From: Stackebrandtia nassauensis DSM 44728
GTDB lineage: Bacteria; Actinomycetota; Actinomycetes; Mycobacteriales; Micromonosporaceae
Direction: 5' to 3'
Assembly (NCBI RefSeq): GCF_000024545.1
Contig: NC_013947.1
Location: forward strand, 3,286,001-3,350,000
DNA: 64,000 bases
Part shown: in pieces, positions 1 through 64,000 of the stretch
Layout of the letters: each line of letters opens with the position of its first letter
How positions within the stretch are numbered: position 1 is the stretch's first letter
Notes under the pieces: generated by a model
The model's database searches: none
The model's input: the letters and a program-made list of their open reading frames with translations, nothing else
Told to the model about the DNA's origin: nothing
Made by a program: the position numbers and the translations under genes

Positions 1-1
1 C

Positions 2-997
2 GGTCAGCGGCGAGGTGTTGGTGCCGATGGTCATGGAGATCGCCGGTTCGTCCACCCGGATCAGTGGCAGCGGCTCGGGGTGTTCGGCGTGGGCGAGGGT
101 CTCGCCGATCATGATCTCGGGGATACCGGCCACGGCGATGATGTCGCCCGGGCCGGCCTCGGCGGCGGGCTTGCGCTCCAGGCCCTCGGTCATGAGCAGC
201 TCCGAGACCCGCACCTTGGCGACGGTCCCGTCGGTGCGGCACCAGGCCACGGTCTCACCCTTGTGGATCGTTCCCTGCCGCACCCGGCACAGCGCCAGCC
301 GTCCCAGGAACGGGGACGCGTCCAGGTTGGTGACGTGCGCCTGCAACGGCGCGCCTTCGTCGAAGGTCGGCGCGGGGACGGTGTCCAGCAGCGTCTGGAC
401 CAGCGGCTGCAGGTTCGTCGAATCGGCGGGCACCTGACCGTTGCCGGGTTCCGACAGCGAGGCGATGCCGTCGCGGGCACAGGCGTACACGATCGGGAAG
501 TCGATCTGGGTCTCGTCGGCGTCCAGGTCGAGGAACAGCTCGTAGACCTCGTCGACGACCTCCTTGATGCGGGCGTCGGGCCGGTCGACCTTGTTGATGA
601 CCAGGACGATCGGCAGTTTCGCCGCCAGCGCCTTGCGCAGCACGAACCGGGTCTGCGGCAGCGGTCCCTCGGACGCGTCCACCAGCAGCAGCACCCCGTC
701 GACCATGGTCAGGCCGCGTTCGACCTCACCGCCGAAGTCGGCGTGGCCGGGGGTGTCGATGATGTTGATGGTCAGTTCCTGGCCGTCGGGCGTGTGATGG
801 TGCACGGCGGTGTTCTTGGCCAGGATGGTGATGCCCTTTTCCCGTTCCAGGTCCATGGAGTCCATGACCCGGTCGTCCACGTCCGCGCCGGGGCGGAAGG
901 CACCGGCCTGGCGCAGCATGGCGTCGACCAGAGTGGTCTTCCCGTGGTCGACGTGGGCGATGATCGCGACATTGCGCAGGTCAGTGCGTTTTGACAT
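2..997 (-). CDS. typA: GTP-binding translation factor TypA/BipA, N-terminal part (runs off the window start)
   Basis: Ribosome-associated translational GTPase of the EF-G-like family. The start ATG is at 995-997 on the minus strand and 332 codons are visible before the window ends. The protein opens [20 protein letters not shown], which holds the G1 P-loop [11 protein letters not shown]3 follows as [16 protein letters not shown] and G4 as [10 protein letters not shown] beta-barrel domain 2 then begins (about residues 210-300). The order and spacing fit TypA rather than LepA or EF-G. The C-terminal domains lie outside the window, so completeness cannot be judged. The gene is divergent from the Hsp70-WD40 gene across a 256-bp gap. 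Confidence 0.95.
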
Positions 998-1253
998 GAT
1001 GTCCATTCTCGGTTACGGGCGTATCCGGTCGGGAGGCGGGCCGTGTGACCGGCGGCACGCTCGGCGACGGGAAAAATGTATTCATATACCCCAATTGTGC
1101 CGTTCGAATCGCCGGAATCGGACGCTTCCGGTCTTTCCTCGCCGTGGCCCGGAGAATCGCGGCGCGGCAACGTACTCTAAAACGTCCACAGTGCTTACGT
1201 TTCCGGGGGTGAGGGCCCGCGACCGACTGTGGCGAGTGTCCTATTGTCGGAGT
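998..1253. promoter_or_regulatory. Divergent intergenic region between typA and the Hsp70-WD40 gene
   Basis: This 256-bp gap has no convincing ORF. It contains an AT-rich patch around 1073-1100 (aaaaatgtattcatatac) that stands out from the GC-rich surroundings and is a plausible location for the typA promoter. A second candidate, TACTCTAAAAC near 1172-1182, could be a -10 region for the plus-strand gene. No strong -35 box is paired with either, so exact promoters are not called. Confidence 0.35.
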
Positions 1254-3704
1254 ATGTCGGCGTCGGCGACCCAGGTGCGCCTGGGAATCGATTTCGGGAC
1301 CTCCAACACCATCGCGGTCATGGAACGTCCTGGCCTTCCGGCTACCCCGCTGCTGTTCGACGGTTCCCCGGTGCTGCCCTCGGCCGTGTTCGCCACCGAA
1401 GGCAAACTGCTGGTCGGCCGCGACGCCGAGCGCGCCGCCATGTCCGACCCCGCCAGCTTCGAACCGCACCCCAAGCGCTGCATCGCCGACACCACCGTCC
1501 TGCTGGGACAGCGGGAGTTCAAGGCCGTCGACCTGGCCGCCGCCGTGCTGGCCCGCGTCGCCGCCGAGGCCCAGCGGGTTGCGGGCGTCATGCCCGGCAC
1601 CGTGGTGCTCACCCACCCGGCGGGCTGGGCCAACGAGCGGCTGAAGCTGCTGAGCACCGCCGCCTACCAGGCCGGACTGCCGCCGCCGCGCTTCGCCTCC
1701 GAACCGGTCGCGGCGGCCACCCACTTCGTCACCCACCTGGGCCACACCTTCCCCGACGGCAGCCACATCGTCGTCTACGACCTGGGCGGCGGCACCTTCG
1801 ACGTCAGCGTGGTCCGGATGGCGGGGGACAACCTCGAGGTCACCGCGACCGGTGGCCTGCCCGACGTGGGCGGCGTCGACATCGACTTCGCGATCGTGCG
1901 GCACCTGGAACAGACCTACCCGGGCGAGGACGGCCAGTGGCGGCGGCTGCGCGAACCCGAAAGCCCCGCCGACCGTCGGCACCGCCGGGGCCTGTGGCGG
2001 GACGTGCGCGACGCCAAGGAGATCCTCAGCCGCGAGTCCAACTCGGCCCTGTTCATCCCGGTCCTGGACGTCGACGCGCACCTGACCCGCGAGGAACTCG
2101 ACACCCTGGCCCGCCCGCTGCTGGCCGAGACCGTCGCGCTCACCATGGACGTCCTGGCCGGAGCCAAGATCGGCATGGACAAGGTCGCGGGCCTGTTCCT
2201 GGTGGGCGGCGCCAGCCGGATGCCGCTGTCGTCGACCCTGCTGATGCGCGAGACCCGGATCGCGCCCACCGTCCTGGAACAACCCGAACTCGTGGTGGCC
2301 AGCGGCGCCATCGACGCGCCGGGCCGCGAATCCCACGCGAGCCCCGACGGCTCGCCGACCATGATCGCCGCCCTGCCGCCGGTCGTGGTGGAACCGCCGC
2401 CGCGTCCGGTGTACCGGGGCGTGGCCAAGGTCCCGACGCGCCCGGCGATCACCCCCGAATCCGAGGTGCTGGCGCAAGCGGTTGTCTCCGTCGACCTCCC
2501 CGCCGAAGCCGCGGCACCGCAGGTCGCGGCCGCACCGCCGGTTCCGCAGCAGCGCCCCGCCGAAGCCGACGGCACCGCCGCGCCCCTGGCCTCGGCCACG
2601 CCCTCGATCCCGCAGCCGCACCCCGCGGACGCCACTGGCACCGCCGCGCCGCTGGCCGCGGCGATGGCGGCTCCGTCCGGTGTGGCCACCGCCGAACCCG
2701 AAGCGGCCCTGCGACAGCCGTCGCCGACGGCCGCCGTGCCCGCCGCCCAGGCCGGGCCGCCCTCGACCGCGATCCCCGCCACCGCACCGCCGCCCCCGGC
2801 ACCCATGACCACCACTCCGGCCGAAGGCCCCGTGCTGGCGCTTGCGCATGCCCGCGAGGGCCGTCTGGCCGTCGCCCGACCCGACAGCGTCACCGTCTCC
2901 ACGGTGTCCGGCACCGCGCCCAGCGTCGTACTGCGCGACCACGACGGCCCGGTCGTCGGCGTGCGCTGGTCCACCGAAGCCCCCGGCCTACTGGCCGTCG
3001 GCTCCGGCAACACCGTCACGCTGTGGCGCGACAACGACAACGCCTTCGCATCCACGCGCACCATCGCCTGCCCCGACGAGGTGAAACAGCTGAGCTGGTC
3101 GGCCACCGGCCTGGCCACCGCGACCGGTACCGAGATCCTGGTGTGGGACCCCGCGACGGGGGAGTGCTCCCGCACCTGGCGCTTCAGCTCCGGCCCCGAA
3201 GGCGAACCGCTGCGGGCGCTGGTGTGGAACCACGCGGGCGACCGGCTGGCGGCCGGTGGCTCACTGGGCACCATCAAGGTGTGGCGCACCGGCGAGGACA
3301 GCCCGTCCACAGTGCTCAACTGCGCGCCGGTCGGCGTGCGCACGTTGGCGTTCTCTCCCGACGGGGACTGGCTGGTGTCCGGCGACGCCGCCGGCGGCCT
3401 GCGCATCTGGCGGCTGAGCGACTCCAGCGACCAGCACCTCAAACAGGCCCACGAGGCGGCGGTTCAGACCGTTGCCTGGTCACCGGACGGGAAACTCATC
3501 GCCTCGGGTGGCATCGACAGCCGGGTCCGCTTGTGGGACGCCGGATCGGGCCGCGAACACCGCGTCGGCGAAGGCCATACCGGCACCGTGAACACCCTGT
3601 GCTGGAGCACCGACGGCAACCGCGTCATCTCCGGTTCCTCCGACGGCACCGTCCGGCAATGGACCGCCGCCACCGGCGCCGAACTGCCCGAACGGCTCGG
3701 CTGA
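1254..3704 (+). CDS. Hsp70-type ATPase domain fused to a C-terminal seven-bladed WD40 propeller
   Basis: An 816-residue protein. Residues about 8-370 are an Hsp70/actin-fold ATPase: phosphate-1 motif LGIDFGTSNT, phosphate-2 motif VVYDLGGGTFDVSVV, and adenosine motif LFLVGGASRMPL. The usual Hsp70 substrate-binding domain is absent. Residues about 385-525 form a low-complexity Pro/Ala linker, and the remainder holds seven WD40-like repeats, with clear blades ending in VKVW, LRIW, VRLW and VRQW. The start is the ATG at 1254, because the family sequence begins there; the reading frame stays open upstream. Proteins pairing an Hsp70 ATPase with a beta-propeller occur in actinomycetes, but I know of no settled function. 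A plausible role is an ATP-switched scaffold in which the propeller replaces the peptide-binding domain. No transmembrane segment is seen. Confidence 0.85.
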   Translation: MSASATQVRLGIDFGTSNTIAVMERPGLPATPLLFDGSPVLPSAVFATEGKLLVGRDAERAAMSDPASFEPHPKRCIADTTVLLGQREFKAVDLAAAVLARVAAEAQRVAGVMPGTVVLTHPAGWANERLKLLSTAAYQAGLPPPRFASEPVAAATHFVTHLGHTFPDGSHIVVYDLGGGTFDVSVVRMAGDNLEVTATGGLPDVGGVDIDFAIVRHLEQTYPGEDGQWRRLREPESPADRRHRRGLWRDVRDAKEILSRESNSALFIPVLDVDAHLTREELDTLARPLLAETVALTMDVLAGAKIGMDKVAGLFLVGGASRMPLSSTLLMRETRIAPTVLEQPELVVASGAIDAPGRESHASPDGSPTMIAALPPVVVEPPPRPVYRGVAKVPTRPAITPESEVLAQAVVSVDLPAEAAAPQVAAAPPVPQQRPAEADGTAAPLASATPSIPQPHPADATGTAAPLAAAMAAPSGVATAEPEAALRQPSPTAAVPAAQAGPPSTAIPATAPPPPAPMTTTPAEGPVLALAHAREGRLAVARPDSVTVSTVSGTAPSVVLRDHDGPVVGVRWSTEAPGLLAVGSGNTVTLWRDNDNAFASTRTIACPDEVKQLSWSATGLATATGTEILVWDPATGECSRTWRFSSGPEGEPLRALVWNHAGDRLAAGGSLGTIKVWRTGEDSPSTVLNCAPVGVRTLAFSPDGDWLVSGDAAGGLRIWRLSDSSDQHLKQAHEAAVQTVAWSPDGKLIASGGIDSRVRLWDAGSGREHRVGEGHTGTVNTLCWSTDGNRVISGSSDGTVRQWTAATGAELPERLG

Positions 3705-3707
3705 ACC

Positions 3708-4685
3708 TCAGCCCGTCCCGAAGCGTTCGCTCAGCCACTCCAGCTGCCGCTGCGCGTGGTACCCCTCGCCGCCGGAGTGCCCGTTCCACGGCCACACCTC
3801 GATGTCCTTCGGTCCCGCCCAACGGTTGTAGGCCGCGAACACCGTCGAGGGTGGACACGTGGTGTCCATGAGGGCCACCGAGTACAGCGCCGGTGCCTGG
3901 GCCCGCGACGCGAAACTCATACCCTCGAAGTAGGACAGTGTCGCGAACACCCGCTGCTCCAGATCCCGCTGCGCACCCAGGAACGCGACGAGCTCCGGAT
4001 ACGGGCCGGTGGAGGCGATCTCGCACGAACGCCGGAAGTGACACAGGAACGGCTCGTTGACCAACGCCGCGGCCACCCCCGGCCGCAACGCCGACACCGC
4101 CTGCGCGATGCCGCCCCCCTGCGAATGCCCGGACACCACGATCCGCGACTCGTCCACGATGTCCAGTGACGCGGCCACGTCCACCGCCCGCGCCGCGTCG
4201 GTGAAGACCCGCCGGTAGTAGTACTCGTCCGGATCCAGGATGCCCTTGGTGAGCATCCCCGGAGCGTGCCCGAACTCGCTGCCGTGCGGGTCACCGGTAA
4301 CGCCCGACGATGCCGAAGCCGACGCACCCTGCCCCCGCGTGTCCACCACCAGCGTCGCCCACCCGGCGACGGGCCACCGCAGATGCTGGTGCGGAAACCC
4401 CCGGCCCCCGTGATACCCGATGTACGTGACCACGCACCCCACCCGGCTCGCCCCGGCCGGAGCGATCAGCCAGGCGTTGATCGGGTCACCATTCCAGCCC
4501 GCGAACCGCACGTCCCACACGTCCACCAAGCCCAGATGCCCCGGCTGCGGCGTCAACCGGACGTCCAGCGGATGCCGGTCCGCGACCTCGGAGGTGCGGT
4601 CCCAGAACGCGTCGAAGTCCTGGGGCTCATCGGGTTCGGGCCGATAGGCGCGCAGCTCGTCCAGCGGGAAATCGAACAAAGGCAT
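3708..4685 (-). CDS. Acetyl xylan esterase / cephalosporin-C deacetylase family alpha/beta hydrolase
   Basis: A 325-residue cytoplasmic esterase of the AXE1 family (carbohydrate esterase 7), which removes acetyl groups from xylo-oligosaccharides and related esters. The N-terminus MPLFDFPLDELRAYRPEP is typical of the family. The nucleophile elbow is SGHSQGGG, the acid Asp lies in MDTTCPPSTVF and the catalytic His in the C-terminal NGHSGGEGYH. LVVDTRGQG is another family motif. Two in-frame ATGs exist at 4691 and 4685. I chose 4685 because AGGA then sits 8 bases upstream, against about 2 for the other. The stop is only 3 bp from the convergent Hsp70-WD40 stop. No signal peptide is present, so substrates would be imported acetylated sugars. 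Confidence 0.88.
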   Translation of the reverse strand: MPLFDFPLDELRAYRPEPDEPQDFDAFWDRTSEVADRHPLDVRLTPQPGHLGLVDVWDVRFAGWNGDPINAWLIAPAGASRVGCVVTYIGYHGGRGFPHQHLRWPVAGWATLVVDTRGQGASASASSGVTGDPHGSEFGHAPGMLTKGILDPDEYYYRRVFTDAARAVDVAASLDIVDESRIVVSGHSQGGGIAQAVSALRPGVAAALVNEPFLCHFRRSCEIASTGPYPELVAFLGAQRDLEQRVFATLSYFEGMSFASRAQAPALYSVALMDTTCPPSTVFAAYNRWAGPKDIEVWPWNGHSGGEGYHAQRQLEWLSERFGTG

Positions 4686-4804
4686 GCACATATTCCTATC
4701 ACCGCCCCACCGGAACCCACATTCCCGACCTCCATACCCGACATGCACCCGCCGACGGCCACCCGGCAGAATCGCTGCGGGAACTTGAGGAAAGGCAATA
4801 CGAC

Positions 4805-5500
4805 ATGGACGCCGACGCGCAGGGACGCGTACGGAAGGAAATCGCCGAGGCACCGTGGGTCTTCGTGCTGATGTGGCTGGGCTTCCCACTCATCGGCGGG
4901 GCACTGCTGTGGGGCCTGAGCCGATTCGTGGACTGGCTGTCAGGCCAGGACTGGGTACCGTTCGAGGGCCTGTTCGACCTCGCGGCCTCGGCCCCGGAGC
5001 CCTACCTGACGATCGGGGCGATCGTCGTTGGCGTACTGCTCGGCCTCGGCCTGGCGTTCCTCGGCCACGCCGACAGCCTCAAGGTCACCATCACCGACGA
5101 CGACATCACCGCCACCCGGGGCGGCAAGTCCAAGAAGGTCGCCACCACCGACGTCACCGGAGCCTTCCGCGACGGCAAATACCTGGTTCTGCTCGGCGCG
5201 AACGGCACCGAACTCCTGCGCGAGAAGACCGACATCCCCCGCGAACGCATGCGCCAGGACTTCATCGACTGCGGATTCACCTGGCACGAGGCCGACCCAC
5301 ACGCCGACGAATGGCGACGCTGGGTCGACGGCACCCCGGACCTCCCCAAGGGCGGCAACGCCCTACTGCGCACGCGCACCAAGGAACTGAAGAAAATGGA
5401 CCCCGACCTCGCCGACATCGACAAGGAACTACGCGACCTCGGCGTCATGGTGCGCTACGACAAGGGCAAGCACTACTGGCGCCTGTCCAACCGCGACTGA
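4805..5500 (+). CDS. Conserved actinobacterial membrane protein (YqeB-like)
   Basis: A 231-residue protein with two transmembrane segments (about residues 18-45 and 60-88), then a soluble C-terminal domain of about 140 residues. The soluble part begins with a beta-rich stretch (LKVTITDDDITATRGGKSKK) resembling a small PH-like domain. A charged helical region and a conserved-looking end, RYDKGKHYWRLSN, follow. GAGGAAAGG lies about 10 bases upstream of the ATG and supports this start. It resembles proteins annotated YqeB in Bacillus and actinobacteria; that assignment is from memory and no biochemical role is known to me. It stands alone, convergent with the dehydratase cluster on the other strand. 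Confidence 0.7.
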   Translation: MDADAQGRVRKEIAEAPWVFVLMWLGFPLIGGALLWGLSRFVDWLSGQDWVPFEGLFDLAASAPEPYLTIGAIVVGVLLGLGLAFLGHADSLKVTITDDDITATRGGKSKKVATTDVTGAFRDGKYLVLLGANGTELLREKTDIPRERMRQDFIDCGFTWHEADPHADEWRRWVDGTPDLPKGGNALLRTRTKELKKMDPDLADIDKELRDLGVMVRYDKGKHYWRLSNRD

Positions 5501-5517
5501 CCCCACCCGCGAACGGG

Positions 5518-5744
5518 TCACTTCCGCCGCCGCAGCGCGACCACGAACACGACGGCGCTGACGATCGTGATGGCGACAACCGGGAAGCACCCGAAGGCGG
5601 CCTTCCACTGGCCGTCGGTGGCGTCGGGATCCCCTTCGGGCCCGACCGGGGTGTTGGCGACACCGACGATGCCTCCGATGAGGACGATGACGGCGGGATG
5701 AGCGCTCGCTGAAGCCCCGCTGGGAGTTGGTCGAGTGTGGTCAC
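5518..5744 (-). pseudogene. Small two-TM membrane protein interrupted by an apparent -1 frameshift
   Basis: A GTG at 5742-5744, preceded by a GAGG box at 6-base spacing, opens MTTLDQLPAGLQRALIP. That frame then becomes low-complexity Ser/Pro. One base back (at about 5697) the other frame reads PAVIVLIGGIVGVANTPVG, an acidic loop, then a second hydrophobic helix ending VVFVVALRRRK and a stop at 5518. Neither half alone makes a sensible protein, and the second frame has no ATG, GTG or TTG start. Restoring one C gives a natural-looking 75-residue, two-helix membrane protein. It lies 29 bp after the dehydratase gene and could share its mRNA. It may be a decayed gene, a sequencing error or genuine recoding; no classical slippery heptamer is visible. 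Confidence 0.55.
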
Positions 5745-5773
5745 GATGAACCTCACGGTTCGCTCGGGAACGG

Positions 5774-6763
5774 TCACATGGCGGCTGAGGTGAGGCAGTC
5801 GCGCAGTTCGGACTGGCTGGCGTTGCCGCCGCTGCAGATGATGGCGACCTTGCGGCCCGCGAGTTGTTCGCGTGACTTCCACAGTGCTGCCATGGCCGCC
5901 GCTCCGGCGCCCTCGGCCACCGTGCGGGCGACGGACATCAGCCGCCACTGGGCCTGTTGGATCTCGGCGTCGTCGACCAGCAGGAAATCGGTGAGTCGGT
6001 CGCGCAGGATTTCCTGCGGGAGTGTGAAGCCCTCGCCGGTGGCCAGGCCTTCGGCGACGGTTTTGTTGGGGCGGCGCACGCAGTGGCCCTCGCGCCAGGA
6101 GTCGTGTGCTGCGGGGGATGCGGACGATTGGACCGCGATCACTTGGCAGGTGGGGTTCATGGTGGCGATGGTGAGGCAGGCGGCGGCCGCGCCGGTGCCG
6201 CTGCCCACCGGCACGATGACGGCGTCCAGGCCGGGGGCGGTTTCGCACAGTTCCACATAGGTGGTGGCGACTCCGGCGATCAGGTCGGGTTCGTTGGCGG
6301 CCGAGACCAGGCGCATGCCGCGTTGTGAGGCGATGGCTTCGGCGTGTTCGCGTGCCCCTTCGAGGTCGGCGCCCTCGGTGATCAGTTCGGCCCCGAGCCT
6401 GCGTACGGCGGCGGCCTTGACCGGGTTGGGGTTGGCGGGCATGGAGATGACGCAGGGGACTCCGAAGGCGCGGGCCGCGTAGGCCATCGACTGGGCGTGG
6501 TTGCCGGTGGAGTAGGTGACCACGCCGCGGGCGCGGTCGCTTTCGTTCATGGTGCTCAGGAGGGTGAGTCCGCCGCGCACTTTGAACGCGCCGATGGGTT
6601 GCAGGTTCTCGTGTTTGATGAGCACCCGGACGCCGGTGAGTTCGTCGAGGGCGGGGTACGACAGCAGGGGAGTGGGTGCCAGTCGCTCGCGCAGTCGTCG
6701 GCGAGCCAGCAGGAAGTCGTTGAAGTCGGGTATCCGCATGAAGCGAGTATCGGCGAGATTCAT
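5774..6763 (-). CDS. PLP-dependent threonine/serine dehydratase-like enzyme
   Basis: A 329-residue fold-type II PLP enzyme that probably deaminates a hydroxy amino acid such as threonine or serine to a 2-oxo acid. The PLP lysine is in QPIGAFKVRGG (about residue 62), the phosphate-binding loop is PVGSGTGAAAA, and SGGNASQSEL near the end binds the pyridine ring. There is no C-terminal ACT domain, so it belongs to the unregulated catabolic length class rather than biosynthetic IlvA. The start is uncertain: ATG at 6763 or at 6739, neither with a strong ribosome site. It is divergent from a LysR regulator, the usual arrangement for substrate-induced catabolic genes. A racemase or hydroxy-aspartate/ectoine-type dehydratase is possible. 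Confidence 0.8.
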   Translation of the reverse strand: MNLADTRFMRIPDFNDFLLARRRLRERLAPTPLLSYPALDELTGVRVLIKHENLQPIGAFKVRGGLTLLSTMNESDRARGVVTYSTGNHAQSMAYAARAFGVPCVISMPANPNPVKAAAVRRLGAELITEGADLEGAREHAEAIASQRGMRLVSAANEPDLIAGVATTYVELCETAPGLDAVIVPVGSGTGAAAACLTIATMNPTCQVIAVQSSASPAAHDSWREGHCVRRPNKTVAEGLATGEGFTLPQEILRDRLTDFLLVDDAEIQQAQWRLMSVARTVAEGAGAAAMAALWKSREQLAGRKVAIICSGGNASQSELRDCLTSAAM

Positions 6764-6812
6764 CGATAGATCAAATGCGAGTTACGGATGAATCCATAGA
6801 TATCATCGATGG
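6764..6812. promoter_or_regulatory. Divergent dehydratase/LysR control region
   Basis: Only 49 bp separate the two divergent genes. ATCGAT boxes sit at both ends (CATCGATAGATC near 6762 and ATATCATCGATG near 6801) in an AT-rich stretch. This is the expected place for a LysR operator and overlapping promoters. The assignment is positional inference. Confidence 0.4.
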
Positions 6813-7742
6813 ATGTTCGACGAGAACCGGTTGCGCGTCTTCGTCGCCGTGGCCCGGGAAGGGTCGGTGACCGCGGCGGCGGCCAAGCTCCACTACGCGC
6901 AACCCTCGGTGAGTCACCATCTCGCCCGGTTGGAGGAGGAGATCGGCGCGCCGTTGGTGTCGCGGCTGGGCCGGGGTATTCGGCTGACCGAGGCGGGGCG
7001 GTTGTTCGCCGAGCGGGCCGAGGAGATCCTCGGGCGTATCGACGCGGCCCGTACCGAGCTGGCGTCCCATGCGGGGCTCGTCAACGGTCATGTGCGGTTG
7101 GCGGCTTTTCCCACCGCGTTGGCAGCGTTGGTCCCGAGCGCGGCGGGTGCGTTCGCGGACGCGTATCCGGGGGTGGACGTCGACCTCACCGAGGCCGAGC
7201 CGCCGCAGGCGATCGCGGCGCTGCGTCGTGGTGAGGTGGACATCTGTCTGGCCTTCCACTATGGCGCGACACCTCCGGCGGACTGGGAGGCGTTGAGTGT
7301 GGCGCCGCTGTTCGATGAGCCGGTGTATCTGGTCACGTCGCCGGGCAGCTCGCCCTCCGGGCCGCGCGACGAGTTGGCCAGCTACGCGGACCGGCGCTGG
7401 ATCGCCGGTTGCGCGCAGTGCCGGGCACACCTGCTGTCGGCCTGCGAAGCCAGCGGTTTCACGCCGTCGGTCGCCTTCGAGACCGACGACTATGTCGCGG
7501 TGCAGGCGCTGGTGGCCCAGGGCATGGGGGTCAGCACGCTGCCGGGCCTGGCGCTGCGGGCGCACCGGGATGAGCGGGTGCGGCTCGATTTGCTGCCCGA
7601 CGACCGGCGCACGGTCGTGGCCTTGACCTACGGTGCCCCCGTCGCAGCTCCGGCACGCGCCTTTCTGGACATCCTCGAAACCGGTCCCGCCGAAACGCGA
7701 CAGTGGCCGGATTCGTCATTGGACACCGCGTCCGCGCCGTGA
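6813..7742 (+). CDS. LysR-family transcriptional regulator
   Basis: A 309-residue regulator. The N-terminal winged helix-turn-helix (residues about 3-60) carries FVAVAREGSVTAAAAKLHYA and QPSVSHHLARLEEEIG, the LysR recognition pattern. A periplasmic-binding-like effector domain follows, containing GHVRLAAFPTALAALVP and LVAQGMGVSTLPGLAL. The ATG at 6813 lies just 49 bp from the start of the divergently transcribed PLP dehydratase. Regulation of that gene and autoregulation are therefore the simplest inference. The effector may be the dehydratase substrate. Length and domain order are normal and nothing is missing. Confidence 0.9.
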   Translation: MFDENRLRVFVAVAREGSVTAAAAKLHYAQPSVSHHLARLEEEIGAPLVSRLGRGIRLTEAGRLFAERAEEILGRIDAARTELASHAGLVNGHVRLAAFPTALAALVPSAAGAFADAYPGVDVDLTEAEPPQAIAALRRGEVDICLAFHYGATPPADWEALSVAPLFDEPVYLVTSPGSSPSGPRDELASYADRRWIAGCAQCRAHLLSACEASGFTPSVAFETDDYVAVQALVAQGMGVSTLPGLALRAHRDERVRLDLLPDDRRTVVALTYGAPVAAPARAFLDILETGPAETRQWPDSSLDTASAP

Positions 7743-7867
7743 ATCCGCCCGTGTGGTGGTGTCCGTGACTAGGGTGTCGGTATGTACCTCCTGCGAGTTC
7801 CCAGGCCAGGGCGACCTCGCATCGCGCAAAGCCGGGTGATGCTGACGCCGCGTCGGAAGGAGTTGCC

Positions 7868-9019
7868 ATGAAGTCGCTCTCGCACCGCTTCGCTGTGGCC
7901 GTCAGCGTGATCGCCGCCCTGGTCGTGGTCACCGCGATCCAGGTTTGCGGCGGCGGCCGTGCCGAGGCCGAAACCTCGGGCTGCGCGACCGACGGCCGGT
8001 ACCGGGTGTGCACCACCAATCCCGACACGGTCGCGGGCGGGCAGGACTTCACCATCGTCGACGAGGTCCAGCGTCAGATCCGTGGCGCCAAGAAGGGTGG
8101 CGAGATCCGCATCGCCATGTACAAGCTGATGCTCAAACGGGTCGCCTACGACCTGGTGGACGCCCAGCGGCGCGGTGTTGACGTCAAGGTCGTGGTCGGC
8201 ACCAACGACAACCACCCCGACCGCAACGTCGAGGCCGTCCGGATCCTGCGCTCCGGCGGTGTGAAGGTCGTCGAATGCGTCGAAGGCTGCCTGCCCAACC
8301 GGGACGGACGGCATCGCGGCGCCATGCACAACAAGTTCCTCATCGTCAGAAGCGCCGGTGGTACGACCGTCACCCAGACCTCGTCGAACCTTTCCAGCCC
8401 GCAGACCGAATGGCACCAGAACCTGCTGTCCATACGCGACGACCATGCGCTGTACCGCTACTACCTCGCCTACTGGCAGCGGCTGGCCGCCGGGTCGTGG
8501 ACCGTCGGCGGCGATACCTGGATCGGCGGCGATCGTTCCGGCAGGGGAGATCACGACATGTCGAGGGCGTATGTCTTCCCGGTGACCTCCGGCGACCCGA
8601 TCACGGCGATCCTCGACGATGTCACCGACTGCCGCCGCGGCGATGACCGTATCTGGGTCACCCACAACATCACCGAACGCGTCGGCGTGCGCAACCGTCT
8701 CATCGAACTGCACAACGCCGGTTGCGATGTCAGGGTGGTGACGGGCAAGACCGACAACGAGGAGTTCATGCAGTCACACGTTCGCGGCCTGGGACATCTG
8801 GACGCCGACAAGGTCAGGCGACTTCGCGGCACCCACAACAAGTTCGTCGTCATCGACGCCAAGTACGCGGGCCAATGGCGCAAGGTCGTCGTGACCGGCT
8901 CGCACAACTTGAGCTACAGCGCGTTGAAGAACGCCAACGACGTCGTCCTCCGTGTTGTCCACAATGGTGTTGCCGACGAGTATTTCGGCTACTTCAGGCA
9001 GCTGTACCAGTCAGCATGA
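7868..9019 (+). CDS. Secreted phospholipase D-like protein
   Basis: A 383-residue protein with a cleavable signal peptide (MKSLSHRFAVAVSVIAALVV, likely cut after AEA). AAGGAG lies 6 bases before the ATG. It has the two-lobe PLD layout. The second half has a complete catalytic pattern, HNKFVVID followed by TGSHNLS (about residues 325-350). The first half has HNKFLIV followed by Arg where Asp is expected, then SSNLSS, so its HxK-D motif is degenerate. Six or so cysteines suggest disulfides outside the cell. PLD-superfamily proteins hydrolyse phosphodiesters in lipids or nucleic acids; the substrate cannot be told from sequence. The gene appears monocistronic and converges on the NTF2-like gene. 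Confidence 0.85.
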   Translation: MKSLSHRFAVAVSVIAALVVVTAIQVCGGGRAEAETSGCATDGRYRVCTTNPDTVAGGQDFTIVDEVQRQIRGAKKGGEIRIAMYKLMLKRVAYDLVDAQRRGVDVKVVVGTNDNHPDRNVEAVRILRSGGVKVVECVEGCLPNRDGRHRGAMHNKFLIVRSAGGTTVTQTSSNLSSPQTEWHQNLLSIRDDHALYRYYLAYWQRLAAGSWTVGGDTWIGGDRSGRGDHDMSRAYVFPVTSGDPITAILDDVTDCRRGDDRIWVTHNITERVGVRNRLIELHNAGCDVRVVTGKTDNEEFMQSHVRGLGHLDADKVRRLRGTHNKFVVIDAKYAGQWRKVVVTGSHNLSYSALKNANDVVLRVVHNGVADEYFGYFRQLYQSA

Positions 9020-9050
9020 CCAACCTCCCATCGCGGGAGCGCGACGGCCG

Positions 9051-9458
9051 CTAGCCGGTCGCGATCGCGGTCTCGTGCACCGCTAGCCACCGCAGTCCTT
9101 CTTCGACCGACACGTCGGCGGTGAGGGTGGCGGTGGTGCGGCGCCGGTTCTCGGTGCCGCTGTGGCGGTGGATCTCGGTGAAGCGGACGACGACCACGTC
9201 GCCGCCGCTGGCGAGGATTGTCAGGTCTTCGATGTCGATGGTCATCCCGGGCAGCGCGTTGGCCGCGCCCGTCAGTTCGGTGCCCAGTTCCTCGCGGGAA
9301 ACGATGTCGCCGTCGCGTCCCACCATGGAGAAGTCGGGGTGTTGCGCGTGCATGATCCGCTGGTAGACCGATGGGGGCGCTTCGGTTCCCAGCCACAGCG
9401 CCAGATCCGCGTGCATTTCCTCCACCGCGTGGGCCACGCGGGCGTCGAGTGCGTCCAT
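9051..9458 (-). CDS. NTF2-like (SnoaL/DUF4440-type) small protein
   Basis: A 135-residue protein starting MDALDARVAHAVEEMHADLA. The pattern of an N-terminal helix pair, then HPDFSMVGRDGDIVSREEL and beta-strands such as VVVVRFTEIHRH, matches the NTF2-like fold used by SnoaL/DUF4440 proteins as a small-molecule pocket. No catalytic set is recognisable, so a role as enzyme, immunity or binding protein is open. An upstream in-frame ATG at 9497 would add 13 residues (MSMGPARSRIVTR). I prefer 9458 because the fold begins there and the longer form would overlap the -35 box of the downstream divergent transporter promoter. Confidence 0.65.
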   Translation of the reverse strand: MDALDARVAHAVEEMHADLALWLGTEAPPSVYQRIMHAQHPDFSMVGRDGDIVSREELGTELTGAANALPGMTIDIEDLTILASGGDVVVVRFTEIHRHSGTENRRRTTATLTADVSVEEGLRWLAVHETAIATG

Positions 9459-9490
9459 TCTCGTGACGATACGTGATCTCGCCGGACCCA

Positions 9491-9539
9491 TTGACACGGA
9501 TGGATCTTCGTCGGTACTGTCCCGAGAAATCGATTACTC
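9491..9539 (+). promoter_or_regulatory. Promoter and LacI-type operator of the GH172 transporter operon
   Basis: TTGACA at 9491-9496 and TACTGT at 9515-9520, separated by 18 bp, make a good vegetative promoter. Directly downstream, AGAAATCGATTACT (9525-9538) covers the expected transcription start. Its core AATCGATT is self-complementary with a central CG, as in LacI-family operators. The identical 14-mer lies in the same position after the isomerase promoter at 16722-16735, next to a LacI gene. A repressor bound here would block initiation. Binding by that regulator is inferred. Confidence 0.75.
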
Positions 9540-9554
9540 AACCGCGAGGTGCTT

Positions 9555-10892
9555 ATGTCTCCTGGGTTTGGGGAGTCCCGGCTCTCCCGTCGCGGACTGC
9601 TGCGGGCCTCGGCGCTGGGCCTGGGTGCCCTGGGCGCGGGCTCGCTGACGGCCTGCGCGGGCTCGAACCCCGATGAGCTGGTGTTCTGGCATTTCGTCGG
9701 GCCCAGCAGCCCGCAGGGCAAGTGGCAGACCACGATGGTCGACGACTGGAACAAGCACAACAAGGTCCGCATCACCGAACGGTTCGTCCCGTTCGGCGAC
9801 TACGCCAGCGGCCCGACCCTGCAGACCTCGTTCAGCGCCGACTCCGGCCCGGACATCTTCCTGCTCAGCCCCGGCGACTTCCTGCGCTACCACAACGCGG
9901 GCGTCCTGATGGACCTCACGCCGTACCTGCCCCAGTCGGTGCGCGACGACTACCTTCCCGGCACTTTGGACAGCCGCAGCTTCGACGGCAAGGTGTACGG
10001 TCTGCCCATCGAAAGCGAACCGTTGGCGCTGTTCTACAGCCACGACGCCTTCGAGAAGGCCGGACTGTCCGAAGCCGACGTTCCCGCCAACTGGGACCAG
10101 ATGCTGGACGTGGCCGACAAACTCACCACCGACCGCCGCTTCGGGCTGCTGTTCGAGACCAACCCCGGCTACTACCAGAACTTCACCTGGTACCCGTTCC
10201 TGTGGCAGGGCGGCGGATCGCCGGTGTCCAAGGACCAGAAGAGCGGCCGCTTCGACTCCAAGGCCACCGTGGACGCGCTCGCGCTGTGGCAGGACAGCAT
10301 CAACCGCCGGGTCGCTCCCACCCTGCCGCAGGGCTCGGGCGGCATGGACACCATCAGCAACCTCGGCAACGGCTACTGCGCCATGCAGCAGACCGGCGTG
10401 TGGGGAGTCGGCGAGCTCGGCATCCAGTTGCCGGACTTCAAGTTCGGGGTGGCGCCGCTGCCGAAACCGCCGGGCGGCAAGGACATCACCACCGCGGGCG
10501 GCTGGGCCCTGGTCGCCAACGTGCGCGGCCGCAACCCCGAGGCCGCCGCCGAGTTCATCGCCTGGGCGCTGGGCAGCGACGAGGACGACTGCGTCGAACG
10601 GGGACGCCAGCTCAACACCGTCATCAAGAAGAACCTGCCGGTGCGCCGCAGCGTCCGCGACCTCGCCGAGAAGTCCGGCGACATCGACACCGACAACTAC
10701 CGGAAGTTCGTGGAGGAGATCGCCCCGATCGCGGTCGGCGAACCCCGCTACCCGGTGGAGATCTACCGGAGCATCTCGGACGCCATCCAGGCCTGCCAGC
10801 TGGACGGCGCCGACCCGGCCACCGTCGCGGCGGACACGGACGAGCAGATCCAGACGTTCGTGTCCACATACGAAGGAGCGTCGATCCTGTGA
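9555..10892 (+). CDS. Sugar ABC transporter substrate-binding lipoprotein (Tat-type signal)
   Basis: A 445-residue extracellular solute-binding protein of the family serving CUT1 oligosaccharide transporters. The N-terminus carries a twin-arginine motif (SRLSRRGLLRAS) and a lipobox (GSLTAC, Cys about residue 37), so it is probably exported folded and lipid-anchored. The mature part, starting ELVFWHFVGP, is typical of MalE/UgpB-like proteins. ATG at 9555 is chosen over the in-frame GTG at 9549 because the GAGG box (9546-9549) then has correct spacing. The gene leads an operon with two permeases and a GH172 hydrolase and follows a LacI-type operator. The ligand is probably an oligosaccharide cleaved by the GH172 enzyme. 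Confidence 0.93.
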   Translation: MSPGFGESRLSRRGLLRASALGLGALGAGSLTACAGSNPDELVFWHFVGPSSPQGKWQTTMVDDWNKHNKVRITERFVPFGDYASGPTLQTSFSADSGPDIFLLSPGDFLRYHNAGVLMDLTPYLPQSVRDDYLPGTLDSRSFDGKVYGLPIESEPLALFYSHDAFEKAGLSEADVPANWDQMLDVADKLTTDRRFGLLFETNPGYYQNFTWYPFLWQGGGSPVSKDQKSGRFDSKATVDALALWQDSINRRVAPTLPQGSGGMDTISNLGNGYCAMQQTGVWGVGELGIQLPDFKFGVAPLPKPPGGKDITTAGGWALVANVRGRNPEAAAEFIAWALGSDEDDCVERGRQLNTVIKKNLPVRRSVRDLAEKSGDIDTDNYRKFVEEIAPIAVGEPRYPVEIYRSISDAIQACQLDGADPATVAADTDEQIQTFVSTYEGASIL

Positions 10893-11806
10893 CCACCAGC
10901 AATCTCACCCGCATCGTGCCCCGGCGCCGCCCCGGCGAGGCCCGCGCCGGATACGGCTTCATCGCCCTGGACGGCCTGGGACTGATCGTCTTCGTCGCCG
11001 GGCCCGCTCTGCTGGCCCTCGTCATCGGACTGTTCGACGTGGACGGATTCGGCAAGATCGAGTTCGCCGGATTCGACAACTTCGCGCTGATGGCGGGGGA
11101 CAAGCTGCTGTGGAAGTGCGTCGGCATCACCGCGATCTTCACGGCGATTTTCGTGCCCACCGCCTTCGTGGTGAGCCTGTGCCTGGCCCTGGTGGTCAAG
11201 AACCCCTATCCCGGCGTCGGTCTGGTGCGCGCGGCGCTGTTCCTGCCGCAGGTGATCAGCCTGGTCGTCATCGGCGTCATGTGGAAGTTCCTGCTCACCG
11301 ACAAGACCGGGGTGGTGTCGGGGATCCTCAGCCCGCTGGGCCTCGGCGACACCTCGTGGCTGGGTGACCCGTGGCTGGCGCTGCCGACGGTGGCCTTCAT
11401 CAGCGTGTGGTTCCTGATGGGCTACCAGATGCTGATCTTCCTGGCCGGACTGCAGGACATCCCGAACGAACTCTACGATGCCGCCACAGTGGACGGCGCC
11501 AACGCGTGGCAGCGGTTCTGGAACGTCACCTGGCCGTGTCTGCGCCCCACCAGCTTCTTCGTGCTCGTCACCTCGATGGTCAACGCGATCGCCGGGACGC
11601 TGGCCTTCGACATCATCTACGTGCTCACCAAGGGCGGCCCGGCCAACTCCACGTCCACGGTCATCTTCTACGCCTACCAGCAGGCGTTCACGTACGGCAG
11701 GTTCGGCTACGCGGCGGCGATCTGCGGATTCGTCGTGGCCGTGCTGATCCTGCTCACCGGCGCGATGTTCGCCGCCACCCGCGGAGGTCGATTCAATGAC
11801 GCGTGA
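10889..11806 (+). CDS. CUT1 sugar ABC transporter permease (MalF-like)
   Basis: A 305-residue membrane protein with six predicted helices. GTG at 10889 overlaps the binding-protein stop (GTGA), and GAAGGAG lies about 10 bases upstream. The cytoplasmic EAA loop that contacts the ATPase is ELYDAATVDGANAWQRFWNV followed by TWP, and the C-terminal region LTKGGPANST is typical of MalF-type subunits. It should pair with the next gene as a heterodimeric channel. No CUT1 ATPase gene is present in this locus, so the pair probably uses a shared MsiK-like ATPase encoded elsewhere, as is common in actinomycetes. Confidence 0.93.
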   Translation: MTTSNLTRIVPRRRPGEARAGYGFIALDGLGLIVFVAGPALLALVIGLFDVDGFGKIEFAGFDNFALMAGDKLLWKCVGITAIFTAIFVPTAFVVSLCLALVVKNPYPGVGLVRAALFLPQVISLVVIGVMWKFLLTDKTGVVSGILSPLGLGDTSWLGDPWLALPTVAFISVWFLMGYQMLIFLAGLQDIPNELYDAATVDGANAWQRFWNVTWPCLRPTSFFVLVTSMVNAIAGTLAFDIIYVLTKGGPANSTSTVIFYAYQQAFTYGRFGYAAAICGFVVAVLILLTGAMFAATRGGRFNDA

Positions 11807-12620
11807 CCGTGCCCAACCCCGGGCCCCGATCACCTGGCTGTCCATCGTGGGCTACCTGCTGGCGCTCGTGACCGCGCTGCCCATCCTGTGGATGGTGCTG
11901 GCCGCCTTCCGCCCCAAGGGCGACGTGTTCGCGCTGACCTGGCCGACAAACCTGACCACCGAGAACTTCACCTACGTGCTGACCGAGGTCCCGTTCCCGG
12001 TCTACCTCGGCAACAGCGCCCTGGTGTCCATCGTGGTCACCGTGATCGCGCTGTTCCTGCACACCATGGCCGGATACGCGCTGGCCCGGTTGCGGTTCCC
12101 CGGCCGGGGCCTGGCCTTCGGTCTGGTGATCGCGACGCTGTTGATCTCGCTGCCGGTGATCCTGGTGCCGCTGTTCATGGTGACCGAGGTACTGGGCATG
12201 GTGAACACCTACGCGGGCCTGATCGTGCCCAGCATCTTCAACGCCTTCGGCGTGTTCCTGTTGCGGCAGTTCTACCTCAGCCTTCCCACCGACCTGGAGG
12301 ACGCCGGTCGCCTGGACGGCTGCGGCCACCTGCGGCTGTACTGGCACATCGTGCTGCCGTTGAGCCGCCCCATCATGGCGTCGCTGGCGGTGCTGTTCTT
12401 CCTGGCGAACTGGAACTCCTTCGTGTGGCCGCTGACCGTGGCCCAGGACGAGAACCTGCGCGTCGTGCAGGTCGGGATCAACTCGCTGCAAGGACAATAT
12501 GGACAGGACTACCAGTACGTGCTGGCCGGGTCGGTCCTGGCCGCGATCCCGACGGTGATCGTGTTCCTCATCGGACAACGCAGGATCGTCGACTCACTGA
12601 AGACAACCGGATTGAAATAG
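11796..12620 (+). CDS. CUT1 sugar ABC transporter permease (MalG-like)
   Basis: A 274-residue protein with six predicted membrane helices that overlaps the previous permease by 11 bp, indicating translational coupling. The EAA loop reads LEDAGRLDGCGHLRLYWHIV followed by LPLSRP. The N-terminal pattern LPILWMVLAAFRPKGDV and the C-terminal IGQRRIVDSLKTTGLK are characteristic of MalG-type subunits. It forms the second half of the channel with the 10889-11806 product. Ten bases after its stop the GH172 gene begins, so the four genes read as one transcript. Confidence 0.93.
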   Translation: MTRDRAQPRAPITWLSIVGYLLALVTALPILWMVLAAFRPKGDVFALTWPTNLTTENFTYVLTEVPFPVYLGNSALVSIVVTVIALFLHTMAGYALARLRFPGRGLAFGLVIATLLISLPVILVPLFMVTEVLGMVNTYAGLIVPSIFNAFGVFLLRQFYLSLPTDLEDAGRLDGCGHLRLYWHIVLPLSRPIMASLAVLFFLANWNSFVWPLTVAQDENLRVVQVGINSLQGQYGQDYQYVLAGSVLAAIPTVIVFLIGQRRIVDSLKTTGLK

Positions 12621-12630
12621 GAGGAACCTC

Positions 12631-13716
12631 GTGCGGGAATCGGCATACGGACAGTTCGGCTCGAGCCTGCGGGACCTGCCCAGGCTGCGCAACTCACGAC
12701 GGGGCCGGGCGTCGAGCTGGGACACCACCGGCGGCAACGACGACCGGGTCACCGTGGAGCCGGGCGAGACGGTGACGCTGGCCGACCTGCGCGGCCCCGG
12801 GGCGATCACCCACATCTGGTGCACCACGATGCTGGAGACTCCGGACGGACCCTGGGCGGTCGAGACCGACTTCCTGCGGCGCCTGGTCCTCAAGATCACC
12901 TGGGACGACGCCGACCACCCCAGCGTCCTGGTGCCGCTGGGGGACTTCTTCGGCGTCGGACACGGCCGCACCGCGAACTTCTCCTCGGCGCCACTGCAGA
13001 TGAGTCCACAGGACGGCAAGGGCTTCAACAGCTGGTTCGCCATGCCCTACGCGCAGGGTGCCAAAGTCGAGCTCATCAGCGAACTGGAGCAACAGAAGGT
13101 CTTCTTCTACTACTACGTCGACTACGAGTCGTACGCCCGCGCTGAGGACGACCTGGGCTACTTCCACGCCCAGTGGCACCGCGAGAACCCCACCGACGGA
13201 CAGCCGCGCGGCGAGTCCACCGTGCCGCAGCACCTGTTCGAGGGCCCCAACCTGACCGGCGAGGGCAACTACGTGATCCTGGACGCGACCGGCCGCGGCC
13301 ACTACGTCGGCTGTGTGTTCAACGTGCACAACCTGTCCGACAGCACCGACTGGGACTGGTACGGCGAGGGCGACGACATGATCTTCATCGACGGCGAACC
13401 CTGGCCGCCGAGGCTGCACGGCACCGGAACCGAGGACTACTTCAACACCTCCTGGTGCCCGACCCAGACCTACCACGCCCCGTACCACGGCATCACGCTG
13501 CCGGGCCGCGACAACTGGAAGGGCCAGATCTCGATGTACCGGTTCCACATCGAGGATCCGGTGCTGTTCAACGAGTCCATCAAGGTCACCATCGAGCACG
13601 GCCACGCCAACAAACGCTGTGACGACATCTCCTCGGTGGCGTACTGGTACCAGACGCTGCCGCACCGGCCGTTCGACCTGGCACCCGTCGCGCAACGGCT
13701 GCCGCGCTCGGAGTGA
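12631..13716 (+). CDS. GH172 (DUF2961) family glycoside hydrolase, cytoplasmic
   Basis: A 361-residue protein of the DUF2961 family, now glycoside hydrolase family 172. Characterised members act on furanosides: alpha-D-fructofuranosidase/difructose-anhydride enzymes and exo-alpha-D-arabinofuranosidases. Diagnostic stretches are GPGAITHIWCTT (residues about 54-65), DFFGVGHGR, and GTGTEDYFNTSWCP (about 264-277, with the conserved GTEDY acid at about 268). GGAGGAACCTC precedes the GTG start. There is no signal peptide, so the substrate is presumably imported by the co-transcribed transporter and cleaved inside. Neighbouring isomerase and kinase genes under the same operator suggest that the released sugar is an aldose such as D-arabinose. 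Fructose release is the main alternative. Confidence 0.85.
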   Translation: MRESAYGQFGSSLRDLPRLRNSRRGRASSWDTTGGNDDRVTVEPGETVTLADLRGPGAITHIWCTTMLETPDGPWAVETDFLRRLVLKITWDDADHPSVLVPLGDFFGVGHGRTANFSSAPLQMSPQDGKGFNSWFAMPYAQGAKVELISELEQQKVFFYYYVDYESYARAEDDLGYFHAQWHRENPTDGQPRGESTVPQHLFEGPNLTGEGNYVILDATGRGHYVGCVFNVHNLSDSTDWDWYGEGDDMIFIDGEPWPPRLHGTGTEDYFNTSWCPTQTYHAPYHGITLPGRDNWKGQISMYRFHIEDPVLFNESIKVTIEHGHANKRCDDISSVAYWYQTLPHRPFDLAPVAQRLPRSE

Positions 13717-13737
13717 CGGACACCCGAAGCGGCTGAG

Positions 13738-13757
13738 GGCGGGCCGCCGAGCCCGCC
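13738..13757. terminator. Hairpin terminator between the convergent GH172 and kinase genes
   Basis: GGCGGGC (13738-13744), a 6-base loop and GCCCGCC (13751-13757) form a strong inverted repeat in the 42-bp gap between the two converging operons. There is no long T-run, but in GC-rich actinobacteria such hairpins commonly end transcripts. It could serve both directions. Confidence 0.6.
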
Positions 13758-13758
13758 T

Positions 13759-15255
13759 TCAGTCCGCCAGCTTCTGCTGGTGCGCCAGGAAATGCGCGAC
13801 GTCGCTCGTGGCCGGGTAGAGCTCGCGATAGTGCCGGTAGAACGCGTCGTACGCCTCCGCCCGCGCCGGATCCGGCCGTACGGTCGCGGTCACGGGGTTC
13901 CACGCCGCCAGGTCGACGTCGAGGCCGAGCCCGTGCGCGGCCAGCATCGCGTCGCCCAGGCAGGCGCCGATGGTGTGCGACGGGATGTCCTGTGCCTGAT
14001 TGGTCACATCGGACACGATCTGCGTCCACAGTCCACCCTTGGTGCCGCCGCCGACGGCCACCAGCCGCTCGATCGAACCGTGCGCCGAGGCCATGGTCTC
14101 CAGGTTGTGCCGCACCCCGTGGGCGATCCCCTCCAGCGCCGCCCGGTACAGCTCCGCCGGTCCATGCGCCAGCGTCAGCCCCGCGATCACGCCCCGGGCC
14201 TCCGGATCGAAGATCGGGGTACGTTCGCCCGCGAAGTACGGCAACAGCAGCAGTCCCCGGCTCCCGGCCGGGACCGTGGCCGCCGCCGCGGTCAGCTCGG
14301 CGAAGTCGCCGCCGACCAGCCGCCGCAGCCAGTCGGTGACCGACCCGGAGGTGGCCATGCCCGCCGCCAGTGAGAACGTGCCCGGCATCGCGCCGCTGGT
14401 GGTCCACAGTCCCCGATGCGGTCGCGGATCGGCGGCCACGTTGACGATGAACATGGTGGTGCCGTACATGACCATGGTCTCGCCGGGCTCGCGCACCCCG
14501 ACGCTGACCGACTCGGCCCACGCGTCCACCGTGCCCGCCATGACCGGCAGATCCCGGGGCAGCCCGGTCGCGGCGGCGGCCGTGGCCGACACCGCACCCA
14601 CCACCTCGCCGGGCCAGGCCAGCCGTGGCAGCGCCAGCCCCGGCGCCACCTTCTCGGCCCAGTCACGCGCCCAGCCGAAGGACCGCTGATCGTAGAGCGG
14701 GTCGCACTGGCTGGCCGAATGATGGTCCAGCACGTACTCGCCGGTGAGCCGGTGCACCAGATAGGAACTGGCCATCAACAGCTTCTCGGTGCGCCGCCAC
14801 ACATCCGGCTCGTGCTTGGCCAGCCAGCGGATCTTGGGGCCGACGGCCTGACTGGACAGGGGAGTACCGCCCCGCTCCATGATGGCCTCGGCCCCGAACT
14901 CGGCGTCGAGCTCGTCGATCTCGGCGCTGGCACGGGTGTCGACCCCGTACAGGATCGCCGGACGCAACGGACGGCCGTCGCCGTCGGCGGGCAGCAGCAC
15001 CGGACCGATACCGCTGGTGGCCAGCCCCGCGATGTCGCGGCCGTCGACGTGTTCCAGCAACCGGCCGACCAGGTACCGGAAGTCGTCCCACCACACCGTC
15101 TCGGCGTCGTGCTCGAACCAACCCGGGTGCGGGGTGGCGGTCTCGTGGGCGCGTTCGGCGCGGGCCAGGATCGACCCGCGCCGGTCCACCGCGACCGCCT
15201 TGGAACTGGACGTGCCGATGTCGACGCCCAGCAGTATCGCGTTGTCGCCGGTCAC
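13759..15255 (-). CDS. FGGY-family carbohydrate kinase
   Basis: A 498-residue sugar kinase. ATP-dependent phosphorylation is indicated by the N-terminal LGVDIGTSSSKAVAVD, and the FGGY C-terminal lobe by the glycine-rich RLVAVGGGTKGGLWTQIV (about residues 395-412). AGTVDAWAESVSVG in the middle is another family element. The GTG at 15255 has GAGGGA about 7 bases upstream. It lies 2 bp after the isomerase stop, so the two are translationally coupled. FGGY kinases phosphorylate ketoses and polyols. Given the fucose/arabinose-isomerase-like partner and the absence of an aldolase, a ketopentose such as D-ribulose is a reasonable substrate; gluconate, xylulose and fuculose cannot be excluded by sequence. 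Confidence 0.88.
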   Translation of the reverse strand: MTGDNAILLGVDIGTSSSKAVAVDRRGSILARAERAHETATPHPGWFEHDAETVWWDDFRYLVGRLLEHVDGRDIAGLATSGIGPVLLPADGDGRPLRPAILYGVDTRASAEIDELDAEFGAEAIMERGGTPLSSQAVGPKIRWLAKHEPDVWRRTEKLLMASSYLVHRLTGEYVLDHHSASQCDPLYDQRSFGWARDWAEKVAPGLALPRLAWPGEVVGAVSATAAAATGLPRDLPVMAGTVDAWAESVSVGVREPGETMVMYGTTMFIVNVAADPRPHRGLWTTSGAMPGTFSLAAGMATSGSVTDWLRRLVGGDFAELTAAAATVPAGSRGLLLLPYFAGERTPIFDPEARGVIAGLTLAHGPAELYRAALEGIAHGVRHNLETMASAHGSIERLVAVGGGTKGGLWTQIVSDVTNQAQDIPSHTIGACLGDAMLAAHGLGLDVDLAAWNPVTATVRPDPARAEAYDAFYRHYRELYPATSDVAHFLAHQQKLAD

Positions 15256-15257
15256 GG

Positions 15258-16670
15258 TCAGTCCCTCGTGAACTCGTCGAGACTGATGCCCATCAGCTCG
15301 CACACCGTCCGCAGCTCGGCGCGCCGGTCACCGGGCACGGCGTGGATGTGGTTGGCGCCGAACCGGGACAGGAAGGTCGCGGCGGGCGCGTGGATGCGTG
15401 CCCACGCGTGCGGCCACTCCGGTGTGGAGCGTCGCATCATCTCGGTGTTGACCTCGTCGTCGAATTCCTGGAACTCACCGTGCATCAGCTGCATCCGGTA
15501 CTTTCCGTCCAGTCTGGTCAACCGCGCCAGCGTCATCTCGCCGGGGGCGGCGATGTGGTGCACCGAGGCGCCGCCGGCGGGGAAGAAGAACACCTCGGGG
15601 TACAGGTGCACCCGGGCCAGGTTGACGGCCGGATCGTCGCTGCGGGCGGCGTACCAGGTCGCGTGCTGCCCGGAGTTGCACAGGTCCCACACGTCCCGGT
15701 CGGCGTGGTAGTGCCGCACGTCGGCGAACAGCACCGGCGTGCCGGTGATCCCCTTCAGCAGCTGCATCGTCAGCGCGCCGTCCATGTCGGCCTCGGTGGC
15801 GCACACGTGCGGCGCCTTGGGGCCGTTCCAGTCGTAGGGGTCGTTGAGGAACGCCTCGGCGATGTCCATGGTGGCGAAGTACTGGGTCAGTTCCGGCTGC
15901 CCCTTGATACCGGTGAAGTCGAGGTTCCACTCCTCGATCAGCTCCCGCATCGCCATATAGGAGCCGATCTGCCGCTCCAGCAGCTCGGGCGTGAGCTTCT
16001 TGCCGTCATAGTGGACGTTGGCGTTGGTCTCCAGCCATTCCCGGGCGTGCTTCTTCTCGGACGCGTCGGCCAGCTCCGCGCGGCGCACGATCTCGTACTG
16101 GTCGATCTCCTCCACGTCGATGCCGAACTCGCGCTGCCACTGGTCGGTGTTGGCCACGGCGGTGTACATGCCCATCGGACGACCGCCGATCCGGCCGAAG
16201 GTGGAACCGCGCAGGCTCGACACCGCCGCCGCGGCGCTGGCCCGCACCCCGATCGCGTCGATGAGTTCGGTGTCGTCCGCGTCGCCCCACAGCCGGGTGT
16301 GCTCGCGGCCGATCTGGTCCAGCGCGCCACCGGCGGCCAGCATGCCCACCATGCCCGGCTGCGCCGGGTCGATGGTGGACAACAGCAGCAGCGGACCGGG
16401 GGAGGCGTCGGCGGCCAGCATCGTGAAATGCGGGAACGCCCACACCGCGTAGTGCAGCACGGTCAGGTCGACGCCCCGGGCCGCCACCCGGCGCGCCACC
16501 GCGGTGGCCACGGTGTTGGACGTGACCTGCTCCTCGCCCCGGATCACCTCGTGCCCGGCGGCTTCCAGGCTCGCGACCAGGCGATCCTCGTAACCGGCGA
16601 TGAAGTCGCCGATGTCCTTTTGCACGTACTCACGGCCGTCCGAAATGCTGATCACGCCAATGCGCGCCAC
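15258..16670 (-). CDS. L-fucose/D-arabinose isomerase-family protein
   Basis: A 470-residue enzyme of the L-fucose isomerase superfamily, which interconverts aldoses and ketoses using Mn2+. The metal ligands can be matched: Glu293 in CATEADMDGALTMQLL, Asp317 in PVLFADVRHY, and the C-terminal His443 in FGANHIHAVPG. The protein is shorter than the roughly 590-residue E. coli FucI, as in many actinobacterial homologues. The start is GTG with AGGAGG 5-6 bases upstream. It is the first gene of a two-gene operon with the kinase, behind a promoter carrying the same 14-bp operator as the transporter operon. FucI enzymes also act on D-arabinose. L-arabinose isomerase activity is less likely from the motifs. 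Confidence 0.85.
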   Translation of the reverse strand: MARIGVISISDGREYVQKDIGDFIAGYEDRLVASLEAAGHEVIRGEEQVTSNTVATAVARRVAARGVDLTVLHYAVWAFPHFTMLAADASPGPLLLLSTIDPAQPGMVGMLAAGGALDQIGREHTRLWGDADDTELIDAIGVRASAAAAVSSLRGSTFGRIGGRPMGMYTAVANTDQWQREFGIDVEEIDQYEIVRRAELADASEKKHAREWLETNANVHYDGKKLTPELLERQIGSYMAMRELIEEWNLDFTGIKGQPELTQYFATMDIAEAFLNDPYDWNGPKAPHVCATEADMDGALTMQLLKGITGTPVLFADVRHYHADRDVWDLCNSGQHATWYAARSDDPAVNLARVHLYPEVFFFPAGGASVHHIAAPGEMTLARLTRLDGKYRMQLMHGEFQEFDDEVNTEMMRRSTPEWPHAWARIHAPAATFLSRFGANHIHAVPGDRRAELRTVCELMGISLDEFTRD

Positions 16671-16721
16671 GTGTCCTCCTGTGCCGGGGGCCGGTGCCCG
16701 AGGCGATCCGGCCGAGCGTCC

Positions 16722-16769
16722 AGAAATCGATTACTCCGCACGTTATGCTCTTGCCCGACGCACTGTCAA
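16722..16769 (-). promoter_or_regulatory. Promoter and LacI-type operator of the isomerase-kinase operon
   Basis: Read on the minus strand, TTGACA (16769-16764), an 18-bp spacer and TAACGT (16745-16740) form a promoter. Four bases downstream AGTAATCGATTTCT covers 16735-16722. On the plus strand this is AGAAATCGATTACT, identical to 9525-9538, where it also follows a TTGACA promoter with an 18-bp spacer. The neighbouring LacI gene starts 70 bp away and is the obvious candidate regulator of both sites. Confidence 0.75.
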
Positions 16770-16805
16770 TAGGGCGGGCGATTCGCAGACGGAGGTTTGT
16801 GAACG

Positions 16806-17801
16806 GTGGCGACGATCGCCGAAGTGGCGGCATTGGCCGGATTGTCAACGGCGACGGTGTCGCGCGCCCTCAACGGCGTGCCGACCGTCGACCCCGAGCT
16901 GGCGCTGCGGGTGTGGCGCGCGGCCGAAGAACTCGATTACCAGCCCCACGGACCGGCCCGCAGCCTGCGCCGACAGCGCACCGCCGTGCTGGCGCTCATC
17001 ATCTCCGACGTGGAGAACCCGTTCTTCACCGCGATCGCCCGCGGCGTCGAGGACATCGCCCGCGCCGAGGGCTACTCGGTGGTGCTGTGCAACTCCGATG
17101 AGGACGTCGAGAAGGAACGCCGCTACCTGGACGTCGCGGCGACCGAACGCATGGCCGGAGTCATCATCTCGCCGACCGCCGAGACCAGCCGCTCCGGCGT
17201 AGTCGGCGCCGCGGACACCCCGTTCGTCGCGGTGGACCGGCCGCTGCCGTCGGGCAACGGCGACTGCGTCCTGGTCGACACTCGCGACGCCGCCCGGCAG
17301 GCCACCGTCCACCTGGCCGAGCGCGGCTACGACCGGATCGCCTGCCTGACCGGCCCGACCGGACTGGCCACCGCCGACGACCGGCTGGCCGGATACCGCG
17401 ACGGGCTGCGCGAGACCGGCAGGCAGGCCGACGAGGCGCTGGTGCGGCACTCGCCCTACCGCGCCGACGGGGCGCACGAGGCGGCGCTGCAACTGCTCGA
17501 CGAACTGCGCCCGCCGGACGCGTTGCTGGTCGCCAACAGCACCATGGCCATCGGCGTGCTGGAGGCGTTGCGGGAACGCGACCTGCGGCCCGGCCGCGAC
17601 GTCGGCGTCGTCGCCTTCGACGACGCGCCGTGGGCGACCCTTGTGGATCCGCCGCTGTCGGTGGTCACGCAACCGGCCTACGAGCTGGGCACCAGCGCCG
17701 CGACACTGTTGCTGTCCCGCATCGCCGACCGGTCGCGACCGTCCAGCACCACGATCCTGGGAGCCCGGCTGGTTGCGCGGGACACCTCCCGCCGCGACTG
17801 A
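16806..17801 (+). CDS. LacI-family repressor of the GH172/isomerase regulon
   Basis: A 331-residue regulator. The N-terminal helix-turn-helix reads ATIAEVAALAGLSTATVSRA with the hinge-helix segment GPARSLRRQRT, and a periplasmic-binding-like sugar domain follows (ISDVENPFFTAIARGVED onward). It opens with GTG at 16806, after GGAGG at 16791-16795; the spacing is slightly long. It is divergent from the isomerase-kinase operon and faces the shared AATCGATT operator. Its inducer is likely a sugar from this pathway. Which sugar cannot be read from sequence. Confidence 0.9.
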   Translation: MATIAEVAALAGLSTATVSRALNGVPTVDPELALRVWRAAEELDYQPHGPARSLRRQRTAVLALIISDVENPFFTAIARGVEDIARAEGYSVVLCNSDEDVEKERRYLDVAATERMAGVIISPTAETSRSGVVGAADTPFVAVDRPLPSGNGDCVLVDTRDAARQATVHLAERGYDRIACLTGPTGLATADDRLAGYRDGLRETGRQADEALVRHSPYRADGAHEAALQLLDELRPPDALLVANSTMAIGVLEALRERDLRPGRDVGVVAFDDAPWATLVDPPLSVVTQPAYELGTSAATLLLSRIADRSRPSSTTILGARLVARDTSRRD

Positions 17802-17855
17802 CATCCTGGCTGCGCGGCGAGTGGCGTGGGACTGTTCCGCCGCGACTGACCCGGC

Positions 17856-18679
<824 letters not shown>

Positions 18680-18683
<4 letters not shown>

Positions 18684-19687
18684 CGGTTCCTCCTGCGGTA
18701 GAGCTGGTCGAAGGTCACCGCGAGGATCACGAGGATGCCGGTGACGAGGATCTGGTAGATCGGCAGCACGCCCATCATCTGCAGGCCACTGCGCACCACG
18801 CCGACGATCAGGACGCCCAGCAGCGTGCCCAGGACGGCACCGCGGCCGCCGAACAGGCTGGTGCCGCCCAGCACCACCGCGGTGATGGACTCCAGGTTCT
18901 CGGTCTGGCCGACCTTGGGGTCGCCGACGCCGGTGCGGGCGACCATCAGCAGCGCGGCCACGCCGAACACCAGCCCGGCCACCAGGTACACCGACTGCAG
19001 GTGGCGGCGCACCGGCACGCCGGTCAACCGGGTGCCCTCGAAGTTGTTGCCGGTGGCGTACAGGCGGCGTCCCCAGGCGGTGTTGGCGAGCACGACGGCG
19101 AAGGCGGCGAACAGGACCAGCATCAGCAGCGAGCCGTAGCTGACCCGGGCGTCGCCGACGGGGAAGGTCTCGCCCAGTGCGGTCAGCGTGGCCGGGACGC
19201 CGGTGATGGTGGCCTCGTTGGAGTAGATGTGGGTCAGCGCGTAGGCGACGTTGAGCATGCCGAGCGTGACGATGAACGGCGGCAGTTTGATCTTGGTGAC
19301 GAGCATGCCGTTGGCCAGCCCGAACAGCCCGCACACCGCGATCCCGGCCAGGATCGCCAGGACCGGCGGCAGCCCGGAGTCGACGGCCAGTTTGGTCATG
19401 ACGATGCTGCCGAAGGCCATCACGGCGCCCACCGACAGGTCGATGCCGGCCGACAGGATGATCAGCGTCTGTCCCAGCGCGAGCGTCCCGATGACGGTGA
19501 CCTGTTGCAGGACCAGCGCGGCGGTGTTGAGGCTGAGGAAGTTGTCGGCCATGGTGGAGAAGAACGCGATGGCGATGAGCAGCGCGCACAGTGGACCGGT
19601 GGTGGAGCCGCCGAGGAACCGGCGCGTCCAGGTCTGTTCGGTGAGGACGGGGGCCGCCGGTGGGGCGGTGGTCGATGTCGTGGTCAT
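18680..19687 (-). CDS. Sugar ABC transporter permease (RbsC/FrcC-like, CUT2)
   Basis: A 335-residue protein of about nine to ten membrane helices from the BPD_transp_2 (CUT2) family, distinct from the CUT1 permeases at 10889-12620. Signature stretches are ILSAGIDLSVGAVMAFGSIV (about residues 77-96) and VVLGGTSLFGGRGAVLGTLLG near the end. One such polypeptide forms the homodimeric channel. A 4-bp overlap links it to the ATPase gene, and the binding-protein gene lies 39 bp upstream, giving the usual B-C-A order of fructose and ribose importers. Confidence 0.92.
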
Positions 19688-19726
19688 GTGGCTTTATCCC
19701 TTGGGTTCAGTGGAGGTACACAGTGC

Positions 19727-20734
19727 TCAGCCGCCCCAGCACTGCTTGGCGCCCCAGTCGGTGTCCTTGCTGTCGAGTCCTTCGACGGGGTCGTCGGTGA
19801 TGAGTTCGACGCCGGTGTCGGTGTATCCGGAGGGGCGGTCTCCGGTGCGGGCGTATTCCAGGGCGGCGTCCATGCCGAGTTCGGCCATCTTCACGGGGAA
19901 CTGCATGGCGGTGGTGTCGAACTTGCCCTGCGCGGTGGCCTCGACTCCTGGGCAGCCGCCGTCGATGGCCACCAGGGTGGTCTTGTCGGTGCGTCCGGCG
20001 GCCTTGAGCGCGGTGTGGGCGCCCAGCCCGGCGGGTTCGTTGATCGTGTAGACGAGGTTGATGTCCGGATGGGCCTGCAGGCAGTTCTCCATCGCGGTGG
20101 TGGCCTTGGTCTGGTCGCCCTGGGTGTACTCCTCGCACACCAGCTGCTCGTCGCCCTCCTTGATGCCGAAGCCCTTCAGGAAACCGTCGTGGCGCAGCTG
20201 CCCGACGGTGACGCCGGGCGCGAGGTCCATGGTGGCGATCTTGGCGGGCTTGCCGTCCAGTTTGGCCTTGGCGTACTCGCCGACCACCTCACCGGCCCGG
20301 AAGTTGTCGGTGCCGTACAGCCCGTCGGTGGCGTCGGCGGGCTCGGTGGGCGTGTCCAGCGAGATGACGGCGATGCCGAGCTTCTGGGCTCGTTTGACGG
20401 ACGGGACGATCGCCTTGGTGTCGCTGGGGGTGATCAGTATGGCCTTCACCCCGGCGGCGATCATGTTCTCCATGGCGGACACCTGGCCCTCGTTGTCGCC
20501 GTCGAATTCGCCGGTGGCGGTGAGCAGCTGCGCCCCGGCTTCTTCGGCGGCGATCAGGGCCGTGTCCTTCATTTCGATGAAGATCGGATTGGTCTCGGTC
20601 TTGGTGATCAGACCGATCTTGATGCGGTCGTCGGAGCCGGAGCCGCACCCGCTCGTGACCAGCCCGGCGAGGCTGATCACGATCAGGACGGTGATCGTCC
20701 GGGTCAGGCGGCTCCAGCCACGCGTTTTCGGCAT
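19727..20734 (-). CDS. Sugar-binding lipoprotein of the CUT2 transporter (FrcB-like)
   Basis: A 335-residue lipoprotein with signal peptide and lipobox (GLVTSGC, Cys about residue 30). The mature domain is a type I periplasmic-binding fold (KIGLITKTETNPIFIEMKDT) as in ribose and fructose binding proteins. The C-terminus, with VELITDDPVEGLDS and WGAKQCWGG, recalls fructose-binding FrcB proteins; this is from memory and only suggestive. GAGAGG lies upstream of the ATG. It is the first gene of the B-C-A operon and is divergent from a LacI regulator across a palindromic operator. Confidence 0.88.
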   Translation of the reverse strand: MPKTRGWSRLTRTITVLIVISLAGLVTSGCGSGSDDRIKIGLITKTETNPIFIEMKDTALIAAEEAGAQLLTATGEFDGDNEGQVSAMENMIAAGVKAILITPSDTKAIVPSVKRAQKLGIAVISLDTPTEPADATDGLYGTDNFRAGEVVGEYAKAKLDGKPAKIATMDLAPGVTVGQLRHDGFLKGFGIKEGDEQLVCEEYTQGDQTKATTAMENCLQAHPDINLVYTINEPAGLGAHTALKAAGRTDKTTLVAIDGGCPGVEATAQGKFDTTAMQFPVKMAELGMDAALEYARTGDRPSGYTDTGVELITDDPVEGLDSKDTDWGAKQCWGG

Positions 20735-20799
20735 GGGAACCTCTCCAGTGGAGTGTTGGGTGCCGGTGTTTCGGGGTTCGGGAGATCTCTCGAAACGTG

Positions 20800-20835
20800 A
20801 TGCTATACACAGACAAGCGGTTGCGCAACCGCTTG
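20800..20835. promoter_or_regulatory. Perfect 22-bp palindromic operator with overlapping promoter of the CUT2 operon
   Basis: Positions 20814-20835 are a perfect palindrome with arms CAAGCGGTTGC and GCAACCGCTTG, the classic LacI-family shape with a central GC. On the minus strand TTGCGC inside the palindrome and TAGCAT (20805-20800), with 17 bp between them, form a plausible promoter for the transporter. A bound repressor would cover the -35 box. It lies between the binding-protein gene and the LacI gene, so it likely controls both. Confidence 0.8.
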
Positions 20836-20880
20836 CGTCAGTATTCGCGCGAGAACGTTCGCGATCGAGAAGGAGGCCGC

Positions 20881-21885
20881 ATGGTCACCATGGCCGACGT
20901 CGCACGTCAAGCCGGCGTATCAGTGTCCACGGTGTCCCACATCGTGAATGGGACCCGCTATGTCAAGGAGGACACCAAGAAGCGCGTGCTGGCGGCGATC
21001 CGCGAAACCGGTTACACCCCCAACTCGCTGGCCCGTTCGCTGGCGACCCAGAACACCCACACCATCGGCTTGGCCATCTCGGCGATGTCCAACTTCTACT
21101 TCGCCGACATCGTCGCGGCCATGGAGTCGGCGGCCCGCGCCGCCGGGTTCACGCTGCTGTTGGCCGACACGCACGACGACCCCGACGAGGAACTCCAGGT
21201 GATCCAGGCGCTGCACCAGCGCCGGGTGGACGGCATCCTGTACGCGCCCTCCACCGGCTCGGCCGGTCCGGCGCTGCGCTACCTGGCCGAACTCAGCGTC
21301 CCCACCGTCCTGGTCGACCGCTGCGCCTGGAGCCGCTTCGACCAGATCGGCACCGAGAACGTCCGCGCCACCGCCCACCTGACCGTCCACCTCGCCGAAC
21401 GCGGCCACGCACGCATCGGCCTGCTGGCGGGGCACCAGGACGTGCGGACCTTCGCCGAACGCACCGAGGGCTACCGCGCCGGACTGGCCGAAGCCGGGAT
21501 CACCCCCGACGACGCCCTGACCGTCTTCGGCCCGCCCGGTGAGGAGTTCGCGGCCCGCGCGGTGTCCCAACTGCTCGCCCTGCCCGACCCGCCCACCGCC
21601 CTGATCTCGGGCAACAACCACCTCACCATCGAGATCATCCGGGCGCTGCGCGCCCGCGGCATCAAGGTCCCCGACGACATGGCGCTGGCCTGCTTCGACG
21701 ACTTCGAGTGGGCCGATCTGTTCGCACCCCGGCTGACCGCCATGGCCCAGCCGATCGAGGCGATCGGCGCGGGCGCGGTCGGCCTGCTGCTGGACCGGCT
21801 GGCCGAACCCAAACGCCCGGTGCGCACCATCCGGCTCGACCCGGTCTTCGCCCACCGCGAATCCTGCGGCTGCCCGCCGGAATGA
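20881..21885 (+). CDS. LacI-family regulator of the CUT2 sugar transporter
   Basis: A 334-residue protein. The DNA-binding domain reads VTMADVARQAGVSVSTVSHI, with hinge helix YTPNSLARSLATQ, followed by a sugar-binding domain. The ATG at 20881 has AAGGAGG four bases upstream. The upstream open frame (from 20797) lacks this and would begin inside the operator region. It ends in RESCGCPPE, with a Cys-rich tail common to many LacI proteins. Divergent arrangement with the fructose/ribose-type transporter and the 22-bp palindrome points to local repression relieved by the imported sugar. Confidence 0.9.
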   Translation: MVTMADVARQAGVSVSTVSHIVNGTRYVKEDTKKRVLAAIRETGYTPNSLARSLATQNTHTIGLAISAMSNFYFADIVAAMESAARAAGFTLLLADTHDDPDEELQVIQALHQRRVDGILYAPSTGSAGPALRYLAELSVPTVLVDRCAWSRFDQIGTENVRATAHLTVHLAERGHARIGLLAGHQDVRTFAERTEGYRAGLAEAGITPDDALTVFGPPGEEFAARAVSQLLALPDPPTALISGNNHLTIEIIRALRARGIKVPDDMALACFDDFEWADLFAPRLTAMAQPIEAIGAGAVGLLLDRLAEPKRPVRTIRLDPVFAHRESCGCPPE

Positions 21886-21960
21886 CCGGCGGCGCGGCCC
21901 GGCCGTCCCGGTAGGTTGGTGCCCGGGAAGACGGACCGGGCGCGCACAGGAGGCACACCG

Positions 21961-22458
21961 ATGACGGCCAGTCGAGACGGCCTGCTGGAGGAACTGGTCC
22001 GCGAGATGCCCTGGTACATCTCGGCGTCGATGCGGTTCCAGATGGCGGTCGCCGACCAGCTGGACATGCCGCTGGCCGACGTGCACGCGATCGGCGCGCT
22101 GGTGGAGTTCGAGCCGATCGGGGCCGCCCGGCTGGCCGAACTGATGGGGATGACCTCGGGGGCCGTGACCCGGCTGGTCGACCGGCTGGAGCGCGGCGGC
22201 TACGTGCGCCGGTCGCCCGATCCCGCAGACCGGCGCCGGGTGGTGCTGCGGGCGGTGCCCGAGCGGGTGGCCGAGATCGGGCGCTACTACGCGTCGATGG
22301 GGGAGAGCTGGCAGCGGCAGCTGGCCGACTGTTCGGACGAGCAGCTGCGGTTCCTGGTGGAGTTCCTGCGACGCGGACGCGACGACACCCAGCGCGAGAC
22401 CGCGCGGCTGCGTTCCGACGGCCGGGCGCACGGCACCCGACGACGTCGCGAACCGTAG
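21961..22458 (+). CDS. MarR-family transcriptional regulator
   Basis: A 165-residue winged-helix regulator. The recognition region is RLAELMGMTSGAVTRLVDRL and the wing is RSPDPADRRRVVLRAVPE, both typical of MarR. AGGAGG lies 8 bases before the ATG. The long helices on both sides form the dimer interface. It lies 112 bp upstream of a membrane-protein gene on the same strand, with an inverted repeat in the gap, so it may control that gene. The C-terminus is rich in Arg and Asp (GRAHGTRRRREP) and probably disordered. Confidence 0.88.
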   Translation: MTASRDGLLEELVREMPWYISASMRFQMAVADQLDMPLADVHAIGALVEFEPIGAARLAELMGMTSGAVTRLVDRLERGGYVRRSPDPADRRRVVLRAVPERVAEIGRYYASMGESWQRQLADCSDEQLRFLVEFLRRGRDDTQRETARLRSDGRAHGTRRRREP

Positions 22459-22537
22459 TCTCCGACCCCGATCGCCGTCCCCGTAGGTGAAGTGGGGGAG
22501 GACCCCGAACCTTCCCCTATAGCTGCTGCAAACAGTT

Positions 22538-22552
22538 GCTGCTTCAAGCAGC
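22538..22552. promoter_or_regulatory. Inverted repeat upstream of the 22571 membrane protein, probable MarR operator
   Basis: GCTGCTT and AAGCAGC flank a single C, a perfect 7-bp inverted repeat, immediately followed by TAATGT (22553-22558), which resembles a -10 box. A related AGCTGCTG lies 17 bp upstream at 22521. Location between a MarR gene and its neighbour suggests an operator; binding has not been shown. Confidence 0.5.
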
Positions 22553-22570
22553 TAATGTTTGACTGGCCGC

Positions 22571-23248
22571 ATGACACCCACACAGCAACGGCTGCAACCG
22601 TTCTACCTGGCCGTCCCCTTCACCGCCGTCATCACCGGCCTGTTCAACCTGTCCGAAACCCTGCCCGCCCCGCTGGCGCTGCTCGCCGGGGCCGCCTGGG
22701 GAATCGTCCTCGGCCTGATCGCCACCTGGCTCAACACGAAGGCCACGCTCAGCGCCTGGCTGGAGGACGGATTCGTCTACCTCGGCATCGTCGGCTTCGC
22801 GTTCGCCGGGTGCGGCGGCCTGATGGCCATCCTCATGCTCGACGGCGCGCTCGGCGCGTCCTCGCTGACCGCCGAGGCACTGGAGGCACTGTTCCTGCCG
22901 TCGATCCCGTACTACATCGTCGTCAACAGCGCGTTGGAACTGCTGGTCATCCCCGGACTGCTGTACTTCGGTTGGCGCGCGGGCAAACGCCGCGTCCTCA
23001 TCCTGGCCGCCGCCGGACTGTACTTCGCGATGCGCGTGTGGACCTACCTGGCCTTCGTCCCGGCCCGGATGGGATGGGCCGAGGCCGAACACTCCGGTGA
23101 AGCGCTGTCGGCGGCCGAACGCCGACAGGCCGCCTCCGACCTCATGGTCGACGATCCACGATGGATCCTGCTGCTCGTGATGCTCGCGATCCTGCTGGTA
23201 GCGGCATACCTGCCCCGCGTCCGCGAACGCAAGACCCGCACCGCCTGA
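22571..23248 (+). CDS. Integral membrane protein of unknown function
   Basis: A 225-residue protein with about five membrane helices (around residues 12-35, 37-55, 70-95, 110-150 and 200-218) and a charged loop AEHSGEALSAAERRQAASDL before the last helix. I do not recognise the family. The N-terminus TPTQQRLQPFYLAVPFTAVI has no signal peptide features. An upstream in-frame TTG at 22559 is possible, but ATG at 22571 is preferred. The preceding MarR gene and the inverted repeat at 22538-22552 suggest regulated expression, for example in response to a small toxic compound. Confidence 0.7.
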   Translation: MTPTQQRLQPFYLAVPFTAVITGLFNLSETLPAPLALLAGAAWGIVLGLIATWLNTKATLSAWLEDGFVYLGIVGFAFAGCGGLMAILMLDGALGASSLTAEALEALFLPSIPYYIVVNSALELLVIPGLLYFGWRAGKRRVLILAAAGLYFAMRVWTYLAFVPARMGWAEAEHSGEALSAAERRQAASDLMVDDPRWILLLVMLAILLVAAYLPRVRERKTRTA

Positions 23249-23291
23249 CCCACACGGGAACCGGTGACCGTGTCGCGCACCAGCGGCACGG

Positions 23292-23942
23292 TCACCAGCC
23301 GCGAGCGCGCCATTCGGGCAGCTTCGGCCGTTCGGCGCCCAGCGTGGTGTCGTCGCCGTGGCCCGGGTACACCCAGGTGTCGTCGGGCAGCCGTCCGAAC
23401 ACCTTCGTCTCCACGTCGGTGTACAGCGAGTCGAAGTCGGCGGCCGTCTGGGTCTTGCCGACCCCGCCGGGGAACAGGCTGTCGCCCGTGAACAGGTGCG
23501 GGTGCCCGCCCGGATCCCGGTACAGCAGCGCCAACCCGCCCGGGGTGTGCCCGGCCAGGTGGATCGCCTCGATCGTGACGTCTCCACAGGAGATGGTGCC
23601 GCCGTCGTCGACGGTTCCCGTTACTGCCGGGACGTCCCCGGCGTCGGCGGGATGCGCGAGACTCGCGGCGCCGGTGCGCTCGACGATCGCGGCGGTGGCC
23701 CGGATGTGATCCCAGTGCCGGTGCGTCGTCACCACAGTGGAAAGCCCGGCGTCGCCCACGAACTCCATGATCCGCTCGGGTTCGTCGGCCGCGTCGATGA
23801 GCAGCTGTTGCCCGGTTGCGCGGCAGCGCAACAGATACACGTTGTTGTCCATCATGCTGACCGAGAACTTGGTGATGGTCAGCGTTTCCAGTTCCCGTAT
23901 CGCGGCGGGTCCGCCGGGGTACACGTCACCGGTGTATTCCAT
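23292..23942 (-). CDS. MBL-fold metallo-hydrolase (glyoxalase II-like)
   Basis: A 216-residue hydrolase. The di-metal motif is THRHWDH (HxHxDH), and the later ligands lie in IHLAGHTPGG, FTGDSLFPG and VYPGHGDDTTLG. These are the features of the glyoxalase II/persulfide dioxygenase/small MBL esterase group. The start at 23942 begins MEYTGDVYPGGPAAIREL, the usual opening of actinobacterial members; the frame stays open far upstream but without family similarity. It is divergent from rsgA and apparently monocistronic. The exact thioester or lactone substrate is unknown. Confidence 0.88.
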   Translation of the reverse strand: MEYTGDVYPGGPAAIRELETLTITKFSVSMMDNNVYLLRCRATGQQLLIDAADEPERIMEFVGDAGLSTVVTTHRHWDHIRATAAIVERTGAASLAHPADAGDVPAVTGTVDDGGTISCGDVTIEAIHLAGHTPGGLALLYRDPGGHPHLFTGDSLFPGGVGKTQTAADFDSLYTDVETKVFGRLPDDTWVYPGHGDDTTLGAERPKLPEWRARGW

Positions 23943-23985
23943 GGACCCAAGCCTGTCAGACACCCGATACGCCGCGAAAAGGGGC

Positions 23986-24014
23986 TTGCCAGGCGAGTGC
24001 GCGGGGCTTACCTT
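23986..24014 (+). promoter_or_regulatory. Candidate promoter for the rsgA leader
   Basis: TTGCCA (23986-23991) and TACCTT (24009-24014) are separated by 17 bp. They lie upstream of a small leader ORF and rsgA. The match is reasonable for a GC-rich actinobacterium but was found by eye only. Confidence 0.45.
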
Positions 24015-24058
24015 TCTAGTGATCAACAGCCGCTGACACCGGTGAGGAGGTGACGGAT

Positions 24059-24160
24059 ATGCGGGAACTGACCCGAAGGTCGGGTCGATGTCGCACTGGC
24101 GGGACGCAACGCGTGTCCGTCGGTGTCGCAGACACCATCGGTGGGCCGGCTCAGGCGTAG
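24059..24160 (+). CDS. Possible 33-residue leader peptide upstream of rsgA
   Basis: A short ORF starting ATG at 24059, preceded by an excellent GAGGAGG box with 8-base spacing, and ending in TAG at 24158-24160. The predicted peptide is basic at its N-terminus (MRELTRRSGRCRT). It ends 36 bp before the rsgA TTG start. I know of no homologue. The strong ribosome site is the main evidence that it is translated; it might couple to or regulate rsgA translation. Confidence 0.35.
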   Translation: MRELTRRSGRCRTGGTQRVSVGVADTIGGPAQA

Positions 24161-24196
24161 CCGGGCACCGGATATCAACCGAGAAAAGGTGCTTCG

Positions 24197-25288
24197 TTGA
24201 CCATCTCCATGGCGTCCCTCGGCTGGGACGCGACATTCTCCGACTCCTATTCCCGCTACGACAGACGCGGGAACCACCCCGGACGCGTGGCCCGCGTGGA
24301 CCGGGGAGTGTGCACCGTCCTGACCGCCGGGGGAACGGTACGGGCGAGCCTGGCCGGGCGGATGCTCGGCGTCGTCGCCAAGGACCCGTTGTCGATGCCC
24401 AGCGTCGGCGACTGGGTGGTGGTGCGGACCTGGGACGACGACCGCCGCACCATCGAGGCGGTACTGCCGAGGCGCTCGGCGATCGTGCGCTCCACGGCCG
24501 GCAAGGCCGCCGAGGGACAGGCGATCGCCGCCAACGCCGACGCCGTGGCCATCGTCGAGGCCCTCGACCCCGACCCCGACTTCGGCCGTATCGAACGGCT
24601 GGCGGCACTGGCCTACGACTCCGGCGCCACCCCGCTGCTGGTGCTCACCAAGGCCGACGCGGTTCCCGACCCGGAACTGCTGGCCGACGATCTCAGCGCG
24701 GCGATGCCCGACGCGCCGGTCCTGACCGTCAGCGCGGTCACCGGCCAGGGCCTGGACGCGCTGGCCGAATACCTGAAACCCGGTCGCAGCCTGGCGCTGC
24801 TGGGCGCCTCCGGCGCCGGAAAGTCCACACTGGTGAACGCGTTGGCGGGCGCTGAGGTCATGGCCACCCGGGGCCTGCGGGCCGACGGCCGGGGCCGCCA
24901 CACCACCTCCCACCGCAGCCTGGTCCCGGTTCCCCACGGCGGCGCCATCATCGACACGCCGGGCCTGCGAGTCGTGGGCCTGTTCGACCGCAGGCCCGGC
25001 GACGCCGCCACCCCCGTCGACGGCCTGGCCCGGGCCTTCGGCGACCTCGACGCCCTCGCCGCGCAGTGCAGGTTCAACGACTGTCGCCACGACACCGAAC
25101 CCGGCTGCGCGGTACTGGCCGCCATCGACGACGGCCTCCTGACCGCCCGGCGGCTGGAGAACTGGCGCAAACTCCAACGCGAACAGGCCTTCGAACGCAG
25201 TCGCGCCGCGGCCAGGGCGCGTGCCGTCGGACGCGACAAGGCCCGACACCGCGCCGCCCAGGACAAGGCCCGAGCCCGAGGCGACTGA
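24197..25288 (+). CDS. rsgA: Ribosome small-subunit-dependent GTPase A
   Basis: A 363-residue circularly permuted GTPase that helps mature the 30S subunit. Order along the chain: an OB-fold-like domain (residues about 25-100), the G4 motif LTKADA, then the P-loop GASGAGKST (about 203-211) and G3 in IIDTPGLR. A C-terminal zinc knuckle with CRFNDCRHDTEPGC follows. This permuted G4-G1-G3 order is diagnostic. The TTG at 24197 has AAAAGG about 7 bases upstream; an ATG four codons later is the alternative. The tail is highly basic (Arg/Ala/Lys), suitable for rRNA contact. Confidence 0.93.
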   Translation: MTISMASLGWDATFSDSYSRYDRRGNHPGRVARVDRGVCTVLTAGGTVRASLAGRMLGVVAKDPLSMPSVGDWVVVRTWDDDRRTIEAVLPRRSAIVRSTAGKAAEGQAIAANADAVAIVEALDPDPDFGRIERLAALAYDSGATPLLVLTKADAVPDPELLADDLSAAMPDAPVLTVSAVTGQGLDALAEYLKPGRSLALLGASGAGKSTLVNALAGAEVMATRGLRADGRGRHTTSHRSLVPVPHGGAIIDTPGLRVVGLFDRRPGDAATPVDGLARAFGDLDALAAQCRFNDCRHDTEPGCAVLAAIDDGLLTARRLENWRKLQREQAFERSRAAARARAVGRDKARHRAAQDKARARGD

Positions 25289-25315
25289 CGCGAGCCCAGC
25301 GGCCACACTTTGGGG

Positions 25316-26617
25316 GTGCCGCTGTATCTCGCCCTCGCCGTTCCCGCCATTGTGGCCGCCGTCTATGTCTACTTCGGCTGGACGCGCCGCACCCGTTGGC
25401 TGGCGACAATGGCGGCGGCGTCCATTCTGGTCTCGGGACTGTGGCTGCGAGCCAGTCCACAGGTCGACGAGGCCTTGGGGGGCTGGCTGATCGCCACGCC
25501 GGAAACGGCGCTGCTGCTCATCATCGTGGGCCTGGCGGCGACACTGACCATGGCCGGCTTCCCCGCCCAGCTGGCCAACGAGATCAAGGACCACGTGATC
25601 GGGCCGGTGACGGCCCGCGGCTACGGCGTGTTCGCGACGACGGCACTGCCGTTCGCGGTCATCGCGGCGACGGCCGCTGTGCCGGTGATATCGCTGGTGG
25701 CAATCCAGATCATGGTCGTGCTCATCGCCGGAATGGTTGCCGCGCGCCGAAAGCCAGCGCAGCTGCGAGCCGCCTACGGCTACGGCCTGGCCTGCACCGC
25801 TGGACTCGCACTCGTCGCCCTGGGCAGCCTCATCCCCGCTGGAGTCACCCCGATGATCCTGGTCGCGGCGGGCTGGGCGGCGCTGGCCGGACTGGCTCCA
25901 CTGCACTGGTGGCTGCCGCCAACGGTGTCGGTGGCTTCGGCACCGGTCTCAGCCCTCATCGTGGGAGTGCAGGCGCCGCTGGCCTGGGCGATGCTGCTTC
26001 GACTGGAGGGGCCGACACAACGGCTGCTGATCGTGGCGGCACCGGTGTCGATCATGGTGGCGATCGTGGGACTGATCCGGCAGCGGGACCTGCGGCGCCT
26101 GGTCGCCTACGTCGGCATCGCCGGTTCGGGCCTGCTGGCCTGGGCACTGGCGACGACGCCCGAACCATCGAGCCTGCGGATGGTGCTGAGTCTCAGCCTC
26201 AACGCCGTGCTGCTGTACCTGGCGGTGGGACACGTGGTGTCGCTGACCGGCTCGGGCCGCATCGCGATGGTCCGGGGCCAGTGGACCCGCGCGCCCCTGT
26301 TGGGCGGCGCGCTCGGGCTCGGGCTGCTGGCCGCGACGGTGCTGATGCCGTACCTCGCGGTACGCCCGCTGGCCGCACTGGCGCCGACCCCGGCCGGGAT
26401 CCTCGGGCTGGCGTGCGGCATCGGGATGATCCTCGTCGCGATCGCGGCCGCGATCCCCACCTGGCGGATGCTCGCCGGAGATCCCGCCGACCGCCTCGAC
26501 GTCACCACCGGACCGGCCCGCCCGCTGGGCTCGGCCGGGCCGGTACTGATCGTCGCGACCGTCCTGGCGTTGCTGACGCCGCTGGCCGCCGGAGCCATCT
26601 CGACCGACCTGTTCTGA
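25316..26617 (+). CDS. Orphan NuoL/M/N-like (Mrp/HyfF-type) membrane protein
   Basis: A 433-residue protein with about 12-13 helices. GLAPLHWWLPPTVSVASAPV followed by SALIVGV, and QRDLRRLVAYVGIAGSG, match the core of the proton-pumping antiporter-like family (complex I NuoL/M/N, MrpA/D, hydrogenase-4 HyfF). In active family members a lysine sits in the helix after the PLH-WLP motif. Here that helix (PLAWAMLLRL) has none, so classical proton pumping is doubtful. No other complex I, Mrp or hydrogenase subunit is nearby. The start is uncertain: GTG at 25316 or TTG at 25310. It follows rsgA by 27 bp. Confidence 0.65.
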   Translation: MPLYLALAVPAIVAAVYVYFGWTRRTRWLATMAAASILVSGLWLRASPQVDEALGGWLIATPETALLLIIVGLAATLTMAGFPAQLANEIKDHVIGPVTARGYGVFATTALPFAVIAATAAVPVISLVAIQIMVVLIAGMVAARRKPAQLRAAYGYGLACTAGLALVALGSLIPAGVTPMILVAAGWAALAGLAPLHWWLPPTVSVASAPVSALIVGVQAPLAWAMLLRLEGPTQRLLIVAAPVSIMVAIVGLIRQRDLRRLVAYVGIAGSGLLAWALATTPEPSSLRMVLSLSLNAVLLYLAVGHVVSLTGSGRIAMVRGQWTRAPLLGGALGLGLLAATVLMPYLAVRPLAALAPTPAGILGLACGIGMILVAIAAAIPTWRMLAGDPADRLDVTTGPARPLGSAGPVLIVATVLALLTPLAAGAISTDLF

Positions 26618-26725
26618 GCCGTGATCGGTCGCACGGCACAGTGCGACCCGCCGGGCCGCTGAGTAGGCTCGCAGGGTGACCTGTACGAACACCGCGATGT
26701 CGGTCCCGGGGGATAGGGTCCGTCC

Positions 26726-29611
<2,886 letters not shown>

Positions 29612-29646
29612 CACGGGGGCGGGTGGCCTGCGTAGGATGATGCGAC

Positions 29647-31197
29647 GTGGACGCCGAAGCCGCCCGCCTTTCCCCCTCGCCCGAACCGTTGACCCCGCCG
29701 CCGTTGTCGCGCGCCTGGTTGCGGCGGTTCGAGACCCCGTACATGACGGTGTCACTGGTCATCGTGGCCATCGCGGCGGTTCTGGCGGCCCGAAGACCGT
29801 GGGGCATCGACTTCTGGGTGCACGCCACCGCCGTGGAGCGGCTCAGCCGTGACCTGCTGGACCCCGGCGGTCTGCAGATCAGCGGGGTGACCTCGGAGTC
29901 GTCCTACTACTCGCCCTACAGCGTCGTGGTGGCGCTGTTGACCCGGGTCACGGGGGCCTCGGCGGTCTCGGCGCTGTCGCTGATGGCGCCGATCCTGGTG
30001 GCGTTGCTGTGCTTCGGGTTCTACCGGTTCGTGCGGCTGTTCCACTCCGGGGTGTGGTTCCCCGTGTTCGCGCTGGCGGTGACGCTGACGCTGTGGGGCA
30101 TCGACATGTGGGCCTGGAGCGGGTTCCTGTCGGTGTACAGCCTGCCGATCGGGCTGCCGCTGCCGTCGGTCGTGGCCAGTGCGCTGATGTTCCTGGTGTG
30201 GACGATGCTGGCGCGGGCCTTCGACGATCCCCGCGCCTGGCGGTGGGCCGGGCTGGCCTCGCTGGCCACCCTGATCGTGCTGGTGCACCAGCTGACAGCG
30301 CTCAACACCGCGATCGGCTGCGTGGCGATCGCGATCTGGAAACTGCCGAAGCTGGACTCGCGGGTGATCCCGGGACTTTTGGCCTGCGTGGCCTCCTGCG
30401 TCCTTTTGGCCATCAGCTGGCCGTACTACTCGGTGGTGTCGCTGTTGGGTTCCAGTGCCATCGACGGCTCGCACGGGGTGCTGTACGACCAGATGTGGCT
30501 GTACCAGGGCCTGATCGTGCTGGCCCTGCCCGCGCTGTGGCTGCGGTTCCGGCGGGACCGCCGGGACGTGTTCGTGTGGATGGCCGCCTTGGGTTTCCTG
30601 GTCGTGGCGGCGGGCTGGTTCACCGGCCACTACACCTACGCGAGGGCGCTGCCGCTGCTGATGCTCGCCGCCCAACTGGCGCTTGTACTTGAGATATATC
30701 GACTCCGAGACATCAATCTCCAGGCAAAGATCTGGACCTACGCGACAACAGCCGCATGTGTCCTGTCGCTGGCGCTCAACTGCGGCAACGTCCTGTACGT
30801 GCTGCCGCCCAGCGAGACGCTGGCCAAGGTCCAGTTCCATCTGGGCCGCAACCCGGTGCCGCCCGACTACGGCTGGCTGCGCGACTTCACCGCCACCAAC
30901 GACGTCATCGTCACCGACGACCTCTACGCCCGGCGGATCGTGACGGCCCACGGCCTGTTCACCGTCGCGCCCGGCTGGGAGGACCCGGTTGTCGCCGACA
31001 CCACCGACCGTGCCGAGGCCGAGGAGCGGTTCTTCGCGACCGACAGTCCCAAGCAGCGAAGCGACATCACGATGACCTACGGCGTGGACTGGGTGCTGGA
31101 CGTGCCCGAGGGCCCGGAGTACAACCCGGCCAGCGGCGACTCGTCCCTGGTGGCCATCGGCCCCGACGGGCAGCGGCTGTACCGCCTCGGCGTTTGA
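29647..31197 (+). CDS. Polytopic membrane protein resembling GT-C glycosyltransferases
   Basis: A 516-residue protein with about ten membrane helices up to residue 380 and a C-terminal soluble domain of about 130 residues (VQFHLGRNPVPPDYGWLRDF onward). The first external loop contains RRPWGIDFWVH, an Asp placed as in polyprenyl-phosphate-sugar-dependent GT-C transferases. The Arg-rich loop between helices and the soluble C-terminal domain also fit. No specific family can be named. Such enzymes decorate cell-wall glycans or proteins outside the membrane. A polyprenyl or mannosyl transferase role is inference. It is co-directional with uvrA and the prepilin peptidase-like gene. Confidence 0.55.
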   Translation: MDAEAARLSPSPEPLTPPPLSRAWLRRFETPYMTVSLVIVAIAAVLAARRPWGIDFWVHATAVERLSRDLLDPGGLQISGVTSESSYYSPYSVVVALLTRVTGASAVSALSLMAPILVALLCFGFYRFVRLFHSGVWFPVFALAVTLTLWGIDMWAWSGFLSVYSLPIGLPLPSVVASALMFLVWTMLARAFDDPRAWRWAGLASLATLIVLVHQLTALNTAIGCVAIAIWKLPKLDSRVIPGLLACVASCVLLAISWPYYSVVSLLGSSAIDGSHGVLYDQMWLYQGLIVLALPALWLRFRRDRRDVFVWMAALGFLVVAAGWFTGHYTYARALPLLMLAAQLALVLEIYRLRDINLQAKIWTYATTAACVLSLALNCGNVLYVLPPSETLAKVQFHLGRNPVPPDYGWLRDFTATNDVIVTDDLYARRIVTAHGLFTVAPGWEDPVVADTTDRAEAEERFFATDSPKQRSDITMTYGVDWVLDVPEGPEYNPASGDSSLVAIGPDGQRLYRLGV

Positions 31198-31219
31198 CGA
31201 CGGCGGGTACAACGGTGCG

Positions 31220-31813
31220 ATGATCCTGGTCGCGAGCTTGTTGGCGCTGTCGGCGCTGCCGTTGGTCTGCTGGGTGATCGACGCGTCGACCGACGCGCGG
31301 GTGCCGCGCTGGCGGGTCGCCGCGAGCCTGGGCGCGGCCGTGACGTTCCTGGTCGTCGCGTTGCCACCGGACCCGGTGCTGGTGACGCTTAGCTTCGGGC
31401 TCGCCGTCCTGGGCGTAACACTAGCCTTTGTGGACATCGCGATTCGCAGGCTCCCGGACGTCCTGGTGCTCACGGCTTATCCGCCGACCGGCGCGATCCT
31501 CATCACGGCGGCTGTCGCCTCCGGTGACCCGGAACCGTTGCTGCGGGCCGGGTTCGCCGCCGCCGTGTGTCTCATGGCTTACGGCTTGGCGGCGTCCAGC
31601 GGCGCGCTCGGCTTCGGCGACGCCAAGCTGGCGGGACTGCTGGGCCTGGTACTGGGCTGGGTGTCGTGGGCGGCGGTGCTTTCCGCCAGCCTGCTGGCGT
31701 TGCTGCTCGCGGTGGTCCCGGCGATCATGGCCCGGATCCGGCGGGGGAGAGGAGCGGAGTTCGCGTTCGGCCCGCCGATGCTGGGCGGTGCGCTGCTGGC
31801 CCTGCCGCTGTGA
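31220..31813 (+). CDS. Type IV prepilin peptidase-like (A24) membrane protease
   Basis: A 197-residue protein with about six membrane helices. Both catalytic aspartates are recognisable: VDIAIRRLPDVLV and GALGFGDAKLAG (the GxGD motif). The N-methyltransferase domain of bacterial PilD is absent, as in the compact actinobacterial and archaeal forms. These enzymes cut prepilin-like signal peptides for tad or competence pili. No pilin, tad or com gene is in this window, so its substrates are elsewhere. It begins 22 bp after the GT-C-like gene and ends at a terminator. Confidence 0.82.
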   Translation: MILVASLLALSALPLVCWVIDASTDARVPRWRVAASLGAAVTFLVVALPPDPVLVTLSFGLAVLGVTLAFVDIAIRRLPDVLVLTAYPPTGAILITAAVASGDPEPLLRAGFAAAVCLMAYGLAASSGALGFGDAKLAGLLGLVLGWVSWAAVLSASLLALLLAVVPAIMARIRRGRGAEFAFGPPMLGGALLALPL

Positions 31814-31853
31814 GGCCAGCGGGTGCAGCCTGCGCGGCGCCCCGGCATGGGTG

Positions 31854-31886
31854 TGGGGTCGCGGCAGCCCGAGCCACGACCCCACG
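31854..31886. terminator. Hairpin terminator between convergent genes
   Basis: GTGGGGTCG (31854-31862), a 15-base loop and CGACCCCAC (31878-31886) pair perfectly over 9 bp. It lies between the stop of the prepilin-peptidase-like gene and the convergent inhibitor gene and could serve both. Confidence 0.6.
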
Positions 31887-31902
31887 GATCAATGTGGGAG
31901 GT

Positions 31903-32304
31903 CTAGAAGTCGAACAGGACGCCGCCGGTCTCGCGCACGGCGACGCACTGGTTCGCGAACGTCTCTTCGTAGGTGCTGTACGTGTTGCCCCACAGGCCTT
32001 CCGACCGGACCGTGACCGGGTCCCACATCATCGTGCAGGGTCCGGGGTCCTCGGACATGGCGGTGACGTTGCCCCCGACGGCTTCCAGCTGTGCGCAAGC
32101 CTCGTAGGGGCGGGGGTGGCTGCCGCCGTGCGGGTAGCAGGTGAGAGTGGCGGCGGCCCGTTCACCGTCGTTGTCGCGGATCGTGAGGTGGTAGGAACCG
32201 CCGATCTGGGAAGCCTCGTGGGCTCCAGCGGCGGTCGCGGTCAGACCGACGAGCCCGGCCGCGGCGATGGTGATCCCTGTGAGTCGCAGGATCGTTTTCG
32301 ACAT
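31903..32304 (-). CDS. Secreted subtilisin-inhibitor-like (SSI family) protease inhibitor
   Basis: A 133-residue protein with a signal peptide (MSKTILRLTGITIAAAGLVG, probable cut near AGA). The mature domain has the SSI pattern: ATLTCYPHGGSHPRPYEAC, then the reactive loop CTMMWDPVTV, and the end TFANQCVAVRETGGVLFDF. Four cysteines match the two conserved disulfides. Compared with Streptomyces SSI (CPMVYDP), the P1 residue is Met and P1' is also Met, so subtilisin-like proteases are the likely targets. AGGAG lies about 9 bases before the ATG at 32304. A single-gene unit. Confidence 0.9.
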   Translation of the reverse strand: MSKTILRLTGITIAAAGLVGLTATAAGAHEASQIGGSYHLTIRDNDGERAAATLTCYPHGGSHPRPYEACAQLEAVGGNVTAMSEDPGPCTMMWDPVTVRSEGLWGNTYSTYEETFANQCVAVRETGGVLFDF

Positions 32305-32684
32305 TCGTGTTGCTCCTAAGAGAAGAGATCTTGTGGATTCCCTTGCGCCGCAAACGTTAGACCAAAGCGAGCACATTGCGTAATCAATACGTATCGCATT
32401 GTGGAATTCACATACGTCCACTTTGTGGGATTTTTCGCAGGGCGTCAGGGTTGGTCACAATGGACACCGAGGGTTGGTCTGATCTGGGCGGTCGATCACG
32501 ATCAGTGTCCATTAAGTGACTAATCGACCACGATGATAGGGCACTTGACGCCCCAAACCTGGCGCGACACGCGCACCGCAAGCGGTTGCTTACCGAAATC
32601 TGTTCACCCGAAGTTCATCTCCGGCTCTTGCGGCACCCGCGACCTGTCCGGTGCGGCCATACGCTGCCATGACACACTTGCCGC
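32305..32684. other. 380-bp intergenic region between the inhibitor and aroC
   Basis: No ORF with a ribosome site is seen. The part nearest the inhibitor gene (32340-32440) is AT-rich and should hold its promoter; on that strand TTGATT and TCTAAC are candidate boxes with a rather long spacer. Near the middle, 32579-32589 (CAAGCGGTTGC) is identical to one arm of the LacI palindrome at 20814-20835, but the second arm is missing. The aroC promoter should lie near CATACGCT at 32658. Confidence 0.4.
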
Positions 32685-33863
32685 GTGCTGCGCTGGATGA
32701 CCGCTGGAGAATCACACGGACCCGCGCTGGTGGCGATCCTGGACGGCCTTCCGGCCGACGTGGGGATCACCAGCGCCGACATCGTCTCGGGCCTGGCCCG
32801 TCGCCGCCTGGGCTACGGCCGGGGCGCCCGGATGAAGTTCGAGGCCGACGAGGTGGAGTTCCTCGGCGGGGTGCGTCACGGCCGCACCCTCGGCTCCCCG
32901 GTGGCGATCCGGGTGGGCAACAGCGAATGGCCCAAGTGGGAGAAGGTCATGGCCGCCGACCCGGTCCCGGCCGAAGAACTCGACAACCTGGCCCGCAACG
33001 CCCCGTTGACCCGCCCCCGTCCCGGTCACGCCGACCTGGCCGGGATGCAGAAGTACGGCCACCGTGACGCCCGCCCGATCCTGGAACGCGCCTCGGCCCG
33101 CGAGACCGCCGCGCGCGTCGCGATCGGCACCGTCGCCCGCGCCTTCCTGAAGCAGGCCCTGGACATCGACATCGTGTCCCACGTGGTCGCCATGGGCTCG
33201 GTCGAGGTGAAGCCCGGCCTGGTGCCCACGCCCGGCGACGCCGAGGCCGTGGACGCCGACCCGTTGCGGTGCATGGATTCCGAAGCCTCGGCCGCCATGG
33301 TCGCCGAAGTGGACGCCGCCAAAGCCGACGCCGACACGCTGGGCGGCATCGTCGAGGTGCTCGCCTACGGTCTGCCGCCGGGGCTGGGCTCGCACGTGCA
33401 GTGGGACCGCAAGCTCGACGCGCGGCTGTCGATGGCGCTGATGTCGATCCAGGCGGTCAAGGGCGTCGAGATCGGTGACGCCTTCACCCAGGCCCGTTCG
33501 CGCGGTTCGGCCGCCCACGACGAGATGGTCCCCACCGACGCCGGGGTGACCCGGCTGACCGACCGGGCCGGTGGCCTGGAGGGCGGCATGACCACCGGGC
33601 AGCCGTTGCGGGTGCGGGCGGCGATGAAGCCGATCTCGTCGCTGACCCGGCCGCTGTCCACGATCGACGTGACCACCGGTGAACCGGCCGAGGCCATCAA
33701 CCAGCGTTCCGACGTGGCGGCGGTTCCGGCCGCGGCGGTGGTCGCCGAGTCCATGGCCGCCTTCGTCATCGCCGAGGCGGCGCTGGAGAAGTTCGGCGGC
33801 GACTCGGTCGCCGAGATCCGCCGCAACCTGTCGTCCTACCTGGAGAACCTGCTGATCCGATGA
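32685..33863 (+). CDS. aroC: Chorismate synthase
   Basis: A 392-residue enzyme converting 5-enolpyruvylshikimate-3-phosphate to chorismate with reduced FMN, the last shikimate step. Family signatures are [16 protein letters not shown] at the start, [35 protein letters not shown] and the C-terminal [16 protein letters not shown]. Length is normal. The GTG at 32685 opens [12 protein letters not shown]. Its last codon overlaps the ATG of the following aroK-aroB gene by 4 bp, indicating coupling in an aromatic-pathway operon with aroQ. Confidence 0.97.
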
Positions 33864-35419
33864 GCCCGATACTGGTACTTGTCGGCCCGCCCGGCAGCGG
33901 TAAGACCACCGTCGGGGCCCTGTTGGCCGACCGGCTGGGCGTGTCCTTCCGCGACACCGACGCCGACATCGAGAAACTGGCGGGCAAGGCGATCCCGGAG
34001 ATCTTCGTGGCCGACGGCGAGGAACACTTCCGCGCCCTGGAGACCCAGGCGATCGCGGCGGCGCTGGCCGAACACGACGGCGTCCTGGCGCTGGGTGGGG
34101 GAGCGGTGCTGGCCGAGACCAACCGGCGACTGCTGGCGGAGGCGCCGGTGGCGTTCCTGTCGGTGGAGTTGTCGGCGGCGGTCAACCGGGTCGGGATGGG
34201 CGCCGGACGTCCGCTGCTGGCCCTCAACCCGCGCGCCACCCTCAAGGCCCTGCTCGACCAGCGGCGTCCGCTGTACGACGAGGTCGCCGACATCACCGTC
34301 GCCACCGACGCGCTGACCCCCGACCAGGTCGCCGAGGAACTGGCGGCCTTCACCGGCGCGCCGGTGTCGATCCATGTCGGCGGCGACAGCCCCTACGAGG
34401 TCGTCATCGGACGCGAGGCGACCATCGCGCTGACCGAGCACCTCGACGGGGCGGCCCGGGTGGCGATCCTGCACGCGCCGCCGCTGCGCGAGCACGCGCG
34501 GCGGGTCGCGGCCTTCGTCGGCGAGACGCTGGAGTGTCTGCTCATCGAGGTGCCCGACGCCGAGTCCGCCAAGACCGTCGCGGTGGCCGAGGACTGCTGG
34601 AATCGCTTGGGACAGGCGGGTTTCACCCGCACCGACGTCGTGGTGGGCATCGGCGGCGGCGCCGTGACCGACCTGGCCGGTTTCGTGGCCGCCTGCTGGC
34701 TGCGCGGCGTGCGCGTGGTCCAGCTGCCCACCTCGATCCTGGGCATGGTGGACGCCGCCGTGGGCGGCAAGACCGGCGTCAACACGCCCTCGGGCAAGAA
34801 CCTGGTCGGCGCGTTCCACCCGCCCGCCGCCGTCCTGTGTGACCTATCCACACTCGACACGCTGCCCGAGTCCGACCGCACCGCCGGGCTGGCCGAGATC
34901 GTCAAGTGCGGCTACATCGCCGATCCGCGCATCAACGAACTCATCACCGCCAACCCCAAGGCCGCCACCGATCCCGCCGGTCCGCTGCTGGCCAACCTGG
35001 TGCGCCGGGCGGTCGCGGTCAAGGCCGAGGTCGTGTCAGAGGACCTGAAGGAATCCGGCCGCCGCGCCATCCTCAACTACGGGCACACCTTCGCCCACGC
35101 GATCGAGAAGGTCGAGGACTACTCGTGGCGCCACGGCGACGCGGTGGCCGTGGGCATGGTCTACGCATCCGTCCTGGGCCGTCTCACCGGCCGCGTCGAC
35201 CTGGTCGACCACACCCGCGACCTGCTGACCGCCGTCGGCCTGCCCACGAGCTATCGTGGCGCTCCGTTCGAGCAGCTGCTGGCCGCGATGCGCGTCGACA
35301 AGAAGGCCGTCGGCAACACCCTGCGCTTCATCCTGCTGGACGAGGTCGCGCGCCCGGCGCTGGTCGACGACGTGACCGAAGACCAACTGCGGCAAGCCTA
35401 TGTGGAGGTGTCCTCGTGA
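33860..35419 (+). CDS. aroKB: Fused shikimate kinase - 3-dehydroquinate synthase
   Basis: One 519-residue open frame encodes two shikimate enzymes. Residues 1-165 are shikimate kinase: Walker [12 protein letters not shown], shikimate-contact DTDADIEK and EEHFRALE, glycine loop LGGGAVL, and lid [10 protein letters not shown]. Residues about 170-519 are dehydroquinate synthase: [39 protein letters not shown], and zinc ligands in [20 protein letters not shown] and [11 protein letters not shown]. Both halves keep their catalytic residues, and no stop or internal ribosome site separates them. In Streptomyces and mycobacteria these are two adjacent genes. I recall fused forms in bifidobacteria. The ATG overlaps aroC, and the stop overlaps aroQ. 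Confidence 0.95.
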
Positions 35420-35853
35420 CCGTTCTGGTCCTCAACGGCCCCAACCTGAACCGGCTGGGAACCCGGGAGCCGCTGATCTACGGCAGCCAGACCTACGCCG
35501 ACCTCGAACGGTTGTGCCGCGACACCGGCGACAAGCTCGGCCTGGCCGTCGACGTGCGCCAGACCAACGCCGAACACGAGATGCTGGAGTGGCTGCACAC
35601 CGCCGCCGACGACGTCGACGACGTGGTTCTCAACGCGGCGGCCTGGACCCACACCTCGGTCGCGATCGGCGACGCCTGCGCCGCCCTGACCGGGCGGCTC
35701 ATCGAGGTGCACATCTCCAACGTCCACAAACGGGAGACGTTTAGGCACCACTCCTACGTGTCGGCGCACGCCGACGGCATCATCGTCGGCTGCGGTTTCG
35801 ACGGTTACCGGCTGGCGCTGGAGCACCTGGCGGCCGTGCCGCGCGAGAACTAG
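35416..35853 (+). CDS. aroQ: Type II 3-dehydroquinate dehydratase
   Basis: A 145-residue type II dehydroquinase converting 3-dehydroquinate to 3-dehydroshikimate. Motifs: [17 protein letters not shown] with the catalytic Tyr in [22 protein letters not shown], and [19 protein letters not shown] containing the active-site His. The GTG start lies inside the aroKB stop (GTGA) with GGAGG upstream. It acts immediately after the AroB half and is the last gene of the aro operon. The MFS gene converges on it 13 bp later. Confidence 0.96.
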
Positions 35854-35866
35854 CCGCGCGGGAGCA

Positions 35867-37102
35867 TCAGCAGTTGGCCGGAACCGGTCGCGCGACCGTC
35901 GGTTCGGGTGCGGCCAGCTCGTCCTCCAGGAACCGGGGCCGGGCGATCCGCCAGCCGGCGAAGGCGTGCACCGCCACCGCCGTCAACAGCAGCGCGAACG
36001 GCGCGGTCCAGCTGCCGGTGGCCTCCAGCAGGACGCCGATGAGCAGCGGGCCCAGTCCCGACAGCAGGTAGCCGCCGCTTTGCGCGAAGGCCGACAGCCC
36101 GGCGGTGCCGCCCGCGGTGCGGGTGCGCAGCGCGAACATGGTCAGCATCAGCGGGAAGGTGCCCATGCCGACCGCGACCAGGAGCAGTGAGATCCAGGTC
36201 CAGGCCGACACGCCGCCCAGCCACAGGCCGGGGAAGCCGAGCAGGTATCCGGCCAGCAGTACCGCCAGGACGGGGCGCTGGCTGTTGAGGCGTCCGGCGA
36301 TCACCGGCACGACCATGGAGATGGGGACGCTGACGGCGTTGAAGATCGCCAGCATGAACCCGGCGGTGCTGGCGTCGTAGCCGTGGTCGCGCATCATCTC
36401 CGGCAGCCAGCCGAACATGCTGTAGGCGATGAGCGACTGCGAGCCGAAGGCCAGCAGCATCAGCCAGGCGATCCGGGAGCGGGTCAGGCCCGGCAGCGGC
36501 TGCTGGACCGGGCGCGGGGCCTCGGCGGTTGCCTTGGGGGAGCGCAGCAGCAGCCACGGCACCATCGCCAGTACCGCCGGGACCGCCCACAGGCCCAGGG
36601 CGGGCTGCCAGTGTCCGCCGAAGCCGTCGGCCAGCGGGACCGCGATCGCGGCGGCCACGGTGGTCCCCAGCGCCAGCGATGTCGTGTAGACGGTGGTCAT
36701 GGCGCCGATGCGGTCGGGGAAGTACAGCTTGACCATGCCGGGGATGGCGACGTTGCCGACCGCGCCTCCGGCCAGGGCCGCGGCGCTGGCGACGAGGAAG
36801 ACGGTGGTGCTGGGCACCATAGCGCGCACGATGAGTCCGGCGGCCATGACGGCCAGCGCGGCGATGAGGACCGACTGCGGGCCGAAGCGGCGCGACAGCA
36901 GCGGTGTCAGGCCGCCCAGGACGGCGAAGGCCAGTACCGGCAGCGTGGTGAGGACCCCGGCGACCGAGGCGGACATGCCCAGGTCGTGCTGGATGAGGTC
37001 GAGCAGCGGTCCGACGCTGGTGACGGCGGTGCGCAGGTTGAGGGCCGCCAGGATGACACCGGTGGCGATGAGCCAGGTCCGGGCGGAGGTGGAAGCGGAC
37101 AA
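35867..37102 (-). CDS. MFS transporter, CynX/NimT-like
   Basis: A 411-residue, twelve-helix transporter. The stretch ALNLRTAVTSVGPLLDLIQH near the N-terminus is characteristic of the CynX/NimT (cyanate/nitroimidazole) MFS group. TTG at 37102 is chosen because GAGG lies 8 bases upstream and the following sequence SASTSARTWLIATGVILAAL is the usual opening; the frame is open to 37234 without such a signal. The gene opposes the aro operon and is divergent from efp. The substrate is unknown; export of a small organic anion or drug is the common guess. Confidence 0.85.
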   Translation of the reverse strand: MSASTSARTWLIATGVILAALNLRTAVTSVGPLLDLIQHDLGMSASVAGVLTTLPVLAFAVLGGLTPLLSRRFGPQSVLIAALAVMAAGLIVRAMVPSTTVFLVASAAALAGGAVGNVAIPGMVKLYFPDRIGAMTTVYTTSLALGTTVAAAIAVPLADGFGGHWQPALGLWAVPAVLAMVPWLLLRSPKATAEAPRPVQQPLPGLTRSRIAWLMLLAFGSQSLIAYSMFGWLPEMMRDHGYDASTAGFMLAIFNAVSVPISMVVPVIAGRLNSQRPVLAVLLAGYLLGFPGLWLGGVSAWTWISLLLVAVGMGTFPLMLTMFALRTRTAGGTAGLSAFAQSGGYLLSGLGPLLIGVLLEATGSWTAPFALLLTAVAVHAFAGWRIARPRFLEDELAAPEPTVARPVPANC

Positions 37103-37316
37103 CGCGTGAGCCTCGATACGATCTGGGGGAGTGGAAGTGCACCGGGATTCGGCGGCAGCCACAAGTAGCGACTGTAGCCCGCGGTCCTTACCTTCGGCGC
37201 CCCTGTGGTGTGGAATGTGGTCTAACTCAACCACCGGATCGAGGGATCGCGGGCGGGTCGGTACACTAGCCTGTCGCCTTCGTCCCGACGTTCAAGAAAG
37301 AGACAACGAGAAGCGC

Positions 37317-37874
37317 ATGGCAACCACGAACGACCTGAAAAACGGCATGGTCCTCAGCCTCGACGGTGTACTGTGGACCGTCGTTAAGTTTCAGCACGTC
37401 AAGCCCGGTAAGGGTGGCGCGTTCGTGCGCACGACGCTGAAGAACGTCCTGTCGGGCAAGGTCGTGGACAAGACCTTCAACGCCGGAACCAAGGTGGAGA
37501 CCGCCACGGTCGACAAGCGGACGATGCAGTACCTGTACGCCGCCGACGACGACTTCGTGTTCATGGACCTGGACACCTACGACCAGATCAACGTCCCCTC
37601 CTCCACCGTCGGCGACGCCAAGAACTACCTGCTGCCGGAGGCCGAGGTGACCCTGGGCATCCACGAGGGCACCCCGCTGTACATCGAGCTGCCCGCCTCG
37701 GTCGAGCTCGAGGTCACCCACACCGAGCCCGGCCTGCAGGGCGACCGCTCCTCCGGCGGCACCAAGCCCGCGACCGTGGAGACCGGCGCCAACGTCGCGG
37801 TGCCGCTGTTCATCTCCACGGGCGAGAAGATCAAGGTCGACACCCGTGACGGCAAGTACCTGAGCCGCGCGTAG
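37317..37874 (+). CDS. efp: Translation elongation factor P
   Basis: A 185-residue protein that relieves ribosome stalling at polyproline. All three OB-like domains are present. The tip of domain I reads [10 protein letters not shown], keeping the loop lysine; in actinobacteria it is usually unmodified, and no EpmA/EarP-like gene is nearby. The C-terminal signature is [15 protein letters not shown] at 37317 gives the standard [11 protein letters not shown] opening. It is 2 bp from nusB, the order seen in Streptomyces. Confidence 0.97.
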
Positions 37875-37876
37875 CC

Positions 37877-38320
37877 GTGTCGGACAACGCTTTGGCGGGT
37901 TTCCCCGCCCGCCGCAAAGCCCGCAAGCGTGCCGTCGACGTCCTTTACGAGGCCGAGCAGCGTGACGAGCCGATCCGCCGGGTGCTGGAGGACCGTCGCA
38001 AGCTGGCGGTGACCGACCCGCAGATGCCCGGCATCCCGGAGTACACCTTCGAGTTGGTCGACGGTGTCGCGGAGTACCTGGACGAGGTCGACGACGTCAT
38101 CGCGCGGTGCCTGCACTCGGGCTGGTACCTGGACCGCATCGCCGCCGTCGACCGCAACATCCTGCGGGTGGCCGCCTTCGAGCTGCGCTACCGCGAGGAC
38201 GTGGACGCGGCGGTGGCCATCAGTGAGGCCGTCAAGATCGCCGAGGTGCTGTGCGGCGAGGACTCGCCCGCGTTCGTCAACGGCGTGCTGCAGAGTGTCT
38301 CGGAGCTGGAGAAGAAGTAG
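37877..38320 (+). CDS. nusB: Transcription antitermination factor NusB
   Basis: A 147-residue all-helical protein that binds boxA RNA with S10 during rRNA antitermination. Recognisable parts are ARRKARKRAVDVLYEAEQRD at the N-terminus, WYLDRIAAVDRNILRVAAFEL in the middle and AVKIAEVLCGEDSPAFVNGV near the end. It starts with GTG 2 bp after the efp stop, with no own ribosome site, so translation is probably coupled. Length is typical. Confidence 0.96.
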   Translation: MSDNALAGFPARRKARKRAVDVLYEAEQRDEPIRRVLEDRRKLAVTDPQMPGIPEYTFELVDGVAEYLDEVDDVIARCLHSGWYLDRIAAVDRNILRVAAFELRYREDVDAAVAISEAVKIAEVLCGEDSPAFVNGVLQSVSELEKK

Positions 38321-38328
38321 GACCCCTG

Positions 38329-38721
38329 ATGCCCCACGTCAACGGATTCCACCACGTCAGCCTCAGCGTCTCCGACGTGGACGCCAGCCTGGAGTGGTAC
38401 CAGCGGGTACTCGGCTTCGAGGTCCTGGCCCGACGCGGCTCCGACGGCCTGGACAAGGCCATCCTGGCCGACGCCGACCGCACCGTCGCGGTGGTGCTGG
38501 TGGGTCACGGACCGGCCGCGGTGCCCGGCGACTTCGACGAACGCCGCACTGGCATGGACCACCTCGGCTTCGCGGTGACCGACCGCGCGCAGCTGGAGGC
38601 GTGGGCGGCGCGGCTCGACGAGCTGGGCGTGGCCCGCAGCCAGATCAAGGCCGGTTCGACGGGGGAGCTGATCGCGTTTCGCGACCCGGACAACATCGCG
38701 CTGGAGTTCTACACCCGCTAA
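38329..38721 (+). CDS. VOC-superfamily (glyoxalase/bleomycin-resistance-like) protein
   Basis: A 130-residue protein with two beta-alpha-beta-beta-beta modules. The first begins GFHHVSLSVSDVDASLEWYQ with a metal-ligand His; the second begins DHLGFAVTDRAQL and ends AFRDPDNIALEFY with the conserved Glu. These are the metal-binding positions of glyoxalase I and lactoylglutathione-lyase-like enzymes. It lies 8 bp after nusB, so it is probably co-transcribed. The substrate cannot be assigned. Confidence 0.85.
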   Translation: MPHVNGFHHVSLSVSDVDASLEWYQRVLGFEVLARRGSDGLDKAILADADRTVAVVLVGHGPAAVPGDFDERRTGMDHLGFAVTDRAQLEAWAARLDELGVARSQIKAGSTGELIAFRDPDNIALEFYTR

Positions 38722-38779
38722 CGAAAACAGACTCGTCGCCACCACGCCCGAGGGCGCCGGGGCGACGAGTCTCTTTCGT
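38721..38779. terminator. Long hairpin terminator between the VOC gene and bldD
   Basis: AGACTCGTCGCC (38729-38740) pairs perfectly with GGCGACGAGTCT (38761-38772). An outer stem ACGAAA/TTTCGT extends it. The enclosed loop is GC-rich. It separates converging transcripts and probably terminates both. Confidence 0.8.
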
Positions 38780-38830
38780 CCTGCTTCGCGGCAGGTTCGT
38801 GGGGGGAACCACCGCGAGTGTGGGGTCGAG

Positions 38831-39337
38831 TTACTCCGCGTCCTGCTCGGCGAAGAACTTGGCCGGGTCGGCGATCAGCACGCCCAGGTCGCTGAGCTTC
38901 TCGATCAGGTCCGAGGGAGTGGTGTCGTAGATGATGGCCAGCGCGGTCAGGTCGTCGGCGCGAATGGACAGGATGCGTCCATTGTAGTCGCCGCGACGCT
39001 GCTGAATGCCACGCGCGTAGCGTGCCACGTGGGCCAGGTCGGGAGAACTGTGGTCGTACAGGGCTGCCAGGTCGAGCGTCAGCTTGCTGCCGGGCTCGAT
39101 GGGCAGTGGTGCACCGTCGGGAAGCAGCTCGGCGACGGGAACACGGTAGAACGTCGCCAGTTCCGACAGCCGCGCGACGGTGATCGCACGATCGCCGCGC
39201 TCGTAGGAGCCGATGACGACGGCCTTCCATTTCCCGCCGGACTTGTCCTCCACGCCCTGCAGGGACAGCCCCTGCTGGATGCGGATGTCGCGTAGGCGGT
39301 TGCCGAGGAATTTCGCGTACTCGGGTGTTGAAGCCAT
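38831..39337 (-). CDS. bldD: Developmental regulator BldD (c-di-GMP-responsive)
   Basis: A 168-residue XRE-type regulator closely resembling Streptomyces BldD, which represses sporulation genes when dimerised by tetrameric cyclic di-GMP. The N-terminal helix-turn-helix contains RDIRIQQGLSLQGVEDKS and KAVVIGSYERGDRAITVARL. The C-terminal c-di-GMP signature is RGDYNGRILSIRADD (Arg115, Asp117, Arg126, Asp129), matching the known RGD-X8-RxxD pattern. ATG at 39337 is chosen, with GGAG 7 bases upstream. It sits between nusB and the pyr operon as in Streptomyces. This suggests the organism forms aerial hyphae or spores under c-di-GMP control. Confidence 0.95.
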   Translation of the reverse strand: MASTPEYAKFLGNRLRDIRIQQGLSLQGVEDKSGGKWKAVVIGSYERGDRAITVARLSELATFYRVPVAELLPDGAPLPIEPGSKLTLDLAALYDHSSPDLAHVARYARGIQQRRGDYNGRILSIRADDLTALAIIYDTTPSDLIEKLSDLGVLIADPAKFFAEQDAE

Positions 39338-39572
39338 TCGATGCACTCCATGTGTGAAGGGGGGTGTTGGGTAACCGATTTCCAGCTACGCTGCGTGACT
39401 CTAGGCGATGCCAAAACCCGATGCAAGTGGGGGTCCTCTCAAATTTAACTATGAGTGATCGACATATCCGGCATTTTTGGGCAAATTGGGCGCATTTTCC
39501 TTACTCTGAGTTGATCTCGCGTCGGGGTGCTCGGCGCGGCGAGGTACGATGATCGACGGCCATTCTTTAACG

Positions 39573-39596
39573 GACCGTCCAGTGAGGCGGGAAAGG
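39573..39596 (+). promoter_or_regulatory. Probable PyrR-binding loop in the pyr operon leader
   Basis: CCAGTGAGG (39579-39587), flanked by short CCG/CGG arms, matches the conserved loop bound by PyrR in pyr mRNA leaders. It lies immediately before the AGGAGAGG ribosome site of pyrR, so PyrR-UMP binding could block translation initiation, as described for mycobacteria. The match is by eye. Confidence 0.6.
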
Positions 39597-39606
39597 AGAG
39601 GTCGAC

Positions 39607-40167
39607 GTGGCTCAGCGTGCCCGCGATCCCGGTAAACGACCCCTTTTGTCCAGTGCGGACATCGCACGCATCATCGATCGCATCGCCCACCAGATCCTCG
39701 AGAAGACCGGTGGCGACGACAACACGGTCCTGTTGGGAATCCCCACGCGCGGCGTTCCGCTGGCGCGCCGACTGGCCGAACGCATCAAGACCTTCGAGGG
39801 CCTCGACGTCCCGCACGGCAGCCTCGACGTCACCCTCTACCGCGACGACCTGCGGATGCGCGGTGCCCGGGCGCTCGGCCCCACCGACATCCCCGCCTCG
39901 GGCGTCGACGACAAACGCGTCATCCTCGTCGACGACGTCCTGTACTCCGGCCGCACCGTGCGTGCCGCCCTCAACGGCCTGTACGACCTGGGCCGTCCCG
40001 CCTGGGTGCAGCTGGCCGTCCTGGTCGACAGGGGACACCGGCGGCTGCCGATCCGCGCCGACTACGTCGGCAAGAACCTGCCCACCGCGATCGCCGACTC
40101 GGTGTCGGTGCTGGTATCCGAAATGGACGGCGAGGACGCCGTGTACGTCGACAGGGAGGAACAGTGA
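39607..40167 (+). CDS. pyrR: Bifunctional pyr operon regulator / uracil phosphoribosyltransferase
   Basis: A 186-residue PRTase-fold protein. The PRPP motif is [37 protein letters not shown] and the basic RNA-contact region around [15 protein letters not shown] fit PyrR. It binds pyr mRNA when UMP is high and has weak uracil phosphoribosyltransferase activity. It starts with GTG after AGGAGAGG and overlaps pyrB by 4 bp. As the first gene of the pyrimidine operon it controls its own transcript. Confidence 0.95.
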
Positions 40168-41093
40168 TCGAGCATCTGTTGTCCGCCGCCGATCTCGATC
40201 TGGAGTCGGCGACACTCATCCTGGACACCGCGAAGGAGATGGACGCGGCCATGAGCGGCCGCGAGGTCCGCAAACTGCCCACCCTGCGCGGCCGCACCGT
40301 GGTCAACCTGTTCTTCGAGGACTCCACCCGCACCCGGGTCTCCTTCGAGGCCGCCGCCAAACGGCTGTCGGCCGACGTGGTGACGTTCTCGGCCAAGGGA
40401 TCCAGCGTCTCCAAGGGCGAGAGCCTCAAGGACACCGCGCTGACCCTGCAGGCCATGGGCGCCGACGCCGTCGTGGTGCGGCACAGCGCCGCCGGGGCCG
40501 CCAACCGGCTGACCGGGTGGCTTGACGGCAGCGTCGTCAACGCCGGCGACGGCACCCACGAACACCCCACCCAGGCCCTGCTGGACGCCTACACGATCCG
40601 GCAGCGGCTGGGCCGCCTGGAAGGACTGCGGGTCGCCGTGGTCGGCGACATCCTGCACAGCCGGGTCGCCCGCTCCAACGTCGCGCTGCTCAACACCTTC
40701 GGCGCCAAGGTCACCCTGGTCGCGCCGCCCACCCTGGTGCCGGTCGGCGTCGGTTCGTGGCCGGTGGAGGTCGCCTACGACTTCGACGCGGTGCTGCCGC
40801 ACACCGACGTGGTCATGATGCTGCGGGTGCAGGCCGAACGCATGAACGCGTCCTTCTTCCCCTCGGCGCGCGAATACTCGCGCCGCTACGGCCTGGACGG
40901 CGCGCGACTGGCGCGGCTGCCCGACGAGGCCATCGTGATGCACCCCGGCCCCATGAACCGGGGCATGGAGATAGCCGCCTCGGTGGCCGACTCACCCCGG
41001 TCGGTCATCGTCGACCAGGTCGCCAACGGCGTTCTGGTCCGGATGGCGGTGCTTTACCTACTACTGTCAGGACACAAGGGAGGAGCGGCATGA
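40164..41093 (+). CDS. pyrB: Aspartate carbamoyltransferase catalytic chain
   Basis: A 309-residue enzyme joining carbamoyl phosphate and aspartate, the committed pyrimidine step. The carbamoyl-phosphate site is [13 protein letters not shown], and [17 protein letters not shown] is the other signature. No regulatory PyrI gene accompanies it, as usual in actinobacteria. GTG at 40164 overlaps the pyrR stop; its own stop overlaps the pyrC ATG. Length and motifs are normal. Confidence 0.97.
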
Positions 41094-42384
41094 ACCGGTG
41101 GCTGATCACGGGAGCGACGCTGCCGGACGGCACTCGCGCGGACATACTCATCGACGACGGGCGCGTCAGCCAGGTCGGGGCCGTCGGCTCCGCGACTGAG
41201 GCGACCATCGTGGACGCCGACGGGCTGGTGGCGCTGCCGGGCCTGGTCGACCTGCACACCCACCTGCGCGAACCCGGCCGCGAGGACGCCGAGACCGTCG
41301 CCTCCGGTTCCCGGGCCGCCGCCCGCGGCGGCTACACCGCGGTGTGCGCGATGGCCAACACCGACCCGGTGGCCGACACCGCCGGAGTCGTCGAACAGGT
41401 CCACAGCCTCGGCCGCACCGCCGGTTACGTCGAGGTGCAGCCCATCGGCGCCGTCACCGTCGGCCTTGCCGGACAGCGGCTGGCCGAACTGGGCGCCATG
41501 GCCACCTCGGCGGCCAAGGTGCGCATCTTCTCCGACGACGGCCACTGCGTGTCCGACCCCCGGCTGATGCGCCGGGCCCTGGAATACGTCAAGGCCTTCG
41601 ACGGCGTCATCGCCCAGCACGCCCAGGACCCGCAGCTGACCATCGACGCCCAGATGCACGAGGGCGAGGTCTCGGCGCGACTGGGCCTGGCCGGATGGCC
41701 CGCGGTCGCCGAGGAGGCCGTCATCGCCCGCGACGCCCTGCTGGCCGGACACGTCGGCTCCCGGCTGCACGTGTGCCACGTGTCCACGGCCGGAAGCGTG
41801 GAGATCCTGCGCTGGGCCAAGTCCAAGGGCTGGCGGGTCACCGCCGAGGTCTGCCCGCACCACCTGCTGCTCACCGACGAACTGGCCGCCACCTACGACC
41901 CGGTGTACAAGGTCAACCCGCCGCTGCGCACCGAGGCCGACGTGCTGGCGCTGCGCGCGGGCCTGGCCGACGGGACCATCGACGTGGTCGCCACCGACCA
42001 CGCGCCCCACACCGTGGAGGACAAGGAATGCGAGTGGGCCGCGGCCAAACCGGGCATGCTGGGACTTGAGACCGCACTGCCCATCGTCATCAAGACCATG
42101 CACGAGACCGGAAGCCTCGACTGGAACGCCGTCGCCGAACGGTGCAGCCGCACCCCGGCGCGCATCGCGGGCCTGGCCGACCACGGCAACGACCCGGCGC
42201 CGGGCGTGCCCGCCAACCTCACCCTCGTCGACCCGGCCGCGCGCTGGACCGTCGAACCCGGCGAGCTGACCGGCCCCAGCCGCAACACCCCCTACAAGGG
42301 ACTCGAACTGCCCGGCCGCGTCATCGCGACCTTCTTCAACGGACGGCCCACCGTCCTCGACGGCAAACTCCAGGAGGCGACACC

Positions 42385-42388
<4 letters not shown>
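41090..42388 (+). CDS. pyrC: Dihydroorotase
   Basis: A 432-residue class I (long) zinc dihydroorotase. The metal HxH is in [19 protein letters not shown]; further ligands lie in [17 protein letters not shown] and VATDHAPHT. It cyclises carbamoyl aspartate to dihydroorotate. Overlaps pyrB by 4 bp and carA by 4 bp. In Streptomyces a small membrane-protein gene lies between pyrC and carA; here the two overlap directly. Confidence 0.97.
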
Positions 42389-46933
<4,545 letters not shown>

Positions 46934-46935
46934 GG

Positions 46936-48021
46936 ATGCTGTACAAACACCTGGTCCGCCCGATCCTGTACCGGATGGGACGTGGCGACCCCGAGGTCGC
47001 CCACGAGAAGACCCTCGGGATGCTGACGGGCGCCAAGCCGTGGATGCTGTCCGCGCTGGAGAAGGTCAACAAGGTGTCCGACCCGCGCCGGGTCTTCGGC
47101 ATCGACTTCCCCAACGCGGTGGGCCTGGCCGCGGGCATGGACAAGAACGGCGTCGCGGTGGCGGCCTGGCCCGCGCTGGGTTTCGGTTTCGTGGAGCTGG
47201 GCACCGTCACCTGGTACGGCCAGCCGGGCAACCCCCGGCCCCGGCTGTACCGGCTGCCCGACTCGCAGGCCCTCATCAACCGGATGGGCTTCAACAACGA
47301 GGGCGCCCAGGCCCTGGCCGCCCGGCTGGGACAGCCACCCCGGCCGGCGGTGCCGGTGGGCATCAGCCTCGGCAAGTCGGCCACCACGTCGCTGGAGCAC
47401 GCGGTCGACGACTACGTCGCGTCCTTCCACGCCCTGTACCGCTACGGCGACTATTTCGCCGTCAACGTCTCCTCGCCCAATACCCCGGGCCTGCGCACCC
47501 TTCAGGACGCGGAGCAGCTGTCGCGCATCCTCAGGGCCCTTTACGAGGAGGGTGCGCGGTTGTCGGGCGGTGCCCGTCCCAAGCCGATCCTGGTGAAGCT
47601 GGCCCCCGACCTGACGGAACCGGCGATCTTCCAGGCGCTGGAGGTGTGCATGACCCACGGCGTCTCGGGTGTCATCGCCGCCAACACCACCCTGGGCCGC
47701 GACAAGGTCGCCAAGACCGACACCGACCGGGCCGCGCAGCCAGGTGGCCTGTCGGGCGCGCCCCTGCGCGACATCACCCGCTCCATCGTGTCGTTCATTC
47801 ACCGGGAAACCGCCGGACGACTGCCGATCATCGGCGTCGGCGGCATCACCTCGGCCGATGACGCGGTGCGGTTGGTCGACGCCGGTGCCAGTCTTGTGCA
47901 GCTGTACACGGGTCTGGTCTACTCGGGCCCGGCTCTGGTACGCAAATCCGCGCGCGCGATCCGCAAGGCCCCGCCCGCGCGTCCCCCCATCCGACCTCAA
48001 GGAGGAGCCCGACGTGGGTGA
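46936..48021 (+). CDS. pyrD: Dihydroorotate dehydrogenase (quinone), class 2
   Basis: A 361-residue FMN enzyme oxidising dihydroorotate with membrane quinone. Class 2 features: the N-terminal membrane-associating helix pair ([20 protein letters not shown]), [25 protein letters not shown] with the catalytic Ser, and [13 protein letters not shown] with [13 protein letters not shown]. It lies 2 bp after carB. The C-terminus is extended and basic ([18 protein letters not shown]) and overlaps pyrF by 8 bp. Confidence 0.96.
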
Positions 48022-48925
48022 CCTGACCTTCGGTGCCCGAACCGCCAAGGCGCTGACCAAACGCGGCCCGCTGTGCGTGGGCATCGATCCGCACTCGCAA
48101 CTGTTGCGCACCTGGGGCCTGGACGACGACGTCAAGGGCGCGGAGCGGTTCTGCATGACGATCGTGGACGCGCTGGCCGGGGAGGTGGCGTTCATCAAGC
48201 CGCAGTCGGCCTTCTTCGAGCGCTTCGGCTCCGCCGGAATCGGCCTTCTTGAACGAGTTATATCGGAATCGAGGCATGCCGGAGCCCAGATCCTCCTCGA
48301 CGTCAAACGCGGCGACATCGGCAGCACCATGCAGGCCTACGCCCAGGCGTACCTGGACCCGGCCTCGCCGCTGGCCGTCGACGCCGTGACCGCCAGTCCC
48401 TATCTGGGGGTGGGTTCGCTACAGCCGATGTTCGACCTGGCCTCGGCGCACCGGCGCGGCGTGTTCGTCTTGGCGCTGACGTCCAACGCCGAGGGCGGGC
48501 AAGTACAGAAGGCGGTGCGCAAGGACGGCCGCACCGTGGCGCAGTCGGTCATCGACGAGGTCGCCGCGGCCAACGCCGACGCCGAACCCATGGGTTCGCT
48601 GGGCGTGGTCGTGGGCGCAACTATTTCGGCCTGCCGCGGCGACGACGCGGCCCGCAGTCGCCAGATGACACACGGCATCACCCACACCGCCCGCTCCGGC
48701 GAGTCCGCGCACGACCTGGACGCCCTCAACGGCCCGATCCTGGTGCCGGGCATGGGAACCCAGGGCGGCAAGCCCGCCGACCTGCGTCGGGTGCTGGGCA
48801 GGGCCGCTACCTGGGCAATCCCCTCGTACTCCCGCGACATCGCCCGTCACGGACCGTCGGCCGGCGGGCTGCGGCAGGCGGCGAAACAGGCCATGGAGGC
48901 GTGCGCCGAGGCCGTTGGCCGCTAG
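48014..48925 (+). CDS. pyrF: Orotidine-5'-phosphate decarboxylase, type 2
   Basis: A 303-residue enzyme making UMP from OMP. The active-site motif is [19 protein letters not shown], with the catalytic Lys-Asp pair. Length and the segments [12 protein letters not shown] and [15 protein letters not shown] identify the long mycobacterial/actinobacterial type rather than the E. coli type. GTG at 48014 has AAGGAGGAG upstream. It is the last gene of the pyr operon. Orotate phosphoribosyltransferase (pyrE) is not in this window. Confidence 0.96.
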
Positions 48926-49012
48926 GTGTCGGGGTCAGGGGCCGGGTACCGCGACGGCGCATTAGGAGTACCCCGCGTGGTGGCGCGATTGGACGTGTGG
49001 TTACGTTTCCCG

Positions 49013-49034
49013 CGCTGGGTTAAAAAACCCAGCG
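49013..49034. terminator. Perfect hairpin between pyrF and the sIHF gene
   Basis: CGCTGGGTT (49013-49021), loop AAAA and AACCCAGCG (49026-49034) form a 9-bp perfect stem. It lies 88 bp after the pyrF stop and 72 bp before the sIHF start. It probably ends the pyr transcript, although no T-run follows; a role in the sIHF leader is the alternative. Confidence 0.6.
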
Positions 49035-49106
49035 TGCGAGAGGGGCCGGGTTCCTCGGGCCCTCTGCAAAGTCCTTAATAGACCAAGCCACACCCTAGGA
49101 GACCCC

Positions 49107-49430
49107 GTGCCGCTCCCGTCTCTTACGCCAGAGCAGCGCGCTGCCGCCCTCGAGAAGGCCGCCGCAGCACGTAAGGCCCGCGCTGAGCTGAAAGAGAAGC
49201 TCAAGACCGGTGAGTTGTCGCTTGCCGACGTCCTCGCCGCGGCGTCCAAGGACGACATCGCCGGAAAAATGAAGGTGTCGGCCGTGCTGAAGGCCCTTCC
49301 GGGTATCGGCGACAAGCGCACCGTTCAGATCATGGAGAAGCTGAAGATCGCCGACAGCCGCCGCCTGCGGGGGCTTGGCGAACATCAGCGTCAGGCTCTT
49401 CTGGCCGAGTTCTCCGGCGACGACGACTAG
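49107..49430 (+). CDS. ihf: Actinobacterial integration host factor (sIHF/mIHF)
   Basis: A 107-residue nucleoid protein unrelated to E. coli IHF. A long N-terminal helix (LTPEQRAAALEKAAAARKAR) precedes a helix-two turns-helix DNA-binding module (VLKALPGIGDKRTVQIMEKL). This matches the actinobacterial protein needed for chromosome organisation and sporulation in Streptomyces and essential in mycobacteria. It starts with GTG and lies just upstream of gmk, as in Streptomyces. Confidence 0.95.
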   Translation: MPLPSLTPEQRAAALEKAAAARKARAELKEKLKTGELSLADVLAAASKDDIAGKMKVSAVLKALPGIGDKRTVQIMEKLKIADSRRLRGLGEHQRQALLAEFSGDDD

Positions 49431-49450
49431 CCGTCCGGTAGAAAAAACAC

Positions 49451-50080
49451 GTGAGCTTTGACGACCACCGCCCCGTGGCGGCGCGCTTGACGGTTCTTTC
49501 GGGTCCGTCCGGCGTCGGCAAAGGCAGCGTGAAGGCGCTCATCCGAGAGCGATACCCCTGGGTATGGTTCTCGGTGAGCGCCACCACGCGCGCGCCGCGG
49601 CCAGACGAGATTCCCGGGTTTCACTACCACTACTACGATCGCGCGCATTTCGAGAAGCTTGCCGCTGACGGCATGTTCCTGGAGTGGGCGCAGTACGCCA
49701 ACAACCTGTACGGCACGCCCCGCGGGCCGATCGAGGAGCGTCTGGACGCCGGTCTTCCGGCGGTCACGGAGGCCGATCTGCAGGGAGCGCGTCAGATTCG
49801 GCAGGCCATGCCGCAGGCACGGCTGGTGTTTCTGGCGCCACCGTCGTGGGACGAGTTGGTGCGGCGGCTGACCGGCCGTGGCACCGAGGACGCCGAGACG
49901 ATCAAGCGACGGCTGGCCCTGGCCGAGGCGGAGTTGTCGGCGGAGTCGGAGTTCGACTACACGATCACCAATTACTCCGTCGAACAGGCCACCGAGGAGC
50001 TGGTAGGCTTGCTCGGTTCACCGACGCAGCCGACCGAGGCGTGTCCGGTGGGCAAGACCTTAGCTGCCACACATTTCTAG
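49451..50080 (+). CDS. gmk: Guanylate kinase
   Basis: A 209-residue kinase phosphorylating GMP to GDP. The P-loop is [12 protein letters not shown], and [20 protein letters not shown] with its downstream Tyr/Glu residues forms the GMP-binding region. A lid segment with Arg follows in [19 protein letters not shown] at 49451 lies 20 bp after ihf. The C-terminal tail ([19 protein letters not shown]) is longer than usual and of no known role. Confidence 0.95.
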
Positions 50081-50118
50081 AACCACCCACACGGACAACA
50101 ACGGAGAGCTGAACTCGC

Positions 50119-50439
50119 GTGTCTGGAACCGTCGCTGACCCGACCGGAATCACCAAACCTCCGATCGACGACCTGCTCGAGAAGACTCACTCCAAGTACC
50201 AGCTGGTCATCTACGGCGCCAAGCGTGCCCGTCAGATCAACGCCTACTACAGCCAGCTCGGTGAGGGCCTGCTGGAGTACGTGGGACCGCTGGTGGAGAC
50301 CACGCCGCAGGAGAAGTCGCTGTCGATCGCGCTGCGCGAGATCGACCAGGACCTGCTGATCACCGAGGCGCTTCCGGACGTCGAGGACACCCCCAAGGGC
50401 CCCTCGGGTGTCCCGGCGGTCGAGACCGACATCATCTGA
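50119..50439 (+). CDS. rpoZ: RNA polymerase omega subunit
   Basis: A 106-residue omega subunit. The conserved core is [20 protein letters not shown] and [14 protein letters not shown], which wraps the beta-prime C-terminus. Its position after gmk and before coaBC is the near-universal bacterial order. It starts with GTG after GGAGAG. The C-terminus ([18 protein letters not shown]) is an acidic, probably flexible tail. Confidence 0.95.
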
Positions 50440-50451
50440 GAGCGATGACCC

Positions 50452-51672
50452 GTGTGTGCTGACGCCCCGGTTCGCCCCGAGGTGATCCTCGGCGTCAGCG
50501 GCGGTATCGCCGCCTACAAGGCCTGCGAGCTGCTGCGTCTTTTCACCGAGTCCGGTCACGCCGTGACCGTCATTCCCACCGAGGCCGCGTTGCGGTTCGT
50601 GGGTGAACCCACCTGGGCCGCCCTGTCGGGGCGGCCGGTGGCCACCGGTGTCTTCGACGACGCCCATGATGTCCCGCACGTCCAGCTGGGTCGTAAGGCC
50701 GAGCTGGTGGTGGTGGCTCCGGCGACCGCCGATGTGATGGCGCGGGCGGTTTCTGGCCGTGCCGATGATCTGTTGACCGCGACATTGCTGACGGCGCGGT
50801 GTCCGGTGTTGTTCGCCCCGGCGATGCACACCGAGATGTGGGAGCATCCGGCCACGGTGGACAATGTGGCGACGTTGCGGCGTCGTGGCGCCATCGTCGC
50901 CGAACCGGCTTCGGGTCGTCTGACCGGTGCCGACACCGGCAAGGGCCGGCTGCCGGATCCGGCGGAGATCTTCGCGTTCGCGCGGCATCTGCTGGCGGGG
51001 GCGAGCGTGGGGGAGAACCTGCGCGGTCGCCACATCCTGGTCACGGCGGGCGGTACCCGCGAGGCCATCGACCCGGTGCGTTATCTGGCGAATCGTTCCA
51101 GCGGCAAGCAGGGTTTCGCACTGGCGCGGGCCGCGGCGGCCCGGGGTGCGAAGGTCACGATCGTGGCCGCGAACGTGTCGCTTCCGGTGCCGTTGGGGGC
51201 CGAGGTGATCACGGTGGAGTCGGCGGCGCAGTTGCGCTCGGCCACGGTGGAGGCCGCGGCGGGTGCCGACGCGGTGATCATGGCCGCGGCTCCGGCCGAT
51301 TTCCGGCCCGCGTCCTATTCGGACGCGAAGATCAAGAAGGACGCCGAGACCACGACCTGGAGTCTGGACCTGGAGACCACGGTGGACATCGCCGCCGAGT
51401 TGGGTCGGGCGAAGCGGCCGGGGCAGGTGCTGGTGACCTTCGCGGCCGAGACGCACGACGCGGTGGCGCACGCGAAGGCGAAACTGGCCGCCAAGAACGC
51501 CGATCTGATGGTCCTCAACGACGTGTCCGGTGGCAAGGCCTTCGGTCGCGACGACAACGCGGTGACGTTGTTGTGGCCGGACGGGACCTCGCGTGAGGTG
51601 GCGTTGTCCAGCAAGGACGCGATCGCCGGTGCGGTCGTGGACGCCGTGGCCGCGGAGCTTCGTCCACTGTAG
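50452..51672 (+). CDS. coaBC: Bifunctional phosphopantothenoylcysteine decarboxylase / synthetase
   Basis: A 406-residue coenzyme A biosynthesis enzyme. The N-terminal FMN-dependent CoaC half carries VILGVSGGIAAYKACELLR, the catalytic His in DVPHVQLGR and PAMHTEMW. The C-terminal CoaB synthetase half begins ILVTAGGTREAIDPVRYLAN and has DAKIKKD. The order is typical for Dfp. GTG at 50452 follows rpoZ by 12 bp. No terminator is obvious after it; the protease promoter lies just downstream. Confidence 0.95.
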   Translation: MCADAPVRPEVILGVSGGIAAYKACELLRLFTESGHAVTVIPTEAALRFVGEPTWAALSGRPVATGVFDDAHDVPHVQLGRKAELVVVAPATADVMARAVSGRADDLLTATLLTARCPVLFAPAMHTEMWEHPATVDNVATLRRRGAIVAEPASGRLTGADTGKGRLPDPAEIFAFARHLLAGASVGENLRGRHILVTAGGTREAIDPVRYLANRSSGKQGFALARAAAARGAKVTIVAANVSLPVPLGAEVITVESAAQLRSATVEAAAGADAVIMAAAPADFRPASYSDAKIKKDAETTTWSLDLETTVDIAAELGRAKRPGQVLVTFAAETHDAVAHAKAKLAAKNADLMVLNDVSGGKAFGRDDNAVTLLWPDGTSREVALSSKDAIAGAVVDAVAAELRPL

Positions 51673-51732
51673 TTTTTCTCCGGTTTGTCAAGGGGCATCC
51701 GGATTCTTTCAGTCCGACTGCGATTAGCAGTA

Positions 51733-51795
51733 TTTACCTTTTCGGATTGCCTACGTAGGATCCCAGTCATACAGATATCGACCCATGTCTGTATG
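51733..51795 (+). promoter_or_regulatory. Promoter and 5'-UTR inverted repeat of the secreted protease gene
   Basis: TTTACC (51733-51738), a 17-bp spacer and TAGGAT (51756-51761) form a promoter. At the expected start, CATACAGA (51768-51775) and TCTGTATG (51788-51795) are a perfect 8-bp inverted repeat with 12 bp between. It ends about eight bases before the GAGAGGA ribosome site, so it could act as an operator or as an mRNA hairpin near the ribosome site. Confidence 0.6.
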
Positions 51796-51817
51796 TCGAT
51801 TCAGAGAGGATCCTTCC

Positions 51818-53008
51818 TTGAGAGCCAAACACCTGTTGGCCGTCGCCGCGGCCACCATCGCCGCGGCCGGAGCCCTGGCCGTGGCGAGCGGCACGGCCAC
51901 AGCGGAGTCGCAGCAGGCCGACCCCGCCGCCCTGCCCGAACCCTCCGTCGAGAAGGTCGGCGAACACGTCGACGACCCCACAAAACTGTCCTACAAAGAC
52001 TCCGACGGCGCCGTCACCGTGTCCCACCCCGGAGCCACCTACGTCAAGGTGAACTTCACGTCGCTGGACCTGGCACCCGGCGACAGCCTCACCGTCTCAG
52101 CCCCCGGCGGCACCGAGAAACACACCTACCACGGCGCACCCGGCGACGGACTGCGCAAGACCGACGCCGGATACACCCGCCACGGTGACTCCGGCTTCGC
52201 CGCCCTGTCCGTCGAAGGCGACACCGCCAAGGTCACCCTGCACCGCAGCTCCGGCTCCACCGCCAAGGGCGCGGTCATCGAGGGCTACTGGCGCGGCTAC
52301 GACACCAAGGAGTACGCCAAGGCCAACGCCGACACCCGCAGCGTGTGCGACAACGACGCCCGTCGCGACGTCACCTGCTACGCCGAATCCCGTCCCACCG
52401 AGTACGCCAACGCCAAACCCGTGGCCCGGCTGCTCATGGGCGGCAGCGCCTGCACCGCGTTCAGGGTCGGCAACACCAACCGGCTGCTGACCAACAACCA
52501 CTGCATGTCCGACCAGGGCACGGTGGCATCCTCCGAAACCCAGTTCGGCTACGAGTGCGCCACCTGCGGCGGCAACGACCCGGCCGAACCGACCAAGGTC
52601 GGCGGCGAGACCATGGTGTCCACCGACGCCGGACTCGACTACACCCTCTACTCGGTGCAGAACTTCGACTCCATCTCGTCGTTCGGGACCCTGTACGTCG
52701 AGGAACGCGAACCCTCCGCCGGTGAGCGCATCTACATCCCCGGCCACGGGGACGCCTCGCCCAAGCGACTGTCCATCTTCGAGGAAGAGGACAACGGCAC
52801 CGAGTGCTCGATCCAGGAACCCAACCTGGACAGCACCAACGCCGGGTACATGTGCGACACCTCCGGCGGCAACTCCGGTTCCCCGGTGATCGCCGGTGAC
52901 ACCAACAAGGTCATCGCGCTCCACCATCTGGGCGGCTGCCACAACGCGGGCACCCGGATGGCGCTGATCTTCCCCGAGATCTCCGGCGACATCGACAACA
53001 ACGCCTGA
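51818..53008 (+). CDS. Secreted trypsin-fold serine protease (lysyl-endopeptidase-like)
   Basis: A 396-residue exported protease. Signal peptide: [20 protein letters not shown] with cleavage near ATA. Residues about 60-170 form a beta-rich propeptide or CUB-like domain. The chymotrypsin-fold domain has His in [10 protein letters not shown], Asp in [10 protein letters not shown] and Ser in [13 protein letters not shown], with paired cysteines as in lysyl endopeptidases. TTG at 51818 is chosen: GAGAGGA lies 8 bases upstream and the signal peptide starts there, while the longer frame from 51785 would add a non-signal-like stretch. It sits between coaBC and metK, normally neighbours in Streptomyces, so it looks inserted into a conserved block. 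Confidence 0.88.
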
Positions 53009-53117
53009 TGATCAGTTCTTCCGGTGGCGCCGTGACGAGCGGCGTCACCGGAAACGCCGCTGGTATGGGCGTTACACTCATAGCTTGTCCCACGTACACC
53101 ACCACTCTAGGAGCGCT

Positions 53118-54308
53118 GTGGCACGCCGCCTATTCACCTCGGAGTCCGTCACCGAGGGTCACCCCGACAAGATCGCCGACCAGATCAGTGACGGCATCCT
53201 CGATGCCCTCCTGACCGAGGACCCCGCCAGCCGGGTCGCGGTGGAGACCCTCATCACGACCGGCCAGGTGCACGTGGCCGGCGAGGTCACCACCGGCGCC
53301 TACGCGGACATCCCCTCCATCGTCCGCGAGACGATCCTGGGCATCGGCTACGACTCGTCCAAAAAGGGCTTCGATGGTGCGTCGTGTGGCGTCAGTGTCT
53401 CCATCGGATCGCAGTCGCCGGACATCGCCCAGGGCGTCGACAAGGCCCTGGAGTCGCGTGAGGACGCTTCCGACCACGACGCGCTGGACCTGCAGGGCGC
53501 CGGCGACCAGGGCATGATGTTCGGCTTCGCCTGCGGCGAGACCCCCGAACTGATGCCGCTGCCGATCGCGCTGTCGCACCGGCTGTCGCAGCGACTGTCG
53601 GCCGTGCGCAAGGACGGCACCGTGCCGTACCTGCGTCCCGACGGCAAGACCCAGGTCACCATCGAGTACGACGACCTCAAGCCGGTCAAGCTCAACACCG
53701 TCGTGGTGTCGAGCCAGCACGCGCCCGACGTGTCGCTGGACTCGCTGATGACGCCCGACATCGCCGAGCACGTGGTGGCCCCGGAGCTGAAGGCCCTGGA
53801 CATCGACGTCAGCGACTTTAGGTTGCTGGTCAACCCGACCGGCCGCTTCGAGATCGGTGGCCCGATGGGCGACGCCGGTCTGACCGGCCGCAAGATCATC
53901 GTGGACACCTACGGCGGTTACGCCCGGCACGGCGGAGGCGCCTTCTCCGGCAAGGACCCGTCCAAGGTGGACCGTTCCGCGGCCTACGCGATGCGTTGGG
54001 TCGCCAAGAACGTCGTGGCCGCCGGTCTGGCCGAGCGCTGCGAGACCCAGGTCGCCTACGCCATCGGCAAGGCGCACCCGGTCAGCGTCCGGGTCGAGAC
54101 CTTCGGCACCGAGACCATCCCGGTCGCCAAGATCGAAGAGGCCATCGGCAAGGTCTTCGACCTGCGTCCGGCCGCGATCATCCGCGACCTGAACCTGTTG
54201 CGCCCCATCTACCGGCAGACGGCCGCCTATGGACACTTCGGACGCGAGCTGCCGGAGCTGTCGTGGGAGACCACCGACCGTGTCGACGCGCTCAAGGCCG
54301 CGGTCTAA
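53118..54308 (+). CDS. metK: S-adenosylmethionine synthetase
   Basis: A 396-residue enzyme making SAM from methionine and ATP. Motifs: [20 protein letters not shown], the hexapeptide GAGDQG in [13 protein letters not shown], and the P-loop-like [19 protein letters not shown] at 53118 has TAGGAG 6 bases upstream. The 109-bp upstream gap shows no recognisable SAM riboswitch. It is followed by a strong intrinsic terminator. Length is normal. Confidence 0.97.
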
Positions 54309-54326
54309 CCAGCCATAGCTTCATCG

Positions 54327-54358
54327 AACCGCCCGAGGGGTCTCCCCTCGGGCGGTTT
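54327..54358 (+). terminator. Strong intrinsic terminator of metK
   Basis: AACCGCCCGAGGGG (54327-54340), loop TCT and CCCCTCGGGCGGTT (54344-54357), followed by TCT. A 14-bp perfect stem 18 bp after the metK stop. The convergent hypothetical gene ends at 54360, so it may serve both directions. Confidence 0.9.
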
Positions 54359-54359
54359 C

Positions 54360-54911
54360 TCACGTCCCGGTGGTGCCCAACAGTGCCAGCGCCACCGGGA
54401 ACGCCACCACCAGGGTGTGCTCGGCACTCGGCAGCCGCCGCTGGAACCACAGGCCCTGCGCCGGGTGGTAGCGGGCGGCCACGGACCCGTCGGGGGCGGT
54501 GAAGTCGCCGTAGCGGCCACTCGGCTCCCACACGACCTCGAACAGCACCGTGTCGTCGGCGCCGAGGATCCGGTGCGCCCGGTGGCGGCGGGCGGTGTCG
54601 ACGGCGACGCGGCCCAACAGCCCGCCGTGGGGTGCCAGGATCGCGCACGGTGGTGTGGCCCCGGTGGATGGCGGCACCGGCTGCCGGTCGGCGAAGAACA
54701 GTGGCGTCCCGGCGGGATCGTCCACACGCACCACGACCCGGCCCAGGTTGTGGTCGGTGCTGAACCAGCCGCGCCACCCGTGTGGCGGCTGTTCGGCGGT
54801 GACGGGGGCCGCGGTGGCCACGACACCGCCGTGTCCGTCGCGGTAGGCGAAGCTCCAGTCGGCCGAGCCGCCGGACACGGCCAGTCGCGCGGTGGTGAGC
54901 AGAGCGGTCAT
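54360..54911 (-). CDS. Hypothetical protein, possibly tubby/LURP-one-like
   Basis: A 183-residue soluble protein starting MTALLTTARLAVSGGSADWS. It is beta-rich, with repeated patterns such as GGLLGRVAVDTARRHRAHRI and DDTVLFEVVWEPSGRYGDFT followed by DGSVAARYHPAQG. This is suggestive of the LURP-one/scramblase-like beta-barrel fold; confidence is low and no catalytic residues are recognised. It converges on metK. Two CGTCTAGG direct repeats lie just upstream of its start and may be regulatory. Confidence 0.6.
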   Translation of the reverse strand: MTALLTTARLAVSGGSADWSFAYRDGHGGVVATAAPVTAEQPPHGWRGWFSTDHNLGRVVVRVDDPAGTPLFFADRQPVPPSTGATPPCAILAPHGGLLGRVAVDTARRHRAHRILGADDTVLFEVVWEPSGRYGDFTAPDGSVAARYHPAQGLWFQRRLPSAEHTLVVAFPVALALLGTTGT

Positions 54912-54931
54912 GGCTTCACGCTAAGCACGGT

Positions 54932-54950
54932 CGTCTAGGCCGCGTCTAGG
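54932..54950. repeat. Two CGTCTAGG direct repeats, 11-bp period
   Basis: CGTCTAGG occurs at 54932-54939 and 54943-54950, one helical turn apart, in the divergent gap 54912-55076. It lies about 21-39 bp upstream of the minus-strand hypothetical gene. Same-face direct repeats are typical of response-regulator sites. Confidence 0.5.
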
Positions 54951-55076
54951 TCGCGACCCGATGCCGCTGGCGGGATCGCACGCGTTTTGCGCCAAAGCGG
55001 GAAGTCGCGCACGCACCCCGTGTTAGCTTCTGCCTTGGGCGCCAAGTAGACGCGCACACATCGGGGGTGTTGTCAC

Positions 55077-55910
55077 GTGAGATGGACACGACTGTGTTAC
55101 GCGGCCGGGGCGATGACCGTGGCCGGGGTGGTGCTGCTGCCGGCGGTGGCGGTCGCGGCCGAGGACCAGGTCAGCATCGCCAGCTCGGACGAGAAGATCG
55201 AGGCCGGTCAGACGCTCAACGTCACCGTCAACTGCGAGAAGGGCGACGTGAAGGCGACCGTGTGGTACAGCCGCAAGGGTTCCACCGACAAGAACGGCGA
55301 GACCAGCGCCAACACCGACGCCGACGGCAAGGCCGACGTCGAGATCGAACTGCCCAAGGACGTCAAGAAGGGCGACTACTCGGTGTCGGTGCAGTGCGGC
55401 GACACCAACATCGTCAAGAACGACTTCACGATCATCGTCGTCGAGGACGACAAGTCCCCGTCGCCGTCAGCCTCACCGACCCAGGACAAGTCGATGACGG
55501 TTTCCCCCAACACCGTCGCACCCGGCGGCACCATCACCATCACCGGTTGGTGCGACAAGGACACCAAGGACGCCAAGGTCTACTACGGCGCCGCCGACGG
55601 TTCCGGGCAGCCGTACACCGAGAAGAGCGGCATCGAAGCCGAAGCCGACGGCAAGGTCAGCCAGTCGCTGGTGGTCACCAAGGACACCAAACCCGGCGAG
55701 TACGACGGCGTCCTGTTGTGCTCCGAGGACGGCAAGACCCAAACGGCCGGGTTCACCGTGTCCACCGGCGGCACCACCGCCGGAGACGGCACTACCGCTT
55801 CGGGCGGCAACGGCACCATGCTGGCCCTGATCGGCGGCGGCATGCTGGCCGCGGCCGCGCTGGGCGGCGCGATCTACATGCAACGCCGCGGGCTCGGTGT
55901 CTCGGCGTAG
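55077..55910 (+). CDS. Secreted, C-terminally membrane-anchored Ig-like protein
   Basis: A 277-residue surface protein. Signal peptide about residues 1-28 (ending AVAVAA). Two beta-sandwich domains follow (about 30-125 and 140-235), each with a cysteine pair (VNCEKGD...VQCGD and TGWCDKD...LLCSEDG). They are joined by a PSPSASPTQDKS linker. After a Gly/Thr-rich stretch comes a membrane helix (TMLALIGGGMLAAAALGGAI) and the basic tail MQRRGLGVSA. This resembles a sortase substrate, but no LPXTG-type motif is visible before the helix. GTG start. It overlaps the sortase gene by 14 bp. Confidence 0.75.
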   Translation: MRWTRLCYAAGAMTVAGVVLLPAVAVAAEDQVSIASSDEKIEAGQTLNVTVNCEKGDVKATVWYSRKGSTDKNGETSANTDADGKADVEIELPKDVKKGDYSVSVQCGDTNIVKNDFTIIVVEDDKSPSPSASPTQDKSMTVSPNTVAPGGTITITGWCDKDTKDAKVYYGAADGSGQPYTEKSGIEAEADGKVSQSLVVTKDTKPGEYDGVLLCSEDGKTQTAGFTVSTGGTTAGDGTTASGGNGTMLALIGGGMLAAAALGGAIYMQRRGLGVSA

Positions 55911-56592
55911 CCGATCCGGGCCGCGCGGCATCGCCACCGCCTCCGGGCAGCGGATTCCCCGGCCGGTGGCGGTGTGCCTGACGCTGACGGTGATCGCGGC
56001 GGCCGGTTGCGGGCTGATGCTGGGGGCGTTGACGCCGCTGCCGAGCACCTCGCCGCAGCCGCAGGCGGTACCGGTCCCGCCCAGTGTGCCGCCGGTGCCG
56101 TCGCTGTCGCCCGGCCAAATCGCGCCACCGGGCCTGTCACGGTCGACCCCGACGGTGGTCGATATCGCCGCCATCGGCGTGCACTCGCCGGTCACGCCGG
56201 TGGGACTGGACCGCGACGGCACCATCGAGGCCCCCGACCTGGACCAACCGCACCAGACCGGCTGGTACAGCCACGGCCCCGCGCCCGGCCAGATCGGGAC
56301 GGCGGCCCTGGTCGGACACGTCGACTCGCGGCGCAGCGGCGCTGCGGTGTTCTACGACCTGGGGTCGCTGGAGACCGGCGACTCCATCGTCGTGTCCCGC
56401 CGCGACGGCCGCGACGTCACCTTCACCGTCGACCTGGTCGAGTCCTACCCGAAGAAGAAGTTCCCCTACGGGGCGGTGTTCACCAACACCGGCTACGCCG
56501 CGCTGCGGCTGATCACCTGCGGCGGGAACTTCGACACCAAGCGCCGCAGCTACACCCACAACATCGTGGTGTACGCGACCATGGCCACCTGA
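55897..56592 (+). CDS. Class F-type sortase
   Basis: A 231-residue membrane-anchored transpeptidase. One N-terminal helix (VAVCLTLTVIAAAGCGLMLG), a Pro-rich extracellular linker, then the sortase barrel. Catalytic His is in ALVGHVDSRRSG (about 141), Cys in LRLITCGGNFD (about 208), and Arg in TKRRSYTHN. The TCGG context and short form fit the actinobacterial class F group. GTG at 55897 overlaps the upstream surface-protein gene, so the two are coupled and probably functionally linked. Confidence 0.85.
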   Translation: MSRRSRSGPRGIATASGQRIPRPVAVCLTLTVIAAAGCGLMLGALTPLPSTSPQPQAVPVPPSVPPVPSLSPGQIAPPGLSRSTPTVVDIAAIGVHSPVTPVGLDRDGTIEAPDLDQPHQTGWYSHGPAPGQIGTAALVGHVDSRRSGAAVFYDLGSLETGDSIVVSRRDGRDVTFTVDLVESYPKKKFPYGAVFTNTGYAALRLITCGGNFDTKRRSYTHNIVVYATMAT

Positions 56593-56683
56593 GTCGTCAG
56601 CGCGGCGTCGCCGTCTCCCCAACACGTGTCAAGAAACCGTCAAGATCCGCGACGACGCGCCGAAACGGGCGCATAGTGGCTGT

Positions 56684-56839
56684 GTGCAGCGAACATTCAA
56701 CCGGCACACCGTGGTGAGCCAGGCGCGAGGCAAGACGTCCAAGGACTGCGACCGCACCGCGGCGCTGGCGGTCATCGTGACCCGGGCGGTGCTGTTGGGA
56801 GCGTTGGCGGTGCTGGCGCTGGCCGTCACACTCGACTGA
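56684..56839 (+). CDS. Small single-helix membrane protein
   Basis: A possible 51-residue protein with GTG at 56684 (alternatives 56711 or 56714). The N-terminal half is basic (TFNRHTVVSQARGKTSKD) and the C-terminal half a membrane helix (AVIVTRAVLLGALAVLALAV). CATAGT at 56672-56677 looks like a -10 box only a few bases before the GTG, so the mRNA may be leaderless. It overlaps the end of the convergent HAD gene by 14 bp. No homologue is recognised. Confidence 0.4.
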   Translation: MQRTFNRHTVVSQARGKTSKDCDRTAALAVIVTRAVLLGALAVLALAVTLD

Positions 56840-57581
56840 CGAGACTGGGCACCGCCGACAGGCCCACCGGTTCCCCGGGCCCGGCGTGCGGCAGCAGGAA
56901 CGTGCGGATACCCAACTGGGTGGCCGCGGCGTCGGCGAACGAGTCGCCGACCATGAGCGCCTCGTCGGGTTCGACCTCCAGCCGCAGACACGCCTCCCGG
57001 AAGATCTCCGGCTCCGGCTTACAACACCTGACCTCATAGGACAGTATCCAGTGGTCGATGAGGTGGTCGAACCCCAGATGCTTGGCCACCGGACGCACGT
57101 CGAAACCGATGTTGCTGACCAGCGCGATCGGGATGGCCGCGGCCCGCAACGCCTCCAGCGTCGGGATCGTGTCCGGGTAGGCCACCCAGCCCTCCGGGGA
57201 ACACAACCGCTCGTACATGCCCTCGGCGAAACCCTCGAACGCGCCCGAGGTCTGCGAGGCCAGACCCACGAACGCCTCCCGGTGGTCTATTTCGGACAGG
57301 TCCCGGTCGGCCCAGGCCTGCGCGAAGTACGGCAGCACCTTCGCCGGTTGCCCCGAACCCACCCAACCCAAGGCGCCCAGGGCATCGCCCAAGACGGTGG
57401 CCCGGTACTGCGGCAGTGTGACACCGGCGGCCGCGGCGGCGTGCTCCACCGACACGCTGGGTGACTCGACCTGCGCGAGCGTGCCGTGGAAGTCAAAAAG
57501 GACAGCACGAATCGGCCGAACGGTGGTTGCGGGGCCGGTGTCGTCTGGGTTATTCGGGAGCACGGAAGGGACAATACCCAT
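56826..57581 (-). CDS. HAD-superfamily hydrolase with variant motif I
   Basis: A 251-residue phosphatase-like HAD protein. Motif I is AVLFDFHGTLA, where the second catalytic Asp of the usual DxD is His. Motif II is in IALVSNIGFD, motif III the Lys of RCCKPEPEIF, and motif IV EALMVGDSFADA. A helical cap (about residues 50-130) lies between motifs I and II, as in phosphoglycolate phosphatase-like members. The His substitution may change or reduce phosphohydrolase activity. ATG at 57581; a later start nearer VRPIRAVLF is possible. It is divergent from helY by 81 bp. Confidence 0.85.
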   Translation of the reverse strand: MGIVPSVLPNNPDDTGPATTVRPIRAVLFDFHGTLAQVESPSVSVEHAAAAAGVTLPQYRATVLGDALGALGWVGSGQPAKVLPYFAQAWADRDLSEIDHREAFVGLASQTSGAFEGFAEGMYERLCSPEGWVAYPDTIPTLEALRAAAIPIALVSNIGFDVRPVAKHLGFDHLIDHWILSYEVRCCKPEPEIFREACLRLEVEPDEALMVGDSFADAAATQLGIRTFLLPHAGPGEPVGLSAVPSLVSRV

Positions 57582-57662
57582 CGCCGCGCGGCCGACCGCG
57601 CAGTGGCCCGCGGGTGTTTCCTAGTCCGTGTGTCGGCCAGGTCGCACACTACTCTTGCGGGC

Positions 57663-60422
57663 ATGACAACTCCGCGTCCGCGCGAACGCCCGGCTGACAC
57701 GGCGGACAAGGGCACCGACTCACCGGCGACGCGCTACGCCGCGGCACGCTGGCGGTCGCAGTTCCCTCAGCTCGCCGATTTCTCCTCCCGGCTGTCCTTC
57801 GACCTGGACGACTTCCAGATCGAGGCCTGCCAGGGCCTGGAACGCGGCTCCGGGGTGCTGGTGTGCGCCCCCACCGGCGCGGGCAAGACGATCGTGGGGG
57901 AGTTCGCCGTCCACCTGGCGTTGTCCAAGGGCCGCAAGTGCTTCTACACGACACCCATCAAGGCGCTGTCGAACCAGAAGTTCCACGACCTGGTGGCCGT
58001 GCACGGCGCCGACAAGGTGGGCCTGCTGACCGGCGACACCGTCATCAACGGTGAGGCGCCGGTGGTGGTCATGACCACCGAGGTGCTGCGCAACATGCTC
58101 TACGCCCGCTCGGCCACCCTGGAGGGGCTGGGCTTCGTGGTCATGGACGAGGTGCACTACCTGGCCGACCGGTTCCGCGGCGCCGTGTGGGAGGAGGTCA
58201 TCATCCACCTGCCCGCCTCGGTGAGCCTGGTGTCGTTGTCGGCGACGGTGTCCAACGCCGAGGAGTTCGCCGACTGGCTGGTGTCGCTGCGCGGCCACAC
58301 CGAGGTCGTGGTGTCCGAGCACCGTCCGGTGCCGCTGTGGCAGCACATCATGGTGGGCCGCCGCCTGTTCGACCTGTTCGCCACCGAGGGCGACGACCGC
58401 ACCGAGGTGCACCCGCAACTGATGCGCCACATCCGGGAACAGGAACGCCGCCTGGGCTACGACCGGCGCGGCCGGATGCGCCGCCCGAGGCCGCCGTACC
58501 GCAGCGACGTGATCGCCAAGCTCGACTCCGAGGCGCTGCTGCCCGCGATCGTGTTCATCTTCAGCCGGGCCGCGTGCGACGCGGCCGTCAGCCAGTGCCT
58601 GCTGGACGGGCTGCGGCTGACCGACCCGGGCGAGGAGGCCGAGATCGCCCGCGTCGCCAACGCCCGCGTCGCGCACATCTCCACCTCCGACCTCAACGCC
58701 CTGGGCTACTACCCGTTCCTGGACGGGCTGCAACGCGGCCTGGCCGCCCACCACGCGGGCCTGTTGCCGGTGTTCAAGGAGATCGTGGAGGAGCTGTTCG
58801 CCGCCGGCCTGGTCAAGGTCGTGTTCGCCACCGAGACCCTGGCGCTGGGCATCAACATGCCCGCCCGCACCGTGGTGCTGGAGCGGCTGGTCAAGTACAA
58901 CGGCGAGGAACACGTCGACCTGACGCCGGGGGAGTACACCCAGCTGACCGGCCGGGCCGGACGACGCGGCATCGACATCGAGGGCCACGCGGTCACCATC
59001 TGGGGCGCCGACGTCGACCCCCGGCACGTGGCGGGCCTGGCCTCGACGCGCACCTACCCGCTCAACTCCAGTTTCTCGCCCTCGTACAACATGGCGATCA
59101 ACCTGATCGCGACCCTGGGCACCGACAAGTCCCGGGAGTTGCTGTCGTCGAGTTTCGCGCAGTTCCAGGCCGACCGCACCGTGGTGGGCCTGGCCGAGCA
59201 GGCCCGCGCCGCGCGCCGCGCCGCCGGCGAGTTCGACCCGTTGATCTCGTGCGACCGCGGCGACTTCGAGGAGTACTTCGCGTTGCGCATGGCCGCCACC
59301 GACCGCGAGAAACGCGCGTCGCGGCAGCGCAAGGCCGACGCCCGCACCGACGCGCGCGCCTCACTGGCGCGACTGCGCGTCGGCGACGTCATCCGGATCC
59401 CGGCCGGTCGCCGCGCGGGCCTGGCCGTCGTGCTGGATCCCGGTCTGTCCCGGGCGGGCCGCGACGGCGAGCAGCGTCCGCTGGTGCTGACCGAGGCCCG
59501 CTGGGCTGGCCGGCTGGCCGGTTCGGCGTTCCCGCAGGCGGTGGAGGCGCTGGCGCGCATCAAGGTGCCCAAGCACTTCAACCACCGCAACCCGGCGCTG
59601 CGGCGTGACCTGTCGGCGGCGTTGCGGGCCGCGGCGGCCACGGCACCCGGCGCGGTGGAACGCGGCCGTCGGCGCCGCGCCGGTGACGACCCGGAGCTGG
59701 AGAAGCTGCGGGCCCAGTTGCGGGCGCACCCGTGCCACGAATGTCCCGACGTCAACGAGCACGCCCGCCAGGCCAACCGCAGGCAGCGGCTGCTGTCGGA
59801 CTACGAGCGGCTGCAAACGAAGGTCAACCGCCGGTCGGGTTCGCTGGCGCGCACCTTCGACCGGGTGCGGGACATGCTCAGCGACTACGGGTACATCGCC
59901 TCGGGCACCGTCACCGACGCCGGGCGGGTGCTGTCGCGGATCTGGTCGGAATCGGACCTGCTGGTCGCCGAATGCGTCCGCGAGGGCGTGTGGGACGGCC
60001 TGTCGGCACCGGAACTGGCCGCGGTGGCCAGCATCGTTTTGTACGAGTCGCGGCGTGACGCCGACATGTCACCCGCGCTGCCCAAGGGCAATGTCGCCTC
60101 GGCGGTGGCCGCGACGCTGCGACGGTTCGACGCCATCCACGCCGACGAGTCGAGGCACGGCCTGAGCCTGACCGGCGAACCCGACCTGGGGTTCGTGTGG
60201 CCCATGTACCGCTGGGCGCGGGGCGAACCTTTGGCCAAGGTGCTGGCCGCCGGGGACGGCCCCGACGGTTCGATGCCCGCCGGTGACTTCGTGCGCTGGG
60301 CTCGCCAGACCATCGACCTGTTGGGGCAGTTGGCTTCGGCGGCGGGCCCGTCCTCGCCGCTGTACTCGACGGCGCTGGCGGCGGCCGACGCCGTGCGCCG
60401 GGGCGTGGTCGCCGACAGTTGA
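57663..60422 (+). CDS. helY: Ski2/Mtr4-like DExH RNA helicase (HelY)
   Basis: A 919-residue superfamily 2 helicase. The Walker A motif is CAPTGAGKTIVGEF (about residue 70), the DExH box VVMDEVHYLADRF, and motif III LVSLSATVSN. The second RecA domain contains ALGINMPARTVVLE and QLTGRAGRRGIDIEG. The C-terminal domain (about 600-919) includes a cysteine-containing HPCHECPDVNEHARQANR. The arrangement matches mycobacterial HelY. Partners are probably RNA-processing enzymes. ATG at 57663 follows TACTCT by 7 bp, so the mRNA may be nearly leaderless. Confidence 0.92.
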   Translation: MTTPRPRERPADTADKGTDSPATRYAAARWRSQFPQLADFSSRLSFDLDDFQIEACQGLERGSGVLVCAPTGAGKTIVGEFAVHLALSKGRKCFYTTPIKALSNQKFHDLVAVHGADKVGLLTGDTVINGEAPVVVMTTEVLRNMLYARSATLEGLGFVVMDEVHYLADRFRGAVWEEVIIHLPASVSLVSLSATVSNAEEFADWLVSLRGHTEVVVSEHRPVPLWQHIMVGRRLFDLFATEGDDRTEVHPQLMRHIREQERRLGYDRRGRMRRPRPPYRSDVIAKLDSEALLPAIVFIFSRAACDAAVSQCLLDGLRLTDPGEEAEIARVANARVAHISTSDLNALGYYPFLDGLQRGLAAHHAGLLPVFKEIVEELFAAGLVKVVFATETLALGINMPARTVVLERLVKYNGEEHVDLTPGEYTQLTGRAGRRGIDIEGHAVTIWGADVDPRHVAGLASTRTYPLNSSFSPSYNMAINLIATLGTDKSRELLSSSFAQFQADRTVVGLAEQARAARRAAGEFDPLISCDRGDFEEYFALRMAATDREKRASRQRKADARTDARASLARLRVGDVIRIPAGRRAGLAVVLDPGLSRAGRDGEQRPLVLTEARWAGRLAGSAFPQAVEALARIKVPKHFNHRNPALRRDLSAALRAAAATAPGAVERGRRRRAGDDPELEKLRAQLRAHPCHECPDVNEHARQANRRQRLLSDYERLQTKVNRRSGSLARTFDRVRDMLSDYGYIASGTVTDAGRVLSRIWSESDLLVAECVREGVWDGLSAPELAAVASIVLYESRRDADMSPALPKGNVASAVAATLRRFDAIHADESRHGLSLTGEPDLGFVWPMYRWARGEPLAKVLAAGDGPDGSMPAGDFVRWARQTIDLLGQLASAAGPSSPLYSTALAAADAVRRGVVADS

Positions 60423-60436
60423 GGCCAGCCTCGGCC

Positions 60437-61168
60437 TCAGCTGCCTTGCCGCAGGTGGCCGAGGACGGTGTCGAGTGCTTGGGTCACGGCCTGGCGCGAC
60501 TGCTGCGTGTGGTCGGCGAAGTCGAAGCCGTGCTGGCCGTCGGGGACTTCGATGACGGTCAGGTTCGCGTCGGCATTCGAGGCGGCTGCCCGGAACCGGG
60601 TCACCGCCTCGGCCAGGTCCTCGCGTTCGCGTCCGGCGTTGGACAGCACCACCGGCAACCGTCCCGCGTGGGCGATGGCGTCGATGGGCCGCATCCGTTG
60701 CGGGATACCGAAACCGCGCACGTCGTCCAGCATCGGGTACGTCAACGCCAGGCACCGCAGCCACGGCGGGGGCTCGCGCAGGTAGTCCGCCGACAGTGGA
60801 CCGCCGCCGGAGAAGTGCCACAGCGACAGCCGGTCGCCGTCGACGCGGGGATGTTCGCGCACGGCGTCGATGACGGCGTCCAGTTTCGCCGCCGAGGCGT
60901 CGTAGTCGGGTTCGTCGCCGGAGGAGTGGGTGAACACCACCCCGGCGGCGCCGCGTTCGGCGGTGGCGCGGCCGTAGCCGAGGTACACCGGCCACACGCG
61001 CGGTCCCGGCCACTCGGACGGGTAGGGCATGCCGTGCACGTAGACCACGGCCGGGACCTGCCAGTCGCCGTCGGGCAGGTAGACGTCGATGTCGTCGCCG
61101 ATGGGGTCGGGAGCCAGGTCGGGGGTGGAAAGGACGAAGGGTGCCTTCGTGGGCGGGATCTGGTTCAC
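60437..61168 (-). CDS. Dienelactone-hydrolase-like alpha/beta hydrolase
   Basis: A 243-residue protein. The oxyanion region is VVYVHGMPYPSE, the nucleophile elbow is LWHFSGGGPLSA (SGGG, with Ser about residue 127), and the C-terminal His is in DGQHGFDF. This matches the BAAT/dienelactone-hydrolase-like group. GTG at 61168 is chosen; it lies 5 bp after the stop of the upstream PEP-enzyme gene, so the two are co-transcribed. The longer frame to 61273 is unlikely because it reads an Arg-rich shadow sequence. The substrate is unknown; hydrolysis of an ester related to the neighbouring enzyme is possible. Confidence 0.8.
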   Translation of the reverse strand: MNQIPPTKAPFVLSTPDLAPDPIGDDIDVYLPDGDWQVPAVVYVHGMPYPSEWPGPRVWPVYLGYGRATAERGAAGVVFTHSSGDEPDYDASAAKLDAVIDAVREHPRVDGDRLSLWHFSGGGPLSADYLREPPPWLRCLALTYPMLDDVRGFGIPQRMRPIDAIAHAGRLPVVLSNAGREREDLAEAVTRFRAAASNADANLTVIEVPDGQHGFDFADHTQQSRQAVTQALDTVLGHLRQGS

Positions 61169-61173
61169 ACCGA

Positions 61174-63732
61174 CTACTCTACGTCGCCACGCTCCACAAT
61201 CTCCACTGTGCCGTTTCCGCCGTCGACGCGGACGCGGTCGCCGTCGTTGATGCGGGTGGTGGCGTCGCCGCAACCCACGACGGCCGGGATCCCCAGTTCC
61301 CTGGCCACGATGGACGCGTGGGACAGGGAGGCCCCGATGTCGGTGACGACCGCGCCGAGCCTGGGGAACACCGGGGTCCAGCCGATGTTGGTGATCTTGG
61401 TGACGAGGATGTCGCCGACGTCGATGCGGTGGGCCTGGCTCATGTCGGCCACGACCCGGGCGACGCCTTCGACGACGCCGGTCGACCCGGCGGTGCCCAC
61501 GACGGTGTCACCGCGCGCGGCGGCGCCCGCGTTGGGTGCGGCCAGGTCGCCGCGCCGCGCCGGATCGGCGGCCCATGCCTCGGGGTCGAACGCGCCCCGG
61601 ATCCAGGTCGGGTACACCGGCAGGGTGCGGTAGTGGTCGTAGGTGGCGCGACGGGCGGGCACCCGGGCGGTGGCGGTGTCGTCGCCGTCCAGCAGGGCCT
61701 CGATCTCCTCGAACTCGCAGAAGAACACGTCGTCGCCGTGGCCGGTGATCTCGCCCAGCCGCAGCAGGAACTCGCGGGTCACCCACGCGACCCGCACGGC
61801 TTCGGAGCGGGCGGCCTCGCGGGCGCGCACCGCCTCGGTGGCGGCGTTCATGCGTTTGGCCAGTGCGGCGACCTTGCCGGGGTGGTTGGCGGTGAAGCGT
61901 TTCATCGCGGCGTCCTTGGCCTCGGTCTGGCGGGCCAGCAGCGCGTCGACGTCGGGGGCGTCCTTGAGCCCGGCCAGTTGCGCGTCGAGCCAGTTCGGGT
62001 CCTCGGCGGGGCGGGGCGCGTACATCTCCATCTCGTCGGGGCAGCGGTGTCCCCACCGGGCGATGTAGGTGTCGGCGTCGATGTCGCCGTCGGCCAGTTG
62101 CCGCAGGCCCAGCAGCGGGCCGAGGCTCGCCAGCGATTCAGTGGTGGTGTGGGCGCCGGTGACCAGCGCGTTGGCGTCGGCGTCGTCGACGTACTTGAGC
62201 AGCCAGGGCCGCAGTTTGGCCAGCGCGTTGCCGTTGACGCGGCCTCCGGCGGCCAGCATCCGGGGCGCGTCGTGTCCCAGCCCGACGCATTGGTTCGTCC
62301 AGACCTCGGCCAGCTCGGCGACGGTGGTGGCGGCTGCGATCGCGGTGCGGGCGGTGTCGCAGCGCGCCGGGAACTTCGCGACGTAGTCGTCGAGGTTCTT
62401 TTGGTAGTGCTTGACCTCGGCGGCGAAGCGGCGCGCGTCGGGCAGCACCAGCCGGATGGTCTTCCACCACGAGAACGGCGGTCGTGGCATGCCCGCGGCG
62501 GCCGGTGGTACGCCGAAGGCCAGCGCGCCGGCCTTGCGCATGAGCGAACCCATGCCCAAAGCCTTGGCCACCCCCATCAGCAGGCTGTAGTTGATGTACA
62601 GGCGGCCGCCGATGTTGCCGCACACCCGGTGCTCGCCCAGTCCGGGGATGGCCATGGCCGCGCCCAGGTTGTTCTTGGTCATCGACCAGGTTATGGGGGT
62701 CATGATGCTGGGGACGGCTTCGGCCACGTTGGACGCCGTCCACAGGAAGTCGCCGTTCAGACTGTCGTTCCACTCCTCGCGCGCGACGGGTGCGGCGGCC
62801 AGGTTGGTGATGGGCCGGGCCTGCAACACCGTGAAGGCGCCGTCGGCGAGGGCCCATTCGATGTCCATGGGCTGGCGGTACAGCGCGACGACGCGGGCGC
62901 CCAGCGCGGCCAGCCTCGCCGCGGCTTCGTCGTCCAGGACCGGGAGACCGCGTTGGTCTTCGGGTACGTCGGTCTCGACGGTGCCGCCGTCGACGCGCAC
63001 CGTCTTGACAGTCTTGTCGGCGATGGTCTGGTCGACGACGGCGCCGCTGTTGGCGTCGACGGTGATGGTGTCGGCCGAGACCTTCCCGGACACGACGGCC
63101 TCACCGAGGCCCCAGGCGGCGTTGATGATGATCTGGTCGCGGGCGCCGGTGACGGGGTTGGCGGTGAACATGACCCCGGCGGCTTCGGCGTCGATGAGTT
63201 CCTGCACGACCACGGCCATCGACACGTCGTCGGCGGCGATGTCGTTGCGGGCCCGGTATTCCACGGCCCGTTCGGTCCACAGTGACAGCCAGCAGCGTTT
63301 GACAGCGGCGGTGACGGCCTCGACGCCGACGATGTTGAGGTAGGACTCCATCTGCCCGGCGAACGACGCCTCGGGCAGGTCCTCGGCGGTGGCCGAGGAC
63401 CGTACCGCGACCGCCGCACCGCTCAGGGTGGCGTAACCGGCGGCGATGGCCTCGGCTACCGCGTCGGGCATGGGCGCGGCCTCCAGCAGTTCGGCCACCG
63501 TCCGGCACGCCTCAGCCAGTGCCTTGGCGTCGGTGACGTCGATGCCCGCCACGATGGAGTGTGGATTCAGGCCGGAGGTGAAGGACTCGTAGGCGGCGGT
63601 GGTGACGTGGAATCCTTGCGGGACCGGTAGTTTGGCGCGGGCCATGATGGCCAGTGACGCGCCTTTGCCGCCGGTGTTGTGGGTGGCGGCGGCCTCGGCG
63701 TCGAGCCGAAGCCACAAAGGATGCTGTGGCAT
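61174..63732 (-). CDS. PEP-synthase-family phosphotransferase, rifampin phosphotransferase-like
   Basis: An 852-residue enzyme with three domains. Residues 1-320: ATP-grasp-like PPDK N-domain (GGKGASLAIMARAKLPVPQG, AVRSSATAEDLPEASFAGQ, VMFTANPVTGARDQI). Residues about 330-740: a helical substrate domain with no pyruvate/PEP barrel. Residues about 760-852: the swivelling phosphohistidine domain with GASLSHASIVARELGIPAV (His about 805). Absence of the TIM barrel and the overall length match rifampin phosphotransferases (about 860 residues) rather than PEP synthase. No rifamycin-associated palindrome is seen upstream. A MarR regulator lies just upstream in the same direction, and an alpha/beta hydrolase follows. 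Another hydroxylated substrate is possible. Confidence 0.82.
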   Translation of the reverse strand: MPQHPLWLRLDAEAAATHNTGGKGASLAIMARAKLPVPQGFHVTTAAYESFTSGLNPHSIVAGIDVTDAKALAEACRTVAELLEAAPMPDAVAEAIAAGYATLSGAAVAVRSSATAEDLPEASFAGQMESYLNIVGVEAVTAAVKRCWLSLWTERAVEYRARNDIAADDVSMAVVVQELIDAEAAGVMFTANPVTGARDQIIINAAWGLGEAVVSGKVSADTITVDANSGAVVDQTIADKTVKTVRVDGGTVETDVPEDQRGLPVLDDEAAARLAALGARVVALYRQPMDIEWALADGAFTVLQARPITNLAAAPVAREEWNDSLNGDFLWTASNVAEAVPSIMTPITWSMTKNNLGAAMAIPGLGEHRVCGNIGGRLYINYSLLMGVAKALGMGSLMRKAGALAFGVPPAAAGMPRPPFSWWKTIRLVLPDARRFAAEVKHYQKNLDDYVAKFPARCDTARTAIAAATTVAELAEVWTNQCVGLGHDAPRMLAAGGRVNGNALAKLRPWLLKYVDDADANALVTGAHTTTESLASLGPLLGLRQLADGDIDADTYIARWGHRCPDEMEMYAPRPAEDPNWLDAQLAGLKDAPDVDALLARQTEAKDAAMKRFTANHPGKVAALAKRMNAATEAVRAREAARSEAVRVAWVTREFLLRLGEITGHGDDVFFCEFEEIEALLDGDDTATARVPARRATYDHYRTLPVYPTWIRGAFDPEAWAADPARRGDLAAPNAGAAARGDTVVGTAGSTGVVEGVARVVADMSQAHRIDVGDILVTKITNIGWTPVFPRLGAVVTDIGASLSHASIVARELGIPAVVGCGDATTRINDGDRVRVDGGNGTVEIVERGDVE

Positions 63733-63741
63733 CCGTGGAGT

Positions 63742-64000
63742 CTACGAGTCGTTCAGCCGGATGGCGGCGTCGCGCAACACCTGTGTGACGTGGAGGGTCT
63801 GGCGCAGTTCGTCGGTGTCGAGTTCGCCGAGGATCTTGCGGAACTGCGACAGGCCGTTGTCGGTGATCTCCTCCATCAGGTCCAGGCCCTCGTCGGTCAG
63901 CGACACCCGCCGGATCCGGCGGTCGTGGACGTCTTCGGTGCGGCGCACCAGATCCTGGGCGACGAGGCGGTCGACGATGCCGGTGACGGTGCCCAGTTTG
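63742..64000 (-). CDS. MarR-family regulator, C-terminal part (runs off the window end)
   Basis: The visible 85 C-terminal codons begin inside the winged helix (KLGTVTGIVDRLVAQDLVRR) and continue TEDVHDRRIRRVSLTDEGLD, the MarR wing. The dimerisation helix ends DAAIRLNDS. The gene is 9 bp upstream of the rifampin-phosphotransferase-like gene and probably in one operon with it. MarR proteins commonly sense the drug handled by the adjacent gene. The N-terminus lies beyond the window. Confidence 0.88.
   Translation of the reverse strand, partial: KLGTVTGIVDRLVAQDLVRRTEDVHDRRIRRVSLTDEGLDLMEEITDNGLSQFRKILGELDTDELRQTLHVTQVLRDAAIRLNDS

Follow-up and report, generated by a model that had tools for sequence, protein, structure and literature searches.

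A predicted LacI-controlled regulon for D-arabinan scavenging in Stackebrandtia nassauensis

Seven genes of Stackebrandtia nassauensis DSM 44728 very probably form the core of a LacI-repressed regulon for the scavenging of D-arabinan, the polymer in the walls of mycobacteria and relatives. The genes lie in the 64,000-nucleotide stretch analysed here (the window; NC_013947.1, positions 3,286,001 to 3,350,000, numbered below from its first letter), and the sugar that they handle is, with a similarly high probability, D-arabinose and not fructose or L-fucose. The regulon reaches past positions 9491–17801 to genes elsewhere in the genome. This reading draws on the observed gene content, operator sharing, promoter layout, synteny and catalytic residues, and on the lack of Emb and GH116 matches. 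We infer the following pathway, including every substrate, the inducer and the ATPase partner. A secreted multidomain GH172 and a secreted GH183-like protein, perhaps together with two GH183 endo-D-arabinanases, would cut foreign D-arabinan. The CUT1 importer, powered by a shared housekeeping ATPase, would take up D-arabino-oligosaccharides, from which the cytoplasmic GH172 would release alpha-D-arabinofuranose units. The FucI-fold isomerase would turn D-arabinose into D-ribulose; phosphorylation by the FGGY kinase would yield D-ribulose-5-phosphate, which would enter the pentose phosphate pathway. LacI would sense D-arabinose or a derivative and release the operators.

The importer operon on the forward strand begins with the gene of the SBP_bac_1 substrate-binding lipoprotein of a CUT1 oligosaccharide importer (9555–10892; Pfam, 2.1e-39), the product of which has a visible lipobox, LTAC. 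Its start is ATG 9555, preceded by a Shine-Dalgarno sequence; GTG 9549 is also possible. Orthologs of the lipoprotein with 45–65% identity adjoin GH172 in many genomes. The next two genes encode CUT1 permeases with Pfam BPD_transp_1 domains, one of the MalF/UgpA type (10889–11806; UgpA-like in NCBIfam) and one of the MalG/UgpE type (11796–12620; UgpE-like in NCBIfam). They are followed by the GH172 (DUF2961) gene (12631–13716; Pfam, 2.6e-90), predicted from PDB alignments and a residue survey to encode a cytoplasmic exo-alpha-D-arabinofuranosidase. The reverse strand carries an XylB-like FGGY sugar kinase (about 13759–15255), a predicted D-ribulokinase from its context, and a short FucI-fold ketol isomerase (15258–16670), predicted from Pfam, FucI alignment, profile and model to act on D-arabinose. 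The gene of the LacI-family repressor (16806–17801, forward strand; Pfam) completes the set. Pfam thus recovers all seven genes of the original prediction, which had named an importer without an ATPase, a signal-less GH172, an isomerase, a kinase and a LacI regulator. The transporter operon of the window contains no ABC ATPase gene, and the genome encodes at least eight UgpC/MsiK-type ATPases elsewhere. Of the features of a D-arabinan utilisation locus, the window holds GH172, the importer and the module leading from pentose to ribulose-5-phosphate.

The two operons share an identical 15-mer, AGAAATCGATTACTC, with exact copies at 9525–9539 and 16722–16736, which bears out the operator sharing proposed originally. 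The operator within it, GAAATCGATTAC, is located by pattern count at 9526–9537, before the importer operon, and at 16723–16734 in the divergent isomerase/lacI intergenic region, between the -10 region of the isomerase gene and its start. The palindromic core GWAATCGATTWC has eight exact sites in the 6,841,557 bp genome versus 0.13 expected, and a reversed control pattern has none. A promoter-like TTGACA - 16 bp - TACTGT, read from the sequence, precedes the importer operon (9492–9519, forward strand). A TTGAC element preceding the operator by 33–35 bp is also present at the promoters of the isomerase and the secreted GH172 and in four other genomes; at the GH183-like gene, the distance is about 43 bp. 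In other genomes, relatives of the LacI protein (45–69% identity) lie beside this operator or a close variant of it. An rbs-like transporter at 17.9–20.7 kb was considered as a regulon member and rejected, as it has its own LacI (20797–21885) and a different palindrome, ACAAGCGGTTGCGCAACCGCTTGCGT.

Outside the window, the operator precedes the genes of the secreted multidomain GH172 at 3.44 Mb, by about 20 bp, and of the secreted GH183-like protein at 6.07 Mb, by about 40 bp, each time 3' of a TTGAC/TAnnnT promoter. Of the four remaining sites, three lie before genes with no evident connection, and the fourth is inside a gene. The genome contains two further, strong GH183 genes, which have no operator upstream within two mismatches. 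The GH183-like protein is divergent, and a profile search against the PDB matched it only to weak Asp-box/BNR stretches; its AlphaFold model (pLDDT 46) was discarded. The S. nassauensis genome has no PF04685 match to a GH116 exo-beta-D-arabinofuranosidase, and therefore beta-capped arabinan ends may stay uncut. The original prediction was that the locus may form a complete pathway: the intracellular steps are accounted for, but the secreted hydrolases lie elsewhere and GH116 is missing. The genome also gave no match to an EmbA/B/C-type arabinosyltransferase in a search that found matches in Corynebacterium glutamicum. The arabinan would thus be foreign, in agreement with the proposed scavenging.

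The GH172 of the window scores 302.5 bits on the DUF2961 profile (gathering cut-off 27), can be aligned with solved GH172 structures along most of the protein, and has no visible signal peptide. Its active site comprises the acid/base Glu246, the nucleophile Glu268, Asp269 and Trp275, which correspond to E270, E291, D292 and W298 of alphaFFase1, and the residue survey shows that Trp243 is conserved. The position after the active-site tryptophan is occupied by Cys276, which is bulkier than the equivalent Gly299 of the fructose-active alphaFFase1, the residue that lets fructose in (PMC8605356). ExoMA1 has Asn253 at this gate position, and the D-arabinofuranosidase DgGH172c has a cysteine (PMC10509167, PMC8605356, PMC10115798). 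The gate residue was read from pairwise alignments; MAFFT set Gly299 of alphaFFase1 opposite a proline via a one-residue gap. Because almost all of the relatives sampled also have Cys276, the residue speaks more strongly against fructose than in favour of arabinose. Characterised enzymes are only 35–44% identical to the GH172 of the window. In a family tree with four solved enzymes, of the kind originally proposed as a check, the enzyme falls in its own actinobacterial clade (support 100/99), but the deep relations to characterised arabinofuranosidases and fructofuranosidases do not resolve. Because of this and of the long branches of the secreted GH172 of S. nassauensis, ExoMA1 and alphaFFase1, the tree was not used as substrate evidence.

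By sequence, the isomerase of the window is a divergent relative of FucI and not FucI itself, scoring 110 bits against the FucI equivalog cut-off of 775. It has 470 residues, versus about 590 in FucI and D-arabinose isomerase (1fui, 3a9r), to which it is 22–24% identical. The fold is nevertheless alike: the profile match to D-arabinose isomerase 3a9r is 3.7e-127, and the predicted model (pLDDT 87) matches the B. pallidus D-arabinose isomerase, with TM values of 0.88–0.90 to FucI and D-arabinose isomerase. In the alignment, the FucI metal ligands E337, D361 and H528 are kept as Glu293, Asp317 and His441, whereas the substrate contact Gln300 is replaced by Lys256. The contact numbers in PMC6894278 partly mismatch the count of the E. 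coli sequence, and only the metal ligands and Gln300 were used. The kinase has FGGY_N and FGGY_C domains and scores 307 bits on XylB versus 126 on fuculokinase, under every FGGY equivalog cut-off. The family assignments of the original prediction hold for both enzymes, but since both score below the equivalog cut-offs, neither family name fixes a substrate.

Related clusters in other genomes point to D-arabinose. Two related genomes (G016 and G051) each have a single locus in which LacI, operators, the importer and a 73% identical GH172 are joined by homologs of the two dispersed secreted genes (49% over 794 aa; 56–57%). In Pseudactinotalea and two further genomes (G080 and G039), orthologous GH172 genes (67–70%) lie beside LacI, the operator, GH183 and the importer; the GH172 clusters of P. 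terrae, G080 and G039 also include GH116. The Pseudactinotalea and G080/G039 clusters encode a KpsF/GutQ-type arabinose-5-phosphate isomerase (206.9 bits, cut-off 203.7) and a ribokinase-like PfkB. In Paenibacillus, GH172 and GH183 are accompanied by a true FucI (1064 bits) and a ribulokinase (754 bits), and the operator is upstream of LacI. These modules and the isomerase and FGGY kinase of the window are predicted to converge from D-arabinose on ribulose-5-phosphate. Three congeners of S. nassauensis do not have this GH172, which is thus accessory.

The sister clusters with GH183, GH116 and the KpsF/GutQ-type isomerase, Cys276 and the lack of an Emb match independently support D-arabinose over the two other sugars, as originally favoured. 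The locus could instead serve the use of alpha-D-fructofuranosides such as difructose anhydride or inulobiose, feeding fructose metabolism. Its importer–GH172 layout matches BBDE_2040-2043 of Bifidobacterium dentium (PMC8605356), and alphaFFase1 from that locus is the closest characterised enzyme, with 44% identity and the same catalytic residues. However, Cys276 should block the 1-hydroxymethyl group of fructose, and fructose needs no FucI-type isomerase. The alphaFFase1 locus pairs with a GH32, and no isomerase/kinase pair is described there (PMC8605356); the seven genes of the window include no GH32. With the contents of the sister clusters, this makes a fructofuranoside very improbable. 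Catabolism of L-fucose or an L-fucofuranoside through the isomerase and a fuculokinase-type FGGY enzyme is given equally little credence. Known FucI enzymes do take L-fucose as well as D-arabinose (PMC6894278), but the kinase prefers the XylB profile, and the arabinose-5-phosphate isomerase of the sister clusters would not serve L-fucose. As the original prediction had argued, the absence of a fuculose-1-phosphate aldolase, here among the genes examined, fits D-arabinose better. We know of no fucofuranosidase in GH172.

If the sugar is D-arabinose, its source may still differ. GH172 enzymes cut D-arabinofuranose oligosaccharides of pilin (PMC10115798), and the absence of GH116, required for beta-capped arabinan ends, would suit glycans such as those of Pseudomonas pilin or some O-antigens. 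We consider this source rather unlikely, because the genome encodes two homologs of GH183 endo-D-arabinanases and the sister clusters contain GH183 and GH116, all of which points to arabinan of the arabinogalactan/lipoarabinomannan type. Recycling of the organism's own wall arabinan is highly improbable: reports on arabinose in the S. nassauensis wall disagree (PMC3035245), but the genome has no Emb-type match and the GH172 is accessory.

The D-arabinan scavenging locus most likely represents a rewired form of the pathway published for the first time in 2023 (PMC10509167). The polysaccharide utilization locus (PUL) of Microbacterium arabinogalactanolyticum likewise has an importer, a cytoplasmic GH172 and a putative isomerase and kinase leading to ribulose-5-phosphate, and both systems, that of the window by prediction, act on foreign arabinogalactan/lipoarabinomannan. 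It combines GH183, GH172, GH116, transporter and metabolic genes in a single cluster (PMC10509167), whereas S. nassauensis has its secreted genes dispersed over the genome and linked through the LacI operator, lacks GH116 and carries a GH172 with just 35% identity to ExoMA1. The new elements are the dispersal of the regulon, the short branch of the isomerase and the alternative route through arabinose-5-phosphate. We lean slightly towards the view that one LacI/operator regulon accommodates two routes that lead interchangeably from D-arabinose to ribulose-5-phosphate, one through the isomerase and FGGY kinase, the other through the ribokinase-like kinase and a CBS-less KpsF-type arabinose-5-phosphate isomerase that would be catabolic and not part of KDO/capsule synthesis, and that the secreted protein at 6.07 Mb represents a new, divergent GH183-related family of D-arabinan hydrolases. 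The searchable open-access literature yielded no paper combining 'D-arabinan' and 'arabinose 5-phosphate isomerase', and the latter would provide a second entry route for D-arabinose. A single-operon guess thereby becomes a testable genome-wide D-arabinan regulon in a soil actinomycete without a detectable arabinosyltransferase of its own. The operator motif marks D-arabinan loci across several actinobacterial families and Paenibacillus, and the regulon is a source of candidate enzymes with which the wall glycans of mycobacteria could be analysed. PUL42 of Dysgonomonas gadei (PMC10115798) is a Bacteroidota-type PUL, unlike the S. nassauensis locus, and its isomerase is annotated as fucose isomerase, whereas that of S. 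nassauensis belongs to the short divergent branch.

The locus contains all seven genes that the original prediction names or implies. The importer-GH172 operon (window positions 9555-13716, plus strand) and the isomerase-kinase operon (16670-13759, minus strand) are two transcription units that share the operator. The kinase gene starts 2 bases past the isomerase stop, and lacI is oriented divergently from this operon. Both operons have exactly the same 15-mer, AGAAATCGATTACTC, upstream. Like typical LacI-family sites, which are even palindromes with a CG pair at the centre (PMC4052901), the window operator is an even palindrome with a central CG.

The regulon extends past the locus. The window spans positions 3,286,001-3,350,000 of a one-contig genome with 6,841,557 bases. 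The core GWAATCGATTWC occurs at eight sites in this genome, compared to 0.13 expected from a dinucleotide model. Two of the outside sites precede genes for secreted proteins that make sense in this regulon: a GH172 protein of ~930 residues with a Pfam DUF2961 domain at 3.44 Mb, and a GH183-like protein of 558 residues at 6.07 Mb (L100:9678-11351). The latter matches DUF4185/GH183 weakly, with 33.9 bits, under the cut-off. It retains the invariant aspartate pair as D72 and D90, with a spacing of 18, as in D33/D51 of the GH183 enzyme EndoMA1 (PMC10509167). It is a candidate for a new D-arabinan hydrolase family with a distant relation to DUF4185/GH183. A TTGAC / TAnnnT-like promoter lies ahead of the operator at both window sites and at both dispersed genes; TTGAC and the operator are separated by 33-35 bp in most of these four cases, and by ~43 bp in that of the GH183-like gene. 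Of the other four operator sites, one is intragenic and three are perfect GTAATCGATTAC palindromes before genes for a 251-aa secreted, a 106-aa secreted, and a WXG100-like protein (L095:9018, L097:639, and L099:8571, respectively). The promoter pattern is absent from these four sites, as far as inspected, and they may be targets of a different regulator or chance occurrences.

Since the dispersed genes were selected solely by their operators, before the synteny comparison, their arrangement in related genomes is a separate test. Homologs of both are located together in one locus in G016 and G051, genomes from the family of the host. The secreted-GH172 homologs are 49% identical over 794 aa, and the GH183-like homologs 56-57% (65-67% under another scoring). 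The same loci contain LacI (~52%), operators, importer (53-62%), and a GH172 73% identical to the window enzyme. Across 81 genomes, the GH183-like protein is found in 4, the GH172 in 6, and both in 3 (hypergeometric, 0.0009).

The isomerase/kinase pair was not seen at the loci of G016, G051, two further comparison genomes (G080 and G039), and both Pseudactinotalea species, where the slot after the operator encodes a SIS protein from the KpsF/GutQ family of arabinose-5-phosphate isomerases and a ribokinase-like PfkB. The CBS-less KpsF-type isomerase and PfkB are encoded at L005:8250-9964, L144:3905-5460, and L146:7190-8808 in actinobacterial D-arabinan clusters. GH183 adjoins GH172 in Pseudactinotalea, G080, and G039, and GH116 is present in the P. 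terrae, G080, and G039 loci; GH183, GH172, and GH116 jointly make up the published D-arabinan hydrolases (PMC10509167). The module of Paenibacillus and Cohnella contains an AraB-type ribulokinase, joined in the Paenibacillus loci by a full-length FucI, and is located beside GH172, GH183, importer, and LacI, with the operator ~60 bp upstream of LacI. The short isomerase and FGGY kinase recur with GH172 in Pseudonocardiales and one more actinobacterial family (f18). D-arabinose fits all three modules: it would be converted to either arabinose-5-phosphate or D-ribulose, both leading to ribulose-5-phosphate. The KpsF-type isomerase and PfkB are likely to form a second catabolic path for D-arabinose in actinobacteria. 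Both the swap of two pentose modules within one regulon and a KpsF-type isomerase in D-arabinan catabolism appear to be undescribed in the literature searched, which excluded most subscription journals. Work on Dysgonomonas gadei on D-arabinan is already published (PMC10115798); new in the window is the dispersed, operator-linked arrangement with a short isomerase branch.

The window GH172 retains the catalytic residues, and Cys276 directly follows the active-site Trp. The fructose-active alphaFFase1 has Gly299 at this position, and the arabinose-specific ExoMA1 has Asn253 (PMC10509167). DgGH172c, which is active as an alpha-D-arabinofuranosidase, has Cys like the window enzyme (PMC10115798). 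Cys276 argues against fructose, and by itself is no proof of arabinose. The isomerase retains the FucI metal ligands, and its best profile match is the B. pallidus D-arabinose isomerase. A model of the isomerase aligns to structures of the FucI family at TM 0.88-0.90.

The arabinan could be the host's own or foreign. No EmbA/B/C-type arabinosyltransferase was found in the genome, and scavenging is therefore more likely than recycling. The window GH172 is missing from three congeners, which fits an accessory trait, perhaps acquired horizontally. GH116 has no match in the genome, and the beta-capped ends of mycobacterial arabinan may therefore be left uncut.

Importer-GH172 loci with ~50% identity are common in Rhizobiales and other Alphaproteobacteria (L026-L074), mostly without an isomerase/kinase pair close by; many have LacI upstream and an ABC ATPase gene directly after GH172. 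GH172 proteins encoded on MAG contigs of Candidatus Jordarchaeia (Asgard; L013 and L016) share 57-58% identity with the window enzyme. Window positions 17856-21885 encode an rbs-like importer of the CUT2 class, whose ATPase has a single domain. Next to it lies a LacI of its own (20797-21885), and its palindrome, ACAAGCGGTTGCGCAACCGCTTGCGT, differs from the regulon operator. CUT2 genes distantly similar to it also flank the isomerase in L138, L139, L142, L143, and L148, and on this basis the importer might carry free pentose.

Follow-up and report, generated by a model that had tools for sequence, protein, structure and literature searches.

Dikinases of the rifampin phosphotransferase (RPH) type are described as a large group whose substrates have been little explored (PMC4844700). 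Among the closest described systems, RPH-Lm of Listeria monocytogenes (PDB 5FBS, 5FBT, 5HV1) joins an ATP-grasp domain, a central acceptor domain and a C-terminal swivel domain in one chain, and Stogios et al. reported that a clade N protein of Clostridium difficile conferred no rifampin resistance (PMC4844700). The RPH-type phenol dikinases HpeHI, CreHI and PpsAB are two-component enzymes that open catabolic pathways (PMC12167813). A toxin outside the rifamycins is the tested substrate of the Bacillus subtilis enzyme ZPH1101, a zearalenone phosphotransferase that reportedly needs Asp627, His630 and the late His795 (PMC11768653). On the regulatory side, marRAB of Mycobacterium smegmatis is reported as a MarR-repressed transporter locus with a palindrome controlling the transporter genes (PMC4143341). 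Our literature search of open-licence papers found none on the dikinase clade or the MarR-RND-dikinase locus described below.

The locus lies at the end of the window, that is, the whole stretch of 64,000 nucleotides of the soil bacterium Stackebrandtia nassauensis DSM 44728 that was analysed. On the minus strand, marR is followed by the gene for an 852-aa dikinase and, after that, one for an alpha/beta hydrolase, the three being separated by 9 bp and 5 bp, which agrees with an earlier note placing a MarR regulator, a phosphotransferase and a hydrolase on one strand 5-9 bp apart. The features are as follows, in window numbering.
60437..61168, minus strand: alpha/beta hydrolase, 243 aa from the GTG at 61168, starting 5 bp past the dikinase stop
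61174..63732, minus strand: 852-aa dikinase with RPH architecture, 9 bp 3' of marR
61210..61419, minus strand: C-terminal swivel (phosphohistidine) domain, residues 772-841 (Pfam PEP-utilizers, E 7e-23)
61318-61320, minus strand: His805 of the swivel domain (alignment)
61525..62799, minus strand: central acceptor-binding domain, residues 312-736 (predicted RPH fold, 0/12 rifampin contacts)
61816..61821, minus strand: Arg638-Glu639, at the position of the catalytic Arg666-Glu667 of RPH (alignment)
62719..62721, minus strand: Glu338, where RPH has Gln337 (Glu in 11/11 aligned clade members)
62776..63675, minus strand: ATP-grasp domain, residues 20-319 (Pfam PPDK_N, E 2.3e-96)
63742..64000, minus strand: 3' part of marR (open reading frame list, Pfam MarR), cut at the window edge
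64254-64268, outside the window: palindrome in the marR/RND intergenic region
64326-67550, start and whole gene outside the window: RND pump gene, divergent to marR
The complete marR extends to about 64197, beyond the window edge; from its likely GTG it spans 9743-10198 of locus L038 (add 53999 for window numbering) and encodes 151 aa, and the longer frame matches Pfam MarR with an E-value of 1.5e-15.

Comparison with RPH-Lm showed that six of nine catalytic positions are identical in the dikinase and that the other three are conservatively replaced (Thr136Ser, Thr523Ser and Lys670Arg), so the phosphohistidine and ATP-grasp domains are indeed intact, as had been claimed earlier. The alignment shows the catalytic His, the Arg-Glu pair and the ATP-site Lys and Arg all to be present, and the residue map pairs K23, R111, S130 and E292 of the ATP-grasp domain with K22, R117, T136 and E297 of RPH. 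The best whole-length structure matches of the dikinase model were RPHs (Z 38.1 over 754 residues, rmsd 13.6, to 5hv1), and the central domain modelled alone (pLDDT 88.6) matched 5hv2 with Z 22.8 and rmsd 3.6 over 359 residues, with Z 10.2 for the best non-RPH chain, although these models were built from alignments including RPH relatives, which favours an RPH fold. The central domain alone gave six PDB matches at E<=0.001, all of them RPH. HpeI (9goj) matches the ATP-grasp part with Z 31.7 over 303 residues. ATP-grasp domain, RPH-fold central domain and C-terminal His swivel thus follow in the order that marks single-chain small-molecule dikinases of RPH architecture, and the evidence supports the assignment of the window protein to such dikinases, encoded in a MarR operon.

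The acceptor pocket is different. At the 12 rifampin-contact positions taken from PMC4844700, the dikinase matches RPH-Lm at none, and central-domain identity is 15%. The earlier note had proposed this comparison of the middle domain and had named a lack of rifampin-binding residues as one half of what would speak against its reading, the other being no activity on rifamycins; the residue half is what we found. Glu338 replaces Gln337 (two alignment methods concur on the Gln336/Gln337 place), Arg642 replaces Lys670, and the swivel motif reads DIGASLSH in place of EVGGLMTH. An RPH of the same genus (L021, in genome G003) keeps 9/12 contacts with 50% central-domain identity. Across the RPH clade, inner rows (n=9) keep 2 to 9 and outer rows (n=8) 1 to 5 of the 12. 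Contact counts alone thus fail to divide the groups, since the outer eight of the 18 RPH-clade rows have only 1 to 5/12. The dikinase scored 400.7 bits against the NCBIfam RPH model (NF041857; cut-off 999), and the positive controls scored 1261.5 (L021), 1540.3 (L019), 1536.8 (L064) and 1627.6 bits (L112), the proteins of L019 and L021 being cut at their ends.

Phylogenetic analysis placed the window dikinase in its own clade of 11 rows (SH-aLRT 100). Forcing this protein alone among the RPHs was rejected (AU p 5.9e-32) under a constraint that also pulls it from its own clade; the fairer test, joining the whole 11-row clade, a group picked after the tree was seen, to the 18 RPH rows, was rejected weakly (p 0.02). 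The named loci are the best 80 of at least 589 candidates. The alignment was limited to proteins of 640-960 aa and excluded rows that were broken or cut (L056, L069, L092, L096, L117 and L124), and the tree omitted 26 of 82 aligned rows, mostly PEP synthases; the length filter removed L055 (961 aa), leaving the 11 clade rows. Within the clade, L061 has Gln in place of the catalytic Glu667, and two copies contain an internal stop. The distribution is sparse, reaching 12 of the 394 genomes sampled from the class. The genomes used in the analysis may overlap in species.

Gene-context analysis showed that a divergent RND pump gene, just beyond the window and hence out of sight of the earlier note, shares the promoter region of marR. 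The locus has the features of a MarR-controlled divergent efflux locus: MarR and an efflux pump gene with a common intergenic region and an inverted repeat in it. It departs from M. smegmatis marRAB, where the transporters are reported to be of the ABC type and to lie in one operon (PMC4143341), in having a divergent RND pump and a dikinase. The dikinase occupies the MarR-pump place in 4/5 genus genomes, and all four genus loci with a MarR-linked dikinase have the divergent RND gene beside MarR. A search for RND relatives matched 22/41 genomes; apart from the four with the MarR-linked dikinase, 18 remained, and a MarR relative adjoins the pump in six of the 10 loci examined among these. The pump-MarR pair also occurs without the dikinase, so a common substrate for pump and dikinase is not required. 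The neighbour survey took in 26 clade loci, 18 of which have a repressor gene directly upstream of the dikinase (14 TetR, 4 MarR) and eight of which do not.

A promoter-like TTGACT-18-TAACAT was found for the marR operon (one found; mean of shuffles 0.1), and directly after it, adjoining the marR -10 box and between marR and the RND gene, lies the palindrome TTCGTATGATGCGAA. An exact match to this pattern occurs once in the window genome, and the pattern recurs at the equivalent position in G003 and G004, hence in 3/5 genus genomes, including one that lacks the dikinase; its reversed control gave none in all five. The exact palindrome was not found in G001 and G002, though both retain the MarR, dikinase and pump genes. 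When a single mismatch was tolerated, counts were near chance (10 matches in the genome, two of them the marR/RND site, versus six for the control). A wider regulon was considered and rejected, with the single exact site in the window genome and the sole extra genus site, in G004, overlapping a predicted coding sequence.

For the rifamycin-associated element (RAE) we used a 19-mer that we take to be its sequence. It occurs with one mismatch upstream of the RPH genes of L019 and L064, both above the NCBIfam RPH cut-off, and matches poorly upstream of two other RPH genes (seven mismatches in L021, five in L112). At the window promoter the best match has nine mismatches, and the whole-genome scan with this 19-mer gave five matches at three mismatches and none better (reversed control, nine). 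The earlier remark that the element is not visible upstream is borne out, and the suggestion that the inducer may be a molecule other than rifamycin is supported.

The hydrolase is weakly of the dienelactone-hydrolase type (Pfam DLH, E 0.0019; 18.3 bits, below the cut-off of 21), and it shares the Ser of an FSGG motif and a late His with its six aligned homologues (7/7 sequences); a sequence search of solved structures found no relative at E<=0.1. As a conserved partner it was rejected: the six homologues in relatives have no MarR, TetR or RND relative within about 1.5 kb on either side, and dikinase-like matches in those genomes are located elsewhere. At E<=1e-10 none of the other four genus genomes has a hydrolase of this type, and G001 carries an unrelated one. 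The recurrent partner is the divergent RND pump rather than the hydrolase. From the earlier proposal of a drug-inactivation unit we thus retain a MarR operon encoding a dikinase with RPH architecture, but neither rifamycin as substrate nor the hydrolase as a conserved member.

A true rifamycin phosphotransferase is highly improbable. The three-domain architecture, the retained Arg-Glu pair and His and the whole-length structure matches all point to RPH, some RPH-clade rows are also low in the 12 contacts, and the whole-clade tree test is weak; against these stand 0/12 contacts, 401 bits versus 999, the RAE not found (an element that some RPH genes lack too) and the C. difficile clade N protein that gave no rifampin resistance (PMC4844700). 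This identity is unsupported by pocket residues, profile score and RAE, the tree being the weaker argument. Far more serious, though still unlikely, is a catabolic small-molecule dikinase like HpeHI, CreHI or PpsAB that phosphorylates a phenol or similar compound as the first step in degrading it, with the hydrolase acting later in the route. RPH-type dikinases of this kind exist (PMC12167813), the next gene in the operon is weakly dienelactone-hydrolase-like, and a few genes past the pump there is one for an acyl-CoA dehydrogenase. However, HpeHI is split in two proteins and the window dikinase is fused, the other genus genomes lack the hydrolase type, it is an efflux pump that recurs as neighbour, and among 10 neighbours within 10 kb (two without a match) Pfam named no ring-cleavage or carboxylase family.

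The same 10 neighbours include no named biosynthetic family of the kind expected if the protein made or tailored a natural product, as do the prodigiosin ligases PigC and RedH of the same scaffold; NCBIfam RedH (407 bits) and PigC (393 bits) are among its matches but far under their cut-offs (1350 and 1300), and with a context of repressor and pump this reading is very unlikely. PEP synthase models match the two shared domains, yet a phosphoenolpyruvate synthase of central metabolism is extremely improbable and was rejected on architecture: the protein ends after a C-terminal swivel, where a PEP synthase would continue with a PEP/pyruvate-binding domain, its central domain is predicted to fold like that of RPH, its scores of 378 and 391 bits lie below the respective cut-offs (740 and 598), all 25 of the matches listed (25 of 27) fall under curated cut-offs, and the gene is sparse in the class.

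We consider that the locus is probably, though by no means certainly, one arm of a divergent MarR-controlled efflux-plus-modification unit with a likely non-rifamycin acceptor; we infer every functional step, from substrate and induction to resistance. Free MarR would bind TTCGTATGATGCGAA and repress its own operon, and probably the pump gene as well, until a hydrophobic toxic molecule releases it. The derepressed operon would then yield the three-domain dikinase. By analogy with RPH, ATP would charge His805 at the ATP-grasp site, the swivel would move to the central domain, and the phosphate would pass to a hydroxyl of the bound small molecule with Arg638 and Glu639, both present, as catalytic residues. 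Glu639, Arg642 and His805 appear to lie at places matching the needed residues of ZPH1101. Given the loss of the rifampin pocket, a rifamycin is most likely not the acceptor, and an RPH-like build with a different pocket beside a divergent pump gene suggests that the dikinase may well phosphorylate another toxic small molecule. Pump and kinase may act on the same or related compounds, and the hydrolase, as a lineage-specific add-on, may cleave an ester in them.

More tentatively, and with appreciable doubt, the clade may represent unrecognised dikinases that phosphorylate antibiotics or toxins other than rifamycins and that spread as repressor-dikinase cassettes, the repressor being TetR in the majority of lineages seen; one copy in this genus would have come to lie in a MarR-RND locus that also exists without it, where one repressor would switch both efflux and phosphorylation of one compound. 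An RPH-like domain match alone must not be taken to mean rifamycin resistance, and the clade comes with a regulatory handle, in that repressor, palindrome and pump could be used to trace the inducer and hence the substrate.

The MarR gene, the dikinase resembling rifampin phosphotransferase (RPH) and the alpha/beta hydrolase that the earlier note had placed on one strand with gaps of 5-9 bp were all present, with gaps of 9 bp between marR and the dikinase and 5 bp between the dikinase and the hydrolase. The marR gene runs past the edge of the window (bases 3286001-3350000 of one 6,841,557-bp contig), and a divergent RND transporter lies beyond it.

Features of the locus and domains of the dikinase, in window numbering
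60437-61168, minus strand: alpha/beta hydrolase
61174-63732, minus strand: dikinase, 852 aa
63742 to window edge, minus strand: 3' part of marR, complete beyond the edge in the genome
Beyond the window edge, divergent: RND transporter, 1074 aa, start 128 bp from the likely marR GTG (Pfam ACR_tran, E 1.8e-218)
Dikinase residues 20-319: ATP-grasp domain (Pfam)
Dikinase residues 772-841: phosphohistidine swivel (Pfam)

The 20 kb surrounding the locus contain 10 further genes of mixed kinds by Pfam, with sortase, HAD hydrolase, helicase, 5'-3' exonuclease, acyl-CoA dehydrogenase, AsnC regulator and amino-acid permease families, one weak MG2 match and two genes without a Pfam match. The helicase, a DEAD-box protein with a DSHCT domain (57486-60422), is encoded on the opposite strand, convergent with the operon, its stop 14 bp from the hydrolase stop. 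An APH-family phosphotransferase gene was observed on the other strand after the RND pump (L038:13771-14544; L038 is the fetched window-genome locus, window numbering being L038 + 53999).

The ATP-grasp and phosphohistidine domains were intact, as claimed earlier, and the domain order is that of RPH, not that of PEP synthase. Mapping of the residues named for RPH by Stogios et al. (PMC4844700) showed that six of nine catalytic positions are identical (Lys22, Arg117, Glu297, Arg666, Glu667 and His825), with Thr136 and Thr523 replaced by Ser and Lys670 by Arg; the Glu667 position carries Gln in one (L061) of the 11 aligned clade members. In L046, another dikinase of the window genome (L046:8928-11450), the Arg-Glu pair is kept and His occupies the Lys670 position, a spacing that recalls the Asp/His pair described for zearalenone phosphotransferase (PMC11768653).

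Modelling also predicted an RPH fold. The AlphaFold2 model of the whole dikinase had a mean pLDDT of 89, and among the 50 structure matches listed only six RPH entries aligned over more than 400 residues (651 to 754 residues, rmsd 12.5 to 14.4). A separate model of the central domain (residues 312-736, pLDDT 88.6) gave six PDB matches at E ≤ 0.001, every one of them RPH, with Z 22.8 and rmsd 3.6 over 359 residues, compared with Z 10.2 for the best non-RPH chain; RPH relatives were among the sequences aligned for both models, which makes the evidence on the fold less than fully independent.

Inactivation of rifamycin was not supported, since none of the 12 rifampin-contact positions was identical when the dikinase was aligned to the RPH of Listeria monocytogenes (RPH-Lm), and the NCBIfam RPH model scored 400.7 bits against a cut-off of 999. 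Four comparison RPHs reached 1261.5 to 1627.6 bits, and none of the four dikinase-like proteins found in the window genome reached the cut-off (the other three, L039, L045 and L046, 413, 607 and 430 bits). Both ends of the dikinase aligned to RPH-Lm in phmmer and residues 323-553 did not. Central-domain identity to RPH-Lm was 15%, compared with 50% for the RPH of the genus member G003, a larger difference than in the ATP-grasp domain (39% and 48%). RPH Gln336/Gln337 face Ala337/Glu338 in the profile-profile alignment, in agreement with MAFFT. The 11 clade members kept 0 to 2 of the 12 contacts and the G003 RPH nine; within the 18-row RPH clade, the range was 2 to 9 in nine inner rows and just 1 to 5 in eight outer ones, so the contact count alone does not define RPH.

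In a tree of 56 rows, the dikinase fell in an 11-row clade (SH-aLRT 100) separate from the 18-row RPH clade (SH-aLRT 100). Constraining the dikinase alone into the RPHs was rejected (p 5.9e-32), a test that is too easy as it tears the protein from its own clade. Grouping the whole clade with the RPHs cost 47 log units (p 0.02), a weak rejection for a group picked post hoc from the tree. Whether or not RPH is its sister group, the clade is distinct from RPH.

The rifamycin-associated element (RAE) is a palindrome upstream of rifamycin-response genes (PMC10719064, PMC8655204), 19 bp long according to PMC10719064. The earlier note had not seen it here, and indeed the best match at the window promoter had 9 mismatches, while the whole genome held five matches at 3 mismatches and none better (reversed control, 9 matches). 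The query, which we take to be the RAE sequence, matched with 1 mismatch upstream of two control RPH genes (L019 and L064) and was not recognised at the G003 RPH (7 mismatches) or a Myxococcus RPH (5 mismatches); since some RPH genes are without it, its absence is no proof. The G003 gene (L021) qualifies as an RPH on both profile score and contacts, yet has no recognisable RAE within ~420 bp upstream.

Between marR and the RND gene, the marR operon has a promoter-like TTGACT-18-TAACAT, directly after which comes the palindrome TTCGTATGATGCGAA. The pattern TTCGNNTNATGCGAA had one exact site in the window genome (with one mismatch, 10 matches versus 6 for the control) and recurred exactly at the equivalent place in G003 and G004, not in G001 or G002; none of the five genus genomes had a match to the reversed control. 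G004 has an extra exact site overlapping a predicted coding sequence. The palindrome is probably bound by MarR. A perfect 8-bp stem, GATGCGAA-ATA-TTCGCATC (L038:10244-10262), overlaps it, was also flagged as terminator-like, and could represent further half-sites or an attenuator. By eye, an inverted repeat AAACCGACCGACGGTTT lies behind a TATAAAT-like box just upstream of the TetR gene of the TetR-linked paralogue (L039:7900-8712).

The clade gene is sparse: at E ≤ 1e-120, 12 of 394 sampled genomes of the class carried it, as did 5 of 200 of the family. A repressor gene lay directly upstream on the same strand in 18 of 26 clade loci (14 TetR, 4 MarR), and in several (e.g. L052, L053, L056, L145) the TetR and dikinase genes, as predicted, share 4 bp; the TetR-linked paralogue of the window genome is 55% identical to the window dikinase. 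The other eight had an FMN oxidoreductase, a glyoxalase-like gene, a response regulator, doubtful ORFs or nothing upstream. Two clade copies have an internal stop (L155, L156).

The divergent RND pump was present in all four genus members with a MarR-linked dikinase (window genome G000, and G001, G002 and G004). A search of 41 genomes found RND relatives in 22, and a MarR relative adjoins the pump in 6 of 10 further RND loci fetched; the pair at loci without a dikinase shows that it is wider than the dikinase. G003 has the pump, MarR and a relative of the G001 hydrolase (40% identical), with the dikinase missing there. Its MarR is closest, of three MarR queries used, to that of G004 (64%), which leaves loss of the dikinase quite possible, the alternative being that it was never there. 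The hydrolase is not a constant component of the locus: at E ≤ 1e-10 none of the other four genus members had the window type, the G001 hydrolase is unrelated to it, G002 has none after the dikinase, and in G004 (L042:9023-12301) the dikinase frame, uninterrupted by a stop, extends through an Abhydrolase_6 domain, so that the two appear to be fused.

By analogy with RPH and from the residues present, ATP would charge His805, and the charged swivel would shift to the central domain, as between the two sites 49 angstrom apart in RPH-Lm (PMC4844700). With Arg638-Glu639, the phosphate would then be handed to a hydroxyl group on a small molecule bound there, the putative acceptor. MarR would repress until an inducer releases it, and pump and kinase may be linked in substrate. 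Zearalenone phosphotransferase (PMC11768653) and HpeHI (PMC12167813) show that enzymes of this type are not restricted to rifamycins. Of the proposed inactivation of 'rifamycin (or other drug)', the rifamycin part is unsupported and a drug other than rifamycin is the best guess for the substrate. What lends the locus moderate interest is that its regulation opens a route to that substrate.
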